Positions 1-64,000 of a DNA stretch of 64,000 nt are shown here, one piece after another. The notes under the pieces were generated by a model that searched no databases, was not told the origin of the DNA, and saw only the letters and a list, made by a program, of their open reading frames with translations. Position 1 is the first letter of the stretch. The number at the start of each line of letters is the position of its first letter. Where the stretch lies: positions 3,220,001 to 3,284,000 of the forward strand of contig NZ_CP121662.1 of assembly GCF_029714285.1 (NCBI RefSeq). The letters run 5' to 3'. Made by a program: the position numbers and the translations under genes. The DNA is from Rhizobium sp. CB3090. Lineage in GTDB: Bacteria > Pseudomonadota > Alphaproteobacteria > Rhizobiales > Rhizobiaceae.

Positions 1-1060
1 CGGCCGAGGCGCGCAGGAGGGTGTGCTGGTGCGCGACGCCGAGGCGCTGGAGCTCTTCGCCAAGGTCGACGCGCTGATCGTCGACAAGACCGGCACCTTG
101 ACCGAAGGCAGACCGAACTTGACCGATATTATCCCTGTCGCCGGTATGGATGAGGCCCGCCTGCTCTCGCTTGCCGCCAGCCTGGAACGCGGCTCCGAAC
201 ATCCGCTGGCCGAGGCGATTGTCGCCGGCGCACAGGAGCGCGGCGCGAACCTCGTCGATATATCCGGCTTCGCGGCAAAGACCGGCAAGGGCGTGGAGGG
301 TCGCGCCGGCGATACGACAATCGCTCTCGGCAATGCCGCGATGATGACCGATCTCGGCATTGCGATCGATGCGCTGCAGGCCGAAACCGAACGTCTGCGC
401 AGGGAAGGCAAGACCGTGATGTTCGTCGTCGTCGACGATCGGTTGGCCGGCATTGTCGCTGTCGCCGACCGGATCAAGCCGACGACGGCGGCCGCCATCA
501 AGGCGCTGCACGACAGCGGCCTGAAAATCATCATGGCGACCGGCGACAATGCTAAGACTGCCACGGCCGTTGCCGCCCATCTCGGCATCGACGAAGTGCG
601 CGCCGACATGCTGCCAGAAAGCAAGAAGGCGCTGATCGACGAGCTGCGGGCCAAGGGCAACGTGGTCGCCATGGCCGGTGACGGCGTCAATGACGCCCCG
701 GCGCTTGCCGCGGCCGATGTCGGCATCGCCATGGGCACCGGCGCCGATGTCGCGATGGAAAGCGCCGGCATCACCCTGGTCAAGGGCGACCTCAACGGCA
801 TCGTCCGGGCGCGGCACCTTTCGGAAGCCACGATCCGCAACATCAAGCAAAACCTGGCCTTCGCCTTCGGCTACAATGCCCTCGGCGTGCCGCTTGCCGC
901 AGGTGTGCTCTACCCGATCTTCGGCCTGTTGCTGTCGCCGATGATCGCGGCGGCCGCCATGAGCCTGTCCTCGGTTTCGGTCATCACCAACGCGCTGCGG
1001 CTCAGGCTAGAGCATCCCGCCCTCAGGTGGAACCACCTGAAGGCGGATAACATGCCCTAG
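1..1060 (+). CDS. copA: Cu(I)-translocating P1B-type ATPase, C-terminal part (5' end outside window)
   Basis: This is the C-terminal half of a P1B heavy-metal ATPase that pumps copper out of the cytoplasm. The frame is open from base 2 and gives GRGAQEG just before [10 protein letters not shown], so the gene starts upstream. Visible in order are the phosphorylation motif DKTGTLTEG, the P1B-specific HPLAEAIV motif of the nucleotide domain, the TGDN motif, the hinge [10 protein letters not shown], and two closing membrane helices with [15 protein letters not shown] and [16 protein letters not shown]. The last segment is typical of copper exporters (CopA/ActP). A copper-sensing MerR regulator follows on the same strand, which supports the substrate. 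The metal-binding N-terminus and the CPC helix are not in the window. Confidence 0.93.
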
Positions 1061-1070
1061 ATTCAAAAGA

Positions 1071-1114
1071 CTAGAGCGACCTTTGTGCGTTCAAGCAAAC
1101 GCACGGCGCTCTAG
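1071..1114. repeat. Inverted repeat between copper ATPase and its regulator
   Basis: An outer perfect 8-base pair arm, CTAGAGCG / CGCTCTAG, encloses a second pair GTGCGTT / AACGCAC, so the RNA can fold into a two-part hairpin. It sits between the ATPase stop and the ribosome site of the MerR gene. It could be a terminator or attenuator or a dispersed palindromic element; there is no U-tract. Confidence 0.5.
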
Positions 1115-1133
1115 CGAAGTAAGGAGAGATCAC

Positions 1134-1520
1134 ATGAATATCGGCGAAGCATCAGGCCGCTCCGGCCTGCCGGCGAAGACGATCCGCTATTACGAGGATA
1201 TCGGCCTGATCCGCCCCGATCGCGGTGACAACGGCTATCGCGACTACGGTCCAGACGACGTGCACAAGCTGCGCTTCCTGCACCGCTCCCGCAGCCTCGG
1301 CTTCTCCGTCGACGAGTGTCGGCAACTGCTGGCGCTCTACGAAGACAAAAGCCGCGCCAGCGCCGACGTCAAGGAAATCGCCACCTCGAAGCTTACCGAG
1401 ATCGACCGCAAGATCCGCGAGCTGACCGAGCTACGCCGTACGCTGGAGCATCTGGTGCATGCCTGCCATGGCAACGAGAGGCCGGATTGCCCGATCTTGG
1501 AGGAGCTGTCGGAGGGGTGA
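1134..1520 (+). CDS. hmrR: MerR-family copper-responsive transcriptional activator (CueR/HmrR type)
   Basis: A 128-residue MerR-family regulator expected to sense Cu(I) and activate copper export genes. The N-terminal winged helix begins MNIGEASGRSGLPAKTIRYY, followed by a long dimerisation helix. The C-terminal loop has two cysteines, C-x7-C (CHGNERPDC), the spacing of the CueR metal site. I chose the ATG at 1134 because AAGGAG lies 8 bases upstream and the protein then begins at the family's usual place; the frame is open 17 codons further upstream, but those residues do not belong to the family. It lies directly downstream of the copper ATPase. CueR and HmrR are the same functional class; the rhizobial name is used. 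Confidence 0.88.
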   Translation: MNIGEASGRSGLPAKTIRYYEDIGLIRPDRGDNGYRDYGPDDVHKLRFLHRSRSLGFSVDECRQLLALYEDKSRASADVKEIATSKLTEIDRKIRELTELRRTLEHLVHACHGNERPDCPILEELSEG

Positions 1521-1538
1521 GGCTACTGAACCACCCGC

Positions 1539-1587
1539 CCTCGCTCTTCGAGGCTCCGGCCTGCGGCCTCCGCACCTCAGAGTGAGG
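1539..1587. repeat. Palindromic intergenic element, copy 1
   Basis: An imperfect hairpin with arms starting CCTCGCTCTTCGAGG and ending CACCTCAGAGTGAGG. It has the same design as the element at 1688-1751 but in the opposite orientation. The whole 1521-1769 interval holds only these two elements and no convincing gene. Confidence 0.6.
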
Positions 1588-1687
1588 ACTAATCTTCTCG
1601 CCCGCTGCCCTGACCTACCTTTGTTAACCTGAGCCTGCCGAAAGAGGACAAGCCGCAGTTTTAACGCCTTCCACTGCGCCCTCTCCG

Positions 1688-1751
1688 CCTCATCCTGAGG
1701 TGCCCAGACGATGAAGCGTCAGCGGAAGCGACTGGGCCTCGAAGGACGAGG
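1688..1751. repeat. Palindromic intergenic element, copy 2
   Basis: A long imperfect hairpin: the left arm CCTCATCCTGAGGTGCCCAG pairs with a right arm reading CTGGGCCTCGAAGGACGAGG, with about four mismatches over 20 pairs. It ends close to the thiolase stop codon, so it may also act as a transcription terminator for that gene. Elements of this design are common between genes in Rhizobiales. Confidence 0.6.
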
Positions 1752-1769
1752 CGGCCACCGCCCCTATCC

Positions 1770-2960
1770 TCAATTCACCCGCTCCACCGCAATCGCCGTC
1801 GCCTCACCGCCGCCGATGCAGAGGGCGGCGACACCCCGTCTCGCCCCCTGGCGCTCCAGGGCATGCAACAGCGTCACGATCAACCGCGCACCGGTGGCGC
1901 CAATGGGGTGGCCCAACGCACAGGCGCCGCCATTGATGTTGAGACGGTCGCGGTCGATGCCGAGATCCTTGGCGGCGGCCATGGCGACGACGGCGAAGGC
2001 TTCGTTGATCTCGAAGAGGTCGACATCGCCGACCTTCCAGCCGGTCTTGTCCAGGACCTTGCGGATCGCCGGGATCGGCGCGGTCGTGTACCAGGCGGGC
2101 TCCTGGGCGTGGGTGGCATGCGCCTTGATCTCGGCGAGGATCGGCAGACCTTCGCGCTCGGCGATCGAGCGCCGCGTAAGGATCAGCGCGGCCGCACCGT
2201 CGGCATTGGCCGAGGCGCTGGCAGCAGTGATCGTACCGTCCTTGCGAAAAGCGGGCTTCAGCGTCGGAATCTTTTCCGGCGAGACCTTCTGCGGATGCTC
2301 GTCCTTGGCGATCGTCACCGGACCGCCTTTGGCAGCAACGGAAATCGGCGTGATCTCGGCTTCGAAGGCACCTGTTTCGATCGCCTTGCGCGCACGCGTC
2401 AACGTCTCGACAGCATAGGCATCCTGATCGTCGCGGCTGAACTGATAGGCCTCGACCGCCATCTCGCCGAATTCGCCCATCGAGCGGCCTTTTTCATAGG
2501 CGTCTTCCAGACCGTCGAGCATCATGTGGTCGAAAATGCGGTCATGGCCCAGGCGGTAGCCGCCCCGCGCCTTGGCGAGCAGATAGGGCGCATTCGACAT
2601 CGACTCCATGCCGCCGGAAACCGCGATCGAGGCGGAGCCGGCGAGGATCAGATCATGCGCCAGCATGGTCGCCTTCATGCCCGAACCGCAGACCTTGTTG
2701 ATCGTCGTGGCGCCGACGGCATCCGGCAAGCCTGCGCCTCGCGCCGCCTGTCTTGCCGGCGCCTGCCCCTGCCCCGCCGGCAGCACACAGCCGAACAGCA
2801 CCTCGTCCACCATCTCCGCGGACAATCCGGCACGCTCCAAAGCAGCACGAATGACATGGGAGCCGAGTTCCGGCGCTTGCAACGGAGACAATTCTCCCTG
2901 GAAACGACCAAGCGGCGTGCGGGTAGCGGAGACGATGACGACAGGATCGGTGACAGACAT
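1770..2960 (-). CDS. Acetyl-CoA C-acetyltransferase / thiolase
   Basis: A thiolase of 396 residues, the usual length, catalysing condensation or thiolytic cleavage of acyl-CoA. The nucleophilic cysteine lies in NKVCGSGMKA, the catalytic histidine in ALGHPIGATGARL, and the second cysteine in LCIGGGEATA; NEAFA is also present. The last motif is usually CIGGGxG, so EAT is a mild variant. I start at the ATG giving MSVTDPVVIVSATRTPLG (2960); the five earlier in-frame codons are unlikely. It is monocistronic and has no polyhydroxybutyrate or ketone-body genes beside it, so the pathway (biosynthetic or degradative) cannot be told from the sequence. Confidence 0.88.
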   Translation of the reverse strand: MSVTDPVVIVSATRTPLGRFQGELSPLQAPELGSHVIRAALERAGLSAEMVDEVLFGCVLPAGQGQAPARQAARGAGLPDAVGATTINKVCGSGMKATMLAHDLILAGSASIAVSGGMESMSNAPYLLAKARGGYRLGHDRIFDHMMLDGLEDAYEKGRSMGEFGEMAVEAYQFSRDDQDAYAVETLTRARKAIETGAFEAEITPISVAAKGGPVTIAKDEHPQKVSPEKIPTLKPAFRKDGTITAASASANADGAAALILTRRSIAEREGLPILAEIKAHATHAQEPAWYTTAPIPAIRKVLDKTGWKVGDVDLFEINEAFAVVAMAAAKDLGIDRDRLNINGGACALGHPIGATGARLIVTLLHALERQGARRGVAALCIGGGEATAIAVERVN

Positions 2961-3118
2961 GATGGCTCCTCGCAATTTGCAAGTTTAGTGATCAAGACTA
3001 TTGCTAGCACGTTAAATGATGCGCGTCATGTAAATATGTCGGAAGCTTTTCTCGGAGCGCCCGCTATTGCCCAACCTCGAATTATCGGAATGATTGTGCT
3101 CCTCACCGACGTGGTTTA

Positions 3119-3150
3119 TGGATATCCGTAATTAAGTAATTGGATATCCC
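3119..3150. promoter_or_regulatory. Probable VapB operator: two GGATATCC boxes
   Basis: Two identical palindromic octamers GGATATCC lie at 3120-3127 and 3142-3149, 22 bp apart centre to centre (two helical turns), with an AT-rich, roughly symmetric spacer. The second box abuts the vapB start codon. VapBC complexes usually bind such paired palindromes to repress their own operon. The binding is inferred. Confidence 0.6.
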
Positions 3151-3378
3151 ATGCCTCTCTACATCAAAGACGATTCCATAGACCTATTAGCGCGGCGCTA
3201 TCAGGCGCTGACGAAAACGTCCACGAAAACCGAAGCCGTGCGGTTGGCACTGCAAAAGGCGCTGGACGAAGAGCTTGCCAAACCGTCGCTTGTCGATATC
3301 GCCGTCACCTTCTGTCGTAACCTGAAACAGAAGGCAGCCGCCAAAAAGACAGATCCTCTTCCCGGAGAGGGCGCCTGA
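3151..3378 (+). CDS. vapB: VapB-type antitoxin (Rv0623-like family)
   Basis: A 75-residue protein of the Rv0623-like antitoxin family. The N-terminal MPLYIKDDSIDLLARRY is the family's short strand plus helix, followed by TKTEAVRLALQKAL, the ribbon-helix-helix-like DNA-binding part; the basic C-terminal tail (KQKAAAKK) probably wraps the toxin. Its last base overlaps the ATG of the PIN-domain gene, the usual tight coupling of antitoxin and toxin. The upstream paired palindrome probably mediates autorepression. The antitoxin assignment rests on both sequence and partner. Confidence 0.85.
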   Translation: MPLYIKDDSIDLLARRYQALTKTSTKTEAVRLALQKALDEELAKPSLVDIAVTFCRNLKQKAAAKKTDPLPGEGA

Positions 3379-3773
3379 TGTTCATCGATGCTTCGGTGCT
3401 GGCCGCCATGATGACCGATGAGGATGAGGCGCGCGAATTTGCCGCCCGCATGCAGGCTGGGACGATACGAATGACGTCGCCGGTCGCTGTCGCTCAAACG
3501 GCGATCAATGTTGCTACCCGTCTTGGCCTCACAATCAGCGAAGCGGGTGATGCGGTCCGGACGTTTTTAGGGTTGATGAACATCCAGCTTCTAGCAATTC
3601 CCCCGCGCGCCGCCTTCCTGGCGATCGAGGCCCACGAGCGCTATGGCGAGGGTCGCCATCCGGCAGCTCTCAGCCTCGACGACTGCATGGCCTATGCCTG
3701 CGCTCGCTATTACCGCCAGCCGCTTTTGTTCCGGGGCGACGCGTTCGCCCGGACCGATATTGAGGTAGCCTGA
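3378..3773 (+). CDS. vapC: VapC-type PIN-domain ribonuclease toxin with a substituted acidic residue
   Basis: A 131-residue PIN-domain protein. In the VapC family this domain is a Mg-dependent endoribonuclease that cleaves specific RNAs. The first metal-binding aspartate is D4 (MFIDASVLAAMM), the third and fourth acidic positions lie in LSLDDCMAYACAR and FRGDAFARTDIE. At the position where family members carry a glutamate (pattern SPxxxxE), this protein reads SPVAVAQTAINVA, that is Q40. That would weaken metal binding, so the toxin may be impaired. The start codon overlaps the vapB stop. No frameshift or truncation is visible. Confidence 0.83.
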   Translation: MFIDASVLAAMMTDEDEAREFAARMQAGTIRMTSPVAVAQTAINVATRLGLTISEAGDAVRTFLGLMNIQLLAIPPRAAFLAIEAHERYGEGRHPAALSLDDCMAYACARYYRQPLLFRGDAFARTDIEVA

Positions 3774-3794
3774 ACGGTCCTGGCTATACCGCCG

Positions 3795-4100
3795 TCAGGG
3801 GCAAAGCGAGGCCGATCCTGCGGCATATGTGTTCGAGCGCACGCCGACCGAGTTCGGCGCAGCAGCGCATTGCAGCCGGGTCATCGCATCGCCGGCGCGA
3901 ATCGGACCGGTCACGGAAGGATCGGTATTGATGGTACCGTCGGGGAGGATCGCGTCCTTCGAATGGCCGAAATTGCCGACATCCGCCTGGATCGTATCGA
4001 CATTGAGGCTCCTGGCTCGATGCTTATGCACCGGCTCCGCCATGGCGGCGCTGGACATTCCGATGACAAGGGCCGAAATAGTAAGAGCTTTGAGCAGCAT
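3795..4100 (-). CDS. Small exported protein of unknown function
   Basis: About 101 residues if started at MLLKALTISALVIGMSSAAM (4100). This is a classical Sec signal peptide with likely cleavage after AMA. The mature part is polar, starting EPVHKHRARS, with two cysteines (LQCAAAP and the near-terminal SLCP) that could form a disulfide in the periplasm. An upstream in-frame ATG at 4136 would bury the signal peptide and is less likely. No domain is recognised. It sits alone between vapC (convergent) and the MFS exporter gene. Confidence 0.6.
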   Translation of the reverse strand: MLLKALTISALVIGMSSAAMAEPVHKHRARSLNVDTIQADVGNFGHSKDAILPDGTINTDPSVTGPIRAGDAMTRLQCAAAPNSVGVRSNTYAAGSASLCP

Positions 4101-4196
4101 GAGACTGCCTCCCACGCGAGTTGAACCTCTATGCATATGGGAGCTGGCAAGCCGATTTACAGCGCGGGCAGACCAAATATCGCAAGAATTTGAAAG

Positions 4197-5642
4197 TCAT
4201 GGTCGTGTCTTGATGCGATGCTTTGACACCTCCGCACCTGCGTCCGGCGGCAGGCGGAGGAAACGAAGCGACGAGACGATGCCGATCAGGGCGATGACCA
4301 GGAACGCCCAGCGGAAATCGATGAGGGAAAGTGCTTCGCCTCCATGGACAGTGCGCGAGAGATTGAGAACGGCGGCAGCGACAGCCACGCCGAGCAGCAA
4401 CGAAACCTGCTGCAGCATGCTCGACAACGTCGAGGCGGAACTGCGCTGTGCGGCATGAATATCGGTAAAGCCGAGCGTATTCAGCGCCGTGAAGTTCATG
4501 GAACGCGACAAGCCAGCAATAAATAGCAGGCAATATATCAGCAGGTCCGGCGTCGACGGAGACAGAAACCCGCAACTGCCGATGCTGGCCGATGAGATCA
4601 GGCCGTTGACGACGAGCACATTGCGAAAGCCGAAGGCTTTCAGCATCTGCGTCGTGACCGCCTTCATGCCGAGATTGCCGGCAAAGTAGAACAGCAGATA
4701 GGTGCCGGCGTCGATCGCCGTGCGGCCGAAACCGACCTGGAACAGTAACGGGATCAGGAAGGGCGTGGCGTTGATCGCGACCCGGCTCGCCGTACCGGCC
4801 GAAAGCGTCGACATGGCGAAGGTCTGCACCTTGAAGGCGGAGAGATCGAGCAAGGGTGCATCGACCCTCATGAAATGCCGGGTGGCAATGATGGAGAAAG
4901 CCACGCCGGCGGCGATCAACCCGGCACTCGCTGCAAGACCTGTCGTACCTTGCACGACGAATTCCAGGCCGGCGAGCAGGAAGGTCAGTCCGGCCGCCGA
5001 CTGGAGGAAGCCGGTAAGATCGAGCCGTGCGACCTTCTCTTCGCGCTGGTCCGGCACGAAGCGCAGGACGAGACCGAGACCGATGATGCCGATCGGGATA
5101 TTGATCAGAAAGTTCCAATGCCAGGACAGATAGGTGGTGATGAAGCTGCCGAGTACAGGGCCGATAACGGGTGCGGTCAGCGCCGGCCAAGTGATCATCG
5201 AAATGGCGTGCACGAGATCGGACTTCCGGGCATTTTTCAGCACGATGATGCGGCCGACCGGGGTCATCAGGGCACTGCCGACACCCTGCACCGCACGGGC
5301 GATGACGAATTCGACAAGATTGCCTGACAGGCCGCAGAACAGCGATGCCACCGTGAAAACCGTGATCGACGCCAGGAACACCCGTCGAGCGCCGTAGCGA
5401 TCGCCGGCCCAGCCCGCCAGCGGCACGAAGGCGGCCATGGTAAGCAGATAGACCGTGATGCCGATGCTCATCGACACCGGCTCGACGCCAAAGGTCGCCG
5501 CCATCTGCGGCAGCGAGGTCGTGACGATCGTGCCGTCCAAAATCTGCATAAAGAAGGCGACGGCGACAACCAACGCGATGATGCGGGATTGCCGGCCGAA
5601 ATTTTCTTCGGAAGGCTGCTCTATGGTCCGGGCAACAGTCAT
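4197..5642 (-). CDS. MFS transporter, DHA2 (14-helix) multidrug exporter family
   Basis: A 481-residue integral membrane protein of the EmrB/QacA-type DHA2 family, which exports drugs or metabolites using the proton gradient. Visible signatures are LDGTIVTTSLPQMA in helix 1 (motif D1), GWAGDRYGARRVF between helices 2 and 3 (motif A), and the antiporter motif WPALTAPVIGPVLGSFI in helix 5. No EmrA-like membrane-fusion partner is adjacent, and no regulator lies divergently within the 208-bp space to 5850. The substrate cannot be predicted. A long second frame over the same bases is a shadow. Confidence 0.87.
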   Translation of the reverse strand: MTVARTIEQPSEENFGRQSRIIALVVAVAFFMQILDGTIVTTSLPQMAATFGVEPVSMSIGITVYLLTMAAFVPLAGWAGDRYGARRVFLASITVFTVASLFCGLSGNLVEFVIARAVQGVGSALMTPVGRIIVLKNARKSDLVHAISMITWPALTAPVIGPVLGSFITTYLSWHWNFLINIPIGIIGLGLVLRFVPDQREEKVARLDLTGFLQSAAGLTFLLAGLEFVVQGTTGLAASAGLIAAGVAFSIIATRHFMRVDAPLLDLSAFKVQTFAMSTLSAGTASRVAINATPFLIPLLFQVGFGRTAIDAGTYLLFYFAGNLGMKAVTTQMLKAFGFRNVLVVNGLISSASIGSCGFLSPSTPDLLIYCLLFIAGLSRSMNFTALNTLGFTDIHAAQRSSASTLSSMLQQVSLLLGVAVAAAVLNLSRTVHGGEALSLIDFRWAFLVIALIGIVSSLRFLRLPPDAGAEVSKHRIKTRP

Positions 5643-5850
5643 GACATGAAATTTCAGAGATGGCGTTCAAGGAGATCGGGCGCGTTTCCCGACAGCAATC
5701 ATACGATCAATGAATACGCCCGTGGACGCTGGTTGCAAAGCCGCAACCCCATGCCCGAGCCATCAAAAATTGGTACGGTGACATAAAAAGTCACGGTCTT
5801 TGCCGGATTTTCCTTTGGTCGCACCTTCCGCCCGCAGCATCCTGCAGGCG

Positions 5851-6513
5851 TCAATCGTCCGAATAGCGCTGCTCCCGCCAGGGATCGCCATACATGTGAT
5901 AGCCGTTCTTCTCCCAGAAGCCGGCCCTGTCGGCGCCGATGAGCTCGATGCGGTTCAGCCACTTGGCGCTTTTCCAGAAATAAAGATGCGGCACGACAAG
6001 ACGCATCGGACCGCCATGCTCACGAGTCAGCGGCTGACCCTCCCAGGCGGTGGCGAGGATTGCATCTTCGGCAGCAAAATCGGCAAGCGGCAAATTGGTG
6101 GTATAGCCGTCATAACTGGTCAGCAGCACATAATGCGCCTCGGCCGTCGGCATGGCGAGATCAAGCAGATCGCGCGTCGAAACCCCTTCCCACCTGTTGT
6201 CATACCGCGACCAGGTGGTCACACAATGAATGTCGCTGACGCGAGTGCTTTGTTCGATCGCCTGGAAAGCCGCCCAATCGAGACTGAGCCGCGTCTCCAC
6301 GAAGCCGAGCACATCGAGCCGCCAGCTCGAAAGCGAAACCTGCGGCTGCTGACCGAGATCGAGCACCGGCCAGTTCTTGACCAGATGCTGCCCCGGCGGC
6401 AAACGCTCGGTTTCCGGCCGGCTGATCCGCCCGGTCAGAAACTTGCCCTCCGCCGCCCAGCGGCGCTTGGAGGTAGTGAGCTTGCTGTCGGCGGGGATCT
6501 GATCGTCGCTCAT
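5851..6513 (-). CDS. Cytosolic sulfite-oxidase-fold molybdopterin oxidoreductase
   Basis: A 220-residue protein with the SUOX molybdopterin-binding fold. The Mo-coordinating cysteine is C97 in SDIHCVTTWSRYDNRWEGV, and the conserved segments HYVLLTSYDGYTTNLPL, HGGPMRLVVPHLYFWKSAKW and GFWEKNGYHMYGDPW all match the small bacterial sulfite-oxidase-like family. There is no signal peptide or Tat motif, so it should stay in the cytoplasm, unlike the Tat-exported relative at 15908-16684. It has no haem domain and no redox partner next to it; physiological substrate unknown. Confidence 0.85.
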   Translation of the reverse strand: MSDDQIPADSKLTTSKRRWAAEGKFLTGRISRPETERLPPGQHLVKNWPVLDLGQQPQVSLSSWRLDVLGFVETRLSLDWAAFQAIEQSTRVSDIHCVTTWSRYDNRWEGVSTRDLLDLAMPTAEAHYVLLTSYDGYTTNLPLADFAAEDAILATAWEGQPLTREHGGPMRLVVPHLYFWKSAKWLNRIELIGADRAGFWEKNGYHMYGDPWREQRYSDD

Positions 6514-6591
6514 GCGGGCATCCTCTCTGCTGCGCAGAAATAGGATAATTGCGGCATGTCCGTGTCAAGTCAAAGAGCGATCGATAGCCGA

Positions 6592-7155
6592 CTATATAGC
6601 CTCGATGGCGATACAAAATAGCTGCGCCTTGCCCGAGATCGAGTGTTGCGTGGCGATGTCGTTACAGATAAGCAGGCAATCCCCGCCAGCAAGCGCTGTA
6701 CCATCGATCTCGGCATCGCCGCGATGGCAACGAACAAGGCTGGTTCCACCTTTGAAGGTGACTTCGGCAGTACCGTCAACGGAAATGCGCTGCACCGAAT
6801 GCGTGAAACGCCCCCGCCGCGTCATCACGTTGAGGTCCATGATCGTCCCGTCAATCAATGTCGCCGAGGTCGGAGCATCGGCTGCAAAGGATAGCGGCTC
6901 GCTTGCTTGAGTCAGGCGTTCACGCTCGCGCCCCTCGATGAAGAGAGTCATGCCCCCGCCATCGAGAATAGATAGCGTGCGATCAATACCCGGAAAGACC
7001 GAGAACGGCCCATCCGTGGCAACGGTCGCCATGCTGACACGCCAGTCGAAATCGGCAAGCCCTGCGCCTTCTGGCGAAACAGCGATTTCCACTGTTTCTC
7101 CGCCGCCGTTTTTCCAAGGCATGCGCTTGTGATCACTGGCGCGCAGCAGCTTCAT
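6592..7155 (-). CDS. hutD: HutD family protein, last gene of hut operon
   Basis: A 187-residue cupin-like HutD protein, starting MKLLRASDHKRMPWKNGGGE; the WKNGGG segment is the family hallmark. HutD is thought to limit or tune histidine catabolism (family knowledge) and no enzyme activity is established. The ATG at 7155 is separated by a single base from the hutU stop, so it is translationally coupled to the operon; an upstream extension of 48 codons runs inside hutU and is not credible. It is the last of four genes (hutI-hutH-hutU-hutD). The position where many bacteria keep hutG is occupied by hutD. Confidence 0.9.
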   Translation of the reverse strand: MKLLRASDHKRMPWKNGGGETVEIAVSPEGAGLADFDWRVSMATVATDGPFSVFPGIDRTLSILDGGGMTLFIEGRERERLTQASEPLSFAADAPTSATLIDGTIMDLNVMTRRGRFTHSVQRISVDGTAEVTFKGGTSLVRCHRGDAEIDGTALAGGDCLLICNDIATQHSISGKAQLFCIAIEAI

Positions 7156-7156
7156 T

Positions 7157-8842
7157 TTAGTTCCCCAAGATTGCCGGCAGGCGTAGGCCCTGCTCCTTGG
7201 CGCAATCGATAGCGATCTCATAGCCGGCATCGGCGTGGCGCATGACACCGGTTGCCGGGTCGTTCCAGAGAACGCGCTCCAGACGACGGGCCGCATCATC
7301 GGTGCCGTCGGCGCAGATGACCATGCCGGAGTGCTGGGAAAAGCCCATCCCGACGCCGCCGCCGTGGTGCAGCGATACCCAGGTGGCGCCCGATGCGGTG
7401 TTGAGCAGCGCGTTCAGCAACGGCCAGTCGGAAACGGCATCCGAGCCATCCTTCATCGCTTCCGTTTCGCGGTTCGGCGAAGCGACGGAGCCGGAGTCGA
7501 GATGGTCGCGGCCGATGACGACCGGAGCTTTCAGCTCGCCATTCCTGACCATTTCGTTGAAGGCGAGGCCCAGGCGGTGGCGATCGCCGAGACCGACCCA
7601 GCAAATGCGCGCCGGCAGGCCCTGGAAGGCGATGCGCTCGCGCGCCATGTCCAGCCAGTTGTGCAGGTGCTTGTTATCAGGCAGCAGCTCCTTCACCTTG
7701 GCGTCGGTCTTATAGATATCTTCCGGATCGCCTGAGAGAGCCGCCCAACGGAACGGGCCAATGCCGCGGCAAAAGAGCGGTCGGATATAGGCCGGCACGA
7801 AGCCCGGAAACGCGAAGGCGTTTTCGAAACCTTCGTCCTTGGCGACCTGGCGGATGTTGTTGCCGTAGTCGAGCGTCGGAACGCCGGCATCCCAGAAAGC
7901 GACCATGGCTTCGACATGGACCTTCATCGAAGCGCGGGCGGCAGCTTCGACGGCTTTCGGATCGCTCTCGCGCTTGGCTCGGTGTTCGGCCACCGTCCAA
8001 CCCGCCGGCAGGTAGCCGTTCAGCGGGTCGTGGGCGGAGGTCTGGTCGGTGACGATATCGGGGCGCGGGCCGCCGGCCTTCATGCGCTTCACGAGTTCCG
8101 GAAAGATTTCGGCGGCATTGCCAAGCAATCCGACGGACTTCGCTTCGCCGGCCTTGGTCCACTTGTCGATCATGGCAAGTGCTTCGTCGAGGCTCGATGC
8201 CTTCTCGTCGACATAGCGGGTGCGCAGGCGGAAATCGATGCGGGTTTCGTCGGATTCGACGGCGAGGCAGCAGGCGCCGGCCATGACAGCCGCCAGCGGC
8301 TGTGCGCCACCCATGCCCCCGAGGCCGCCGGTCAGGATCCACTTGCCCCTGAGATTGCCATTGTAATGCTGGCGACCGGCCTCGACGAAGGTTTCGTAGG
8401 TGCCCTGCACGATGCCCTGCGTGCCGATATAAATCCACGAGCCGGCCGTCATTTGGCCGTACATGGCAAGGCCCTTCTTATCGAGCTCGTTGAAGTGATC
8501 CCAGGTCGCCCAATGCGGCACGAGGTTGGAATTGGCGATCAGCACGCGCGGCGCGTCCTTGTGCGTGCGGAACACACCGACCGGCTTGCCGGACTGCACC
8601 AGCAGCGTCTCGTCCTCAGTCAAGGTCTTCAACGTCGCAGCGATGCGGTCAAAATCGTCCCAGGTGCGGGCGGCGCGGCCGATGCCGCCATAGACGACCA
8701 GCTCGTTCGGGTTTTCCGCGACGTCCGGGTCGAGGTTGTTCATTAGCATGCGCAACGGCGCTTCGGTCATCCAGCTCTTGGCGCTGAGCTCCGGGCCGCG
8801 AGGTGCGCGGACTTCGCGGATATTATGGCGTGGGTTGGTCAT
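7157..8842 (-). CDS. hutU: Urocanate hydratase
   Basis: A 561-residue urocanase, the normal length, converting urocanate to imidazolonepropionate, step two of histidine degradation. It begins [20 protein letters not shown]. The NAD-binding region [13 protein letters not shown], the active-site region [19 protein letters not shown] and the C-terminal [17 protein letters not shown] are all intact. The start at 8842 is one base after the hutH stop; a longer upstream frame overlaps hutH and has no family similarity. Cytosolic enzyme with tightly bound NAD. Confidence 0.96.
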
Positions 8843-8843
8843 G

Positions 8844-10379
8844 TCATATCTCCAGAGAGGGCAGGATGCCGGCGGATACGGATGCGTTAAGTACGCCGGA
8901 AGCAACGAGGTCGCTGGCGGCCTTGAGGTCGTTTGCCATGTAGCGGTCTTCATCCAGCGTAGGTGCTGCGGCGCGGATGGTCGCGATGGCAAGGGTCAGT
9001 TCGGGACTGGTGGTCAGCGGCGCGCGCAGCTCGACGCCCTGCGCCGCCGTCAGCGCCTCGATGCCGACAATGCCGAAGAGATTGTCGGTCATTGGCAGAA
9101 GCCGCCGCGCGCCATGGCAGGCCATGGATACATGGTCTTCCTGATTGGCGGAGGTGGGCGTCGAATCGACGGAAGCCGGATGCGACATCTGCTTATTCTC
9201 CGACATCAACGCGGCGGAAGTCACCTCGGCAATCATCAGCCCGGAGTTCAGACCGGGCTTCTTGGCGAGGAAAGCCGGCAAGCCGTAGCTCAGTGCCGGA
9301 TCGACCAGCAGCGCGATGCGGCGCTGCGAGATCGCGCCGATCTCGCAGACAGCGATCGCGATCTGATCGGCGGCGAAAGCCACCGGTTCGGCATGGAAAT
9401 TGCCGCCGGACACCACGGAATTGTCCGACAGGACAAGCGGATTATCGGTGACCGCATTGGCCTCGATTTCAAGCGTGCGGCCGGCCGAGCGCAAGAGATC
9501 CAGGCACGCGCCGTCGACCTGCGGCTGGCAGCGGATGCAGTAGGGATCCTGAACGCGCTCGTCGCCCTCGATATGGCTTTGGCGGATCACAGAACCGGCA
9601 AGCAGGCCGCGAAGGGCAGCGGCGGTATCGATCTGACCCTTGTGGCCGCGCAGCGTGTGGATATCGGGATGGAACGGCGCGGAAGAGCCCATGGCGGCAT
9701 CGGTCGACATCGCGCCGGTGATGAGAGCAGCCTGCGCAGCGCGATGGGCGCGGAAGAGGCCAGCAAGTGCGAGTGCGGTCGAGACTTGCGTGCCGTTGAT
9801 CAACGCAAGGCCTTCCTTGGCGGCAAGCACGACCGGCGTCAGCCCGGCCTTTTTCAGCGCAGCAGCACTATCCAGCCGTTCGCCGGCATAAAAGGCTTCG
9901 CCATGCCCCATCATGACGGCGGTCATATGCGCGAGCGGCGCCAGATCACCGGAAGCGCCGACGGAACCTTTCTCGGGGATGACGGGTACGACGCCCTTTT
10001 CAAGCATCGCCTCGATCAGCCGCACCAGTTCCAGCCGCACGCCGGAAGCGCCGCGGCCGAGCGAGATCAGCTTCAGCGACATGATCAGGCGAACGACATT
10101 CTCCGGCAGCGGCTGGCCGACGCCGCAGCAATGCGAGAGAATGAGATTGCGCTGCAAAGTGGCGACATCGGCGCTGTCTATCTTGATGGAGGCCAGTTTG
10201 CCGAAGCCGGTGTTAATGCCATAGACCGGCGCATTGCCGGCGGCGATCTCGGCGATACGTGCAGCGGCTTTGAGAATGCCGGCATCGAAGGAGGCGTCGA
10301 GCTTGGCGGGCTCGCCGGTCCAATAGATCGCGGCCAATTGTTTCAGCGAGACGGAGCCAGGATGGAGTGTGACGGTCAT
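8844..10379 (-). CDS. hutH: Histidine ammonia-lyase
   Basis: A 511-residue histidase that removes ammonia from L-histidine to give urocanate. The self-forming MIO cofactor triad Ala-Ser-Gly is present at residues 142-144 ([17 protein letters not shown]), with the active-site [10 protein letters not shown] near residue 52 and [17 protein letters not shown] later. It overlaps hutI by four bases (ATGA) and is followed after one base by hutU, so the operon is strictly coupled. Expression is expected to be controlled by HutC at the palindrome upstream of hutI. Confidence 0.97.
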
Positions 10380-11632
10380 CGGTCGAATTTTTCTCCCTTG
10401 AAGACGCGGGCATGGAGCGGGTTGAAGCCGATGCGATAGACAAGCTCGGCAGGGCTTTCGATGTTCCAGATGGCGAAATCGGCTGATTTGCCGGCCTCCA
10501 GCGTGCCGGTCTTGGCAAGCAGACCGAGAGCCCGGGCACCTTCACGGGTAGCACCCGCGATGCATTCCTCGACAGTCAGGCCGAAAAGCGTTGCCGCCAT
10601 GTTCATCGTCAGCAGCATCGAGGTCAGCGGCGAGGTGCCGGGATTGCAATCGGTGGCGATGGCGATCGCAACACCTGCCTCGCGCAGCGCCTTGACCGGC
10701 GGCTTCTGCTTTTCATGGATGGCGTAGAAGGCACCGGGCAGGATAACGGCGACCGTGCCGGCCGCAGCCATCGCCTTCACGCCGTCCTCGTCGAGATATT
10801 CGAGATGATCGGCGGAAAGGGCGCTATAGGAGGCGGCAAGCTTGGCGCCGCCGAGATTGGAAAGCTGCTCGGCATGCAGTTTCACCGGGATGCCAAGCGC
10901 CTTGGCGCGATCGAAGACGCGGGCGATCTCAGCCGGCGAAAAGGCAATCCCCTCACAGAAGCCATCGACGGCGTCGGCCAGACCCCTTGAATGCGCCTGC
11001 TCCAGACCCGGCAAAACGACGTCGGAAATGTAGTCGCCGTTCCGGCCCTTATACTCCGCCGGCGTCGCATGGGCGGCAAGATAGGACGTGACGACGCGGA
11101 CCGGGCGGGCATCTTCCAGCGCACGAGCGGCTTGCAGCATCTTCAATTCGGATTCGACGCTAAGGCCATAGCCGGACTTCACCTCGATCGTGGTAACACC
11201 TTCGGCAAGCAGCGTCTCGAGGCGCGGCAAGGCGGTCGCGATGAGATCATTGACGGACAGCGCGCGCGTTGCTTTGACGGAGGAAACGATGCCGCCGCCG
11301 GCGCGGGCGATCTCTTCATAGCTCGCACCTTGCAGCCGCATCTCGAATTCGCGGGCGCGGTTGCCACCGTGAACGATGTGCGTGTGGCAATCGATGAGAC
11401 CAGGCGTGACCCAACGTCCCCCGAGATCGACGACTTCGGCATCGCCGGCCTCAGGCGCATCGCTCTCATTGCCAGCGAAAACGATACGGCTGCCCCTGGT
11501 CAGGATCGCACCCTTCTCGACGATGCCGAGTCCTGGCCGTTCCCCTTGCAAGGTCGCCAGACGAGCATTGCGCCAAAGGCGGCTTTTGCCGTCGGATCTC
11601 ACGCTATCCCTGGAAAAATTATTCCCACTCAT
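10376..11632 (-). CDS. hutI: Imidazolonepropionase
   Basis: A 418-residue amidohydrolase that opens imidazolonepropionate to formiminoglutamate. The metal-binding HxH is in [13 protein letters not shown], with further metal and substrate residues in [18 protein letters not shown] and [13 protein letters not shown] start at [11 protein letters not shown] (11632), which leaves about 100 bp to hutF for the divergent promoter; the frame continues upstream for 28 codons but would cover the operator. It is the first gene of the hutI-hutH-hutU-hutD operon. Confidence 0.95.
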
Positions 11633-11733
11633 CAGCTTTACGCCTTTCCTTATGGGCTCATAATGTATATACATATTAAAAGAGCTGACAAGAGGGATTT
11701 TGGATTCCGGATCCAAAAGGAAAGAGCTAGGTC
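11633..11733. promoter_or_regulatory. Divergent hutI/hutF promoter region with HutC-type operator
   Basis: The 101-bp divergent space contains the perfect 12-bp palindrome ATGTATATACAT at 11663-11674, extended by AT-rich flanks (TAATGTATATACATATTA). GntR-type HutC repressors are known to bind TGTATATACA-like sites in hut promoters and to release them with urocanate. One site placed between the two divergent starts could control both hutIHUD and hutF-hutC. Binding itself is inferred. Confidence 0.75.
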
Positions 11734-13077
11734 ATGACGAAACTTCATGCACGTTCGGCGCTGCTTCACGATGGCTGGCGGGAAAATGTCCGGCTGGTTC
11801 TGGAGGACGGCTGCATTGCCGGCATCCAGGCTGGCGTTTCAGCAGAGGCCGGCGACGAGCGGCACGACGTTCTGATTCCGGCAATGCCCAATCTCCACAG
11901 CCATGCCTTTCAGCGCGCCATGGCCGGCCTTGCCGAGGTCCGAGGTCCGGCAAACGACAGTTTCTGGAGCTGGCGGACCGTCATGTACAAGCTTGCGCTC
12001 TCGATGACACCCGATCATGTCGAGGCGGTGGCCGCGCAGCTCTATATGGAGACGCTGGAAGCCGGCTTTTCCCGCGTTGGCGAGTTCCATTATCTGCATC
12101 ACGACAAGGACGGCAGCCTCTACGCCAATATCGCAGAGCTCGCCGAGCGCATCGGCGCGGCAAGCGCCGAGACGGGCATCGGTTTGACGCTGCTCCCGGT
12201 CTTCTACGCCCATTCCGGCTTCGGTGGCGCGGTCCCCATCGATGGACAGCGGCGCTTCATCAATTCGCTCGATCGTTTCGAAACACTGATGGCCGGCTGC
12301 CGGACGATCGTTAGCCGGTTGCCGGGCGCCGAACTCGGCCTTGCCCCGCATAGCCTACGGGCGGTAACACCGGATGAGCTGGAAAAACTCGTGACGCTCG
12401 CCGGTGATGGGCCGATCCATATCCATGTCGCCGAACAGGTGAAGGAAGTCGAGGATTGCATCGCCTGGTCGGACGCGCGCCCGGTCGAATGGCTACTCGA
12501 CCACGCTCCCGTCGACGGGCGCTGGTGCCTCATCCATGCGACGCATATGACCGATGATGAAACCCAGCGAATGGCGAAAAGCGGCGCGATCGCCGGCCTC
12601 TGCCCGGTGACGGAAGCCAATCTCGGCGACGGAACTTTTCCGGCGCCGCTGTTCCTGGAAGAAGGCGGCCGCTACGGCATCGGTTCCGATTCCAACATCC
12701 TCATCTCCGTTCCGGAAGAACTACGGCAGCTCGAATATTCTCAACGCCTGGCGCTGAGAGCCCGCAATGTCATCGCCACATCGGGCGGCTCGACGGCGCG
12801 CGCATTGTTCGACCATGCCATTGCCGGCGGCGGCGCGGCGTTGAAGGCACAAGCAGGGCTCGCTGTCGGTCGTTATGCCGACGTGGTCTCCCTCGACGTC
12901 AGCGCCGTTCCCTACCTCTCCGGCGACCAGATTCTCGATCAATGGATGTTCGCGGGGGGTGTCGCGGTCGACTGTGTCTGGGCGCAGGGCCGCAAGCAGG
13001 TAGAAGGCGGCCGGCACAAGCGGAGGCAAACAATCTCCGCCCGATTCCGCGCCACAATGACCGAGCTAATCGGTTGA
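11734..13077 (+). CDS. hutF: Formimidoylglutamate deiminase
   Basis: A 447-residue amidohydrolase-superfamily deiminase converting N-formimino-L-glutamate to N-formyl-L-glutamate plus ammonia. Metal-binding motifs are MPNLHSHAFQRAM, the HIHVAEQ segment, LIHATHMTDDE and GIGSDSN. Its presence means histidine is degraded by the five-step route that needs an N-formylglutamate deformylase (HutG), which is not in this window. The start codon is an ATG, divergent from hutI across the operator; hutC follows 83 bp downstream on the same strand. Confidence 0.93.
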   Translation: MTKLHARSALLHDGWRENVRLVLEDGCIAGIQAGVSAEAGDERHDVLIPAMPNLHSHAFQRAMAGLAEVRGPANDSFWSWRTVMYKLALSMTPDHVEAVAAQLYMETLEAGFSRVGEFHYLHHDKDGSLYANIAELAERIGAASAETGIGLTLLPVFYAHSGFGGAVPIDGQRRFINSLDRFETLMAGCRTIVSRLPGAELGLAPHSLRAVTPDELEKLVTLAGDGPIHIHVAEQVKEVEDCIAWSDARPVEWLLDHAPVDGRWCLIHATHMTDDETQRMAKSGAIAGLCPVTEANLGDGTFPAPLFLEEGGRYGIGSDSNILISVPEELRQLEYSQRLALRARNVIATSGGSTARALFDHAIAGGGAALKAQAGLAVGRYADVVSLDVSAVPYLSGDQILDQWMFAGGVAVDCVWAQGRKQVEGGRHKRRQTISARFRATMTELIG

Positions 13078-13160
13078 AAAAGCACTTTTCCTCGCGACAA
13101 TGAAATCCTAAATGAACACAGTGGCGATCATCCAGGTCTCACGAGGAAACGGTCGGCAGC

Positions 13161-13880
13161 ATGACCACAGGTAAAGAAGCGACCCTGCATCAGCGTATCC
13201 TGAGCGATATCGAGAGCCGCATCGTTTCCGGCGATTGGCCACCCGGCCATCGAATACCCTTCGAGCTTGCTTTGGCAGAACAATATGACTGTTCGCGCAT
13301 GACGGTGAACAAGGTGCTGACGCAGCTTGCCCGGGCTGGACTGATCGAGCGGCGCAAGCGCTCGGGAAGTTTCGTCACGCAGCCGCAGGCGCAATCGGCG
13401 GTATTGGAAATACACGACATCAAGTCGGAAATCCTGTCGCTGAACCTGCCCTACTCCCATAAGATCGTGAAGCGCGCCAAGCGCAAGGGCCGTCCCGACG
13501 ATGCGCGGCGGCTGCAATTTGCCGGCGCGGTCTCGGTGTTGGACATCACCTGCATTCACTATGCCGGCCGCCGGCCCTTCTGTCTCGAAGACCGCCTCAT
13601 CAATCTCGATGCCGTCCCCGAGGCGGCTCAGGTCGATTTCGACGAATTGCCTCCCGGACCGTGGCTGATCAATCAGGTGCCGTGGAGCACGGCCGAACAC
13701 CAGATCCGCGCCGTTCCCGCGGAAGGCGATGCCGCCGCAAGCTTGGACATTGCCAAAGGCACCGCCTGCCTCGTCATCGAACGACGCACCTGGAGCAACC
13801 TTGGGCCGATCACCCATGTCCGCCTAACCTATCCCGGCGATCGTCATACATTGGTGGCACGCTTCACGCCGTCGAGCTGA
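13161..13880 (+). CDS. hutC: Histidine utilisation repressor, GntR/HutC family
   Basis: A 239-residue HutC-subfamily GntR regulator. Residues about 8-72 form the winged helix (LHQRILSDIESRIVSGDWPP, DCSRMTVNKVLTQLARAGLI), and the rest is the UTRA ligand domain, ending RLTYPGDRHTLVARFTPSS. Urocanate is the usual inducer in this subfamily. It lies downstream of hutF on the same strand. The obvious target is the TATATA-centred palindrome in the hutI/hutF space. I see no second copy of that palindrome directly upstream of hutC, so autoregulation would act through the hutF promoter. Confidence 0.93.
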   Translation: MTTGKEATLHQRILSDIESRIVSGDWPPGHRIPFELALAEQYDCSRMTVNKVLTQLARAGLIERRKRSGSFVTQPQAQSAVLEIHDIKSEILSLNLPYSHKIVKRAKRKGRPDDARRLQFAGAVSVLDITCIHYAGRRPFCLEDRLINLDAVPEAAQVDFDELPPGPWLINQVPWSTAEHQIRAVPAEGDAAASLDIAKGTACLVIERRTWSNLGPITHVRLTYPGDRHTLVARFTPSS

Positions 13881-13901
13881 AACCGTAGAGCGGGAAAGCG
13901 T

Positions 13902-14054
13902 TTACTGGCGCTGCACGGGCTCGGTCTGCATCGGAATAAGATTGTCGGACTGACGGATGGGCTTCGCAGGATTGACCAGCAGGATACTGAGCGCAATCAG
14001 CACCAGCGCCAGGACAAGGGTAAGGCCGATCAAAAGTGGACGAATCGCGATCAT
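13902..14054 (-). CDS. Small single-pass membrane protein, 50 residues, unknown
   Basis: A short frame reading MIAIRPLLIGLTLVLALVLI and then a short polar tail ending EPVQRQ before TAA. Residues 6-28 form one strongly hydrophobic helix. A good ribosome site (GGAGA, 7 bases before the ATG) precedes it. It is convergent with hutC, whose stop is 21 bases away. The composition is what is expected of a real small inner-membrane protein and not of chance translation, but no family is recognised. A longer overlapping frame on the same strand (13864-14067) is rich in random-looking residues and is rejected. Confidence 0.5.
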   Translation of the reverse strand: MIAIRPLLIGLTLVLALVLIALSILLVNPAKPIRQSDNLIPMQTEPVQRQ

Positions 14055-14198
14055 TTCGGTTCTCCAATCTTTCGGTGTCCTACGCTAACGTTACAGGAAG
14101 GGGATTTTGAGGCAATCAGCTTTTTTGCGCTCAGACATTGCGCGGAAAACTAAAGTTTCAACCATAATCCCCGAACTGACCGAAGTCTGGACACGGAC

Positions 14199-14233
14199 TT
14201 GACAGACACCCTACCGATAGGTAGGCAAATCGG
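14199..14233 (+). promoter_or_regulatory. Promoter and probable operator of TetR gene
   Basis: A consensus -35 box TTGACA (14199-14204) is followed by the perfect inverted repeat CTACC-GATA-GGTAG (14211-14224), which covers the expected -10 region and ends 9 bases before the start codon. This placement is typical of an autorepressing TetR operator. Confidence 0.6.
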
Positions 14234-14818
14234 ATGAGCAATATTTCGACAAAAGCCGACGAGATCGTCCAATCAGCCCGCGGCCTGATCATCGCCGGCG
14301 GCTACAACAGCTTCAGCTTCGCCGATATTTCGGCAGAGGTCGGCATTCGGAAAGCCAGCATACACCACCATTTTCCGACCAAAGCCGATCTCGTCAGGAT
14401 CGTCGTGGCACGCTATCGGGAGGAGGCGCGCCAGGGCCTCGCTAAAGCCGACGCCGATATTGCCGATCCAGTCGCGCGCCTTCGAACCTATACGGGCTTC
14501 TGGGAAGCATGCATCAGAGACAATACCGCACCCTTCTGCATCTGCGCCATGCTCGCCGCCGAATTGCCGGTGCTGCCGGCCGATGTCGCGGCTGAAGTGC
14601 GCGGCCATTTCCGCGATCTCTCGGGTTGGCTTGCCGCCGTCATGGAAAGAGGCGCGGCCGAACGCCGTCTCGTTTTGCCCCGCCCGGCAGCCGAGGAGGC
14701 TCTGTCCTTCATGGCGACCGTGCATGGCGCCATGCTCTCGGCGCGAGCTTATGGCGACCCCGCGGTCTTTGCCACCATTGTCGAACCGCTGTTCAATCGA
14801 CTGACAGCTCGCCATTGA
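14234..14818 (+). CDS. TetR/AcrR family transcriptional regulator
   Basis: A 194-residue TetR-family repressor. The N-terminal helix-turn-helix includes GGYNSFSFADISAEVGIRKA followed by SIHHHFPTKADLV, the family hallmark. The ligand domain has the CICAMLAAELPVLPADV segment seen in the AcuR/YxaF-like subgroup, with two cysteines close together that could be redox- or electrophile-sensitive. It probably represses itself through the CTACC-N4-GGTAG palindrome in its own promoter. No such site is obvious before the cytochrome gene 235 bp downstream, so its wider target is unknown. Confidence 0.85.
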   Translation: MSNISTKADEIVQSARGLIIAGGYNSFSFADISAEVGIRKASIHHHFPTKADLVRIVVARYREEARQGLAKADADIADPVARLRTYTGFWEACIRDNTAPFCICAMLAAELPVLPADVAAEVRGHFRDLSGWLAAVMERGAAERRLVLPRPAAEEALSFMATVHGAMLSARAYGDPAVFATIVEPLFNRLTARH

Positions 14819-15053
14819 AATTACTGATCTTTTGGTGAATTTTAAGGGTAACGCACCTCTCACCCTTGTTTGCTTGGCGAAGCTACCGAGTGGTAGATAG
14901 GATCGCCCGCAACCGCCCGCCGCGGGCCTGCCACGCAGCGCTCCATGTTCGGCTCCGTCGCCGATGGAGCGCCGCCACTTTCCCGGCCGTTTGTGATACC
15001 ATGCAGCCCGGGTTTCCAAAGGGTTCGTTGAAGATTTCGAGAGGAGCCTAGCC

Positions 15054-15911
15054 ATGGCCGACATCGATGCGACCGGCGCACCGCCTGCGCGCCCCCGGAC
15101 GATCTACATTCGCCGGCATTCGATCGTCACCCGTCTGACGCACTGGCTGAATGTGCTCTGTCTTTCATTGTTGCTGATGAGCGGCATGCAGATTTTCAAT
15201 GCCCATCCCGCGCTTTATTGGGGCCAGTACGGCGCCAACGCCGATCCCTCGTGGCTGCAGATATCTGCCACCGATGGCGACGATCAGCTCTACGGCACCT
15301 TCCGCATCGGCAACCTGACGATTCCGACGACCGGCGTTCTCGGCGCGTCGAAAGAGGACGGCGAATGGACCGACCGCGCTTTTCCCGCCTGGGCGACGAT
15401 CCCGAGTTACCAGGATCTGGCCGACGGCCGGCGCTGGCATTTCTTCTTCGCCTGGCTCTTTGTCTTCAACGGCCTGATCTATCTGCTCTATGGCTTCATT
15501 GCCGGCCATTTTCGCCGCGACCTGGCACCGTCGGGTGCCGAAGTCTCGCCGCGCAATCTCTGGCATGAGATTGTCGAGCATGCCCGCCTTCGCTTCCCGA
15601 AAGGCGAGAAGGCAAAACGTTACAATGCATTGCAAAAACTCACCTATCTGATCGTCATCTTCATTCTGTTGCCGCTGATGCTGGCGACGGGGCTCACCAT
15701 GTCGCCCGGGATCGACGCCGGCTATCCGTTCCTGCTCGATATTTTTGGCGGGCGACAAACGGCGCGCAGCATCCATTTCATCACCGCCTGGACGATTGTG
15801 CTCTTCGTCCTTGTCCATGTGGCGATGGTCATCCTATCGGGCCTCTGGAACAACATGCGCTCCATGGTGACCGGCCGATACGCCATCCGCACGAAAGGAG
15901 AGGACGCATGA
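15054..15911 (+). CDS. b-type cytochrome (cytochrome b561/thiosulfate reductase subunit type)
   Basis: A 285-residue integral membrane cytochrome with four main helices (about residues 28-46, 132-156, 200-222 and 245-268). Histidines suited to haem ligation lie in SIVTRLTHWLNVLCL, WHFFFAWLF, IHFITAWTIV and LVHVAMVIL. It should hand electrons between the quinone pool and the periplasmic molybdoenzyme encoded next, whose start codon overlaps its stop (ATGA, 15908-15911). The pair forms a two-gene operon. Confidence 0.86.
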   Translation: MADIDATGAPPARPRTIYIRRHSIVTRLTHWLNVLCLSLLLMSGMQIFNAHPALYWGQYGANADPSWLQISATDGDDQLYGTFRIGNLTIPTTGVLGASKEDGEWTDRAFPAWATIPSYQDLADGRRWHFFFAWLFVFNGLIYLLYGFIAGHFRRDLAPSGAEVSPRNLWHEIVEHARLRFPKGEKAKRYNALQKLTYLIVIFILLPLMLATGLTMSPGIDAGYPFLLDIFGGRQTARSIHFITAWTIVLFVLVHVAMVILSGLWNNMRSMVTGRYAIRTKGEDA

Positions 15912-16684
15912 GCAAGTTCGTCAGCCGCCGCCGCTTCCTCATCGGCTCCGCCGCCGGCCTCGGCGCCGTAGGCCTTACCGGCTGCGACGACGTCACCGGG
16001 AACCAGAACGTCCAGAAGGTTCTGGCGCTGGCCGAGGACCTGACCATGGGCACGCAACGCCTGCTCGTTTCGCCGCAGACGCTTGCTCGTGAATATACCG
16101 ACAAGGACCTCTCGCCGACCTTCCGCTCGAACGGCACTGACAATCCCGGCACAGAGGACTATGCCGCGATGGTGGAAAATGGCTTTTCCACCTGGAAGCT
16201 GAAGGTCGACGGCATGGTCAACAAGCCGATGGAGTTTTCGTTGGCCGACCTGAAGAAACTACCGTCGCGCACGCAGATTACCCGCCATGACTGTGTCGAA
16301 GGTTGGAGCGCCATCGGCAAATGGACCGGCGTACCGCTCGGCCTCATCCTGCAGAGCGCCGGGATGAAACCGGGGGCGCGCTATGTGGTGTTCTACTGCG
16401 CCGACGAGTTGGAGCAGACGCTCGACGGCAGCGGCCGCTATTACGAGAGCATCGACTTGATCGATGCCTTCCATCCGCAGACGATTCTCGCCTATTCGAT
16501 GAACGGCAAGGATCTCGAAGTCGCCCATGGCGCGCCGCTACGTCTGCGTGTCGAGCGCCATCTCGGCTACAAGCATGCCAAATACCTGGTGCACATCGAA
16601 ATCCGCGACAAGTTCGACGATATCTGGGGCGGCAAAGGCGGCTTCTGGGAGGATCGCGGCTACGAATGGTATGCCGGAATCTGA
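15908..16684 (+). CDS. Tat-exported molybdopterin oxidoreductase (sulfite-oxidase fold)
   Basis: A 258-residue periplasmic enzyme with the SUOX molybdopterin fold. The twin-arginine signal SRRRFLIG sits at residues 6-13. A lipobox-like LTGC follows at 23-26, so it may be a lipoprotein. The molybdenum-binding cysteine is C129 in RHDCVEGWSAIGKWTGVPL, and the C-terminal HAKYLVHIEIRDKF and GFWEDRGYEWY match the family. It shares an operon with a b-type cytochrome, the natural electron partner. The substrate is unknown; sulfite, a sulfoxide or another oxyanion are all possible. Confidence 0.87.
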   Translation: MSKFVSRRRFLIGSAAGLGAVGLTGCDDVTGNQNVQKVLALAEDLTMGTQRLLVSPQTLAREYTDKDLSPTFRSNGTDNPGTEDYAAMVENGFSTWKLKVDGMVNKPMEFSLADLKKLPSRTQITRHDCVEGWSAIGKWTGVPLGLILQSAGMKPGARYVVFYCADELEQTLDGSGRYYESIDLIDAFHPQTILAYSMNGKDLEVAHGAPLRLRVERHLGYKHAKYLVHIEIRDKFDDIWGGKGGFWEDRGYEWYAGI

Positions 16685-16797
16685 ACCGGCATCGGTTCGG
16701 CATGGTCCAATTTGTCGCAGGCCGTTCCAAGCCGGAACACTCATGGCGGGTATGCGTTTGTTAGAAGGGCAATTATGCCCTTTCGGAGGAAATGCAC

Positions 16798-17052
16798 ATG
16801 CTGAGATCGATTGTGATCGCGGCCGTGTTTGCGGCTGCGGGCGTCGTGCCCGCCTATGCTGCATCTGCGGTGAAATGTGACGATGCTTCCATTTCGGCCT
16901 TGCAGACCAAGGTGGATGCAATGACCGACCAGGCCAAAAAGACAGCCGCCACCAAACAGGTGAATATGGCGAAAGATGCCATGAAGGCGCACAAGATGAA
17001 AACTTGTGTGACCCACATGGAAAATGCCGAGAAGGGCATGACCAAGATGTAA
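16798..17052 (+). CDS. Small exported protein with a cysteine pair, unknown function
   Basis: About 84 residues. The start at 16798 (second ATG of MHM) is preferred because GGAGGA lies 7 bases upstream, against 1 base for the first ATG. A Sec signal peptide (LRSIVIAAVFAAAGVVPAYA) is followed by a charged, helical mature part with two cysteines (VKCDDASI and KTCVTHMENA) and many Lys/Ala/Met residues. It is well conserved in style with small periplasmic proteins of Rhizobium, but no function is known to me. A perfect hairpin follows it. Confidence 0.65.
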   Translation: MLRSIVIAAVFAAAGVVPAYAASAVKCDDASISALQTKVDAMTDQAKKTAATKQVNMAKDAMKAHKMKTCVTHMENAEKGMTKM

Positions 17053-17086
17053 TGGCTCGCCGCCGTTTTGGTGGATTCGGAGGATG

Positions 17087-17106
17087 AGGCCCGGACTTCC
17101 GGGCCT
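17087..17106. terminator. Hairpin between convergent genes
   Basis: A perfect 8-bp stem AGGCCCGG / CCGGGCCT with a four-base loop, between the small exported protein gene and the convergent Lrp-family gene. There is no real U-run, so termination is plausible but unproven in either direction. Confidence 0.5.
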
Positions 17107-17110
17107 TGAG

Positions 17111-17617
17111 TTAGCGGCTACCCCCGATATGCCGCGCCGCATCGGCAAACGAAATATCCGACTTGATCTCTCGCGTCGACATCGACGTTACCGTATGCCG
17201 CACGCCGGGCAGCCGGTTCAATTCCTGGCGCAGCAGCCGGTCGAGCGCAGCCATGTCGGCGGCCAGTATGTGCAGGAGATAATCGGCCTCGCCCGTCGTC
17301 GCGTGGCAGCGCCAGATCAGCGGATGGCAGCGCACAGCGGCTTCGAAGGCATCGAAGCGCTCGACGTCGATCGACACTTGCACGAAAGCTTCCAGACCGA
17401 AGCCGAGCTGCGCCGGGTCGAGAATAGTCCGGTAACCTCGGATCACACCGGCCTCTTCCAGCGCCTTCACCCGTTTCCAGCACGGCGTCTTGCTGAGACC
17501 GACCCGATCGGCAAGCGCGGCAAAGGAGATGCGGGCATCGGCTTCCAGAGCGGAGACGATTTTGTGGTCGAGCGCGTCCAAGTCCATCATTCTCTCCATT
17601 GTCGCATTTGAAGCCAT
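17111..17617 (-). CDS. Lrp/AsnC family transcriptional regulator
   Basis: A 168-residue Lrp/AsnC regulator: a helix-turn-helix (DLDALDHKIVSALEADARIS, then LADRVGLSKTPCWKRVKALE) and a C-terminal RAM domain (GFGLEAFVQVSIDVERFDAF ... LPGVRHTVTSMSTREIKSD). The start at 17617 is chosen because GGGAG lies 5 bases upstream; the frame extends further, but into the dioxygenase 5' region. It is divergent from the tryptophan 2,3-dioxygenase gene, so an aromatic amino acid such as tryptophan is a likely effector (inference from context). Confidence 0.87.
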   Translation of the reverse strand: MASNATMERMMDLDALDHKIVSALEADARISFAALADRVGLSKTPCWKRVKALEEAGVIRGYRTILDPAQLGFGLEAFVQVSIDVERFDAFEAAVRCHPLIWRCHATTGEADYLLHILAADMAALDRLLRQELNRLPGVRHTVTSMSTREIKSDISFADAARHIGGSR

Positions 17618-17699
17618 TCGTACTCCCAATTGCCGATTTTGAATGACAATCAGGAACAATGTTCAAGTGAAAACTTCGTATCCTTCCAAAAGGGCGGAC

Positions 17700-18485
17700 A
17701 TGCCAGCGGCAAAGGCCGGGACAAAGGGAACGAGGATGCAGAAGAAAGACTATTACGCGCACATCGAGAAGCCGGACATGCGCGACTATGGCGTTTACCT
17801 GCAATGCGACAAGCTGCTCGCCTGTCAGAAGCCGTTAAACGAGATGGTCAACGGTGACGAGCTGCAGTTCCAGATCGTCCATCAGGTGGAGGAGCTCTGG
17901 ATGAAGCTCATCGCCTACACGCTGGTCGATGTGATCGCCCTCATCGAGGAAAACAATACCCATCGCGTGGTGACGCTGATGGGCCGCGTTCATCGGCTGA
18001 TGCGGATGATGACGGCGCAGCTCGATCTGCTCGAAACCATGTCGCCGAAGGAATATCAGCAGATCCGCCTGCAGCTCGGCAATGGCAGCGGCCAGGAATC
18101 GCCCGGATTCAAGTTCCTGCTGCGGCTGCCGCCGGATCTCTGGCGGGCCTTCAAGGCCCATTACCTCGACGCACCGGGATTGACGGTCGAGGATATCTAT
18201 GACGGCAAATACGACCACGGCGACAGCTATGTCGTCGCCGAAGCGCTGGCGGAGTTCGATGAGCTCTTCCAGAAATTCCGCGCCAATCATATCTACCTGA
18301 TCCAGCGCTCGATCGGTCTCGGCTCGAAATCCCTCAAAGGCCGGCCGGTGGAGTTGTTGCAGGCCGGCGCCCACCATCGCTTCTTCCCTGATCTCTGGGA
18401 TATCCGTGCCGAGATGACCGACCGCTGGGGCAGCCAATATGGGGTGGTGCGCGATTCCATTTCCAAGCACGACGCGGCGGAATAA
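17700..18485 (+). CDS. kynA: Tryptophan 2,3-dioxygenase
   Basis: A haem dioxygenase that opens the indole ring of L-tryptophan to N-formylkynurenine. Motifs are YGVYLQCDKLLACQKPLN, FQIVHQVEELWMKLIAYTL (with the conserved histidine), and GLGSKSLKGRPVELLQAGAHHRFFPDLWDIR. The start is uncertain: ATGs at 17643, 17700 and 17736 are all in frame. The first leaves almost no space to the divergent Lrp gene; 17736 has the better ribosome site (AAAGGGA) and gives 249 residues beginning MQKKDYYAHIEKP. No kynurenine formamidase or kynureninase is in the window. Confidence 0.88.
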   Translation: MPAAKAGTKGTRMQKKDYYAHIEKPDMRDYGVYLQCDKLLACQKPLNEMVNGDELQFQIVHQVEELWMKLIAYTLVDVIALIEENNTHRVVTLMGRVHRLMRMMTAQLDLLETMSPKEYQQIRLQLGNGSGQESPGFKFLLRLPPDLWRAFKAHYLDAPGLTVEDIYDGKYDHGDSYVVAEALAEFDELFQKFRANHIYLIQRSIGLGSKSLKGRPVELLQAGAHHRFFPDLWDIRAEMTDRWGSQYGVVRDSISKHDAAE

Positions 18486-18501
18486 GGATCGCGACCCCCG
18501 A

Positions 18502-18957
18502 TCATCCCTCGCGCTGCATGGTGCGGCGGAATGCTTTCAGCGTTTCGGCGCTCACGTGATGTTCCATGCCTTCGGCGTCGATCCGCGCCGTCTCGGCGCT
18601 AACGCCGAGCCACCGCAGGAACGCTTCGACCGTCTGATGGCGGGCGCGGATGTCCTGGGCGATCTTGCTGCCCGCCTCCGTCAGGAAAACGCCGCGATAG
18701 GGCCGCCGCGATACGAGCCCATCTTCGCAGAGCCGTGCCAGCATCTTGGCGACCGTCGGCTGCGACACGCCGAGCCTTGCGGCAATATCCACCTGCCGCG
18801 CCTCGTTGCCGTCATCGATGAGATCGGCGATCAGCTCGACATAGTCTTCCACCAGAGCGCCACGGGTGGCCTCCCGCGTATGCCGGAAACCCTCCGAATG
18901 CGTCTCGGCATCCGGCAGCGGTTCGTCCCGATGGATCGGCGGTTTTCTCTTCGGCAA
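18502..18957 (-). CDS. mntR: Manganese-responsive regulator MntR (DtxR family)
   Basis: A 151-residue DtxR-family regulator: winged helix [21 protein letters not shown]... with [18 protein letters not shown] as recognition part, then the metal/dimerisation domain with [19 protein letters not shown] and [17 protein letters not shown] (metal-site histidines). It is divergent from mntH, the usual target, across a 203-bp space. It is therefore expected to repress mntH when Mn(II) is plentiful. Convergent with the dioxygenase gene, whose stop lies 17 bases away. Confidence 0.9.
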
Positions 18958-19080
18958 TGCGTTCGGCTCCCCCGAGATACTGATAAACTCGCTTTTATCT
19001 TTATAGCACCGGCTTCAATCTTGAAAGCGGATGATGATTTTTGTGGGCGGCAGCGTGATCGCGCCATTGCAATGCCGATA

Positions 19081-19112
19081 CTATAAAATATAGCCTATTG
19101 CATAATGTTGAT
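19081..19112. promoter_or_regulatory. Possible MntR site upstream of mntH
   Basis: The AT-rich stretch around ATATAGCCTATTGCATAATG has half-sites ATAGC and GCATA separated by five bases and resembles the enterobacterial MntR box (ATAGC-N4-GCTAT), though the second half is imperfect. It lies about 50-80 bp before the mntH start, at a promoter-like position. The rest of the 203-bp divergent space is AT-rich without further clear sites. Confidence 0.3.
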
Positions 19113-19160
19113 ATCGGGCATATTTATTTAGTCATGTGATAGACCATTCCGGAGCCCCGC

Positions 19161-20516
19161 ATGACGCAGATTCAGGAAGCAGCCGCACCGCCTGCATGGA
19201 AATTTGCCCATCCCGATGAAGATGCGCGGCCGAGCCTCCCGGAAGTCAATGCCACAGTTCATGTTCCGCACACCGGCACCTGGGTCCGGCGGCTGATCGC
19301 CTTCCTCGGACCGGGCTACATGGTTTCCGTCGGCTATATGGACCCCGGCAACTGGGCGACCGATCTCGCCGGCGGCGCGCAATTCGGCTACACGCTGCTT
19401 GCAGTCATCATGCTGTCCAATCTGATGGCGATCCTGCTGCAAGCACTCGCCGCCCGGCTCGGCATCGTCACCGGCCGCGATCTAGCGCAGGCCTGCCGCG
19501 ACCATTATTCGAGGCCGGTCAATCTGGCCCTGTGGTTTGCCTGCGAACTTGCCATCATCGCCTGCGATCTCGCCGAGGTCATCGGCACGGCGATCGCGCT
19601 GCAATTGCTCTTTGGTATTCCCTTGATCGGCGGCGCGCTGATCACCGCGCTCGATGCCTTCTTGCTGCTGCTCCTGATGAACAAGGGCTTCCGCTTCCTG
19701 GAGGCTTTCGTCATCGCGCTTCTCGTTGTCATCGCCACCTGTTTCGCCATCCAGATCGCCGCCGCCGCTCCTCCGGTCGCTGCTATCCTCAATGGTTTCA
19801 TCCCGTCGCCCGAGATCGTCACCAATCACGAGATGCTTTACATCGCGATGGGCATCATCGGCGCGACCGTCATGCCGCATAACCTCTACCTGCATTCCTC
19901 GATCGTGCAGACCCGCGCCTATAAGCGCACCGACGAGGGCCGCCGCGATGCGATCAAATGGGCGACGACCGACAGCACCATTGCCTTAATGCTGGCACTT
20001 TTCGTCAATGCTTCCATTCTGATCGTCGCGGCCGTCGCTTTCCACAACAGCGGGCATTCGGATGTCGCCGAAATCGGACAGGCTTTCGAACTGCTGTCGC
20101 CGCTCCTCGGCCTTGGCATTGCCTCGACGCTGTTTGCCGTGGCGCTTCTTGCTTCTGGTCTCAATTCCACCGTCACGGCGACGCTCGCCGGCCAGATCGT
20201 CATGGAAGGTTTCCTGCGCCTGCGCATTCCGCACTGGGCAAGGCGGCTTTTGACGCGTGGTCTCGCAATTATTCCAGTTGTTTTTGTTACCGCATTTTAT
20301 GGTGAAAAAGGCACTGCAGATTTGCTCGTCCTGAGCCAGGTTATCCTCTCCATGCAACTGCCCTTTGCCGTCATTCCGCTCGTTCAATTCGTCACAGACC
20401 GCGGAAAAATGGGCAGATTCACCGTTTCGAGGAGTATTGCCATCCTCTCCTGGTTGGTTGCGGGCGTCATTCTGGCGCTGAATTTCAAGCTGCTTTACGA
20501 CACCATCATCGGTTGA
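19161..20516 (+). CDS. mntH: Nramp-type Mn(II) transporter
   Basis: A 451-residue Nramp/MntH proton-coupled divalent metal importer in the inner membrane. The metal-binding DPGNW is at residues 61-65, the second metal-site helix has [15 protein letters not shown], and 11 or so membrane helices can be traced to the C-terminus. The unusual N-terminal 40 residues are hydrophilic. Divergent mntR supports manganese as the substrate and Mn-dependent repression as the control. Monocistronic. Confidence 0.95.
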
Positions 20517-20648
20517 CGAATCGCCCGTAACGCGCGAATCTGCACGCGCTGAAGATCACCGTAATTAACCTATACGTAATATTTGCCCAGATTTTGACAT
20601 GATTTGCCCTAATTTGGGCCCACCGCAGTCTGCAGGGTTCTTCAATTC
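20517..20648. promoter_or_regulatory. Intergenic leader of the LytM protein gene
   Basis: About 130 bp without a gene. It holds TTAA-N7-GTAA at 20565-20579, which resembles a CtrA cell-cycle box (TTAA-N7-TTAA) with one mismatch, and the inverted repeat GCCC-TAATTT-GGGC near 20608. Both are weak and only suggest a promoter. Confidence 0.25.
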
Positions 20649-22481
20649 ATGGTCGAAAGTCCATTGCGCGTCCAATTTCCCGCAGAAGCTGCGATTCAGG
20701 CGCGGCCGCATCATGAATTTCATATTCCTTTTCTGCCCCGCTCCGCCCATCTTCGCCATCTGATCGCCATCGGCCTTGCCGGCACTGCCTCGTTCGGCCT
20801 TCTTGCGACTGTTCTTTATCCGCTGCTTGCCCGCCACACGATCGAACAGGCCGTACCGGTCCACATCGCCCAGCTCATCCGGTCACAGCCGGCCTTGCCC
20901 AAGAGCGAACGGCTTGCGGCGAAACAACGTTTCGACGGCGCCCGTTTTGCGCAGGTGGCGGAAAAGACGTCGAGCGGCGAAACCCGCATCTTCACCTATC
21001 ACCGCACGACGCTTGTCTTCAAAGCCGAGGATAGCGAACCCTCCGACAGCGATGCCACGGCCATCAATGCGACCTATGACGGCGATGCACAGCCCGAGAA
21101 CGCTCTCTTCTCAGCGCCGTCGCTTTCGGATATCCGCCCGGGCATCTATCCGCACGCCAATCGTTATGACGCGGTCCGGCGCTCGCGCTTTCCAGTTCGC
21201 GGCGTGCCGTTGAATGTCAGCGTATCGAAGGCGACAACGGGCGAGGCCGGCCGCGAGTTTAAACGGCTGGTTTCCATGCCGAAGGACCGGCAGGACCTGC
21301 AGGATATCCTCGCCTCCGCCGGTCTCGACGAAAACGCTGGCGACGAGCTGCAGCGGGCCCTGGAAACCGATACGGTTTCGCCCGGCGACAGCCTGGAACT
21401 GCTGCTCGAGAAAAAGACCGCCGACGCGCATCCGAAATTGATCATGGCTCGCCTCAGCGGCGAGAAAACACCGGAGCGCATCGTCGCGCGCGACGATGCC
21501 GACGGTTTCGTGCCGCTCACCGACGACAGGCTGTTTTCCACGCTTTACAGCGAGAGCCAGGCTGACGCGCCGTCCTCCTCGGAAGTGGCCGCTGTCGACC
21601 TCAAGGGCGTCGACAGCAACGACCGGTCGACGATCCGCACCAAGCTGAAGAAGGCGGGGCTTTCCGAGGAATGCGCCGACCAGCTCATCAAGCTCGCCAA
21701 GGCAAATGGCGTTTCACTGACGGGTGGCGACGACGCGCCCGACAGTGTCGATCTGCTGTTCCGCAAGGCAGACAATGGCAAAAGCGAATTGATGTTCATC
21801 GAGTTCCACACCGATGGCGACACGCACCGCTTCTATCTGCACAAAGACGGTGGCGAAGGCCCCTCGGAATTCTACGACGAGGGCGGTCACTCCGTCGCCA
21901 AGGTGCTGACCCACCGCCCGGTTCCCAACGGTACGCTCGGCGACGGATTTGCCTGGCGCATCCATCCGATCCTCGGCGTGAAGAAATTCCACAACGGCGT
22001 CGATTTCCGCGCCCCGATGGGCAGCCCGATCATGGCCGCCGGAGACGGCATCGTCGAAAAGATTTCCTGGGAAACGGGCTACGGCAAATATGTCCGCATT
22101 CGCCACGATGGTGGCTACGAGACAACCTATGCCCATATTGCCTCGACGCCGTCGGACCTGCATGTCGGCGAGCGCGTCACCCAGGGCCAGGTCATCGCCT
22201 ATGTCGGCTCCACCGGCTATTCCACCGGTCCGCATCTCTACTACGAACTGCGCGTCAACGGCCGCTACGAAAACCCGCTGACCGCCCAATTGCCGGCCGG
22301 CACCAATCTCACTGGTAAATCGCTGGACAGCCTGCGCTCGCAGGTCAGCCACGTCGACAACATCATGACCTATCTCGACGTGCCGTCGCCAAACGAGGCT
22401 CGCCCGTTCTCCGCCTTCGACCAGGGGCCGGAGCGAGGGCCAAGCCCGGGCGCAGGCCCGGGTCACTCCGGCAGGCCCTGA
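20649..22481 (+). CDS. Membrane-anchored M23/LytM-domain protein with a substituted zinc ligand
   Basis: A 610-residue cell-envelope protein. Residues about 38-62 form an N-terminal membrane anchor, a long periplasmic region follows, and the LytM (peptidase M23) domain lies at about 430-560. Zinc ligands H448 and D452 (HNGVD) and the catalytic histidine H496 (TYAHI) are there, but the last motif reads GPHLYYELRVNGR where active enzymes have GPHLHxE, so the third zinc ligand is Y531. This suggests a peptidoglycan-binding or amidase-activating role rather than endopeptidase activity. RgsM, a polar-growth factor of Sinorhizobium, is a possible relative. The Gly/Pro-rich C-terminus looks disordered. 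Confidence 0.85.
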   Translation: MVESPLRVQFPAEAAIQARPHHEFHIPFLPRSAHLRHLIAIGLAGTASFGLLATVLYPLLARHTIEQAVPVHIAQLIRSQPALPKSERLAAKQRFDGARFAQVAEKTSSGETRIFTYHRTTLVFKAEDSEPSDSDATAINATYDGDAQPENALFSAPSLSDIRPGIYPHANRYDAVRRSRFPVRGVPLNVSVSKATTGEAGREFKRLVSMPKDRQDLQDILASAGLDENAGDELQRALETDTVSPGDSLELLLEKKTADAHPKLIMARLSGEKTPERIVARDDADGFVPLTDDRLFSTLYSESQADAPSSSEVAAVDLKGVDSNDRSTIRTKLKKAGLSEECADQLIKLAKANGVSLTGGDDAPDSVDLLFRKADNGKSELMFIEFHTDGDTHRFYLHKDGGEGPSEFYDEGGHSVAKVLTHRPVPNGTLGDGFAWRIHPILGVKKFHNGVDFRAPMGSPIMAAGDGIVEKISWETGYGKYVRIRHDGGYETTYAHIASTPSDLHVGERVTQGQVIAYVGSTGYSTGPHLYYELRVNGRYENPLTAQLPAGTNLTGKSLDSLRSQVSHVDNIMTYLDVPSPNEARPFSAFDQGPERGPSPGAGPGHSGRP

Positions 22482-22664
22482 TTGCCGCGACTACAGCGGC
22501 ACGCGCCCGGCACGACCAAGATTCCCCAAACAGCGAAGTTTTGATTTGAAGCTGGACAATGGAGCCAGCCTCGGATGCATGTTGGACGATGCGCAGCGGG
22601 AGCGCACCGTAACGCCTGTTTGAAATCTCGACACGATCCCGCTTCAAAAAACGGAGGATTTCCA

Positions 22665-23078
22665 ATGGCTGATGCCCGATGCAGTTGCGGCGCTCTTACC
22701 CTGACGTTTTCAGAACCGTCAAAATTGGTTGTCGCCTGTCACTGTCTTGATTGCCAACGCAGAACCGGCGCGCCATTTGGCGTAGGCGCCTTTTATCCCG
22801 TCGACTCTGTCGCGATTTCCGGAACGTCGAAAGAGTTCACCCGCCAGGCGGCAAGCGGCGGAAAGGTCCACACCTACTTCTGTCCAAACTGCGGATCATC
22901 CGTCTATTGGAAGGCCGACAACGTGCCGTCCTTCGTGGGAGTTGCGGTCGGCGCTATGGCCGACCCGAAATTCCCAGGCCCGGCTAGATCGGTCTTTGAG
23001 CAGTCGAAACACGATTGGGTTCAAATCGAAGGTGCCGAACACTTTCAGCAAAGCAGTGCGGCAAAAAATTCGAACTGA
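22665..23078 (+). CDS. GFA family protein (glutathione-dependent formaldehyde-activating enzyme fold)
   Basis: A 137-residue zinc protein of the GFA/CENP-V fold. Cysteine motifs are CSCGALTLTF, VACHCLDCQRRTG and YFCPNCGSSVYWKAD, which together bind two zinc ions in this family. The family name comes from one enzyme that speeds formaldehyde addition to glutathione; most members have no known activity. The start at 22665 (MADARCSC) has GGAGG 6 bases upstream; an upstream in-frame extension of 30 codons is not conserved-looking. It is followed by a convergent SMP-30 gene only 14 bp away. Confidence 0.85.
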   Translation: MADARCSCGALTLTFSEPSKLVVACHCLDCQRRTGAPFGVGAFYPVDSVAISGTSKEFTRQAASGGKVHTYFCPNCGSSVYWKADNVPSFVGVAVGAMADPKFPGPARSVFEQSKHDWVQIEGAEHFQQSSAAKNSN

Positions 23079-23092
23079 GATCTCACCAGCGT

Positions 23093-24016
23093 TTAACGCA
23101 GACGATTAGCCGGCTCAGCAGGGCCGCTATTTACATAGATCGCATAGAGAGAGGTCGTGGCGGTGATGTAAAGCCGGTTGCGCTTCGGGCCGCCGAAGCA
23201 GAGGTTCGATACGACCTCGGGAACGAGAATGCGGCCGATCAATGTGCCATCCGGTGCGTAAACCCGAACGGAATCGCCGCTGGACGCAAAGATGTTGCCG
23301 TGCCGATCGACCCGGAAACCGTCGAACAGGCCGACTTCGCAAGTGGCGAAAACACGCCCCTCACCGAGGCTGCGCCCGTCCGGATTGACGGAATAGGCCG
23401 TGATCGTCGGCGGCAGGCCGGGCACATGTGTACCGCCGGTGTCGGAGACATAGAGCACGCTTTCATCCGGCGAGAAGGCAAGGCCGTTCGGCTTGACGCG
23501 GTTACCGGCAACCAGCGTCACCGCTCCATCGGCCGGATCGATGCGATAGACGTTAGACGCGTTGATTTCGGACGGCGCGGCAAAGCCCTCATAGTCACTG
23601 TCGATCCCGTAGGTCGGATCGGTGAACCAGATCGAACCATCCGATTTTACGACAACATCGTTCGGCGAATTCAACCGCTTGCCCTCGAAATGCTCGGCGA
23701 GCGGCCGCCAGCGGCCGTCATGATCAAGCCGGCTGAGACGGCGGCGGCCATGCTCGCAGGCAATAATTCGCCCCTCGAAATCGAGCGTATGGCCATTGTG
23801 ATAGCCGACAGGGCTCTCGAAGACGCCGGCTGCACCCGTTACCTCGTCGTACCGCAGGATCCGGTCGTTCGGGATATCGGACCACACCACATGGCGCGCG
23901 GCCGGCACATAGACCGGTCCCTCGGTCCAACGCCCGCCGGTCCAAAGCTGCTCCAATTGCGCAGAACCGTTGATCAACGCCTTAAAGCGCTGATCGAGAA
24001 TATCATACTGGCTCAT
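23093..24016 (-). CDS. SMP-30/gluconolactonase family protein
   Basis: A 307-residue six-bladed beta-propeller of the SMP-30/gluconolactonase/LRE family, which hydrolyses sugar lactones with a divalent metal. Likely metal ligands are the glutamate of GRWTEGPVYVPA, the asparagine of NSPNDVVVKSDG, that of VKPNGLAFSPDE and the aspartate of FDGFRVDRHGN. No signal peptide. No sugar dehydrogenase is adjacent, so the lactone is unknown. Monocistronic and convergent with the GFA gene. Confidence 0.85.
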   Translation of the reverse strand: MSQYDILDQRFKALINGSAQLEQLWTGGRWTEGPVYVPAARHVVWSDIPNDRILRYDEVTGAAGVFESPVGYHNGHTLDFEGRIIACEHGRRRLSRLDHDGRWRPLAEHFEGKRLNSPNDVVVKSDGSIWFTDPTYGIDSDYEGFAAPSEINASNVYRIDPADGAVTLVAGNRVKPNGLAFSPDESVLYVSDTGGTHVPGLPPTITAYSVNPDGRSLGEGRVFATCEVGLFDGFRVDRHGNIFASSGDSVRVYAPDGTLIGRILVPEVVSNLCFGGPKRNRLYITATTSLYAIYVNSGPAEPANRLR

Positions 24017-24173
24017 GATGCTCCGCCCTGTTCCTCACAGCCAGCCAACTCCGACCGGCCTCCCATAATCGGAAGCCAGTCTAGTGACAGCAATCATCGG
24101 CTGTCAAAAACAAGCTGAAGATATGAGACGCTTTTCACCGAGTCATTGCGTTGCTGGAACAGTTCCATCGTTT

Positions 24174-24222
24174 CCTCTCCCCGCAATGCGGAGAGAGGGG
24201 TAGGGTGAGGAGCCGGGCACAA
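24174..24222. repeat. Mosaic-type palindrome (short form)
   Basis: Near-perfect arms CCTCTCCCCGCA / TGCGGAGAGAGG followed by GGTAGGGTGAGG. It matches the repeat at 37204 in arm sequence and tail and lies just after the large molybdenum subunit gene. The flanking 24017-24173 interval holds no recognisable gene. Confidence 0.6.
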
Positions 24223-24258
24223 GACCATGTCAACAGCGGCCTCGCCCGACCGGCAAAA

Positions 24259-26547
24259 TTACAGCAGCTTCTCCAACGTAATCGGCAGCTCGCGTATCCG
24301 CTTGCCCGTCGCGTGGAAAACCGCATTGGCAATTGCCGGTGCGACGCCGACGATCGCCAGTTCGCCGACCCCTTTGCCGCCGAGCACGGAGGCGTGTGGA
24401 TCGGGAATGCCGACGGAGAGCACTTCGATGTCGGGAATATCCGCATTGGTCGGCACGAGATAGTCGCCGAGATTATTGTTGATGACACGAGCGAAGCGCT
24501 CATCGACAATGCCCTCTTCCAGCAGCGCCTGGCCGATGCCCATGATGATGCCGCCCTTCCACTGGCTTTCGGCAAGCTTCGGATTGTAGAGCCGGCCGGA
24601 ATCGAGTGCCGAGACGACACGCGAGACGCGTACGGTGCCGAAATCCTCGTCGACGCGCACTTCGATGAAGTGTGCGCACCAGCTATGCATCGAGTAGTCG
24701 CCATCCGTAGGCGACAGCATTGTCGCAATGGTCGAGAAGTTGCGATAGTGATCCGCCTTGCTCTGCCTGTCTTCCGGCAAAGTGTTGCGCAGCACTTCGA
24801 TGTTGTCGCGGCCGATCTGCCGCAGAAACTCGGCAATGGCGATGCCCTCTCCGCCATCGCGCGGCGGCAGGATGCGGCCCTCCGAAACGGTCAGCGTATT
24901 GGCCTGCAGATCGCGAAGCGGAGAATTAGGATCGTTGATCGCCAATCCCACCAGCTCATCGCGGGCGGCGACCGCTGCCTTGTAGACGGCGCCGGTCATC
25001 AGATTGGCAAGTTGCGAACCGCCGGCGACCGGCGCGCGCGGCAGGGCGGAATCGCCAAGCTTGACGCGGACCTGCTCGACCGGGATGCCGAGTGTTTCGG
25101 CCGCCGTCTGCGCCAGGATCGTGTAGGTGCCCTGGCCCATGTCGATGCCGCTGCTCGCCACTTCCGCCGAGCCGTCGGCGAGGATTCGCACCAGCGCTTC
25201 ACCCGGCGTCCGGCGTACCGGATAGGTGCCGGCGCCGACACCCCAGCCGATCAGATGCTTGCCGTCACGCATGGAGCGCGGCGCATGCGAACGTTTCGCC
25301 CAGCCGAAAGCCTTGGCTCCGGCCTCGAAAGCCTCACGCAGTTGCCTTGTCGACCAGGGCTTGTCGACTTCTTGGTCCCGCTCGGCATAATTCTTCAACC
25401 GGATTTCCAGCGGGTCCATGCCGAGTTCATAGGCGAGTTCGTCGATAGCGCTTTCGATACCCCAGGCGCTCGGATTTTCGCCGGGGGCACGCAATGCGCC
25501 GGGCTTTACGGTATTCACTGCCACGATGTTCTGCCGCGACGAGAGATTGGGCGTCGCGTACATGATCGAGGTTACGACCCCCAAAGGCTCGACCGCCACG
25601 TCACCAATCGACGTCTCGTTGGCGCTGGTATGGACGATGGAGGTGAGCTTTCCGTCCCTGGTCGCGCCAAGAGCGATCCTCTGACGCGTGCCGGGCCGGC
25701 CACCGAAGGAGGTAAAGGTCTGCGGCCGGGTGATCACCAGCTTCACCGGACGGCCAAGCACTTTCGCCGCCATGGCGGCGACCGCGCCATGCGGAAGCGC
25801 AAATGCCTTCGACCCGAAGCCGCCGCCGATATAAGGCGAGATCATCCGTACATTCTCGAATGGGATGCCGAACCATTCGGCATAGGTGCGCGCCATGCCG
25901 TCAATCCATTGGCTTGGTTCCCAGAGGGTCAGCATGTCGCCGTCCCATTTGGCGATCAGCCCATGCGGCTCGATCGGCACGTTATATTCCCGCGGCGTCT
26001 TGTATTCAGCCTCGATCTTGACCGGCGCTGCGGCCAAAGCCGCTGCGGCATCGCCCCACTCCCTGGTCATCGGATCGATCGGAAAACCCTCGCCGCTCTT
26101 CGGATCGTTGAGGCTGAAGATCGCCGGCGTTTCTTCATAGGTGATTTTGATCAATGCAGCCGCAGCCGTCGCCTGTTCGAGGGTCTCGGCAATGACGGCG
26201 GCGATATGCTGGCCGCTGAAGGTGATCTCGCGCAGCAACGGCTGGTAGGGGCCTTCCGGGCCGGGCGTGTCCATCCAGGTGGTTGCCGAATTCAGCGCCA
26301 TCTGGTTGTCCGGCGTCAGCACCAGCAGAACGCCCGGCGCTTTCTCCGCGGCCGACGTATCCATGCCGGTGATGCGGCCGGCGGCGATCGTGCTTTGCAC
26401 CATCACCGCATGGGTCAGCCCCTCGAGATCGTGCTCGACCGCATAGTCGGCCTCGCCCTTGATCTTCGCCACTCCATCCAGACGGGACAGCCGCCCGCCA
26501 AGCGCGCCGTCGGCGGCGCCACGTTTTCTGGTTTCCATGATGGTCAT
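24259..26547 (-). CDS. Xanthine dehydrogenase family protein, molybdopterin-binding subunit (PaoC-like)
   Basis: The 762-residue catalytic subunit of a molybdenum hydroxylase. The domain order is the small N-terminal domain (GRLSRLDGVAKIKGEADYAV) followed by molybdopterin-binding segments such as YIGGGFGSKAFALPHGAVAA, GAGTYPVRRTPGEAL and SSGIDMGQGTYTILAQTAAE. Near the C-terminus, GVGELAIVGVAPAIANAVFH contains the catalytic glutamate. It overlaps the FAD-subunit gene by four bases (ATGA). The three-gene order 2Fe-2S, FAD, Mo matches PaoABC aldehyde oxidoreductases. The substrate is probably an aldehyde or N-heterocycle. No Tat signal is seen. Confidence 0.92.
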   Translation of the reverse strand: MTIMETRKRGAADGALGGRLSRLDGVAKIKGEADYAVEHDLEGLTHAVMVQSTIAAGRITGMDTSAAEKAPGVLLVLTPDNQMALNSATTWMDTPGPEGPYQPLLREITFSGQHIAAVIAETLEQATAAAALIKITYEETPAIFSLNDPKSGEGFPIDPMTREWGDAAAALAAAPVKIEAEYKTPREYNVPIEPHGLIAKWDGDMLTLWEPSQWIDGMARTYAEWFGIPFENVRMISPYIGGGFGSKAFALPHGAVAAMAAKVLGRPVKLVITRPQTFTSFGGRPGTRQRIALGATRDGKLTSIVHTSANETSIGDVAVEPLGVVTSIMYATPNLSSRQNIVAVNTVKPGALRAPGENPSAWGIESAIDELAYELGMDPLEIRLKNYAERDQEVDKPWSTRQLREAFEAGAKAFGWAKRSHAPRSMRDGKHLIGWGVGAGTYPVRRTPGEALVRILADGSAEVASSGIDMGQGTYTILAQTAAETLGIPVEQVRVKLGDSALPRAPVAGGSQLANLMTGAVYKAAVAARDELVGLAINDPNSPLRDLQANTLTVSEGRILPPRDGGEGIAIAEFLRQIGRDNIEVLRNTLPEDRQSKADHYRNFSTIATMLSPTDGDYSMHSWCAHFIEVRVDEDFGTVRVSRVVSALDSGRLYNPKLAESQWKGGIIMGIGQALLEEGIVDERFARVINNNLGDYLVPTNADIPDIEVLSVGIPDPHASVLGGKGVGELAIVGVAPAIANAVFHATGKRIRELPITLEKLL

Positions 26548-27527
26548 GCCATTTCTCCCATCGTCAGGATGGCGCGCTCGACGACACGCGGCGCAAGCGC
26601 GATCTTGTAGTGATTGCCGCCATGATAGACGGCACCTTGGACGGCGAGCTGGCTGGCGCGCTTCACGGTGGCCGCATTCAGCCGCTGGCCCTTCAATGCG
26701 TTTTCGACGGCACGGGCGCGCCAGGGCTTGGTAGCGACACCACCAAGCGCCACCCGGATATCGCGAATCGTCCTGCCGTCAGCCTCCAGTTCGAGCCCGA
26801 CGGCAGCACTGGCCGCGGCGAACTCGTAGGATTGCCGGTCGCGCACCTTGAGATAGATCGAACGGCGTGCGGCGGCAGAGGCCGGAACGGTGATTGCCGT
26901 AATCATCTCGCCCGGTTCGATCGCATGTTCCCGCTCAGGCGTCGTTCCCGGCAATAGGAAGAAATCGTCGATCGCGACCTCTCGGGTGCCGAGATGCACG
27001 ACCGCATCAAAGGCCACCAGAGCCACCGCCAGATCACCGGGATTGGTCGCGATACAGGCATCGCTCGTGCCGAGAACGGCATGATTGCGCGTGACGCCGC
27101 CAATTGCCGTGCAGCCGGAACCGGGCGCGCGCTTGTTGCAGGCAGAGAAGGTCGCTGGATCGCGGAAATAGGGACAGCGCGTACGCTGCAGCAGATTGCC
27201 GCCGATCGTCGCCATGTTGCGGATCTGCGCAGAGGCCGCGAGCGACAGCGCCTGCGAAATGGCTGGGAACTGCGCCTTGATATTGGCATCGTCGGCGACC
27301 CGGCTCATCTTGGCGAGCGCACCGATCGTAACACCCTGATCGGTGAAAGAGATGGCATCAAGACCGGCAAGATGGCTGATATCCACCACCGTTTCGGGCT
27401 CGGCAACGCCACATTTGGCAAGATCGAGCAGCGTCGTGCCGCCGGCGAGCAGCATGGCGGCGGAAGAGGCAGCGGCTTGCCGGGCCTCATCGACAGAGCC
27501 GGCACGGAGATAGGAAAAGGCCTTCAT
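26544..27527 (-). CDS. Xanthine dehydrogenase family protein, FAD subunit with 4Fe-4S insert (PaoB-like)
   Basis: A 327-residue FAD-binding subunit starting MKAFSYLRAGSVDEARQAAA. FAD motifs are LLAGGTTLLDLAKCG and IRNMATIGGNLLQRT. Right after this, the stretch RCPYFRDPATFSACNKR...GSGC holds three cysteines of an extra 4Fe-4S cluster site. This insert is characteristic of PaoB-type subunits and is absent from ordinary xanthine dehydrogenases. It overlaps both neighbours by four bases, so the three subunits are translationally coupled. An upstream extension of 19 codons lies inside the 2Fe-2S gene. Confidence 0.9.
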   Translation of the reverse strand: MKAFSYLRAGSVDEARQAAASSAAMLLAGGTTLLDLAKCGVAEPETVVDISHLAGLDAISFTDQGVTIGALAKMSRVADDANIKAQFPAISQALSLAASAQIRNMATIGGNLLQRTRCPYFRDPATFSACNKRAPGSGCTAIGGVTRNHAVLGTSDACIATNPGDLAVALVAFDAVVHLGTREVAIDDFFLLPGTTPEREHAIEPGEMITAITVPASAAARRSIYLKVRDRQSYEFAAASAAVGLELEADGRTIRDIRVALGGVATKPWRARAVENALKGQRLNAATVKRASQLAVQGAVYHGGNHYKIALAPRVVERAILTMGEMA

Positions 27528-27991
27528 CGGGTGGCCTCCGCTGCTTCGCGTACGGCGGCGACGATATGCGGATAGGCGCCGCACCGACAGAGATTGCCGG
27601 CCATATATTCGCGGATTTCATCATCGGAGCCTGCATGGCCTTCGCGGATGCAGGCAACGGCCGACATGATCTGCCCCGGCGTGCAATAGCCGCATTGGAA
27701 AGCGTCATGCTCCAGAAAGGCCGCCTGGACCGGATGCAGATCGCCGTTTTCCGCCGCCAGCCCTTCGATCGTCGTGACCTTGCGGCCTTCGGCCTGGGCG
27801 GCCAGCATCAGACAGGAAAGCACACGTTCGCCGTCGACATGGACGGTGCAGGCGCCGCATTGGCCCTGGTCGCAGCCCTTCTTGGTGCCGGTCAGACTGA
27901 GATGCTCGCGAAGGGCATCGAGAAGCGTGACACGCGGATCGAACGAAAGCTCGTGCTCGTGTCCGTTGATATCGAGATGGACGGTAGTCAT
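27524..27991 (-). CDS. 2Fe-2S subunit of the molybdenum hydroxylase (PaoA-like)
   Basis: A 155-residue subunit with two 2Fe-2S clusters: the plant-type cluster in KGCDQGQCGACTVHVDGE and LSCL, and the second in FQCGYCTPGQIM and NLCRCGAYPHI. It starts MTTVHLDINGHEHELSFDP at 27991. Unlike E. coli PaoA there is no Tat leader, so this complex should be cytoplasmic. It is the first gene of the three-gene operon, divergent from a TetR gene with a strong palindrome between them. Confidence 0.92.
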   Translation of the reverse strand: MTTVHLDINGHEHELSFDPRVTLLDALREHLSLTGTKKGCDQGQCGACTVHVDGERVLSCLMLAAQAEGRKVTTIEGLAAENGDLHPVQAAFLEHDAFQCGYCTPGQIMSAVACIREGHAGSDDEIREYMAGNLCRCGAYPHIVAAVREAAEATR

Positions 27992-28295
27992 CAGCTCACT
28001 CCCTGTTCGGGTCATCATCTTTTGCAATCATCAGGATCTGCCGGCCATGACATCAGCTCTTGACGTCAGCCTGGCCGGCGCCAGGTAATCAGGCTACAGC
28101 GCTTTCGCCGGCGCTCGTGGCTCGTAGTGGGACGCCTGCAAGGGCCGCGCTTTCACCGTCTACGCTCCTCCGATCAGACGGCAATGGCATCTTGGCCCGT
28201 TATGCGATAACAATCCTCTGGTACTCCAGATTAAGCGGAGGCGCCTCCGTTTATTATCCTAGAGACTTGTCGGATATCGTCAAGTCGCAATCCGC
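27992..28295. promoter_or_regulatory. Divergent promoter region with a 14-bp perfect palindrome
   Basis: The 304-bp space between the molybdenum hydroxylase operon and the TetR gene contains CGGAGGCGCCTCCG at 28236-28249, flanked by AAG and TTT. It lies 47-60 bp before the TetR start, a good position for autorepression, and could also control the divergent operon. No gene is seen in the space. Confidence 0.6.
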
Positions 28296-28940
28296 ATGGA
28301 GCGAAAATTGGCTTCGAGGCCATCGTCAGAGCTGAAGGACGACACGCCGCCAGGCACCAAAACCCTACGCGCGGATGCGCGTCGCAATCGTGACAAGCTC
28401 ATCGAAGCCGCGGCGCAAGCCTTCGCCAGCCACGGCACCGCCGCCTCGCTCGAAGACATTGCCCGACGCGCCGGTGTCGGCGTCGGTACGCTCTACCGTC
28501 ATTTTCCGACCCGCGAACATCTGGTCGAAGTCGTCTATCGCCATGAGGTGGAAGTGCTCTGCAATGCGGCCGAAGAGCTTTCGCGTGAACATGCGCCGGA
28601 TCAGGCGCTGGAAGAATGGATGCACCGCTTCGTCGGCTATATTGCCACCAAGCGCGGCATGGCCGACAGCCTGCGCATCCTGCTCAACAGCAATTCCGAA
28701 CTCTTCGCCGACAGCTACGGCATGGTGCCGATCGCGCTCCGTGGCCTGATCGAACGGGCAGTGGCCGACGGCTCGATCCGCACCGATGTCGACAGCACCG
28801 ACGTGCTGCATGCCCTATCCGGAACCTATTCCATGCCCAATTCACCCGAGTGGCACGACCGCTCCCGCCGCCTCGTCCGCCTGCTGATGGATGGCCTGCG
28901 CTGGGGGGCGCCGAAAGCGCGGATGCCGCAGGGGACCTGA
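28296..28940 (+). CDS. TetR/AcrR family transcriptional regulator
   Basis: A 214-residue TetR-family repressor. After a charged N-terminal tail, residues about 28-75 hold the DNA-binding domain (LIEAAAQAFASHGTAASLED, ARRAGVGVGTLYRHFPTREH). The C-terminal ligand domain is of the common SACE_7040-like type with LRILLNSNSELFADSYGMVP. It is divergent from the PaoABC-like operon and has a strong palindrome in front of it, so it probably controls both. A ligand related to the enzyme's substrate is likely but unknown. Confidence 0.88.
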   Translation: MERKLASRPSSELKDDTPPGTKTLRADARRNRDKLIEAAAQAFASHGTAASLEDIARRAGVGVGTLYRHFPTREHLVEVVYRHEVEVLCNAAEELSREHAPDQALEEWMHRFVGYIATKRGMADSLRILLNSNSELFADSYGMVPIALRGLIERAVADGSIRTDVDSTDVLHALSGTYSMPNSPEWHDRSRRLVRLLMDGLRWGAPKARMPQGT

Positions 28941-29001
28941 TAATCGGCTGGATGCTTCCTATATGCTTTTGAACTGAGATCGTCAGGCGAGGAGAGCAAG
29001 A

Positions 29002-29379
29002 ATGTCCGAAAAGCCGATCAAAATCCCCGGACCTGATCATCCCATCACGATCGAGAACAAGCGTGCGCATGTCACCGTTTCGGCTGCCGGCAAGGTCATT
29101 GCCGATACACGTGACGCGCTGTCCCTGAAGGAAGCCTCCTATCCGGCGGTCATTTATGTGCCGCGCAAGGATGTCGATATGTCCGCGCTCCAGAGAACGG
29201 ACCATGCCACCTACTGTCCCTACAAGGGCGATTGCTCCTACTACAGCATCCCTGCCGGCGGCGAGCGTTCGGTGAACGCGGTCTGGACCTACGAATATCC
29301 CCACGCCTCCGTCAGCCAGATCAAGGATTACATGGCCTTCTACCCGGATCGGGTCGACGCTATAAGGGTCGATGCTTAA
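29002..29379 (+). CDS. DUF427 domain protein
   Basis: A 125-residue DUF427 (nucleotidyltransferase-like beta-barrel fold) protein. The conserved features are DALSLKEASYPAVIYVPRKDVDM, HATYCPYKGDCSYYSI, and the C-terminal FYPDRVDAIRV. The two cysteines in YCPYKGDCSY are a family hallmark. No biochemical role is established for the family. Its stop overlaps the stop of the convergent ABC-transporter ATPase gene by four bases, so the two transcripts run into each other. A ribosome site GAGGAGAG precedes the ATG. Confidence 0.85.
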   Translation: MSEKPIKIPGPDHPITIENKRAHVTVSAAGKVIADTRDALSLKEASYPAVIYVPRKDVDMSALQRTDHATYCPYKGDCSYYSIPAGGERSVNAVWTYEYPHASVSQIKDYMAFYPDRVDAIRVDA

Positions 29380-30446
29380 AGAGCCAGACCGCTTCCACTG
29401 TCGAAGACATAGACCTGATCGGCATTGACGTTGACCTTCAGTTGCTCGCCATAGCGAACCGGCGTCTCTCCGTCGACGACGGCGGTCACCTGCTCGCCGG
29501 CCAGATCGAACAGTACATGCGTCTGCGCACCAGTCGGTTCGACCAGCAAGGTCTGGCCACTGAGCGGTGAGCCGCTGCCCGTCAAGCTCAGATGTTCCGG
29601 TCGAAGGCCGATCTTCACGCTCTGGCCGGCCTTCACTTTGCGCTCGCCGGCGATGCGGATCGGCGTGCTGTCCTTCAGCCGCACGGCGGGGGCGCCCTCG
29701 ACGCCATCCACCACGCCATCGAGGAAATTCATGGCTGGCGAGCCGATGAAGCCGGCGACGAAGAGATTGGCCGGCTGGCGGTAAAGCTCGATCGGCGTGC
29801 CCTGCTGCTCGATCCGGCCCTGATTCAGCACGACGATGCGGTCCGCAAGCGTCATGGCTTCGATCTGGTCGTGGGTGACATAGATCGAGGTGGTCTGCAC
29901 CTTCTGATGCAGCGCCTTGATCTCCGAACGCATCTGCACGCGCAGCTTTGCATCGAGGTTCGACAAGGGTTCGTCGAACAGGAAGACGGCCGGATTGCGC
30001 ACCACGGCGCGGCCCATGGCGACACGCTGGCGCTGGCCGCCGGAAAGCTGCGCCGGCTTGCGGTCGAGCAGCTTGGTGAGGTCGAGCATGCGCGCCGCTT
30101 CGTTGACCCGCTGCTCGATCACCGGCTTGGTCTCGCCCGAGAGCTTCAGGTTAAAGCCCATGTTCTCGGCGACCGTCATATGCGGATAGAGCGCATAGGA
30201 CTGGAAGACCATGGCAATGTTGCGCTCGCGCGGCGTCATGGCGTTGACCACCTGCCCGCCGATCGACACATCGCCGTCCGTGATTTCCTCAAGCCCGGCG
30301 ATCATCCGCAGTAGCGTGGACTTGCCGCAGCCGGACGGGCCAACGAGCGCGATGAACTCACCGTCCTCGATCGAAAGCGAGATGTCGTGGATGACGGTCA
30401 GCGCCCCATAGGCTTTATGGATGTTATGTAGTTCGACGGATGCCAT
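29376..30446 (-). CDS. Sugar ABC transporter ATP-binding protein (UgpC/MsmK type)
   Basis: A 356-residue CUT1 ATPase: Walker A GPSGCGKST, Q-loop MVFQSYALYPHMTV, signature LSGGQRQRVAMGRA, Walker B VFLFDEPLSNLDAKLRV, H-loop YVTHDQIEAMTLA, then a C-terminal TOBE/regulatory domain. All catalytic motifs are intact. The ATG at 30446 has GGAG 9 bases upstream; the frame also has a TTG five codons earlier. It is the last gene of the operon: binding protein, two permeases, ATPase (33823 to 29376). Confidence 0.92.
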   Translation of the reverse strand: MASVELHNIHKAYGALTVIHDISLSIEDGEFIALVGPSGCGKSTLLRMIAGLEEITDGDVSIGGQVVNAMTPRERNIAMVFQSYALYPHMTVAENMGFNLKLSGETKPVIEQRVNEAARMLDLTKLLDRKPAQLSGGQRQRVAMGRAVVRNPAVFLFDEPLSNLDAKLRVQMRSEIKALHQKVQTTSIYVTHDQIEAMTLADRIVVLNQGRIEQQGTPIELYRQPANLFVAGFIGSPAMNFLDGVVDGVEGAPAVRLKDSTPIRIAGERKVKAGQSVKIGLRPEHLSLTGSGSPLSGQTLLVEPTGAQTHVLFDLAGEQVTAVVDGETPVRYGEQLKVNVNADQVYVFDSGSGLAL

Positions 30447-30467
30447 TTGTTTGTGCTCCAATAAGGC

Positions 30468-31316
30468 TCAGGATTTCACGGCGCCGGCGGTGAGGCCGGC
30501 AATGATGTGCTTCTGCGCCAGGAAGAAGACGATAATGGTGGGCAGGATGGTCAGCGTGATGAAGGCAAGTACCAGCTCCCATTCCGTGCCGAATTCGCCG
30601 CTATAGACCATCATGCCCAGCGGCCAGGGATAGATCGAATCCGAGTTCAGCATGATGAGTGGCAGGATGTAGCTGTTCCAACTGCCGACGAAGGAAATGA
30701 TGCTGACGGTCGCGATGATCGGTCGCGAGAGCGGCAGCGAGATATGCCAGAAGAAGCGGATATAGCCGCAACCATCGACGAAAGCCGCCTGGAACAATTC
30801 TTCCGGAAGGTTGCGAAAATAGTTTCTAAACAGAAGAATGCTCATGCCGAGGCCGAAAGCCACCTGCGGCAGCACCACTCCCCAATAGGTGTTCAGCAGG
30901 CCGAGATCGCGGATGCGGATGAAGAGCGGCAGGATCGCAGTCGCCGCCGGAAACATCAGGCCAATGAGGAAATAGTTCAGCAGGAAGTTCGAGCCAAAGA
31001 ATTTCACATGCGCGAAGGCGAAAGCCGCCATGGCCGAGACCGACAGCGTCAGGAACACGGTCAGCACAGCGATGATCAGCGAATTCATCATCTGTCGCCA
31101 ATAGCGGTCACCGAACAGGATGCCGGTATAATTCTCGAAATGCCACTCGGCCGGCAGGCCGAAGGGGTTGGTGCGGAGATCGCCTAGCGTCTTGAAGCCG
31201 CCGAGCGCGGTCGTCAGAAGCGGGATCAGCACGATGGCGGCGATGATGGTCAGCGACACGTAGAGATAGATCTTGGTGCCGGTGGTCATGCGAACGGATG
31301 AAGCCATATCAGTCAT
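30468..31316 (-). CDS. Sugar ABC transporter permease (MalG type)
   Basis: A 282-residue inner-membrane permease with six helices. The EAA loop that contacts the ATPase reads EELFQAAFVDGCGYIRFFWHISLPLSRP. It overlaps the upstream permease gene by eight bases (31309-31316), and the ATPase gene follows 21 bp downstream. It forms the translocation channel with the MalF-type partner. Substrate not predictable beyond a sugar or glycoside. Confidence 0.9.
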   Translation of the reverse strand: MTDMASSVRMTTGTKIYLYVSLTIIAAIVLIPLLTTALGGFKTLGDLRTNPFGLPAEWHFENYTGILFGDRYWRQMMNSLIIAVLTVFLTLSVSAMAAFAFAHVKFFGSNFLLNYFLIGLMFPAATAILPLFIRIRDLGLLNTYWGVVLPQVAFGLGMSILLFRNYFRNLPEELFQAAFVDGCGYIRFFWHISLPLSRPIIATVSIISFVGSWNSYILPLIMLNSDSIYPWPLGMMVYSGEFGTEWELVLAFITLTILPTIIVFFLAQKHIIAGLTAGAVKS

Positions 31317-32247
31317 TGCGCATAAATATCCGTTTGTAGCCGAAGGCGAGGGTGACGCAGATCACGAACAGCACGACGCCGACGGCGCTGCCGAGGCCGA
31401 CCTGCATGCGGGTGACGCCGAAATTATAAAGGAAGGTCACCATCGTCTGGGTCGAGTTGAACGGGCCGCCGCCGGTAAGCGGCATGATCATGTCGAAAAG
31501 CTGCAGCGATCCGACGACGGCGAAGAAGACGGAAAGACGTAGCGTCGAGCCCAAGAGTGGCAGCGTCACGTAGCGGAATTTCTGCCAGCCGGTGGCGCCG
31601 TCGATCTCGGCCGCCTCCAGCACGCTCTTGTCGAGCGACTGCATGCCGGCGATGAACAGCATCATGTGAAAGCCGAAATATTTCCACACGATCACGCCGA
31701 GCACGGCATACATCGCCAGATTTTTGTCGGCGAGCACGTAGGGCGTCGGGGTACCGATGAAATGCGCGATCGCGGCAAACAAGCCGTAATCACCGTCATA
31801 GACGAAACGCCAGATCAGGCCGGCCGCCACTTCGGCCAGCACGTAGGGCAAAAAGAAGATCAGCCGGAAGAGCACGACGCCGCGAATGCGGTGCGCCAGC
31901 ATCGTCGCCAGCCAGATAGCAAGCGGTACCTGGACTGCGATCGAAACCAGGATGATGAGCGCATTGTTCTTGAGCGACGTCAGGAAGGCGCCGTTCTTGA
32001 ACAACACCTGGAAATTGCGCAGGCCCACAAATTCGGTCGGTGGCCCGTAGCCGTTCCAGCGATAAAGGCTGTACCAGGCCGCTTCCCCCATCGGCAGGAT
32101 GACGAAGATGGTGAAGAGCAGCAGCGCCGGCGGCAGGAACAGCAGGATGACGGGCAAGCGGCCGCGCGCAGCCGGCGATTTTCGTTTCGCAGCAGACCTC
32201 GCTCTTGCGATGGAAGGCATGGCGGTCGTGGCGCTGACATCGGTCAT
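31309..32247 (-). CDS. Sugar ABC transporter permease (MalF type)
   Basis: A 312-residue permease with a hydrophilic basic N-terminal tail (residues 1-30, rich in Arg/Lys/Ala) and six membrane helices. The EAA loop reads SVLEAAEIDGATGWQKFRYVTLPLLGSTLR. It is separated from the binding-protein gene by 274 bp holding a mosaic repeat. The repeat may set the level of the downstream genes relative to the binding protein. Confidence 0.9.
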   Translation of the reverse strand: MTDVSATTAMPSIARARSAAKRKSPAARGRLPVILLFLPPALLLFTIFVILPMGEAAWYSLYRWNGYGPPTEFVGLRNFQVLFKNGAFLTSLKNNALIILVSIAVQVPLAIWLATMLAHRIRGVVLFRLIFFLPYVLAEVAAGLIWRFVYDGDYGLFAAIAHFIGTPTPYVLADKNLAMYAVLGVIVWKYFGFHMMLFIAGMQSLDKSVLEAAEIDGATGWQKFRYVTLPLLGSTLRLSVFFAVVGSLQLFDMIMPLTGGGPFNSTQTMVTFLYNFGVTRMQVGLGSAVGVVLFVICVTLAFGYKRIFMRND

Positions 32248-32363
32248 TGATGATCCTGACCCCTGAGGTTCCAGGGAAGCATGTCGTCTTTGGAATGGCG
32301 AGCCGGTTTCGGAGCTGGCTCACCCGGTCAATTGTCTCGCCAAATTGGCGAAAGGCACGTTTC

Positions 32364-32511
32364 ACCTTCGCCCCGCCGGGGAGAAGGATGCCCGAAGGGC
32401 AGGTTGAGGGGGCATTGCACCGTAAGGGTTGCACAGGACACCCCTCATCCGTCTCTCACGATTTCGCGACGCTCAATCGTTCGATTCACCTTCTCCCCGT
32501 CGGCGCGAAGG
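32364..32511. repeat. Rhizobium intergenic mosaic-type element inside the sugar ABC operon
   Basis: A 148-bp element bounded by two palindromic blocks: CCTTCGCCCCG-CCGGGGAGAAGG at 32364-32386 and a CCTTCTCCCC...GCGCGAAGG block at 32489-32511. The middle has GGGGGCATTGCACCGTAAGG. The same middle and end blocks occur in opposite orientation at 53785-53931, at nearly identical length. No gene is present in 32248-32521. It lies between the binding-protein gene and the permease genes. Confidence 0.75.
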
Positions 32512-32521
32512 GGTTTAAACG

Positions 32522-33823
32522 TCAGAACTGATCCTGTTCGAAGGCGTCCTGGACCTGCTGCGCGCCATCCTTTGGCGAAATCTGGCCGGAGACGATGCCG
32601 ACAGCCACATCGTTGACGACGCGGCCGACCGAGGGGCCGAGATCCTGGTCGAAGAAGTTCTGATGCCAGGTGGAATGCGCGAGCTGGTCGGCCGCTTCGT
32701 GCATCAGCGGCCCCTTGACGCCGTCTTCTGCGCCGACGGCGACCGGGATGATCATGCCGGCCTGCGCCATGGTGCGCTCGTTTTCGGCATTGGTCAGATA
32801 GGCGAGGAAATCAAGCGCCTCGGGCGGAGCCTTCTTGGTGACGGCCCAGCCGTTCAGGCCACCGAGCGTATCGGTCGGAAGACCGGCACCGCCAGTCACG
32901 GCCGGGAAGGCGAAGCGACCGATATTATCGTCCGCCAGACCCTTGCCGTCGCCGGAATTGGTGCGTTGGTTGGCAACCGTATTTTCGAAGCCGAGGATCA
33001 TCGCAGCCTTGCCGTCGCCAAAGACGCCGAGAGCCTGCGGCCAGGTCGTGCCGAGATAGCCGGGCTGGAAGGGTTCGAGCTTGCCGAGTTCGGCAAGCTG
33101 TTCGCCGGCCTTGATGATCGCCGGATCGTTGAAGCCGTTGCCCTTACCGGTTTTGGCGTCGTTGAACACCTGCTGGCCGCCGTCGCGCATCACCAGATAG
33201 CTCCAGTAGAAATGGATCGGCCACTTCTCGCCGCCACCGCCGGCGATCGGCGCGATACCCGCAGCCTTGAGCTTCTTGACGGCGGCCAGATAATCGTCCC
33301 AGGTCTTGATAGCATTGGCATCGACGCCGGCCTTGGCGAACAGCGCCTTGTTGTAGAAGAAGGAAACCGTGCCGAGCTTATAGGGTACGGCGCTGATCTT
33401 GCCGTCGAACGTCAGGCCTTTCACCGCCGCGGGATTGTAGCTCTTCACCCAGGCGCCATCCTTGGCGTTCATCGCCGCAGTCAGATCCATCAGCGTGCCG
33501 GTCGCCTGCTGCTGCTTCAGCACGCCGCCGCCCCAGCTAAAGAAGAAATCGGGCGCGTCCTTCGATTGCAGCAGCGTCGGCAGTTTGGCCTTGAAGGCCT
33601 CGTTGGCGAGGAACTGCATCTCGATCTTGGTGCCGGGATGCTTGGCCTCGTACTGATCCGCGATCTTGCGCCAGACGGCGACATAGTTCGGATCGGTTTC
33701 CAGATGCAGCCATTTGACGACGGTATCGGCGGCAGCGGTCGACGCACCCGCCAGAATCGTCAGCCCGGTCGTTGCGGCAATCGCGGCGATGCGAAGGGCC
33801 TTGGCCCCACGTAGATGGATCAT
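32522..33823 (-). CDS. Sugar ABC transporter substrate-binding protein
   Basis: A 433-residue CUT1-type extracellular binding protein. A Sec signal peptide spans about residues 1-32 (cleavage near ASTAAADTVV). The mature protein starts VVKWLHLETDPNYVAVWRKI and has family features such as KLPTLLQSKDAPDFFFSWGGG and NAENERTMAQAGMIIPV. It is the first gene of the operon, divergent from a ROK regulator, so the ligand may also be the ROK effector or a related sugar. Promoter TTGACA at 33903-33908 (complement). Confidence 0.92.
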   Translation of the reverse strand: MIHLRGAKALRIAAIAATTGLTILAGASTAAADTVVKWLHLETDPNYVAVWRKIADQYEAKHPGTKIEMQFLANEAFKAKLPTLLQSKDAPDFFFSWGGGVLKQQQATGTLMDLTAAMNAKDGAWVKSYNPAAVKGLTFDGKISAVPYKLGTVSFFYNKALFAKAGVDANAIKTWDDYLAAVKKLKAAGIAPIAGGGGEKWPIHFYWSYLVMRDGGQQVFNDAKTGKGNGFNDPAIIKAGEQLAELGKLEPFQPGYLGTTWPQALGVFGDGKAAMILGFENTVANQRTNSGDGKGLADDNIGRFAFPAVTGGAGLPTDTLGGLNGWAVTKKAPPEALDFLAYLTNAENERTMAQAGMIIPVAVGAEDGVKGPLMHEAADQLAHSTWHQNFFDQDLGPSVGRVVNDVAVGIVSGQISPKDGAQQVQDAFEQDQF

Positions 33824-34043
33824 GATTTTCTCCTCCCAAGGGAACCAAGAGCCTCAATATTTTTTCCCTTATGCGGAATAATTCAGCGGAGCTTTGCTGA
33901 AATGTCAACCACCATCCCTAAATTTTTGCCGCATCGCCTGCAAAACGGCTTGACATTGGGCGACGACCATAGGCTATTTAATTCGTATTCCGTCAAAAAT
34001 ATCAGGCCGTAGCCGAGCGGGTCCATCATTCGGCGCCATTCTC
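33824..34043. promoter_or_regulatory. Divergent promoter region, sugar-binding protein / ROK regulator
   Basis: Two outward promoters can be seen: TTGACA on the minus strand (33903-33908), followed 17 bases later by TGAATT, and TTGACA on the plus strand (33950-33955), followed by a GCTATT-like -10. Right after each -10 comes a related AT-rich box: AATTATTCCGCATAA (minus strand) and AATTCGTATTCCGTCAAAA (plus strand). The shared ATTCCG core suggests two sites for one regulator, probably the ROK protein. Confidence 0.5.
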
Positions 34044-35246
34044 ATGAAAACAGCAGATCCCGAGCTTATGCGGGCGATAAACCGCTTCAATGTGCTGGAT
34101 ACGATCCGGCGGGCAGGCTCCATCGCACGTATCGAAATCAGCGACCGCACCCAGCTTTCGACCACGACAGTCTCGGCAATCACCGCGTCATTGCTGGATG
34201 ACGGGCTGATCCTGGCGCGCACCGAAGGCGACCTGCGCGAGGCGGCCGCCCGAGGCCGGCCCCGCGTCATGCTGGAACTCAATCCGGATGCCGCGCGCGT
34301 CGTCGGCGCGAAAATTGCCGCCAACCGCATGGTCTTCGTCGTGACAGACTTCCGCGGCGAGGTTCTTTCCACGCTGACGCTGGCGCTCCGCGTCGACCGG
34401 CAGCCGATCGGCGTCATTGCCGATCTCATCGAAGATGGCGTGCGCCGCTGCGTCGTCGACGCCAATCTGGCTCTGGACGAGATCGATTCCGTCTGTCTCG
34501 GCCTGCCCGGCGTCGTCGAGCACCGCACCGGCCACGTCCGCACCAGCCCGATCTTTCGCGAAACCGGCGTCGATTTCGCCAAGGAAATGTCGGAACGCCT
34601 GGGTGTGACCACCATCGTCGAGAGTGATGCGCATGCCATCACCCTGGCGCATCACTGGTTCGGCAAGGCGAGAGACCTGGACGACATGGTGCTCGTGTCG
34701 CTGGAACAGACGCTGGGGCTTGGCGTGCTGCATGGCGGCCAACTCTTTCGCGGCGCCGGCGGCCTTAGCCACAATCTCGGCGATCTCGTGCTCGGCATGG
34801 GGCCGCAGGGCACCATCAGATTGGCAAGCCTTGCCGGCGAAAGCGCTATCCTTGGCGATCAGCCGAGCGGCCGTTTTGCCGAAGCCATCCGCCTCGGCCG
34901 GGGAATGGCGCATGCCAAGACGCTGATCGACGCCGACGACAACACGCTGATCAGCGCGGCAATCCGCGCCGGCGAGGCCTGCGGCATGGCTCTCGCCAAT
35001 ATCGTCACGCTGTTTGCCCCGCCGCGCGTCATCCTGGTCGGTTCGAGCCTGGCGCTCGGTCAGCCCTTCCTCGACAGGCTGCGGGAAGCCTATTCGCTGG
35101 CGATCCCGCCATCGATCAAGGGCGTGACCGAACTCGTTTTCGACCAGTCGACCGACGAGACCTGGGCGCAGGGCGCTGCGGTCGTGGCGCTGCGGGAACT
35201 CTACGAATCGCCCTGGGGAACGACGGGACCGGCACCGGCCCTTTGA
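34044..35246 (+). CDS. ROK family transcriptional regulator, atypical ligand site
   Basis: A 400-residue ROK-family (NagC/Mlc/XylR-like) repressor: an N-terminal winged helix (FNVLDTIRRAGSIARIEISD, SDRTQLSTTTVSAITASLLD), then two actin-like ROK domains with GAKIAANRMVFVVTDFRGEV and IDSVCLGLPGVV. It is odd in two ways. The usual GE(I/L)GH sugar/zinc motif reads SHNLGDLVLG, and the CxCGxxGC zinc cluster is missing altogether. Ligand recognition must therefore differ from glucose or N-acetylglucosamine regulators. It is divergent from the sugar ABC operon and upstream of a Gfo/Idh-ThuA pair. Confidence 0.85.
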   Translation: MKTADPELMRAINRFNVLDTIRRAGSIARIEISDRTQLSTTTVSAITASLLDDGLILARTEGDLREAAARGRPRVMLELNPDAARVVGAKIAANRMVFVVTDFRGEVLSTLTLALRVDRQPIGVIADLIEDGVRRCVVDANLALDEIDSVCLGLPGVVEHRTGHVRTSPIFRETGVDFAKEMSERLGVTTIVESDAHAITLAHHWFGKARDLDDMVLVSLEQTLGLGVLHGGQLFRGAGGLSHNLGDLVLGMGPQGTIRLASLAGESAILGDQPSGRFAEAIRLGRGMAHAKTLIDADDNTLISAAIRAGEACGMALANIVTLFAPPRVILVGSSLALGQPFLDRLREAYSLAIPPSIKGVTELVFDQSTDETWAQGAAVVALRELYESPWGTTGPAPAL

Positions 35247-35256
35247 TCTCCGGAGC

Positions 35257-35351
35257 AATTCCAGGAAAAGTGCGCAGCGGTTTTCCGTCCGGAATTGCGT
35301 CGAAACAACAGGATAGAGCGGCTCAGCGCTTCTGTGAACGCTGAGCCGCTC
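35257..35351. repeat. Dispersed palindromic element between ROK and Gfo/Idh genes
   Basis: Two palindromes in tandem. The first has arms AATTCCAGGAAAA and TTTTCCGTCCGGAATT; the second is a perfect 13-bp stem GAGCGGCTCAGCG / CGCTGAGCCGCTC (35316-35328 and 35339-35351). The first half looks like a sequence repeated in many Rhizobium intergenic regions (from memory). It may end the ROK transcript; the Gfo/Idh start lies 37 bp downstream. Confidence 0.55.
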
Positions 35352-35387
35352 CAAGACAGCCAAAGACAATTCATCTGGATTAAACCT

Positions 35388-36488
35388 ATGAACAAGGTCG
35401 GCATCGGCATTATCGGCTGCGGAAACATTTCCGGCGCCTATCTCACCGCCATGAAATCCTTTCCCATCCTCGACATCAAAGGTGTGGCCGACCTCAATCG
35501 CGAACTCGCCGAGGCGAAGGCCGCCGAATTCGGCCTGAAGGCGGTCGATATCGCTTCCCTGCTGGCAGACCCCTCGATCGAGATCATCGTCAACCTGACC
35601 ATTCCAAAGGCGCATGTCGCCGTGGGGCTGCAGGCGCTGGAAGCCGGCAAACATACCTATTCGGAAAAGCCGCTCGGCATCAATTTCACCGAGGGCAAGA
35701 CGCTCGCGGATGCGGCGGCCGCCAAGGGCCTGCGCATCGGCGCGGCCCCCGATACCTTCCTCGGCGGCGGCCACCAGACGGCGCGCGCCATCATCGACGA
35801 GGGTGCGATCGGCATTCCGGTCGGCGGCACCGCCACTTTCATGTGCCCCGGCCATGAACGCTGGCATCCGAATCCGGCTTTCTATTATGAAGTCGGCGGC
35901 GGCCCGATGCTCGATATGGGCCCCTATTACATCACGGATCTCGTCAACCTGCTTGGCCCCGTCTCCCAGGTCGCCGGCTTTGCCGTCACGCCGCGCAAGG
36001 AGCGCATCATCACCAGCGAGCCGCGCAATGGCGAGCACATCCCCGTGCATGTGCCGACGCATGTTGCCGGCGTTATGGCCTTTGCCAATGGCGCTGTCGT
36101 CCAGATCGGCATGAGCTTCGATGTCGCCGGCCACAAGCATGTGCCCCTCGAAGTCTACGGCACCGAAGGCACGCTGATCGTGCCCGATCCGAATCGTTTC
36201 GGCGGCCCCGTGGAGTTCCTGAAGAAGGGAGGCGAATTTGCCGAGCGCGAAATCACCGCACCCTATGCCGACGGCAATTACCGCTCGCTCGGCGTCGCCG
36301 ACATGGCGCATGCCATCCGCTCGAACCGTCCGCATCGCGCCAATGGCAGCCTCGCGCTGCATGTGCTCGAAGTCATGGAAGCCTTCCAGACGGCCTCCGA
36401 CACCGGGCGCACCGTCACTATCACGACGCAAACGGAGCGTCCTGCCCCTCTGTCCGAGTCCCTGGTTGACGGACAGATCGGCCGCTAA
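35388..36488 (+). CDS. Gfo/Idh/MocA family oxidoreductase
   Basis: A 366-residue NAD(P)-dependent sugar dehydrogenase family member. The Rossmann loop is VGIGIIGCGNISGAYL, the EKP motif reads YSEKPLGINF, and the C-terminal catalytic region has GGGPMLDMGPYYITDLVNLLG. It starts MNKVGIGIIG; an upstream in-frame stretch runs through the palindromic repeat and is rejected. It is followed 24 bp later by a ThuA-like gene. This pairing resembles ThuB-ThuA of trehalose/sucrose catabolism, where the dehydrogenase makes 3-keto-glycosides (analogy). Confidence 0.88.
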   Translation: MNKVGIGIIGCGNISGAYLTAMKSFPILDIKGVADLNRELAEAKAAEFGLKAVDIASLLADPSIEIIVNLTIPKAHVAVGLQALEAGKHTYSEKPLGINFTEGKTLADAAAAKGLRIGAAPDTFLGGGHQTARAIIDEGAIGIPVGGTATFMCPGHERWHPNPAFYYEVGGGPMLDMGPYYITDLVNLLGPVSQVAGFAVTPRKERIITSEPRNGEHIPVHVPTHVAGVMAFANGAVVQIGMSFDVAGHKHVPLEVYGTEGTLIVPDPNRFGGPVEFLKKGGEFAEREITAPYADGNYRSLGVADMAHAIRSNRPHRANGSLALHVLEVMEAFQTASDTGRTVTITTQTERPAPLSESLVDGQIGR

Positions 36489-36512
36489 TTGAGCTAGTTC
36501 AGGAGGAATATC

Positions 36513-37154
36513 ATGCGTGAAGCACTCATCGTCTGGGGCGGCTGGAGCGGCCATGAACCGCAGGAATGCGCCCATATCATCCGTGACATGCTGGAGGAGG
36601 ACAGCTTCAAGGTCTATCTCGAAAACAGCACCGAAGCCTTCGCCGATCCGTCGATCCACGATCTCAGCCTGATCGTGCCGATCGTCACCATGTCGAAGAT
36701 CGAGAAGGAAGAGGTGAAGAACCTTGCCGCCGCGATAGAAAGCGGCGTCGGCATCGCCGGCTATCATGGCGGCGCGGGCGACAGCTTCCGCGAAAGCGTC
36801 GAGTATCAGTTCATCATCGGCGGCCAATGGGTCGCCCATCCCGGCAACATCATCGACTACACAGTCAATATCACGCGCCCGGATGATCCGGTCATGGAGG
36901 GGATCACCGATTTCCCCTACACGTCGGAGCAATATTACATGCATGTCGACCCGTCGAACGAGGTGCTGGCGACCACGACCTTCACCGGCGACCATGCCTA
37001 CTGGATCGACGGCGTCGTCATGCCGGTCGCCTGGAAACGCAAGTACGGCAAGGGCCGCGTCTTCTATTCCTCGCTCGGCCACCAGGCCAAGGAATTTAAC
37101 GTGCCGCAGATGAAAACCATCTTCCGCCGCGGCGCCAACTGGGCGGCGCGTTGA
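36513..37154 (+). CDS. ThuA-like domain protein
   Basis: A 213-residue ThuA-like protein with a glutamine-amidotransferase-like fold: MREALIVWGGWSGHEPQECA, GYHGGAGDSFRESVEYQFIIGGQW, and HPxNIxDYTVNITRPDDPVMEGITDFPYTSEQYYMH are the recognisable segments. A ribosome site AGGAGG lies 6 bases before the ATG. The protein family takes part in disaccharide use together with Gfo/Idh dehydrogenases. It is shorter than ThuA of Sinorhizobium, and the ABC operon on the other strand is not thuEFGK itself as far as can be told. Confidence 0.85.
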   Translation: MREALIVWGGWSGHEPQECAHIIRDMLEEDSFKVYLENSTEAFADPSIHDLSLIVPIVTMSKIEKEEVKNLAAAIESGVGIAGYHGGAGDSFRESVEYQFIIGGQWVAHPGNIIDYTVNITRPDDPVMEGITDFPYTSEQYYMHVDPSNEVLATTTFTGDHAYWIDGVVMPVAWKRKYGKGRVFYSSLGHQAKEFNVPQMKTIFRRGANWAAR

Positions 37155-37203
37155 GGCGCCTGCCTTTATTTGATTTCTGAGCCAGAATGGCCCCTCACCC
37201 TAG

Positions 37204-37373
37204 CCTCTCCCCGTTTTGACGGGGAGAGGGGACGACCTCTCTACCCACGTCTAGGCAACTGGATGAAGGGAAGGCTGCAAGTGCGCCCATCCCCTTCGCC
37301 CCATCCTGAGCTTGTCGAAAAGGCGGGGAGAAGGTGGCCGCCCTTCGCCAAGTTCAGGAGGCCGGATGAGGGG
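37204..37373. repeat. Cluster of mosaic-type palindromes
   Basis: First block CCTCTCCCCGT-TTTG-ACGGGGAGAGG (37204-37229), then at 37293-37334 a block from CCTTCGCCCC to GGCGGGGAGAAGG with CCTGAGCTTGTCGA inside, then GGCCGGATGAGGGGC at the end. Similar blocks occur at 24174, 32364 and 53785. The 330-bp interval 37155-37483 contains this cluster and no gene. Confidence 0.6.
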
Positions 37374-37483
37374 CTTCACACACCATCCATCTCATCTTGC
37401 CACCTTGACCCGAACTGATAAAATAGCGTCAGCACGCCACAAATCCTTGTGCTGCTTGCGCTTTTTGCTGTCATGGGGGACGG

Positions 37484-38527
37484 ATGGGTCAAGGCGCCAT
37501 GGAAGCATCGAACACCTCGACGGTCAGCTACGGCACCGAACCGGGTTTGCGTTTCGCTTCCCAGCTCGACGGACACGGCGGCTGCAAGCAGTTGTGCTTG
37601 GATGAGGTCAGTGTCTGGAAACCCGGAGAGGGTGTGACCTGGCTGCATCTCGAGCGCGACCACCCCGCCGCAGCCGACTGGGTCACCCATAAAAGCGGTT
37701 TCGATCCCTTCGTCATCGAAGCGCTGTTGGAAGAAGATTCGCGCCCGCGCGTCGAACCCGTAGGCGATGGCCTGTTGATCATCCTGCGAGGCGTCTGCGC
37801 CACGTCGCCGGACGGCGCGACGCAGAAACCTGCCGATATCGACCTTGTGCCCATACATCTCTGGGTCGATGGCAATCGCATTGTTTCGCTCCGCGACAGC
37901 GGTCACTATATCACCGCGCTGCGCGATATCCGCCTGTCGCTGGAGAAGAAGAAGGGACCGCAGCGCACCGGCGACCTGCTCGCTCTCATCGGCGACAAGC
38001 TGGTGCGCGACCTCGAACCCGTGCTCGACGCCATGGACGAAGAGGTGGACGAACTCGACGAACTGATCTTCCATGGCGAAGCCGGCCAGGTGCGCGAACG
38101 TCTGAAACTGCTGCGCCGGCGAGCCGTGCAGCTTCGCCGCTATCTCGCCCCGCAACGCGACGCGCTGAACCGCATCGAGCATGACGATGCGCCCTGGCTT
38201 GCCGAGCGCGACAAGCTGCGCATGCGCGAAGTCATCGACAAGCTGATGCGCTACATCGAATATCTCGACGCCATCCGCGACCGCACCAGCATCCTGCACG
38301 ACGACTTGTCGACCGTCATCAGCGAGCGCATCGCCCGCAACTCCAACCGCCTTGCCGCCCTCGCGGCCCTGCTTTTGCCGCCAAGCGTCGTGGCCGGCCT
38401 CTTCGGCATGAATGTCGGGGGCATTCCCGGCGTCAACGACACCTGGGCCTTCATCATCATCGTCGTCTTCGTCACGGTAAGCTCGATCGCGACTCTCTGG
38501 GTGCTGAAGCGCATCAACTGGCTTTAG
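37484..38527 (+). CDS. CorA/ZntB family divalent metal transporter
   Basis: A 347-residue CorA-superfamily membrane protein of the ZntB-like branch. A cytosolic alpha/beta domain is followed by the long helix (DLEPVLDAMDEEVDELDELI) and two C-terminal helices. The pore signature reads FGMNVGGIPGVNDTWAF (GMN conserved), and the protein ends WVLKRINWL. Members move Mg, Ni, Co or Zn, and the direction for ZntB types is debated. The first ATG is at 37484 and a second lies at 37499. There is no neighbouring metal regulator. Monocistronic. Confidence 0.85.
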   Translation: MGQGAMEASNTSTVSYGTEPGLRFASQLDGHGGCKQLCLDEVSVWKPGEGVTWLHLERDHPAAADWVTHKSGFDPFVIEALLEEDSRPRVEPVGDGLLIILRGVCATSPDGATQKPADIDLVPIHLWVDGNRIVSLRDSGHYITALRDIRLSLEKKKGPQRTGDLLALIGDKLVRDLEPVLDAMDEEVDELDELIFHGEAGQVRERLKLLRRRAVQLRRYLAPQRDALNRIEHDDAPWLAERDKLRMREVIDKLMRYIEYLDAIRDRTSILHDDLSTVISERIARNSNRLAALAALLLPPSVVAGLFGMNVGGIPGVNDTWAFIIIVVFVTVSSIATLWVLKRINWL

Positions 38528-38543
38528 ATCAGAGCACCCCAAC

Positions 38544-38741
38544 ACCGGTCAGTCCGCCCTGAACGGCACCGCCAGCGGCTGGATAGGGCGTGCCTATGAG
38601 GGTTTCGGCCACGCTTCTGCGAACTTCATCGCTTTCGAATATACGACAGGCGATCCGGACTGGTGTTACGACATCATGAAAGGACCGCTGGAGGTGATTA
38701 TCAAGAACGGCTTCATCGATGTCATCGGCCGGCCGGCATAG
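38544..38741 (+). pseudogene. Possible gene remnant, unknown family
   Basis: An open frame of 65 codons ending in TAG whose translation looks protein-like: TGQSALNGTASGWIGRAYEG, then FGHASANFIAFEYTTGDPDW, CYDIMKGPLEVIIKNGFIDV, IGRPA. No start codon with a ribosome site is present, and upstream the frame runs inside the transporter gene. The composition (Trp, Cys, balanced charged residues) argues for a decayed 3' end of a real gene. No family is recognised. Confidence 0.35.
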
Positions 38742-38990
38742 TGTCGATCTTATCCCGGAAAAGGCCAGCCGCTATCCTGCCGGGGGACGATTGCGATTTC
38801 TTCACCTGATTCTTCGGCCCTATTCGGAAAGGGAAAGCCGAGCATGCGGGGCAGAACCGCCGTACCTTGGCTCTCCATGCTTGGGCGGACTTTCAGCCAT
38901 TTTCGATATCGATCCAAGTTGCGACGTGGGTGAAGGCATGTGCCTTGGATACGGGTTTCGATTGGAAATTGCGGCGCGCCCAATTTTCGT
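38742..38990. other. Non-coding stretch, nothing recognised
   Basis: About 250 bp. Short frames on both strands have poor codon use and no ribosome sites. No repeat, hairpin or RNA gene was seen. Confidence 0.4.
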
Positions 38991-39074
38991 TTGACATTCC
39001 TTTATCTTCATTTATCGTCATTCCGGTTTCGGTTTTCGCGTGAGGGGCGGAAATCGAAACGAGGGGAGATACAA
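38991..39074 (+). promoter_or_regulatory. Promoter and inverted-repeat operator upstream of the glp leader
   Basis: TTGACA at 38991-38996 starts an AT-rich promoter. At 39026-39038 and 39048-39060 lie the arms GTTTCGGTTTTCG and CGGAAATCGAAAC, an inverted repeat with 11 of 13 pairs, nine bases apart. TTTCG/CGAAA repeats are typical of DeoR-family operators; GlpR would be the natural regulator of the glycerol transporter downstream. A strong ribosome site GAGGGGAG follows at 39061. Confidence 0.5.
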
Positions 39075-39353
39075 TTGTCCAAAACTCAAATCGACGTCAC
39101 GGATGTCATTGATTATGGCGTGAGCCGCAGTCGCGTCGGGCGTGCTTGCCGTATCCTTCAAAGGAAGATGCAGGCTTCCGCCTCACGGGCTCCGAACCAT
39201 ATTCGCCATGGTCTGCGCCATCGCGAACTCCTGACATCCGGATTGACGCAATTCGCTTCCCCACGACCATCCAGCCGCGCCCCAATCTGTCGAAGGGGCG
39301 GGGCTCTCAGTGTCGATACCTTAGTCGATTTGGCAACAGGCATCGCTCAGTGA
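39075..39353 (+). pseudogene. Possible truncated leader ORF (92 codons, TTG start)
   Basis: A TTG codon 6 bases after GAGGGGAG opens a frame beginning MSKTQIDVTDVIDYGVSRSR. The first 17 residues look like the N-terminus of some MFS aromatic-acid transporters (from memory, weak), after which the translation becomes Arg/Ser-rich and unlike a folded protein. It may be a frameshifted remnant of a gene once at the head of the glp operon. The remaining 39354-39470 leader holds no feature except the GlpS ribosome site. Confidence 0.25.
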
Positions 39354-39470
39354 AGACATAAGCGATCGGGGCGGAGTCATATCCTCCGGATCGTTACCCA
39401 ATGGGCAACAAACAGGCCTCACGGCCAATCCGTCGCAGCGTCACCATATGACGCACGGAAGGAGCATATC

Positions 39471-40553
39471 GTGCTTGAACTTAGAAACGTGTCGAAGGCG
39501 GTCAGCGGCGAAATGCACATCGCCGAAACGAACCTGACGCTGCAGCGCGGCTCGTTGAATGTCCTGCTCGGACCGACACTTTCGGGCAAGACGTCGCTGA
39601 TGCGGCTGATGGCTGGGCTGGACAAGCCGACTTCGGGCACGATCCACGTCGACGGCACCGATGTTACGGGCGTGCCCGTGCAACGGCGCAACGTCGCCAT
39701 GGTCTACCAGCAATTCATCAACTATCCGGCCATGACCGTTTACGACAATATCGCATCGCCGATGCGCCTTAGCGGCGTCAATGCGGCGACGATCGACCGC
39801 GAGGTGAAGAAAGCGGCCGATCTCCTGCGGCTCGGGCCCTTCCTCGATCGCCTGCCGCTCAGCCTCTCCGGGGGCCAGCAGCAGCGCACGGCGCTTGCCC
39901 GCGCCATCGTCAAGAATGCCGGCCTGGTGCTGCTCGACGAGCCGCTTGCCAATCTCGACTATAAGCTGCGCGAAGAGCTGCGCGCCGAATTGCCGAAAAT
40001 CTTCGCCGAATCCGGCGCCATCTTCGTCTACGCCACGACTGAGCCCTCCGAAGCGCTGCTTCTGGGCGGCAATACCGCCACTCTGTCGGAAGGCAGGATC
40101 ACGCAGTTCGGACCGACGATCGATGTCTTCCGCAGGCCGAAGGATCTGATCACCGCCGTCACCTTCGCCGATCCGCCGCTGAACACGATCTCGCTCGACA
40201 AGCGCGGCAATCTCTTCGTGCTGAACGGCGCGATAAGCCTGCCGGTGCCGCAGGGCCTCGAAGCCCAGCCGGACGGCCCCTACACCATCGCCTTCCAGCC
40301 GCACCATCTGGCGCTGAAGCCGCAGACATCCGAGGCGGTCGCAGCGCCTGCAAGGGTGATGGTAACCGAAATCACCGGTTCGGAAAGCTTCATCCACATC
40401 GATTTCGCCGACCAGCGCTGGGTCATGCTGACCCAGGGCGTCGAGGACATCGATGTCGACGACGCGATCGATATCTACATCGACCCGCGCCACATCATGG
40501 TGTTCGACACCAACGGCGCCGCCGTCACACCCGCCCTGCAACGGGCCGCCTGA
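39471..40553 (+). CDS. glpS: Glycerol ABC transporter ATPase GlpS, H-loop histidine missing
   Basis: A 360-residue CUT1-type ATPase, first gene of glpSTPQUV. It starts with GTG, preceded by GGAAGGAG. Walker A is GPTLSGKTS (34-42), Q-loop VYQQFINYP, signature SLSGGQQQR intact (131-139), Walker B LVLLDEPLANLD (152-163). The switch region reads YATTEPSEALL where active ATPases have YVTHDQxEA, so the H-loop histidine is T190. The C-terminal TOBE-like domain is normal. It pairs with GlpT, which has the opposite defect. Gene names follow the glycerol transporter of Rhizobium leguminosarum. Confidence 0.9.
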   Translation: MLELRNVSKAVSGEMHIAETNLTLQRGSLNVLLGPTLSGKTSLMRLMAGLDKPTSGTIHVDGTDVTGVPVQRRNVAMVYQQFINYPAMTVYDNIASPMRLSGVNAATIDREVKKAADLLRLGPFLDRLPLSLSGGQQQRTALARAIVKNAGLVLLDEPLANLDYKLREELRAELPKIFAESGAIFVYATTEPSEALLLGGNTATLSEGRITQFGPTIDVFRRPKDLITAVTFADPPLNTISLDKRGNLFVLNGAISLPVPQGLEAQPDGPYTIAFQPHHLALKPQTSEAVAAPARVMVTEITGSESFIHIDFADQRWVMLTQGVEDIDVDDAIDIYIDPRHIMVFDTNGAAVTPALQRAA

Positions 40554-40568
40554 GGAGAGACACGGCCA

Positions 40569-41639
40569 ATGGCACGCATCGACCTTGACCATATAAGACA
40601 CGCCTATAACGACCACCCAAAATCCGATGCGGACTATGCGCTGAAGGAAGTTCATCATAGCTGGGAGGACGGCAGCGCCTATGCGCTGCTCGGACCGTCG
40701 GGCTGCGGCAAGACCACCCTGCTGAACATCGTTTCCGGCCTCGTGCGCGCCTCGGAAGGCCGTATCCTCTTCGACGGCAAGGACGTGACCAAGCTGTCAA
40801 CGCAGGAGCGCAACATTGCCCAGGTCTTCCAGTTTCCGGTTGTCTACGACACGATGACGGTCTTTGAAAACCTCGCTTTTCCCTTGCGCAACCGGCACGT
40901 GCCGGAAGCCGAAGTGAAGCGCAAGGTCGATGAGATCATCGAGATGATCGGCCTTTCCGACAGCGCCCATCGCAAGGCGCGTGGATTGACGGCCGATGCC
41001 AAGCAGAAAATCTCTCTCGGCCGTGGCCTGGTGCGCTCCGATGTCAGCGCCATCCTGTTCGACGAACCGCTGACGGTCATCGACCCGCATATGAAATGGG
41101 TGCTGCGTTCGCAATTGAAGCAGCTCCACCGCCGCTTCGGCTTCACCATGGTCTATGTCACCCACGATCAGACGGAGGCGCTGACCTTCGCCGACAAGGT
41201 GGTGGTGATGTACAATGGCGAGGTGGTGCAGATCGGCACGCCGAACGATCTCTTCGAGCGGCCGCGCCACACCTTCGTCGGCTATTTCATCGGTTCGCCG
41301 GGCATGAACGTCATGCCGGTAGAGATCGAGGGCCGCAACGCCCGCCTTGCCGGCAGCACCGTCGCGCTGCCCGGCGCCCCAGCCAACGGCCAGGGCGGCA
41401 AGACTGAACTCGGCATCCGCCCGGAATTCGTCCGCCTCGGCCGCGAGGGCATGCCGGCGACCGTGACCAAGGTCGAGGACCTCGGCCGCCGCAAGGTGGT
41501 GCGCGCCAAACTGCAAGGACAGGAGATCACGGCGATCATCGGCGAGGATCAGACCGTGCCGGCCGAACCGCACATCGCCTTCGATCCCGCCGGCATCAAT
41601 ATCTATGCCAACTCCTGGCGCGTCGAGATGGGAGCCTGA
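40569..41639 (+). CDS. glpT: Glycerol ABC transporter ATPase GlpT, degenerate signature motif
   Basis: A 356-residue ATPase. Walker A GPSGCGKTT (42-50), Q-loop VFQFPVVYDTMTV, Walker B AILFDEP (161-167) and H-loop YVTHDQTEALTFADK (H199) are intact. However, the ABC signature, normally LSGGQ, reads GLTADAKQKISLGR (139-152), and the D-loop reads LTVIDPHMKW instead of LSNLDAxLR. In a head-to-tail GlpS-GlpT dimer, GlpT's own ATP site would use the good LSGGQ of GlpS, while the GlpS site would face this degenerate signature. It starts 15 bp after glpS. Confidence 0.9.
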   Translation: MARIDLDHIRHAYNDHPKSDADYALKEVHHSWEDGSAYALLGPSGCGKTTLLNIVSGLVRASEGRILFDGKDVTKLSTQERNIAQVFQFPVVYDTMTVFENLAFPLRNRHVPEAEVKRKVDEIIEMIGLSDSAHRKARGLTADAKQKISLGRGLVRSDVSAILFDEPLTVIDPHMKWVLRSQLKQLHRRFGFTMVYVTHDQTEALTFADKVVVMYNGEVVQIGTPNDLFERPRHTFVGYFIGSPGMNVMPVEIEGRNARLAGSTVALPGAPANGQGGKTELGIRPEFVRLGREGMPATVTKVEDLGRRKVVRAKLQGQEITAIIGEDQTVPAEPHIAFDPAGINIYANSWRVEMGA

Positions 41640-41641
41640 TC

Positions 41642-42510
41642 ATGGACAAGACCTGGAACAACAAAGCCTGGTTCATGCTCATTCCCGTCCTGGTGCTGGT
41701 CGGCTTCTCGGCCGTCATCCCGCTGATGACGGTGGTGAACTATTCGGTACAGGACACCTTCGGCAACAACGTGTTCTTCTGGGCGGGGACGCAGTGGTTC
41801 GAGGAGATTCTTCATTCCAGCCGCTTCTGGGATTCGATGATCCGCAACCTGATCTTCTCCTTCGTCATCCTGGCGATCGAGGTGCCGCTCGGCATCTTCA
41901 TCGCTCTCAACATGCCGAAGAAGGGGATCGGCGTGCCGGTCTGCCTGGTGCTGATGGCGCTGCCGCTGCTGATCCCGTGGAATGTCGTGGGGACGATCTG
42001 GCAGGTGTTCGGCCGCAGCGATATCGGCCTGATGGGCTATGTCCTCGTCGGCCTCGGCATCGACTACAACTACGTGTCCGATCCGGCCGATGCCTGGGCG
42101 ACGATCATCATCATGGATGTCTGGCATTGGACCAGCCTCGTCGTGCTGCTCTGCTATGCCGGCCTCGCCTCCATTCCCGATGCCTTCTACCAGGCCGCCA
42201 AGATCGATGGCGCCTCGCGCTGGTCCGTCTTCCGCTACATCCAGCTCCCGAAGATGAACCGCGTGCTTTTGATCGCCGTGCTCCTGCGCTTCATGGACAG
42301 TTTCATGATCTATACCGAACCCTTCGTCGTCACCGGCGGCGGCCCCGGCAATTCGACGACCTTCCTGTCGATCGATCTCGTCAAGATGGCGCTTGGCCAG
42401 TTCGATCTCGGCCCGGCGGCGGCAATGTCGCTCATCTACTTCCTGATCGTGCTTCTGCTGTCCTGGGTCTTCTACACCGTCATGACCAATTATGATGCGG
42501 GAGCGACGCG

Positions 42511-42514
<4 letters not shown>
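41642..42514 (+). CDS. glpP: Glycerol ABC transporter permease GlpP
   Basis: A 290-residue inner-membrane permease of the CUT1 family with six helices. The EAA loop reads DAFYQAAKIDGASRWSVFRYIQLPKMNRVL. It begins MDKTWNNKAWFMLIPVLVLV two bases after the glpT stop and overlaps glpQ by four bases (ATGA). It forms the channel with GlpQ. Assignment to glycerol rests on the whole operon order: two distinct ATPases, two permeases, a DUF2160 protein and a large binding protein. Confidence 0.9.
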
Positions 42515-43434
<920 letters not shown>

Positions 43435-43446
43435 GAGGAAACCGCC

Positions 43447-43734
43447 ATGAATACTGATTTCTCCTGGATGGCCTGGACGCTGCCGACGGCGCTGTTCTTC
43501 GTGACCATCCTTCTGCTTCTGCTCGGCATGGCCATTTGGGAATATTTCTCGCCCGGCGGCAATCCGCGCGTCGGCATCCTGCATTTCGAAACGACACGCG
43601 GCGACCGGCTGTTCGTCTCGCTGCTCGGCGCCGCCTTCATTCATATCGCGTGGCTAGGCCTCGGAGGGCCTAACCTGTGGTGGGCGGTTGCCATTTCCGT
43701 GGTCTACGCCATCGGCGTTTTCCGCCTGGTCTAA
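43447..43734 (+). CDS. glpU: DUF2160 small membrane protein GlpU
   Basis: A 95-residue protein with three predicted membrane helices (about residues 10-31, 55-71 and 77-94) and the DUF2160 core ISPGGNPRVGILHFETTRGDRLF-like segment, here WEYFSPGGNPRVGILHFETT. It is found consistently in glycerol transporter operons between glpQ and glpV. Its role is unknown; it could be an accessory subunit of the permease or tune its assembly. Ribosome site AGAGGAAA precedes the ATG. Confidence 0.82.
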   Translation: MNTDFSWMAWTLPTALFFVTILLLLLGMAIWEYFSPGGNPRVGILHFETTRGDRLFVSLLGAAFIHIAWLGLGGPNLWWAVAISVVYAIGVFRLV

Positions 43735-43859
43735 CGGTTTCAAAGAGTTACCGCGCCCTTTGCCCATTTCCGGACAGGTGGCGCCGTAAGACAAGTCGAT
43801 ACAGATGGCCGGGGGTCTGGCTGTCTGACAAAGCACTCGCAACCTGTAGGGAGGAATAT

Positions 43860-45590
43860 ATGCGAAGACATCTCTTGACGACGACGGCTGTCGCGCTGCT
43901 GGCCCTGGCCGGCACGGCCCACGCCGGCATGAACGAAGCCAAGGCGTTCCTGGACAAGGAGATCGGCGATCTTTCGACGCTCTCGCGCGCCGACCAGGAA
44001 AAGGAAATGCAATGGTTCGTCGATGCGGCCAAGCCTTTCCAGGGCATGGAAATCAAGGTCGTTTCGGAAACCCTGACGACGCACCAGTATGAATCGCAAG
44101 TTCTGGCACCTGCCTTTACCGCCATCACCGGCATCAAGGTCACGCACGACGTCATCCAGGAAGGCGACGTGGTCGAAAAGATCCAGACGCAGATGCAGAC
44201 CGGCCAGAACCTCTATGACGGCTGGGTCAACGATTCGGACCTGATCGGCACCCATTGGCGCTACAAGCAGGTGCGCAACCTGACCGACTGGATGGCGGGC
44301 GAGGGCAAGGACGTCACCAATCCCAATCTCGACATTGCCGACTTCATCGGCACCAGCTTCACCACCGCTCCGGACAAGAAGCTCTATCAGCTTCCCGACC
44401 AACAGTTCGCCAACCTCTATTGGTTCCGCTACGACTGGTTCAACGACCCGAAGAACAAGGCCGATTTCAAGGCCAAATACGGCTACGACCTCGGCGTACC
44501 GGTCAACTGGTCGGCCTATGAGGATATCGCCCAGTTCTTCACCGGTCGCGAAGTCGACGGCAAGAAGGTCTTCGGCCATATGGACTACGGCAAGAAGGAT
44601 CCCTCGCTCGGCTGGCGCTTCACCGACGCCTGGCTGTCCATGGCCGGCAACGGCGACAAGGGCCTGCCGAATGGTCTGCCCGTCGACGAATGGGGCATCA
44701 AGGTCGACGCCAATTCACGTCCGGTCGGCTCCTGCGTCGCGCGCGGCGGTGACACCAACGGTCCGGCCGCCGTCTACTCCATCCAGAAGTATCTGGATTG
44801 GTTGAAGGCCTACGCACCGCCGGAAGCCCAAGGCATGACCTTCTCGGAATCCGGTCCGGTTCCGTCACAGGGCAATATCGCCCAGCAGATCTTCTGGTAC
44901 ACGGCGTTTACCGCCGACATGGTCAAGCCAGGCCTTCCGGTCATGAACGCCGACGGCACGCCGAAATGGCGCATGGCTCCCTCGCCGCATGGCGTCTACT
45001 GGAAGGACGGCATGAAGCTCGGCTACCAGGACGTGGGTTCCTGGACGCTGATGAAGTCCACGCCGGTCGACCGCGCCAAGGCTGCCTGGCTCTACGCGCA
45101 GTTCGTGACCTCGAAGACGGTGGACGTGAAGAAGAGCCAGATCGGCCTCACCTTCATTCGCGAATCCACCATCCGCGACAAGAGCTTTACCAAGCGCGCG
45201 CCTGAACTCGGCGGTCTGATCGAGTTCTACCGCTCGCCGGCGCGTGTACAGTGGTCGCCGACCGGCACGAACGTTCCTGACTATCCGAAGCTGGCGCAGC
45301 TTTGGTGGCAGGCGATCGGCGATGCCGCATCCGGCGCCAAGGATGCGCAGGGCGCCATGGATGCGCTTTGCGGCGATCAGGAAAAGGTGCTGCAGCGCCT
45401 GGAACGCGCAGGCGTGCAGGGCGATATCGGTCCCAAGCTCGCCGAAGAGCATGATCTCAACTATTGGAACGCCGATGCCGTCAAGAACGGTCATCTTGCT
45501 CCTCAGTTGAAAATCGCGAACGAGAAGGAAAAGCCGGTTACCGTCAACTATGACGAACTGGTCAAGAGCTGGGCTGACGCAGCGAAATAA
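43860..45590 (+). CDS. glpV: Glycerol ABC transporter substrate-binding protein GlpV
   Basis: A 576-residue extracellular binding protein, larger than usual sugar-binding proteins. It starts MRRHLLTTTAVALLALAGTA with a Sec signal peptide cut near AHA, and GGGAGG lies 5 bases before the ATG. An upstream in-frame extension into glpU is rejected. Mature features are QYESQVLAPAFTAITGIKVT, DLIGTHWRYKQVRNL and PSHGVYWKDGMKLGYQDVGS-like segments. It closes the glpSTPQUV operon and is followed by a strong terminator hairpin. glpD, glpK and glpR are not in the window. Confidence 0.9.
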   Translation: MRRHLLTTTAVALLALAGTAHAGMNEAKAFLDKEIGDLSTLSRADQEKEMQWFVDAAKPFQGMEIKVVSETLTTHQYESQVLAPAFTAITGIKVTHDVIQEGDVVEKIQTQMQTGQNLYDGWVNDSDLIGTHWRYKQVRNLTDWMAGEGKDVTNPNLDIADFIGTSFTTAPDKKLYQLPDQQFANLYWFRYDWFNDPKNKADFKAKYGYDLGVPVNWSAYEDIAQFFTGREVDGKKVFGHMDYGKKDPSLGWRFTDAWLSMAGNGDKGLPNGLPVDEWGIKVDANSRPVGSCVARGGDTNGPAAVYSIQKYLDWLKAYAPPEAQGMTFSESGPVPSQGNIAQQIFWYTAFTADMVKPGLPVMNADGTPKWRMAPSPHGVYWKDGMKLGYQDVGSWTLMKSTPVDRAKAAWLYAQFVTSKTVDVKKSQIGLTFIRESTIRDKSFTKRAPELGGLIEFYRSPARVQWSPTGTNVPDYPKLAQLWWQAIGDAASGAKDAQGAMDALCGDQEKVLQRLERAGVQGDIGPKLAEEHDLNYWNADAVKNGHLAPQLKIANEKEKPVTVNYDELVKSWADAAK

Positions 45591-45613
45591 GCCCGATCTA
45601 TAGTGGGGTGGGG

Positions 45614-45646
45614 ATGCCGGGGCTCGAAAGGGCTCCGGCATTTTTC
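45614..45646 (+). terminator. Rho-independent terminator of the glp operon
   Basis: A GC-rich stem ATGCCGG(GGCT) / (GGCT)CCGGCAT with loop CGAAAG is followed directly by TTTTTC. It lies 24 bp after the glpV stop. The remaining 45647-45814 interval is AT-rich and contains no gene. Confidence 0.8.
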
Positions 45647-45814
45647 TGTAAACGACCTTGCAAAATCGGCCTTTTGAGACCGAAGTGTTCCACGGCCGAT
45701 CTCATACCGCGTCAGAGCTGAATAATTTTTTGAAGAAAAGATCGATCCAATGTCGGATTACTGAGGTACCGTTCGTCCTAAGGTCGTCCAATTCAGTTCA
45801 GAAGGATCACAACC

Positions 45815-46258
45815 ATGCCGAATACCATACGCCTGCATCGCGTTCTGGCAACCAGCCCGGAAAAGGTCTATCGCGCATTCATCGAGGCGGACGCGCTTGC
45901 CAAATGGCTTCCGCCCAACGGCTTCGTCTGCACCGTGCATCATCTGGAAGCAACGGCCGGCGGCACGTTCAAAATGTCCTTCCGCAATTTTACGACAGGT
46001 AAAAGCCACGCCTTTGGTGGCGAATATGTCGAGCTCATTCCCGGCGAGCTGGTGCGCTATACCGACAAGTTCGACGATCCCAACCTGCCGGGCGTAATGG
46101 AAGTGACCGTGACCTTGAAGAAGGTCCTGGTCGGGACGGAAGTGAATATCACCCAGGCCGGTGTGCCCGACGTCATTCCGCCGGAAGCCTGCTATCTCGG
46201 CTGGCAGGAGTCGCTACGCAATCTGGCAAAACTCGTCGAGCCGGATATCAACGAATAA
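45815..46258 (+). CDS. SRPBCC (AHSA1-like) domain protein
   Basis: A 147-residue protein with the SRPBCC/START-like hydrophobic-pocket fold of the Aha1 C-terminal type. Typical segments are IRLHRVLATSPEKVYRAFIE, ALAKWLPPNGFVCTVHHLEA, GGTFKMSFRNFTTGKSHAFG and the C-terminal CYLGWQESLRNLAKLVEP. Such proteins bind small hydrophobic molecules, and several lie in ArsR-SRPBCC modules, but no ArsR gene is adjacent here. Monocistronic, ends at a convergent terminator hairpin. Confidence 0.86.
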   Translation: MPNTIRLHRVLATSPEKVYRAFIEADALAKWLPPNGFVCTVHHLEATAGGTFKMSFRNFTTGKSHAFGGEYVELIPGELVRYTDKFDDPNLPGVMEVTVTLKKVLVGTEVNITQAGVPDVIPPEACYLGWQESLRNLAKLVEPDINE

Positions 46259-46291
46259 AAGGTCACGGATTTACGGCATTTGCCGATCTGA

Positions 46292-46318
46292 ACATCTCCC
46301 TCCATGTGAGGGAGATGT
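46292..46318. terminator. Bidirectional terminator hairpin
   Basis: A perfect 11-bp stem ACATCTCCCTC / GAGGGAGATGT with a five-base loop, between the convergent SRPBCC gene and the sugar-binding protein gene. No long U-run, but position and stability suit termination in both directions. Confidence 0.6.
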
Positions 46319-46384
46319 CATTGAGAAGGGACGGAACGGTCAGAGGCGCGGCATATCGCACGGCCCTGAATGAATCTCACTCCA

Positions 46385-47680
46385 TCAGCTCCTCTTCAGC
46401 TTCGCCTTCCCCTCGTCCAGCAGCTTCTGCGCCGCTTCCGCAACCGTGATCTTGCCGAAAGCGAGTTGATCTGCGACCGGGCGCATGACGTTCTGGTCGA
46501 ATTCGGTCGAGCCAAGCGGCGCCGGCGCGGGATAGGCGCCGACCTGATCCTTCAACAATTCCACATATTTCACCGTCTGTTGTTCCACCGGATTGAGCGT
46601 CGGCAGGATGGCGGCACGCACGGCAGGCGACATCGGCACGCCGCGCTCGACGCCAAGGATCTTGCCTGCTTCGAGATCGTTGACGAAGAAATTGATGAAT
46701 TTTGCGGCCGCTTCGCCATTCTTGCTGGTGGCCCCGACGCTCCAGATCAGGGCTGGGCGGTAATAATGGCCGGAAGGACCGTCCTTCTTTTCGCGTGGCA
46801 GCATCGTGATGGCAAGCTTGCCCTTGACAACAAGCTGATAGCCGACGAGCTGGTTGGAATAAGCCATGCCGATGGCCGATTTGCCGAGCGCCAGGCAATT
46901 GCTCTCGATGGTGTTCTGGTCGAGCGTCTGCACATCGGCGGAAACCGTGCCGCCGCGTTGGCGCAGGTCTTCCCAATAGGCATACCATTCCTTGGCATCG
47001 TCGACACCGAAGCCGAGACCGCCCTCATCCGCGTAGAGACTCTTGCCGCGCTGGCGCAGCCAGGCATCGAAGACATAATTGTAGCGCGCGCCGTAGGGAC
47101 CGCCCCAATAGCCGCGCTTGTCGGATGCCTTGGTCATTTCGACCGCCAGATCGGCATATTCGGCCCATGTCGTGGTCGGGCCGGGCGGCGTCAGGCCGGC
47201 CTTCTTGAAGGCGTCCTCATCATAGAACAGCGCAAAGGAATTCAAACCGAGGCCGACGCCATAGAGCTTGTTGTCGACCGTTGTGAGCTTCAGCACATCC
47301 TTGCCGAAACTGTCGACATTCAACGTCGAGGGGACGAACTGGTCGAGCGGCATGCAGGCGCCACGCTTCGAATAATCCGAGATTGTGCTCGGCTCGAGCT
47401 GGAAGACATCCGCTATGTTCTGGCTCGCCATTCCCGTTGCGAGCTTGGCCCAGTAGCCGTCGCCGCTGATGCTCTCGCCGACGACGGAGATATCCGGGTT
47501 CTTGCTGTGGAACAGCTCGGCGACGGCGACCGTGCGCTTGCCGCGATCGGGTGAGCCCCACCACATTGCCCGCAATTGCGTCGCATCGGCGAAAGCAGGC
47601 AGCGATCCGCCGGCTCCGAAAGCGAGGCCCGCGGCGGCTCCGGCAGTTCCAATCATGAATGAACGGCGATTCATGCGCAT
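46385..47680 (-). CDS. Tat-exported sugar-binding protein, no adjacent permease
   Basis: A 431-residue CUT1-type solute-binding protein beginning MRMNRRSFMIGTAGAAAGLA, a twin-arginine signal (RRSFMIG). GGAGG lies 7 bases before the ATG at 47680. The mature part shares many blocks with the binding protein at 56456-57739: MWWGS, NPDISVVGES, YGVGLGLNS, WLRQRGKSLY, DVQTLDQ and ILGVERGVPMSP. No permease or ATPase gene is beside it; it is divergent from a LacI-type regulator. It may feed the ABC transporter at 57744-62890. Confidence 0.9.
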   Translation of the reverse strand: MRMNRRSFMIGTAGAAAGLAFGAGGSLPAFADATQLRAMWWGSPDRGKRTVAVAELFHSKNPDISVVGESISGDGYWAKLATGMASQNIADVFQLEPSTISDYSKRGACMPLDQFVPSTLNVDSFGKDVLKLTTVDNKLYGVGLGLNSFALFYDEDAFKKAGLTPPGPTTTWAEYADLAVEMTKASDKRGYWGGPYGARYNYVFDAWLRQRGKSLYADEGGLGFGVDDAKEWYAYWEDLRQRGGTVSADVQTLDQNTIESNCLALGKSAIGMAYSNQLVGYQLVVKGKLAITMLPREKKDGPSGHYYRPALIWSVGATSKNGEAAAKFINFFVNDLEAGKILGVERGVPMSPAVRAAILPTLNPVEQQTVKYVELLKDQVGAYPAPAPLGSTEFDQNVMRPVADQLAFGKITVAEAAQKLLDEGKAKLKRS

Positions 47681-47841
47681 GAGATTCCTCCTTCTCTTGC
47701 GATGCCTATGACGCACTGCCCGCGGCGATCTCCCGACGCCTTGTGCGGACAAATTCAACGGGAGGATATGCAATTGTGTTGCGTAATGCAATAAATAATC
47801 TTTTTCTTGCAAATTTGCATAATTTGCGAAACTATTGCCGC
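47681..47841. promoter_or_regulatory. Divergent promoter region with LacI-type palindromes
   Basis: The 161-bp space contains the perfect palindrome TGCAAATTTGCA (47808-47819), the imperfect palindrome TTGCGTAATGCAA (47779-47791) and a further TTTGCGAAA half-site next to the LacI start. Repeated TTGC/GCAA half-sites around a central pair suit LacI-family operators. Control of both divergent genes is likely. Confidence 0.6.
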
Positions 47842-48864
47842 ATGAGTGAAATTCGATCCAAACGTGTAAGGCAAGCCGACATTGCCATCCAGGCAGGCGT
47901 CTCCGTTTCGACGGTGTCGCGGGTACTGACCAATGAACCTGGAATCAGCGAGGCAATCCGCCAGCACATCTTCAAGGTGGCGAGCGATCTCGGCTATCCC
48001 GTCAAACAGGCCGTGGAAACCATGCCGGCCGCGCTGGCGCTGATTGCCAGCGATAGCGTCACCGGCGGCCTAAGCGTCTTCTACGAAGGCATTGTCGAGG
48101 GCCTGCGCGCCGGCGCAGCCGAACAAGGCATGCCCTTCGACATTCGCCTCGTCCGCGAAGCAAGGACAGCGCCGGACCATATCAGGGAATATCTCCAGGC
48201 CGCCGGTGCCCAGGGTCTCTTCCTCGTCGGCATCGATCCCTCCGATGAGTTACGCATCTGGCTGGAGGATAGCGGCACGCCGGTCGTGCTCGTCAACGGC
48301 ACCGATTCAAGGCTGCGCTTCGATGGTGTCTCGCCCTCGAATTTTTTTGGCGCTTACGCGGCGACGCGACGCCTGATCGACGCCGGCCACCGCCGTATCC
48401 TGCATCTCACCGGTTCGCATCGCCAGACGATTCTCGAGCGCATCCGTGGCTTCGAGGCGGCAATTGCTTCCGTCGAAGGCGGTGAGGGCCGTATCGTGCC
48501 ATTGACGTTCCGCGGCAGCGCCAGCGCGGAAGCCCATGATGCCACGATCGCTGCCCTTGCCGAGGATCGCAGCTTTACCGCCGCCTTCTGCATGAATGAT
48601 TTCGTCGCGGTCGGCGTGCTCGAAGCGGTGATGGAAGCCGGTCTACGCGTGCCGGACGATTTTGCCATTGTCGGCTTCGACGACCTGCCCTGCGCGCTGA
48701 TGACCAATCCCCGCCTCGCCACCATGCGCGTCGACCGCGCCGCCATCGGACGCGAAGCCATCGGTTTAATGACCGCTCGCTTTCGCGATCGCGACGCGCC
48801 CGCGCGCCAAGTCTGTCATGCCGTCGTTCCCATTTCCGGCGGCACGCTCCCGCCCGAAACTTGA
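47842..48864 (+). CDS. LacI family transcriptional regulator
   Basis: A 340-residue LacI-family repressor. The N-terminal helix-turn-helix reads RQADIAIQAGVSVSTVSRVL, the hinge helix follows, then a periplasmic-binding-protein-like sugar domain with GIVEGLRAGAAEQGM, HRRILHLTGSHRQTILERIRGF and FAIVGFDDLP. It starts MSEIRSKRVRQ at 47842; 33 earlier codons in frame would cover the operator region. It lies upstream of the DUF2264 gene (42 bp) and divergent from the Tat-exported binding protein, so it probably controls use of the same carbohydrate. Confidence 0.9.
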   Translation: MSEIRSKRVRQADIAIQAGVSVSTVSRVLTNEPGISEAIRQHIFKVASDLGYPVKQAVETMPAALALIASDSVTGGLSVFYEGIVEGLRAGAAEQGMPFDIRLVREARTAPDHIREYLQAAGAQGLFLVGIDPSDELRIWLEDSGTPVVLVNGTDSRLRFDGVSPSNFFGAYAATRRLIDAGHRRILHLTGSHRQTILERIRGFEAAIASVEGGEGRIVPLTFRGSASAEAHDATIAALAEDRSFTAAFCMNDFVAVGVLEAVMEAGLRVPDDFAIVGFDDLPCALMTNPRLATMRVDRAAIGREAIGLMTARFRDRDAPARQVCHAVVPISGGTLPPET

Positions 48865-48906
48865 GCCCGTATCTTTAGCGGCAACGACCGAAAAAGAGCC
48901 AGACCG

Positions 48907-50763
48907 ATGACCTACGACCCCGCCAGCACCAACCCGCTCGCCGGCAATCCATTGGAAAACCGCACCGATATGTGCCGAGCGCTGATCGACCTGTTCTGTC
49001 CGCTGCTTCCCTACTTCTCCAAGGGCAACGCCCGGGTCCGCATCGACGCCGCCGGCGCCCATTTCGACCGCGCCGCCGCCGATCTCGAAGGTTTCGCCCG
49101 CCCGCTCTGGGGTCTTGCGCCGTTCGGCGCCGGCGGCGGCGATTTTGCGCATTGGGGCCGCTATGCCGAAGGGATTGCCAATGGCGTCGATCCCAGTCAT
49201 CCGGAATATTGGGGCACCGTCAACGGCCGCGACCAGCGCATGGTCGAACTCGCCGCTCTGGGTTTTGCGCTGGCATTGGTACCGGAAAAGATCTGGGAAC
49301 CGCTCGATGGCAAGGCCCGCGACAATCTCATCGCCTATCTCAAGCACGCCCGCACCTTCGACTATGCCGACAACAACTGGAAATTCTTCCGCGTTCTCGT
49401 GGATATCGCCCTCGACCGTCTCGGCGCGGAGTTCGATCGCAGCCTGACGGAGGATTACCTCAGGGAATTGGACGGCTTTTACATTGCCGATGGCTGGTAC
49501 CGCGACGGCAATATCAGGCGCATCGATCACTACATTCCCTTCGCCATGCATTTCTACGGGCTGATCTATTCCAAGCTCGTCGATGATGACCGCGCCAAGC
49601 GCTATCGCGAGCGCGCCATTCTCTTCGCCAAGGATTTCCGCCATTGGTTCGCGCCTGATGGCGCCACCGTGCCCTTCGGCCGCAGCCTGACCTACCGCTT
49701 TGCCTGCGCCGGCTTTTGGTCGGCACTCGCCTTTGCCGATGTCGAGGCGCTGCCCTGGGGCGAGATCAAGGGGCTCTGTCTGCGGCACCTGCGCTGGTGG
49801 GCCGACAAGCCGATCGCCAATCGCGACGGCACATTGCCGATCGGCTACGGCTATCCCAACCTGCTGATGTCGGAAAACTACAATTCCGCCGGCTCACCCT
49901 ACTGGGCCTTCAAGGCCTTCCTGCCGCTGGCGCTCCCGGAGACGCATCCCTTCTGGACTGCGGATGAGAAGCCGCTGGTCACTGAGCCGGCGATCGTGCC
50001 GCTCAAGCACCCCGGCATGGTGATGGTGCATGGCAAAGCTGATGTCGTGGCGCTGTCTTCCGGCCAGGAAAACCTGCAGATGCGCTTCGGGTCGGAAAAA
50101 TACGCCAAATTCGCCTATTCCGCCCGCTACGGTTTCAGTGTCGAAAGCGACGAGCGCGCCTTTGCCGGCGGCGCCTTCGACAACATGCTCGCCTTCAGCG
50201 ACGATGGCCTGCACTATCGTGTTCGCGAGACCAATGAAGAGGCGAAGCTCGCCGGCGATACGCTTTACGCCAAGTGGTCGCCCTGGCCCGATGTCACAGT
50301 TGAAACCTGGCTGATACCCGCCGCACCCTGGCATATCCGCCTGCACAAGATCATCACGCCGCGGCCGCTGCAGACCGCCGAAGGCGGTTTTGCCATTGCC
50401 CGGCGGGATTTCGAGGCCGATACGCTTTCGTCGCAGAAAGGCACTGCCTATGCTATCGGCGAGACGGATTTCAGCGGCATTGTCGATCTCGGCTCCACGG
50501 TCCCGCGCGACGGCCTTGCGCAGAAAGCGCCGCCCAACACCAATCTGATCGTTGCCAAGACACTGGTGCCGCAACTGCGCGGGGCGATTCCATCGGGCGA
50601 GACCATTCTCGTATCCGCCATTCTCGCCGAGCATGATCCCGCCGCCGTCTCCGGCGCCTGGACGAAACCGCCGGCAAAACCCGACCTCGATATCTTGCGC
50701 GCGCTGATCGCTGAAAAGGGCGTCACCGTCAGCGCCATCGACGTGCCGGGACGGCCGGCATGA
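48907..50763 (+). CDS. DUF2264 family protein, probable glycoside hydrolase (GH154-like)
   Basis: A 618-residue DUF2264 protein. The N-terminal two thirds should form an (alpha/alpha)6 barrel: FARPLWGLAPFGAGGGDFAH, HPEYWGTVNGRDQRMVELAA, DNNWKFFRVLVDIAL, DGWYRDGNIRRIDHYIPFAM and GYPNLLMSENYNSAGSPYWA are conserved in the family. The C-terminal third is a beta-sandwich. Related proteins are classed as GH154 beta-glucuronidases (from memory). It has no signal peptide, so the substrate is a cytoplasmic oligosaccharide delivered by the ABC systems. Its stop overlaps the next start (ATGA). Confidence 0.8.
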   Translation: MTYDPASTNPLAGNPLENRTDMCRALIDLFCPLLPYFSKGNARVRIDAAGAHFDRAAADLEGFARPLWGLAPFGAGGGDFAHWGRYAEGIANGVDPSHPEYWGTVNGRDQRMVELAALGFALALVPEKIWEPLDGKARDNLIAYLKHARTFDYADNNWKFFRVLVDIALDRLGAEFDRSLTEDYLRELDGFYIADGWYRDGNIRRIDHYIPFAMHFYGLIYSKLVDDDRAKRYRERAILFAKDFRHWFAPDGATVPFGRSLTYRFACAGFWSALAFADVEALPWGEIKGLCLRHLRWWADKPIANRDGTLPIGYGYPNLLMSENYNSAGSPYWAFKAFLPLALPETHPFWTADEKPLVTEPAIVPLKHPGMVMVHGKADVVALSSGQENLQMRFGSEKYAKFAYSARYGFSVESDERAFAGGAFDNMLAFSDDGLHYRVRETNEEAKLAGDTLYAKWSPWPDVTVETWLIPAAPWHIRLHKIITPRPLQTAEGGFAIARRDFEADTLSSQKGTAYAIGETDFSGIVDLGSTVPRDGLAQKAPPNTNLIVAKTLVPQLRGAIPSGETILVSAILAEHDPAAVSGAWTKPPAKPDLDILRALIAEKGVTVSAIDVPGRPA

Positions 50764-51785
50764 CCCGATCCCTCCCAGATCGCCCCACCATTGCCTTTGC
50801 CATGCAGCCCGCACGCACGCAGCATGTCTTGACGCCCGAACTGATCCGACGGCTCGACACGATCGCCCGGGTACTGGACGTCGCGCCAATGGAAAGTTTT
50901 GACGACGAAAGAGCGCAGAGGCTGCTGGGCGAGACGGAGATTCTGATCACCTGCTGGGGCTCGCCGCATATAGATGCCGCGGTGTTGGAGCGGGCACCGC
51001 ATCTGAGGCTGGTGGCGCATGCGGCCGGGACCGTGAAGGGCCTGATCGACGACAGCCTGTTTGCGAGAGGCATAGCGGTGAGTCATGCGGCGCAGGCCAA
51101 TGCCCTGCCGGTCGCCGAATTCACCCTCGCCGCCATCATCTTCGCCGGCAAACAGGTCTTCCGCTTCCGTGATGCCTATGTCGCCGATCGCCACCGCGGC
51201 CGAACGCAGCCGATGCAGAGCGAAGCGATCGGCAACTATGGCAGAACGGTCGGCATCATCGGCGCATCGCGCATCGGCCGGCGGGTGATCGAATTGCTCG
51301 CGCCGTTCGACTATAAAATCCTGCTTTACGATCCGATGGTCGATGCGGCGGAAGCGGGGCGGCTCGGCGTCGAGAAAACGGAACTCGACACCTTGATGGC
51401 CCGCGCCGATATCGTCTCGCTCCACGCCCCTTCGCTGCCGGCGACGCGGCACATGATCGACGCCCGCCGCCTGTCGCTGATGAAGCAGGGCGCCACCTTC
51501 ATCAACACGGCGCGCGGCGCGCTGGTCGATGAGGCCGCCCTACTCGCGGCGCTGAAAACCGGCCGCATCGACGCGATCATCGATGTCACCGATCCGGAAA
51601 TCCCGGAGGCAAGCTCCGCCTTCTATGAGCTGCCGAACATCTTCCTGACGCCGCATATCGCCGGCGCCGTCGGCCTGGAACGCACCCGCCTCGGCGAGAT
51701 GGCGGTCGATGAGGTCAGCCGCTTTATCGAGGGCAAGCCGTTGCTCTATGAAATCCGCCGCGACGACCTGGCGCGCATGGCGTAA
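50760..51785 (+). CDS. D-isomer-specific 2-hydroxyacid dehydrogenase family protein
   Basis: A 341-residue NAD(P)-dependent 2-hydroxyacid dehydrogenase. The cofactor loop is VGIIGASRIGRRVIELL, with A-S where many have R-G. Catalytic residues appear in VSLHAPSLPATRHMI, NTARGALVDEAALLAAL (Arg), DVTDPEIPEAS (Glu) and LTPHIAGAVG (His). It overlaps the DUF2264 gene by four bases, so it probably acts on a product of that enzyme, for example a sugar acid (inference). Confidence 0.87.
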   Translation: MTRSLPDRPTIAFAMQPARTQHVLTPELIRRLDTIARVLDVAPMESFDDERAQRLLGETEILITCWGSPHIDAAVLERAPHLRLVAHAAGTVKGLIDDSLFARGIAVSHAAQANALPVAEFTLAAIIFAGKQVFRFRDAYVADRHRGRTQPMQSEAIGNYGRTVGIIGASRIGRRVIELLAPFDYKILLYDPMVDAAEAGRLGVEKTELDTLMARADIVSLHAPSLPATRHMIDARRLSLMKQGATFINTARGALVDEAALLAALKTGRIDAIIDVTDPEIPEASSAFYELPNIFLTPHIAGAVGLERTRLGEMAVDEVSRFIEGKPLLYEIRRDDLARMA

Positions 51786-51887
51786 AGCCCCGGAATCATC
51801 ACCAAACCGCCCCATTTCGGCACGCGCGGAAAACCCGTTTTTAATCATTCTGGGCTAGCAATCGCTTCAGTGAAGAGGTTGTTAGTT

Positions 51888-52475
51888 ATGCGTACCCGTA
51901 TCGTGTCTATCGCCGCGTTGTTGTTGTTTGGAATTTTGGCGGGCTGTGCCACGGCTCCGTCCCATACCCGTAATGTCTGCGCGATCTTCGATCAGCGCGA
52001 CGGCTGGTTCAACAATTGGCAGCGTGCCGCCGAGCGCACCGAGCGGGAATACGGCGTGCCCGTCCCGATTCTGATGGCGACGATCTACGCCGAATCCGGC
52101 TTCCAGCCGCATGCCCGGCCACCACGCAGGAAACTGCTCGGCTTCATTCCCTGGACGCGGCCTTCCAGTGCCTACGGCTATTCCCAGGCCCTCGACGGCG
52201 CTTGGGAGCACTACCAACGCGACACAGGCCGCTGGGGTGCGCGCCGCTCCGACTTCTCCGACGCGATCGAATTCATCGGCTGGTATCACGCCCAGAGCCA
52301 TGTGCGGAACGGCATCCCGCTGAACGATCCCTATAATCTTTATCTGGCTTATTATGTCGGCTGGAAGGGCTATCAGCAAGGAGCGTGGCGCGGTAACGGC
52401 GACCTGCAGCGTACGGCACAGAAGGTCGCCAGCATGTCGGCCCTCTATGCCTCGCAGTTGCGCAATTGCAATTAA
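51888..52475 (+). CDS. Lipoprotein with lytic transglycosylase (SLT) domain
   Basis: A 195-residue envelope protein starting MRTRIVSIAALLLFGILAGC; the lipobox is LAGC, giving a lipid-anchored mature protein. The SLT-like core has PILMATIYAESGFQP with the probable catalytic glutamate, SSAYGYSQALDGAWEHYQRD, and FIGWYHAQSHVRNGIPLNDP, YNLYLAYYVGWKGYQQG. It should cleave peptidoglycan glycan strands. The ATG at 51888 has AAGAGG 9 bases upstream; an in-frame GTG six codons earlier is less likely. It interrupts the carbohydrate genes and seems unrelated to them. Confidence 0.85.
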   Translation: MRTRIVSIAALLLFGILAGCATAPSHTRNVCAIFDQRDGWFNNWQRAAERTEREYGVPVPILMATIYAESGFQPHARPPRRKLLGFIPWTRPSSAYGYSQALDGAWEHYQRDTGRWGARRSDFSDAIEFIGWYHAQSHVRNGIPLNDPYNLYLAYYVGWKGYQQGAWRGNGDLQRTAQKVASMSALYASQLRNCN

Positions 52476-52496
52476 GCCATCTGTCGAGGCTTGCAG

Positions 52497-53759
52497 CTAA
52501 GGCCGTGCCTCGAGCAGGTTGAGCCCGTCATCCTGACCCCAGATATCGGCGATCGATACCTGTTGGCCGGTCCGGCTGCTTTCCAGTGCCGCGATACCGC
52601 AGAGAACCGAGAGCGCGCCTGCGCGTGAGCCGGCGCGCTGTCTCAACTCGTCGTTCGGCCCGGACCGCAGCAGCATATTGCGCAGCCGGTCGTCGCCGCC
52701 GTAATGGCCGCCCGAGGAATAGGGTACCCAGATGCGTTCGACATCGCCGAAATTCTTCATGACGACGATTTCGTCGGCCGGCGGCGTCGTCCAATTCTGC
52801 TTTTCGTATTGGCGCAGTTCGATACGGCCCTTGTGGCCGTTGAAGGCGATATGGTGACCTTCGATCGGCATGTAGGTGTTCAGCGAATAGGAGACATTGA
52901 CGCCGTTGCGATAGCGGATCGCGGCGACCATCGTATCGGGAATGTCGATATCCTCGCGGAAGACGCAGGCGTCGCGGACATAACCGTCGACGGTCGACGG
53001 ATCCTCATAGAGGCTTTCGAGTAGCGGCGTGGCGCTGATATCGAGATAATAGTCGCATTCGTCCTTGTAGCGACAGGTGCGACAGCGCTCGCCACGGAAA
53101 GGTCCCTTGCGGCCATAATGCTTGAGATCGGCAAAGGCGGAGACCGTTTCCGGATCGGAATCGAGATACCAGTTGAGAAGGTCGAAATGGTGCGTCGCCT
53201 TATGGACGAAGAGGCTGCCGGAATTTTCGACAAAGGCATGCCAGCGCCGGAAATAATCGGCACCGTGGCTGGTATCGAGATACCAATGAAAATCGACGGA
53301 GGTCACATCGCCGATGACGCCTGAGTTGATGAGTTCCTTGATCTTCGCCGCTGTCGGCGCAAAACGGTAGTTGAAGGATACGTCGACCCGCTTGCCCGTC
53401 CGGGCCTCGGCATTAAGGATGCGTTTGATTTTGTCGACCGTCGTCGTCATCGGCTTTTCGCTGATGACATTGGCGCCTGATTCCAGCGCCTTGACGATCA
53501 GGTCGTCATGGGTGGAATCGCGAGTGCAGACAATAACGAGATCCGGCTTTTCGACCCGCAGCAGCTCGTCGAAATCGGTGTAGACGGGCACCGAAGCGCC
53601 GATATATTCCAGGGCGCGCTTGGCCCGCATCCCGTTCAGATCGCAGACGGCGACAAGTTCGACCTCATTGCTCCAGCGCTCGACCAGGTCCTTGCCCCAC
53701 ATGGTAGCGCCGCGATTGCCCGTGCCGACCAGGGCGTAGCGTTTCTTCGATAACGGCAT
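52497..53759 (-). CDS. Gfo/Idh/MocA family oxidoreductase with a cysteine cluster
   Basis: A 420-residue NAD(P)-dependent dehydrogenase. The nucleotide loop is LVGTGNRGATM, the lysine motif ISEKPMTTTV, and the substrate region GSLFVHKATHHFDLLNWYLD. Unusual is the insert with C226-x2-C229-x5-C235 (ERCRTCRYKDECDYY) plus C265, which could bind zinc or an iron-sulfur cluster; similar clusters occur in a subset of this family. A mosaic repeat separates it from the enolase-superfamily gene upstream on the same strand, so the two may be one operon. Confidence 0.88.
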   Translation of the reverse strand: MPLSKKRYALVGTGNRGATMWGKDLVERWSNEVELVAVCDLNGMRAKRALEYIGASVPVYTDFDELLRVEKPDLVIVCTRDSTHDDLIVKALESGANVISEKPMTTTVDKIKRILNAEARTGKRVDVSFNYRFAPTAAKIKELINSGVIGDVTSVDFHWYLDTSHGADYFRRWHAFVENSGSLFVHKATHHFDLLNWYLDSDPETVSAFADLKHYGRKGPFRGERCRTCRYKDECDYYLDISATPLLESLYEDPSTVDGYVRDACVFREDIDIPDTMVAAIRYRNGVNVSYSLNTYMPIEGHHIAFNGHKGRIELRQYEKQNWTTPPADEIVVMKNFGDVERIWVPYSSGGHYGGDDRLRNMLLRSGPNDELRQRAGSRAGALSVLCGIAALESSRTGQQVSIADIWGQDDGLNLLEARP

Positions 53760-53784
53760 GTTTTTCCTCCAGAGTCTGGTTTCT

Positions 53785-53931
53785 CCTTCTCCCCTCGGGG
53801 AGAAGGTGCCCGCCCCTCGACAAGCTCAGGAGGCGGATGAGGGGGGAGCGCGGCAGATTCAAGGGCAGCCTTACGGTGCAACGCCCCCTCAACCCGCGCT
53901 ACGCGCGACCTTCTCCCCGATGGGGAGAAGG
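53785..53931. repeat. Rhizobium intergenic mosaic-type element overlapping a gene end
   Basis: A 147-bp element bounded by two perfect palindromes: arms CCTTCTCCCC / GGGGAGAAGG at 53785-53806 (2-base centre) and the same arms at 53909-53931 (3-base centre). The interior has GGATGAGGGG and CCTTACGGTGCAA. It is the same family as 32364-32511 in opposite orientation. Its right end covers the last 33 bases (10 sense codons and the stop) of the enolase-superfamily gene. Confidence 0.8.
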
Positions 53932-55350
53932 TGAGTAAGACGCCTCCATCGCGCTCCAGTCCGGCTCGACGGATGAACCGAGACCGACCGCGCCGATGAC
54001 CGAACCGATGGCGATCCTCCCGCCCTCGATCTTCAGCCGCGTCCGCCCGTCCCGAACGGCATATAAGTCGGAATGAGCACGCGCGAAGGAGGCCTGCTCC
54101 GCCTCGGGAGCGCCGGCCATGCCGTCGACATAGTGGTGGCCGTTGCGCTCGATATGCGTCATGCCGATGAGCGACGCGAGCGCCAGATCCTGTTGCACGG
54201 CAAGGCCGCCCTGTGTCGTCAGGTCCTCCGCCGACATGAAATAGGCTACTCCGTCATCGGCGCTCCACTTGGCGACGCGCGCCCGGTTCAGCAGCGAACG
54301 ATAGAAGCCCTTGCAGGATTTGGAGGAGATGCCGGTATAACCAAGCCGTCTGGCGGTGACGAAGGCATTGATATCGGCATCGGATTCATCGATCTCCACC
54401 GGCTTGAAGGCTGCGAGTGCGGTGACAGGTTTCTCGAAGGCATGCGCCCGGGCGATCGGCTGCTCGACAAACAGGATCGAAGCGGCAAAACGGGCAAGCC
54501 GCGGCTCAGCCTGGATGCGCGCCAGCAGATCGGCGACCGCCTCGGCGGAGGCAAATTGCTCGTTGCCGTCGAGCGTCACCGAATAGGCCGGCATCTTGGC
54601 ATCGATCACCGCAGCAATGCGGCAGAGACGGTCGATATCGGCATCGGGAACACCCGATACCTTCACCTTGAAGAAGGTCAGGCCATAGGCGTCGATCGCC
54701 TCTTCGAAACTTTCCGGCAGGCCGTCGTTCAGACGGTCGGCGGCCGGGATCTCGCTCGCCCGGATGGCATCGACCAGACCGACCGTGTGGCGCGCGGCAA
54801 GGCTTTCGGCCGGCGCCAATCTCGACAGGAAACCGGCAAGGTCGAAACCTGCCAGATCGGGCGCCGTCGATGCATCGATGCCCGGCCGATTGGCCCTGAT
54901 CGCCTGCTCTACCGGCAGCCCTTCCAGCCGGCAGAGCGCATCGAGAACCGCCCGATTGGCGAGCGCCAGGCCGAAGGACGCGACCAGGCCGTTCAGCGTC
55001 TCGGCCGCGGCCCGGGAATGGTGGGCGGTTTCGACTGCGGCATGCAGCGCGAAAGCCGTTCCCAATCCGGCACCTTGCAAGGCATTGAGGGCCAGTGCCA
55101 GCGAGCGGCGAAGCTGGTTTTCATTATCGGCATTGGAAAGCTCGGGCGATTTGTCGAACCATTTCGGCACCATCAGTTCGGCCGCCATGCCGTTCGCCGA
55201 GCCGCCGCGGGCATCTTCAATGCGGACACGCAGAAAAATCTGCCGCGCCTCCCGCAGTGTCGCCGCTCCGAACCGGAAAGGAAGCCGCAATCGTACCGGC
55301 CGCTCGAAGGTTTCGGCCTCGACAACTCTGATTTTCAGCGGTTCGGTCAT
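53899..55350 (-). CDS. Enolase-superfamily (mandelate racemase/muconate lactonising-like) protein
   Basis: A 483-residue enolase-superfamily protein, longer than the usual 360-400. The KxK of strand 2 is in LTFFKVKVSGVPD, metal ligands are in SVTLDGNEQF (Asp), ILFVEQPIA (Glu) and VEIDESDAD (Asp), and an opposite lysine lies in GISSKSCKG. The C-terminal SAEDLTTQGGLAVQQDLALA is conserved in this type. Such enzymes remove an alpha-proton from carboxylates, often dehydrating sugar acids. The last residues SPSPHRGEGRA come from the mosaic repeat. A TetR-type operator lies upstream at 55475. Confidence 0.82.
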   Translation of the reverse strand: MTEPLKIRVVEAETFERPVRLRLPFRFGAATLREARQIFLRVRIEDARGGSANGMAAELMVPKWFDKSPELSNADNENQLRRSLALALNALQGAGLGTAFALHAAVETAHHSRAAAETLNGLVASFGLALANRAVLDALCRLEGLPVEQAIRANRPGIDASTAPDLAGFDLAGFLSRLAPAESLAARHTVGLVDAIRASEIPAADRLNDGLPESFEEAIDAYGLTFFKVKVSGVPDADIDRLCRIAAVIDAKMPAYSVTLDGNEQFASAEAVADLLARIQAEPRLARFAASILFVEQPIARAHAFEKPVTALAAFKPVEIDESDADINAFVTARRLGYTGISSKSCKGFYRSLLNRARVAKWSADDGVAYFMSAEDLTTQGGLAVQQDLALASLIGMTHIERNGHHYVDGMAGAPEAEQASFARAHSDLYAVRDGRTRLKIEGGRIAIGSVIGAVGLGSSVEPDWSAMEASYSPSPHRGEGRA

Positions 55351-55474
55351 GGTATCAGTTGGCTCCTGTGATCGTCAGGCAAGTCTGCCTATGCCGCTTC
55401 TGCGTGCCTGGCCCCTCGCCCCAGCCCGTTGCTTCAGGAGCCACCATCTCTCAAATCTCCAGCCGCTCGACGAA

Positions 55475-55521
55475 TGTAACTATATAGTTACACGATCGCG
55501 CGATATCTCCGGACTTGTCAA
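55475..55521 (-). promoter_or_regulatory. Promoter and 18-bp operator of the enolase-superfamily gene
   Basis: TGTAACTATATAGTTACA (55475-55492) is a perfect 18-bp palindrome. On the minus strand TTGACA (55516-55521) lies 23 bases before it, so the palindrome covers the expected start of transcription. A related site with the same geometry precedes the sugar ABC operon at 56390. The TetR protein encoded next to it is the likely binder. The remaining 55351-55474 stretch is featureless. Confidence 0.75.
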
Positions 55522-55579
55522 TCGCCTTTTGAAACTTTCTCGTGATCATTGGAGCGCCGTACGCCCAAAGCCGCAGGCA

Positions 55580-56275
55580 CTAGGCTCTGATCGAGGCCAA
55601 GGTCACCGAAACGATATGCTCGCCCCAGGCCTTCAGCGCTGCCGGCGCGGTCAGCTTGCGAGCGAAAATCGTCGACAGCGTATGCCGATTGGACAGGTAG
55701 AAGAAACCGAGCGCCGCAATGGTGAGGTAAACCGACACCGGGTCGATGGCCGGGCGGAAAATGCCGGCTGCTTCACCTCGTCGCAGCACGTCGGCCAACT
55801 CGCCGATGAAGTGCGAATGCATCGCCGAAATCTTGTCGGAACGTTTCAGATAGCGCGCTTCATGCAGGTTTTCGGTGACGAGCAGGCTTAAAAATTCCGG
55901 ATGTTCGAGGAAGTGATGCCAGGTGAAGAGCGCCAGTTCGCGCATCCCTTCCTCGGGATCACGGCGCGCAAGATCGAGATTTTTCTCGGCATTGCGGATC
56001 GTCGCATAGGTCGCTTCCAGCACGGCGACATAAAGCCCCTCCTTGTCGCCGAAATAATGATAGAGCATGCGCTTGTTGGTCTGCGCCCTCGCCGCGATCG
56101 CATCCACCCTGGCACCGCCGAAGCCATGAGCGGCGAATTCTTCCGTCGCCGCTTCGAGGATCATGGCATGGGTGCGCTGCGGATTGCGCGGCACCTTCTT
56201 CGGCCTTGTTTCCTCATTGCCGTAAGCGCCCGCTTTCGCTGATTTTTCAGTTCCTTGCGTTGCTCTGGCCACCAT
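55580..56275 (-). CDS. TetR family transcriptional regulator of the sugar cluster
   Basis: A 231-residue TetR-family regulator with a basic N-terminal tail. The DNA-binding domain spans about residues 35-82 (MILEAATEEFAAHGFGGARV, RAQTNKRMLYHYFGDKEGLY). The C-terminal domain has TWHHFLEHPEFLSLLVTENL of the RutR-like group. ATG at 56275 has AGGAGG 7 bases upstream; an ATG at 56281 is possible too. It is divergent from the sugar-binding protein gene, and matching palindromes lie before that gene and before the enolase-superfamily gene. Confidence 0.88.
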   Translation of the reverse strand: MVARATQGTEKSAKAGAYGNEETRPKKVPRNPQRTHAMILEAATEEFAAHGFGGARVDAIAARAQTNKRMLYHYFGDKEGLYVAVLEATYATIRNAEKNLDLARRDPEEGMRELALFTWHHFLEHPEFLSLLVTENLHEARYLKRSDKISAMHSHFIGELADVLRRGEAAGIFRPAIDPVSVYLTIAALGFFYLSNRHTLSTIFARKLTAPAALKAWGEHIVSVTLASIRA

Positions 56276-56360
56276 GGACATTCCTCCTCCCCGATCTATC
56301 TCTTTCGCAACGGACGCCTCCAGCCTCAGCGCGGGTCATTTGATTGTGACACGATTGGCG

Positions 56361-56407
56361 CTTGACAGCGGTCGCGTTTCTATCCAACTTGTAACCAAAT
56401 AGTTATA
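56361..56407 (+). promoter_or_regulatory. Promoter and operator of the sugar ABC operon
   Basis: TTGACA at 56362-56367 is followed after 22 bases by TGTAACCAAATAGTTATA (56390-56407), which matches the perfect palindrome at 55475 in 15 of 18 positions. The placement relative to the -35 box is the same within one base. The binding-protein start is 49 bp downstream. Confidence 0.7.
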
Positions 56408-56455
56408 TCACGCAAGCAGTTCGTAAATCACCGGTTAACTGGGGAGGAGACCAGG

Positions 56456-57739
56456 ATGACGTTGACGATCGATCGCCGGCAGTTGCTGGCCGGCATGGCA
56501 GCCACGCTGGCTTTCAGCGGTATCGGACTTTCACGCGCCAATGCAGCTACCGCAATGCGCCTTCTTTGGTGGGGATCGAAGGAGCGAAGCGACCGGACAT
56601 TTGCGGCAGTAAAGGCCTATCAAGCCAAGAACCCGGATGTCAGCATCGCGGGCGAATCCTTCGGCTGGGACAGCTACTGGACGCGTCTGGCCACGCAGAC
56701 CGGCGGCGGCAATGCACCCGATCTCATTCAGATGGATTATCGCTACATCTTCGAATATGCCCGCCGCGGCGCGCTGCTCGACATGACGCCCTATCTCGGC
56801 AAGAGCCTGGCGATCGAGGATTTCGGCCCTGCCAACATCGATTCCGGCAAGGTCGATAACAAGATCTATGGCGTGAGCCTCGGCGTGAATTCCTCGATGG
56901 TCGTCGTCAATACCTCCGCCTGGGTGGAAGCCGGCGTGGAGCCGCCGCATGACGGCATGACTTGGGAGCAGCTCGGTGATGCCTGTGCCAAGGTCACGGC
57001 TGCCAAGAAACGCCGCGGATTTTATGGCACTGCGGATGCAAGCGGCGGGGAGCCCGCTTTCGAATGCTGGCTGCGCCAGCGCGGCAAGGCGCTTTATACG
57101 GCCGACGGCAAATTGGCCTTCGAGGCCAAGGATGCCACCGAATGGTTCGATTTGTGGGCACATATGCGCAAGATCGGTGCTTGTACGCCGGCCGATGTCC
57201 AGGCGCTGGACCAGCAGACCCTCGAAACCGACATGCTCGTGACCAAGAAGGCAGCCGTCAGCTACGCTCATTCCAACCAGTTCGTGGCCATCCAGGGTCT
57301 GGTCAAGGAAAAGATCGATCTCGTCTCTTACCCGATGGATGCCGGCAGCAAACCCGGCCAATATCTGAAACCCTCGATGCTGATGTCGGTTTCAGCAACG
57401 TCCCCGAACAAGGATGCCGCCGTCGCCTTCGTCAATTACCTGGTGGAGGATCCGGAGGGCGCCAAGACGCTCGGTGTCGAGCGCGGCGTTCCCGCCTCGC
57501 CCAAGATCCGCGACCTGCTGACGCCGGATCTCGATGCGACAAGCAAACAGGTGGTCGATTATATCGGCCGATTGACGCCGCATGTCGGGCCACTGCCGCC
57601 GTCTCCGCCAAACGGCGCCGGCGAGAACGCATTCCTGCTGAAGAAGATCGCCGAGGAAGCGGCTTTCGGCAAAACCAGCACGAAGGACGCTGGCGCAAAG
57701 TTCACCGAACAGGCAGCAGCAAACATTACGCGAGGCTGA
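56456..57739 (+). CDS. Tat-exported sugar ABC transporter substrate-binding protein
   Basis: A 427-residue CUT1-type binding protein. The N-terminus MTLTIDRRQLLAGMAATLAF holds a twin-arginine motif (DRRQLLAG) rather than a Sec signal, as in its paralogue at 46385-47680. Shared blocks include LLWWGSKERSDRTFAA, NPDVSIAGESFGWDSYW, CWLRQRGKALY, DVQALDQQTLETDM and LGVERGVPASPKIRDLL. GGGAGGAG lies 7 bases upstream of the ATG. First gene of the operon binding protein, two permeases, two Gfo/Idh, ATPase. Confidence 0.92.
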   Translation: MTLTIDRRQLLAGMAATLAFSGIGLSRANAATAMRLLWWGSKERSDRTFAAVKAYQAKNPDVSIAGESFGWDSYWTRLATQTGGGNAPDLIQMDYRYIFEYARRGALLDMTPYLGKSLAIEDFGPANIDSGKVDNKIYGVSLGVNSSMVVVNTSAWVEAGVEPPHDGMTWEQLGDACAKVTAAKKRRGFYGTADASGGEPAFECWLRQRGKALYTADGKLAFEAKDATEWFDLWAHMRKIGACTPADVQALDQQTLETDMLVTKKAAVSYAHSNQFVAIQGLVKEKIDLVSYPMDAGSKPGQYLKPSMLMSVSATSPNKDAAVAFVNYLVEDPEGAKTLGVERGVPASPKIRDLLTPDLDATSKQVVDYIGRLTPHVGPLPPSPPNGAGENAFLLKKIAEEAAFGKTSTKDAGAKFTEQAAANITRG

Positions 57740-57743
57740 TACC

Positions 57744-58712
57744 GTGGGTACAAACAGCAAGAGCGTTGCCGACGGCTTGGCCGTCGGCGGGCGCGCGCCA
57801 TTGCGCGTGGAAACCTCCTACAAGGCGCCGAGCGCATTCGCGCGCAACGCCCCCGGCTATCTCTTCCTCTTGCCGTGGTTCATCGGCTTCTTTGGATTGA
57901 CGCTCGGCCCGGCGATCGCCTCGCTCTATCTGTCCTTCACCGACTACAATCTGCTCCAGGCGCCGAACATGGTCGGGCTGGACAATTACGTGCGGATCGC
58001 GACGGCAGACGACAAGTTCCTGTCGTCGATGAAGGTGACGCTGTTCTACGTCGTCTGTTCCGTGCCGCTGAAGCTTGCCTTCGCGCTGCTGGTGGCGTTG
58101 TTGCTCAACCGCGGCATCCGCGGCTTGCCGGTCTACCGCGCCATCTTCTACCTGCCGTCGCTGCTCGGCTCCAGCGTCGCGATTGCGGTGCTGTGGCGAC
58201 AGATCTTCGATGCCGACGGCATCGTCAACACCCTGCTCTGGTACGCCTTCGGCATCAACGGGCCGAGCTGGATCTCCAATCCTGACTATTCGCTCTATAC
58301 CCTCGTGATCCTCGCCATCTGGCAGTTCGGATCGCCGATGATCATCTTTCTTGCCGGCCTCCGGCAGATCCCGACCGATCTCTATGAAGCGGCTAGCCTG
58401 GACGGTGCGTCAAAGGCGCGGATTTTCTTCAAGATCACCCTGCCGCTGCTGACGCCGGTCATCTTCTTCAACGCCGTCGTCCAGACCATCGATGCCTTCA
58501 AGGCTTTCACGCCGGCCTATGTCATCTCGTCCGGCACCGGCGGTCCGATCGATTCGACGTTGTTCTACACGCTCTACCTTTACCAGGAGGCCTTCGGTTA
58601 TTTCCGCATGGGCTATGCCTCGGCGCTTGCCTGGGTCCTGGTGATCATCATCGCGATTTTTACCGCCTTCTCCTTCCTCTCCGCTCGTTATTGGGTCCAC
58701 TACGATGACTGA
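57744..58712 (+). CDS. Sugar ABC transporter permease (MalF type)
   Basis: A 322-residue permease beginning with GTG four bases after the binding-protein stop. Residues 1-35 are hydrophilic, then six helices follow, with the EAA loop TDLYEAASLDGASKARIFFKITLPLLTPV. It overlaps the next permease by eight bases. It provides one half of the transport channel for the sugar operon. Confidence 0.91.
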   Translation: MGTNSKSVADGLAVGGRAPLRVETSYKAPSAFARNAPGYLFLLPWFIGFFGLTLGPAIASLYLSFTDYNLLQAPNMVGLDNYVRIATADDKFLSSMKVTLFYVVCSVPLKLAFALLVALLLNRGIRGLPVYRAIFYLPSLLGSSVAIAVLWRQIFDADGIVNTLLWYAFGINGPSWISNPDYSLYTLVILAIWQFGSPMIIFLAGLRQIPTDLYEAASLDGASKARIFFKITLPLLTPVIFFNAVVQTIDAFKAFTPAYVISSGTGGPIDSTLFYTLYLYQEAFGYFRMGYASALAWVLVIIIAIFTAFSFLSARYWVHYDD

Positions 58713-59589
58713 CGCGAAGCTCACCCATTTTGCCGACGATCTGAACCCGCCGCGCGAGCGGCCGTGGTTCCTGTCCGTCCTCATCCATGTCGCTCTCGTC
58801 GGCGCGTCGATCGTGATGCTTTACCCGCTGCTTTGGATGCTGTCCGGTTCGGTCAAGGATCAGAACGAGATCTTCGGCACGGCCTCGCTGATCCCGTCGC
58901 ACTTCGATTTCAGCTCCTATGCCCGCGGCTGGTTCGGCGGGCAGGTCACCTTCGGCTCGTTCGTGTGGAATTCCGTCGTCATCGCCGTCCTTTCCGTGAT
59001 CGGCAATGTCATCTCCTGCTCGCTGGCGGCCTATGCCTTCGCGCGGCTGAATTTCTGGGGCAAGAATTTCTGGTTCGCGCTGATGCTCGGCACGCTGATG
59101 CTGCCCTATCACGTGACACTGATCCCGCAATATATCCTGTTCCTGAAGCTCGGCTGGGTGAAAACCATGCTGCCGCTGGTCGTGCCGAAATTCCTAGCGG
59201 TCGACGCCTTCTTCATCTTCCTGATGGTGCAGTTCTTCCGCGGCATCCCCCGCGAGCTCGACGAAGCGGCGATGATGGACGGCTGCAGCGCGTGGCGCAT
59301 CTATTGGCGCATCATGCTGCCGCTGTCGCTGCCGGTTCTCGCCACCGCCGCAATCTTCTCCTTCATCTGGACCTGGGACGATTTCTTCGGGCCGCTGATC
59401 TACCTCTCCGATATCAACACCTACACGGTGCAGCTCGGCCTGCGCTCGTTCGTGGACTCGACCGGAAGCTCCGACTGGAGCAGCCTGTTTGCCATGTCGA
59501 GCATCTCGCTGATCCCCGTTTTCCTGATCTTCCTGTTCTTCCAAAGGCTGCTGATCGACGGCATCGCAACGGCCGGTCTGAAACGCTGA
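58705..59589 (+). CDS. Sugar ABC transporter permease (MalG type)
   Basis: A 294-residue permease with six helices and the EAA loop RELDEAAMMDGCSAWRIYWRIMLPLSLPV. It starts MTDAKLTHFADDLNPPRERP inside the end of the previous permease gene. The following Gfo/Idh gene begins after 73 bp, so the operon probably continues. Confidence 0.91.
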   Translation: MTDAKLTHFADDLNPPRERPWFLSVLIHVALVGASIVMLYPLLWMLSGSVKDQNEIFGTASLIPSHFDFSSYARGWFGGQVTFGSFVWNSVVIAVLSVIGNVISCSLAAYAFARLNFWGKNFWFALMLGTLMLPYHVTLIPQYILFLKLGWVKTMLPLVVPKFLAVDAFFIFLMVQFFRGIPRELDEAAMMDGCSAWRIYWRIMLPLSLPVLATAAIFSFIWTWDDFFGPLIYLSDINTYTVQLGLRSFVDSTGSSDWSSLFAMSSISLIPVFLIFLFFQRLLIDGIATAGLKR

Positions 59590-59662
59590 CACGAACCATA
59601 CGGTCCCGAACGCCCAAGGTTTGGGACTGTATTCAAAGAAACGCACTGAAAGGAAATGTCGC

Positions 59663-60688
59663 ATGAGCGCGCTGCGCTTTGCTGCCATCGGCCTCAACCA
59701 CGATCACATCTACGGCCAGGTCAACGTCATGCTGCGGGCCGGCGCCGAGCTCGTCGCCTTCCACGCAGTCGAGGACGACCTCGCCGCCGTCTTCGCCGGA
59801 CGCTTTCCGCAGGCAAAACGCGTCACCGACAAGCGCGAAATCCTGGAGAACCGCTCCATCGACCTGATCGTCAGCGCGGCGATCTCCAGCGAGCGGGCCG
59901 GCCTTGCCATCGAGGCCATGCATCATGGCAAGGACGTGATGCTCGACAAGCCCGGCATGGTAACGCTCGATCAGCTCGCCGAAGTGCGAAGGGTTCAGGC
60001 CGAAACCAAGCGTATCGTCTCCATCCTCTATTCCGAGCACTTCGAGACGGCATCGACCGTCAAGGCGGGCGAATTAGTCAAAGCCGGCGCCATCGGCAAG
60101 GTCATCCACACGACCGGCCTCGGTCCCCACCGGCTGCGCAAACCGACCCGGCCGGATTGGTTCTTCGACCGCAAGCGCTACGGCGGCATCATCACCGACA
60201 TCGCTTCGCATCAATGCGAGCAGTTCCTGTTCTTCGCCGACTCGCTCGAAGCCGAGATTCTGTCCGCGACGGTTTCCAACCGCGCCAATCCGGAAACGCC
60301 CGGCCTGCAGGACTATGGCGATTTCCACCTGCGCACGCCTGACGTTACCGGCTATGTCCGCGTCGACTGGTTCACGCCCGACGGCCTTTCCACCTGGGGC
60401 GACGGCCGCCTCTTCATCGTCGGCACGGAAGGCGCGATCGAGCTGCGCAAATATATCGACGTAGCCGGCCGTCCCGGCACCGATCACCTCTTCCTCACCG
60501 ACCGCAAGGGCATGCAGCATATCGATTGCAGCGGCGTCGAGCTGCCCTACGGCCGGCAACTGGCCGCCGATATCAGGGACCGCACCGAAACCGCGATGGG
60601 ACAAGACCATTGCTTCAAGGCCATGGAGCTGGCGCTGAAGGCGCAGGCGCTCGCCGAGGCAACATCGCTCAAAAGCATTCAGAGGTAA
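59663..60688 (+). CDS. Gfo/Idh/MocA family oxidoreductase with atypical nucleotide loop
   Basis: A 341-residue Gfo/Idh family protein starting MSALRFAAIGLNHDHIYGQV (AAAGGA 8 bases upstream). The classical GxGxxG loop is replaced by IGLNHDHIYG, and the EKP motif reads LDKPGMV. A subgroup of the family shares this GLNHxH start. The substrate region has GGIITDIASHQCEQFLFFAD. It lies seven bases before a second, more typical family member, so the two may act as consecutive enzymes or a heteromer on the imported sugar. Confidence 0.85.
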   Translation: MSALRFAAIGLNHDHIYGQVNVMLRAGAELVAFHAVEDDLAAVFAGRFPQAKRVTDKREILENRSIDLIVSAAISSERAGLAIEAMHHGKDVMLDKPGMVTLDQLAEVRRVQAETKRIVSILYSEHFETASTVKAGELVKAGAIGKVIHTTGLGPHRLRKPTRPDWFFDRKRYGGIITDIASHQCEQFLFFADSLEAEILSATVSNRANPETPGLQDYGDFHLRTPDVTGYVRVDWFTPDGLSTWGDGRLFIVGTEGAIELRKYIDVAGRPGTDHLFLTDRKGMQHIDCSGVELPYGRQLAADIRDRTETAMGQDHCFKAMELALKAQALAEATSLKSIQR

Positions 60689-60695
60689 TCTCGAC

Positions 60696-61766
60696 ATGTC
60701 CGACGTGAAGAAAGTCGCAATCATCGGCCTCGGCATCGGCCGCTCCCATATTGTCGAAGGCTATCTGCCGCATCCGGACCGCTTCGAAGTTGCCGCTCTC
60801 TGCGATCTCAATGAGGAACGCCTGAACGCCGTGGGCGACGAATTCGGCATCACGCGGCGGCTCAAGGATTTCGTCGAGATCCTGAACATGCCGGATATCG
60901 ACATCATTGATATCTGCACGCCGCCCGGCTCGCATTTCGAACTGATCATGCAGGCGCTTGCCGCCGGCAAGCATGTGGTTTGCGAGAAGCCGCTGGTCGG
61001 CTCGCTCGCCGATGTGGACGCGCTCATCGCGGCGGAAAAGACGGCCAAGGGCAGACTGATGCCGATCTTTCAATATCGCTATGGCGACGGCATTCAAAAG
61101 GCAAAGCGCATCATCGAGGCCGGCATCGCCGGCAAGGCCTATGTCGCCACTTCGGAGACGCATTGGGTGCGCGGCGCCGACTATTATGCAGTCCCATGGC
61201 GCGGCAAATGGGATACCGAGCTCGGCGGCGTGCTGATGACGCATTCGATCCATCTGCACGACATGCTGACCTATCTGATGGGCCCAATTGCCGGCCTTTT
61301 CGGCCGCGTCGCCACCCGCGTCAACGATATCGAAGTGGAAGATTGCGCCAGCGCCAGCCTGCTGATGGAGAATGGCGCGCTGGCGACGATCAGCGCAACG
61401 CTCGGCTCGCAGGAACAGATCAGCCGCCTGCGCCTCGCCTTCGAAAACGTGCTGATCGAGAGCAATCACGAGCCCTACAGCCCCGGCCAGGACCCCTGGA
61501 AAATCGTTCCTGCGAACGACGAGATCGCCGCGAAGATCGATGCGCTGCTGACCGATTGGACGCCAATCCCGATCCGCTTCAACACGCAAATGAAGCTGTT
61601 CCATGAAGCGCTGGTGTCGGGCGGTCCGCTGCCGGTGACGACAGCCGATGCCCGCCAGGCACTGGAGCTTGTCACCGCATTCTATGAATCGTCGGAAACG
61701 CGCACCGAAGTCCGCTTTCCGGTCGGCCCGGAAAGCACGAAATACAAGAGCTGGAGGCCGGCATGA
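60696..61766 (+). CDS. Gfo/Idh/MocA family oxidoreductase
   Basis: A 356-residue dehydrogenase family member. The nucleotide loop is VAIIGLGIGRSHIVEGYL, the lysine motif VCEKPLVGSL, and the substrate region ELGGVLMTHSIHLHDMLTYL (with the catalytic His). The C-terminal part includes GQDPWKIVPANDEIAAKIDA. It overlaps the ATPase reading frame by four bases if that gene starts at its first ATG. It probably oxidises or reduces the sugar taken up by the ABC system. Confidence 0.88.
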   Translation: MSDVKKVAIIGLGIGRSHIVEGYLPHPDRFEVAALCDLNEERLNAVGDEFGITRRLKDFVEILNMPDIDIIDICTPPGSHFELIMQALAAGKHVVCEKPLVGSLADVDALIAAEKTAKGRLMPIFQYRYGDGIQKAKRIIEAGIAGKAYVATSETHWVRGADYYAVPWRGKWDTELGGVLMTHSIHLHDMLTYLMGPIAGLFGRVATRVNDIEVEDCASASLLMENGALATISATLGSQEQISRLRLAFENVLIESNHEPYSPGQDPWKIVPANDEIAAKIDALLTDWTPIPIRFNTQMKLFHEALVSGGPLPVTTADARQALELVTAFYESSETRTEVRFPVGPESTKYKSWRPA

Positions 61767-61810
61767 CAACGGCCGTGCGAGCCATCAGGACGAACAAGGA
61801 GGAAGCGCCC

Positions 61811-62890
<1,080 letters not shown>

Positions 62891-63027
62891 AAGGGCTGCA
62901 AGTTGCGCTTATCTCTCCCTTGGCCGGCGAGAAAGCGACACGAGGTTGCTTGCGTGTCGTCTTAGCGTCGACAAAGCCAAACGAAAAAATTATGCTCCGA
63001 CGGCATAGAAGCCGTGGGAGAGACGCG

Positions 63028-64000
63028 ATGGACCCGAGAACATTCATTGGCGAGAGCCTGGTGGCAGGGGAGGCCTCCGGCGAGATCCTCTTTGCGGACG
63101 TGGGCCTGAGCTTCATGGGCGGAACGAATCCCGCCACAGGTCAGGTGACCGACACCCACCACCCATTGCATGGGCAGAGCGTGGCCGGGAAAATCCTTGC
63201 CATTCCGAGCGGTCGTGGATCTTGCGCCGGCAGCCTCGTCATCTTCGAGCTACTGACGAACGGACATGCACCCAAGGCCCTCGTGTTCCATCACAAGGAA
63301 GCAATTCTCACATTGGGGGTCATGATCGCAAACGAGCTGTTCGCGCTCGGGATTCCTGTCATTTGTCTCAGCAAGGATGATTTCGAATCTCTGAAACTGT
63401 ATCGCTACGCCGAAATCCGGAACGGGGCCGTCACCGTATCCATGGACGCGCCTCAAGATGTCGAGTCGAATGTGCCGGTCGCACCGCTTGACATCGAAGG
63501 GTTTCAGCTCAGCGACCTCGACAGGAAGTTCCTGGATGGGGCGTACGGCGAAGCAGCGCGCATTGCCATGCGGGTCATCATCCGTGCGGCGCAGCTCGAG
63601 GGTTCGGACAATCTGATTGCCGTCGACATGGCGCACATCGACGGCTGCTTCTATCAGGGACCGGGCAGCTTGCTGTTCGCGCGAAAGCTTTGCGATCTTG
63701 GCGCTTTTGTCAGAATACCGGCGACCATGAACGCGCTTTGCGTCGATCGCCAGCAATGGAAAGACCAGGGCGTCGTCGAGGCCCTCGGGCTTCCTTCCGA
63801 CGAGCTCGCAGACTGTTTCGTCAGGATGGGGGTCCGCCCGACATATACCTGCGCTCCCTATCTCCTCGACGGTGCCCCGACCTTCGGACAGCAGATCGCC
63901 TGGGCAGAATCGAATGCCGTCGTTTTCGCCAATTCCGTGATCGGCGCGCGGACGCTAAAATATCCCGATTATCTGGACATTTTGGTCGCCATTACGGGCC
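63028..64000 (+). CDS. Aconitase X, fused swivel and catalytic domains (3' end outside window)
   Basis: An open frame from ATG 63028 to the window end (324 codons). Residues 1-135 are the AcnX swivel domain (DUF126) with FMGGTNPATGQVTD, HHPLHGQSVAGKIL and PSGRGSCAGSLVIFE, which holds the catalytic serine region. From about residue 158 comes the catalytic DUF521 domain with MAHIDGCFYQGPGSLLFARK and YTCAPYLLDGAPTFGQQIAW. Bacterial AcnX proteins of this fused type include cis-3-hydroxy-L-proline dehydratases. Context gives no proof here. The 137-bp space before it has no clear operator. Confidence 0.88.
   Translation, partial: MDPRTFIGESLVAGEASGEILFADVGLSFMGGTNPATGQVTDTHHPLHGQSVAGKILAIPSGRGSCAGSLVIFELLTNGHAPKALVFHHKEAILTLGVMIANELFALGIPVICLSKDDFESLKLYRYAEIRNGAVTVSMDAPQDVESNVPVAPLDIEGFQLSDLDRKFLDGAYGEAARIAMRVIIRAAQLEGSDNLIAVDMAHIDGCFYQGPGSLLFARKLCDLGAFVRIPATMNALCVDRQQWKDQGVVEALGLPSDELADCFVRMGVRPTYTCAPYLLDGAPTFGQQIAWAESNAVVFANSVIGARTLKYPDYLDILVAITG

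Follow-up and report, generated by a model that had tools for sequence, protein, structure and literature searches.

In our study, two adjacent ATPase genes of Rhizobium sp. CB3090, glpS and glpT, were found to encode proteins with complementary changes in their ATP-site motifs. We propose, with a probability of roughly 0.78 as judged from the sequences, that GlpS and GlpT form an obligate heterodimer, in which one ATP site matches the consensus and the other is degenerate, in a CUT1-type (type I) importer of glycerol. The asymmetry looks like an old and fixed trait of the GlpSTPQUV importer family, a built-in feature rather than decay, because the relatives examined share the same pattern. 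In the window, which is the whole stretch of 64,000 nucleotides that was analysed, the genes were arranged on the plus strand in the order glpS-glpT-glpP-glpQ-glpU (DUF2160)-glpV from 39471 to 45590. The features of the operon and the two other sugar ATPases of the window are given below.

29376-30461, minus strand: other sugar ATPase, canonical, with LSGGQ and YVTHD by alignment
39471..40553, plus strand: glpS, CUT1-type ATPase, from ORF, domain and motif alignment
39864..39878, plus strand: GlpS LSGGQ signature, residues 132-136, placed as 39471 + 3 x (residue - 1)
40038..40040, plus strand: GlpS codon 190, Thr replacing the H-loop histidine, by alignment
40569..41639, plus strand: glpT, CUT1-type ATPase, from ORF, domain and motif alignment
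40986..41000, plus strand: GlpT altered signature LTADA, residues 140-144, placed as 40569 + 3 x (residue - 1)
41163..41165, plus strand: GlpT codon 199, H-loop histidine intact, by alignment
41642..42514, plus strand: glpP, permease (BPD_transp_1, Pfam), with the loop YQAAKIDGASRWSVFRYIQLP, which we take to be of the EAA type
42511..43434, plus strand: glpQ, permease (BPD_transp_1, Pfam), with the loop DETAYIDGYSFPRFFLKIFIP, likewise taken to be of the EAA type
43447..43734, plus strand: glpU, small membrane protein DUF2160 (PF09928, Pfam), anchor of the survey
43866..45590, plus strand: glpV, putative periplasmic binding protein, from published naming and operon position
61763-62890, plus strand: other sugar ATPase, canonical, with LSGGQ and YVTHD by alignment

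The start codon of GlpS was GTG at 39471, with a purine-rich stretch in front, and that of GlpT was ATG at 40569; the start of glpV at 43866 is assumed within a longer ORF. GlpS contained the domains PF00005 and PF08402 and GlpT contained PF00005, PF17912 and PF08402, which is the combination (ABC_tran with OB_MalK/TOBE_2) of CUT1 ATPases. The top NCBIfam match of both was UgpC (PRK11650) with 244 and 284 bits, respectively, below the cut-off of 432 bits. The two permeases with presumed EAA-type coupling loops also correspond to a CUT1 system, but GlpS and GlpT are not identical ATPases with two complete sites in the manner of MalK2. No Pfam or NCBIfam model matched GlpV at E 0.001. All six genes of the GlpSTPQUV set were matched in each of the 84 loci fetched in the survey described below, the best matches of GlpV being 55-92% identical. 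The best glpV match was located upstream of glpS, not downstream of the DUF2160 gene, in 7 of the 84 loci (L051, L059, L062, L063, L065, L067, and L080).

GlpS contained the Walker A motif GPTLSGKTS (K40), the Q-loop VYQQFINYP (Gln80), the intact LSGGQ signature and the Walker B motif LLDEPLANLD (E157), followed by the H-loop YATTEP with Thr190 at the histidine position. GlpT contained the Walker A motif GPSGCGKTT (K48), the Q-loop VFQFPVVYD, the Walker B motif LFDEPLTVID (E166) and the H-loop YVTHDQ with His199; its signature was LTADA and its D-loop TVID. The preliminary description had assigned a signature without the H-loop histidine to GlpS, and intact Walker motifs and H199 without a signature and with an altered D-loop to GlpT. 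Both assignments were borne out by alignment with the two other sugar ATPases of the window, which were themselves canonical as had been claimed.

Orthologues must not be picked by the motifs under study, and DUF2160 was therefore chosen as the anchor in 398 genomes sampled from throughout the Pseudomonadota. It was found in 85 genomes, 32 of which belong to another class than the genome of the window. The 84 fetched loci and the window's own locus gave 85 pairs for scoring. The H-loop position of GlpS was occupied by Thr in 80 pairs and by Ser in 5, never by His, and LSGGQ was present in 85/85. The Walker Lys, the Asp-Glu and the His of GlpT were invariant (85/85), and LSGGQ was present in none of the 85, being replaced by LTADA (23), LTADE (17), LTADQ (13), LSADQ (8), LSPDN (5) and ten rarer forms. 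The second signature glycine of GlpT was Asp (Asp143) in 84 of the 85 pairs, and the adjoining residue 144 varied freely (entropy 2.18). The two NBDs are thus different, with the signature altered in one and the H-loop in the other. A restored histidine or LSGGQ in orthologues, named beforehand as evidence against the asymmetry, occurred in 0/85 pairs. This complementary pattern is not due to chance, because it was seen in 85/85 orthologous pairs, and all 32 of the further MalK-type ATPases that were read from the genome of the window were canonical. In five genomes (L059, L062, L063, L067, and L080) GlpS combined YATSEP with the Q-loop VHQFF, and GlpT had LSPDN; this co-variation was given no weight, as the five may be one lineage.

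The asymmetry goes beyond that of the preliminary description, since GlpS has also lost the aromatic residue of the A-loop. In the scored column, which we take from MalK to be that of the A-loop, GlpS had Val in 79 of the 85 pairs; among the other six, a different non-aromatic residue was present in 5 and Phe in 1. GlpT contained Tyr in 85/85, and the other ATPases contained Tyr or Phe in 32/32. The aromatic residue of the A-loop stacks on adenine. In a head-to-tail dimer one composite site would lack the A-loop aromatic, the H-loop histidine and the opposing signature, and the other would lack nothing. The claim that such a dimer has one complete and one doubly defective site is supported by the 85/85 complementary pairs, with the geometry taken from the available part of PMC7756269.

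We consider it rather improbable that both sites are catalytic, in which case Glu157 of GlpS would still hydrolyse ATP despite Thr190 and the relaxed signature, and the importer would be only mildly asymmetric. GlpS keeps Lys40 of Walker A, Asp156 and Glu157 of Walker B, and Gln80 of the Q-loop in 85/85 pairs, so that residual activity at the GlpS site is possible; a changed Walker B glutamate, frequent but not universal in degenerate sites, was not found. However, three losses fall on one site (the A-loop aromatic in 84/85, the histidine in 85/85 and the facing Asp in 84/85) and none on the other. An explanation by relaxed selection, in which the second site decays since one site suffices and has no positive role, is improbable as well. 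It would account for the faster divergence of GlpS, whose median column entropy in the NBD was 0.92 against 0.58 in GlpT, but not for the replaced residues being conserved themselves in pairs with identities to the window sequences down to 44% (GlpS) and 52% (GlpT), nor for the invariant Walker residues of the same site.

The absence of restored motifs was also found in wider sets. The named loci were the best 80 of 594 matches to GlpV, mostly from Alphaproteobacteria judging by title, and contained 77 GlpS and 78 GlpT; the missing ATPases sit near contig starts (L127 and L159, and L164 for GlpS). Among these best 80 of 594, Thr was found in 77/77 GlpS and LSGGQ in one frame in 76, and GlpT contained the histidine in 78/78 and LSGGQ in 0/78. 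In the 77th, from Mesorhizobium sediminum (L137, 2577-3622), a frameshift in the database record breaks GlpS into two parts, one of which carries LSGGQ and the other YATTEP. A further search of plasmids with GlpV gave 262 records, from which names alone were taken. The counts of the named loci are not to be added to those of the DUF2160 survey, because at least three genomes seem common to both. The best 120 matches from each of three protein searches amounted to 355 proteins, in which 133 segments were of the GlpS type and 239 of the GlpT type. Among the matches listed, the 131 readable GlpS segments had T in 127, A in 2, P in 1 and S in 1, with no His. The SGG core was found in 0 of 237 readable GlpT segments, and the histidine in 235 of the 235 readable at that position, with one in garbled sequence. 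No restored motif was thus found in the 77 GlpS and 78 GlpT of the named loci or in the 131 GlpS and 237 GlpT segments. Since similarity to GlpS and GlpT was the basis for collecting the protein-search sets, they carry less weight than the pairs found through DUF2160. From other phyla, proteins of the GlpT type named as Planctomycetota (P0248, with LPADV) and Nonomuraea (P0344, with LDPGR) were also among the protein matches listed, and the literature adds Pseudodesulfovibrio (PMC11505543, available part).

At E 1e-30 the genome of the window contained 43 places matching GlpT and 39 matching GlpS, of which the best 30 loci each were read. Those 60 loci gave 34 distinct ATPases, GlpS and GlpT included, and the 32 other MalK-type ATPases among these best matches all contained the histidine and LSGGQ, or MSGGQ in 3. 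Asymmetric sites had been called unusual for a CUT1-type importer. This held within the genome itself, but for importers more widely it has to be qualified, as RbsA and NupO also contain a degenerate site (PMC11466899, available part). In an unrooted tree of 80 ATPase rows, GlpS and GlpT each formed one clade with support of 100/100, on long stems of 1.81 and 1.94, respectively. Each set of changes therefore most probably has a single origin that predates the divergence of the sampled lineages. The best tree placed GlpT among the MalK-type ATPases of the genome and GlpS apart; as regards one duplication versus two recruitments, a sister grouping of GlpS and GlpT was not rejected (p-AU 0.404).

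In the proposed heterodimer, the complete site would consist of the A-loop, Walker A, Walker B and His199 of GlpT with LSGGQ of GlpS, and would hydrolyse ATP. The degenerate site would consist of Walker A and B of GlpS, without A-loop aromatic and histidine, facing the LTAD signature of GlpT. It would hydrolyse ATP slowly or not at all, and during the cycles of its partner site may act as a hinge, either structural or by holding a nucleotide. We infer the heterodimer, the single-site hydrolysis and the role of the second site from the motifs. Neither homodimer would contain a complete site, and the losses would therefore enforce heterodimerisation. They would also fix which ATPase sits beneath which permease, a pairing that is impossible for a homodimer. 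Each permease retains a presumed EAA-type loop, and the Q-loop stretches, mostly QQFINYP in GlpS vs QFPV[IVL]YD in GlpT among the 85 pairs, differ between the two proteins, which fits a fixed pairing of NBD and permease.

GlpS and GlpT might instead work in different complexes or as homodimers, one of them for example energising another transporter like MsmX, given that CUT1 ATPases can serve several systems (MsmX; PMC11466899, available part). We regard this as very improbable, because a GlpS2 or GlpT2 would have no complete site, GlpS adjoined GlpT in all of the 84 fetched loci, the 85 genomes (of 398) with GlpS were also those with GlpT, and one clear fusion was found. DUF2160 was present in these same genomes, as judged by eye from the genome lists, and could be a subunit specific to this asymmetric importer.

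Two-domain proteins of the GlpS/GlpT type numbered 17 among the protein matches listed, and their fusion status was judged by eye from the sequences. P0163 (588 aa) contained one half of the GlpS type and one half of the GlpT type with a remodelled junction, and looks to be a real natural GlpS-GlpT fusion, the single clear one. In P0243, P0244, and P0252 an intact GlpS end and a GlpT start with its start methionine retained were found in one frame; these joins could possibly stem from a single base error. P0245 and P0298 were doubtful. Most of the remaining two-domain proteins appear to be frameshift joins. Shifted sequence near the junction led to the rejection of P0241, P0137, P0145, P0242, P0247, P0249, P0250, P0251, and P0253, a deletion-like join to that of P0151, and a repeated GlpS piece to that of P0133. 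In P0242 the GlpS and GlpT parts are preceded by an N-terminal stretch that resembles the end of a glycerol-3-phosphate dehydrogenase (PF16901); the protein is probably a frameshift join which shows the order glpD-glpS-glpT.

The AlphaFold model of P0163 contained two good NBD folds (pTM 0.62), with residues 227-262 below pLDDT 50 and an unreliable mutual arrangement; the GlpT half of its alignment (A3) was built from 8 rows. Twin-NBD chains of M. tuberculosis were among its structural matches, and it superposed poorly on such chains, at about 18 A. Because of this arrangement and superposition the ATP sandwich was not reproduced. GlpS folded alone without an alignment reached pLDDT 38. Among the best 60 PDB matches each for GlpS and GlpT no orthologue was found, only MalK-like or more distant ABC proteins. 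The models gave no reliable dimer arrangement, and the geometry was therefore taken from the literature.

The second site might also be nucleotide-free, which we consider doubtful. In that case Asp143 of GlpT could pair with Lys40 of GlpS as an acid-base latch replacing the nucleotide, from the position at which a signature glycine would touch the gamma-phosphate. The loss of both the adenine-stacking aromatic and the histidine agrees with such a latch. If this is true, the CUT1 importer would use strictly one ATP per cycle and its hinge would be permanent. The signature Asp of GlpT presumably matches the exact position of G551D in human CFTR. This disease mutation affects the LSGGQ signature (PMC6652914, in its available part).

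The nearest known system is MalK2 of MalFGK2 (CUT1), which has the same fold, the TOBE/OB_MalK regulatory domain and two EAA-loop permeases. MalK2 is a homodimer (PMC7756565, available part) and its two sites are alike for that reason, whereas the ATPases of GlpST differ from each other and would make a single complete site. Asymmetric sites had been called well known in heterodimeric exporters; the available part of PMC7756269 confirms this, describing degenerate sites as common, with an altered signature and often an altered Walker B glutamate. TAP, TM287/288, BmrCD, ABCG5/G8, and Pdr5 contain, like GlpST, one consensus site and one site with an altered signature. In Pdr5 the signature is LNVEQ and Tyr replaces His, and a change in transport or coupling is reported when its degenerate site is made canonical (same source, available part). 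The degenerate site of those exporters often has a changed Walker B glutamate (or Walker A lysine), whereas GlpS keeps both residues, additionally lacks the A-loop aromatic, and belongs to an importer.

Among importers, two different NBDs are also found in DppDF of E. coli and in the twin-NBD DppD/OppD of M. tuberculosis. RbsA and NupO belong to the CUT2 class. As in GlpST, one site of their importer motor is degenerate (PMC11466899, available part), but they are type II importers with one fused chain in which the second Walker A lysine is lost. DppD and DppF of E. coli, unlike GlpS and GlpT, both have functional motifs, and in some DppDF states the ATP analogue is present on DppF alone (PMC12136057, as far as available). 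Exporters and RbsA-type importers thus already provide examples of degenerate sites; what is new is an asymmetric pair fixed in a CUT1 family. No report of GlpS/GlpT site asymmetry was found in the open-licence literature searched, so that a report outside it is possible, and no mention of ATP-site motifs was found in the available parts of the glp-gene papers PMC7912956, PMC11223650, and PMC11505543.

These results bear on a long-standing question, namely whether both ATP sites of a type I importer have to be functional. In the maltose system a defect in one MalK leaves almost no transport. One intact HisP, by contrast, reportedly suffices for histidine (a result ascribed to Nikaido and Ames, 1999). 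GlpST, if read rightly, would be a natural and old CUT1 answer, in which a single complete site suffices and its partner has been retained in a specific broken form. It is also a ready ATPase pair for probing the role of a degenerate site in an importer.

Glycerol is the putative substrate from the database name and the published orthologues. The JGI name was 'glycerol transport system'. The glpSTPQUV genes of R. leguminosarum VF39 and C. metallidurans form the same operon with the same proposed substrate (PMC7912956, available part), and glp genes are also named in Pseudodesulfovibrio (PMC11505543, available part). Of the 85 operon-bearing genomes, 65 had a glpK place listed, and in 34 of these it was within 16.5 kb of the operon. 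In the genome of the window the two glpK matches were located 1.0 Mb away and on another contig. The GlpK, GlpD, and GlpR models gave no match at E 1e-20 in nine neighbouring proteins (35295-55350).

A gene for a ZntB/CorA-like metal transporter was found upstream of the operon (37484-38527), with 213 bits to ZntB against a cut-off of 292. A conserved link between this gene and the operon was rejected, as it was present within the flank examined in only 1 of the 80 named loci (L085; best 80 of 594). A zinc phenotype of the glp transporter has been reported in Cupriavidus (PMC7912956, available part). In the same best 80 of 594, the neighbouring genes of the operon recurred solely in Rhizobium rhizogenes OV677 and R. 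tropici (L085 and L086, respectively). In the protein search (best 120 matches), the identity of GlpT dropped from 92-99% directly to 81%.
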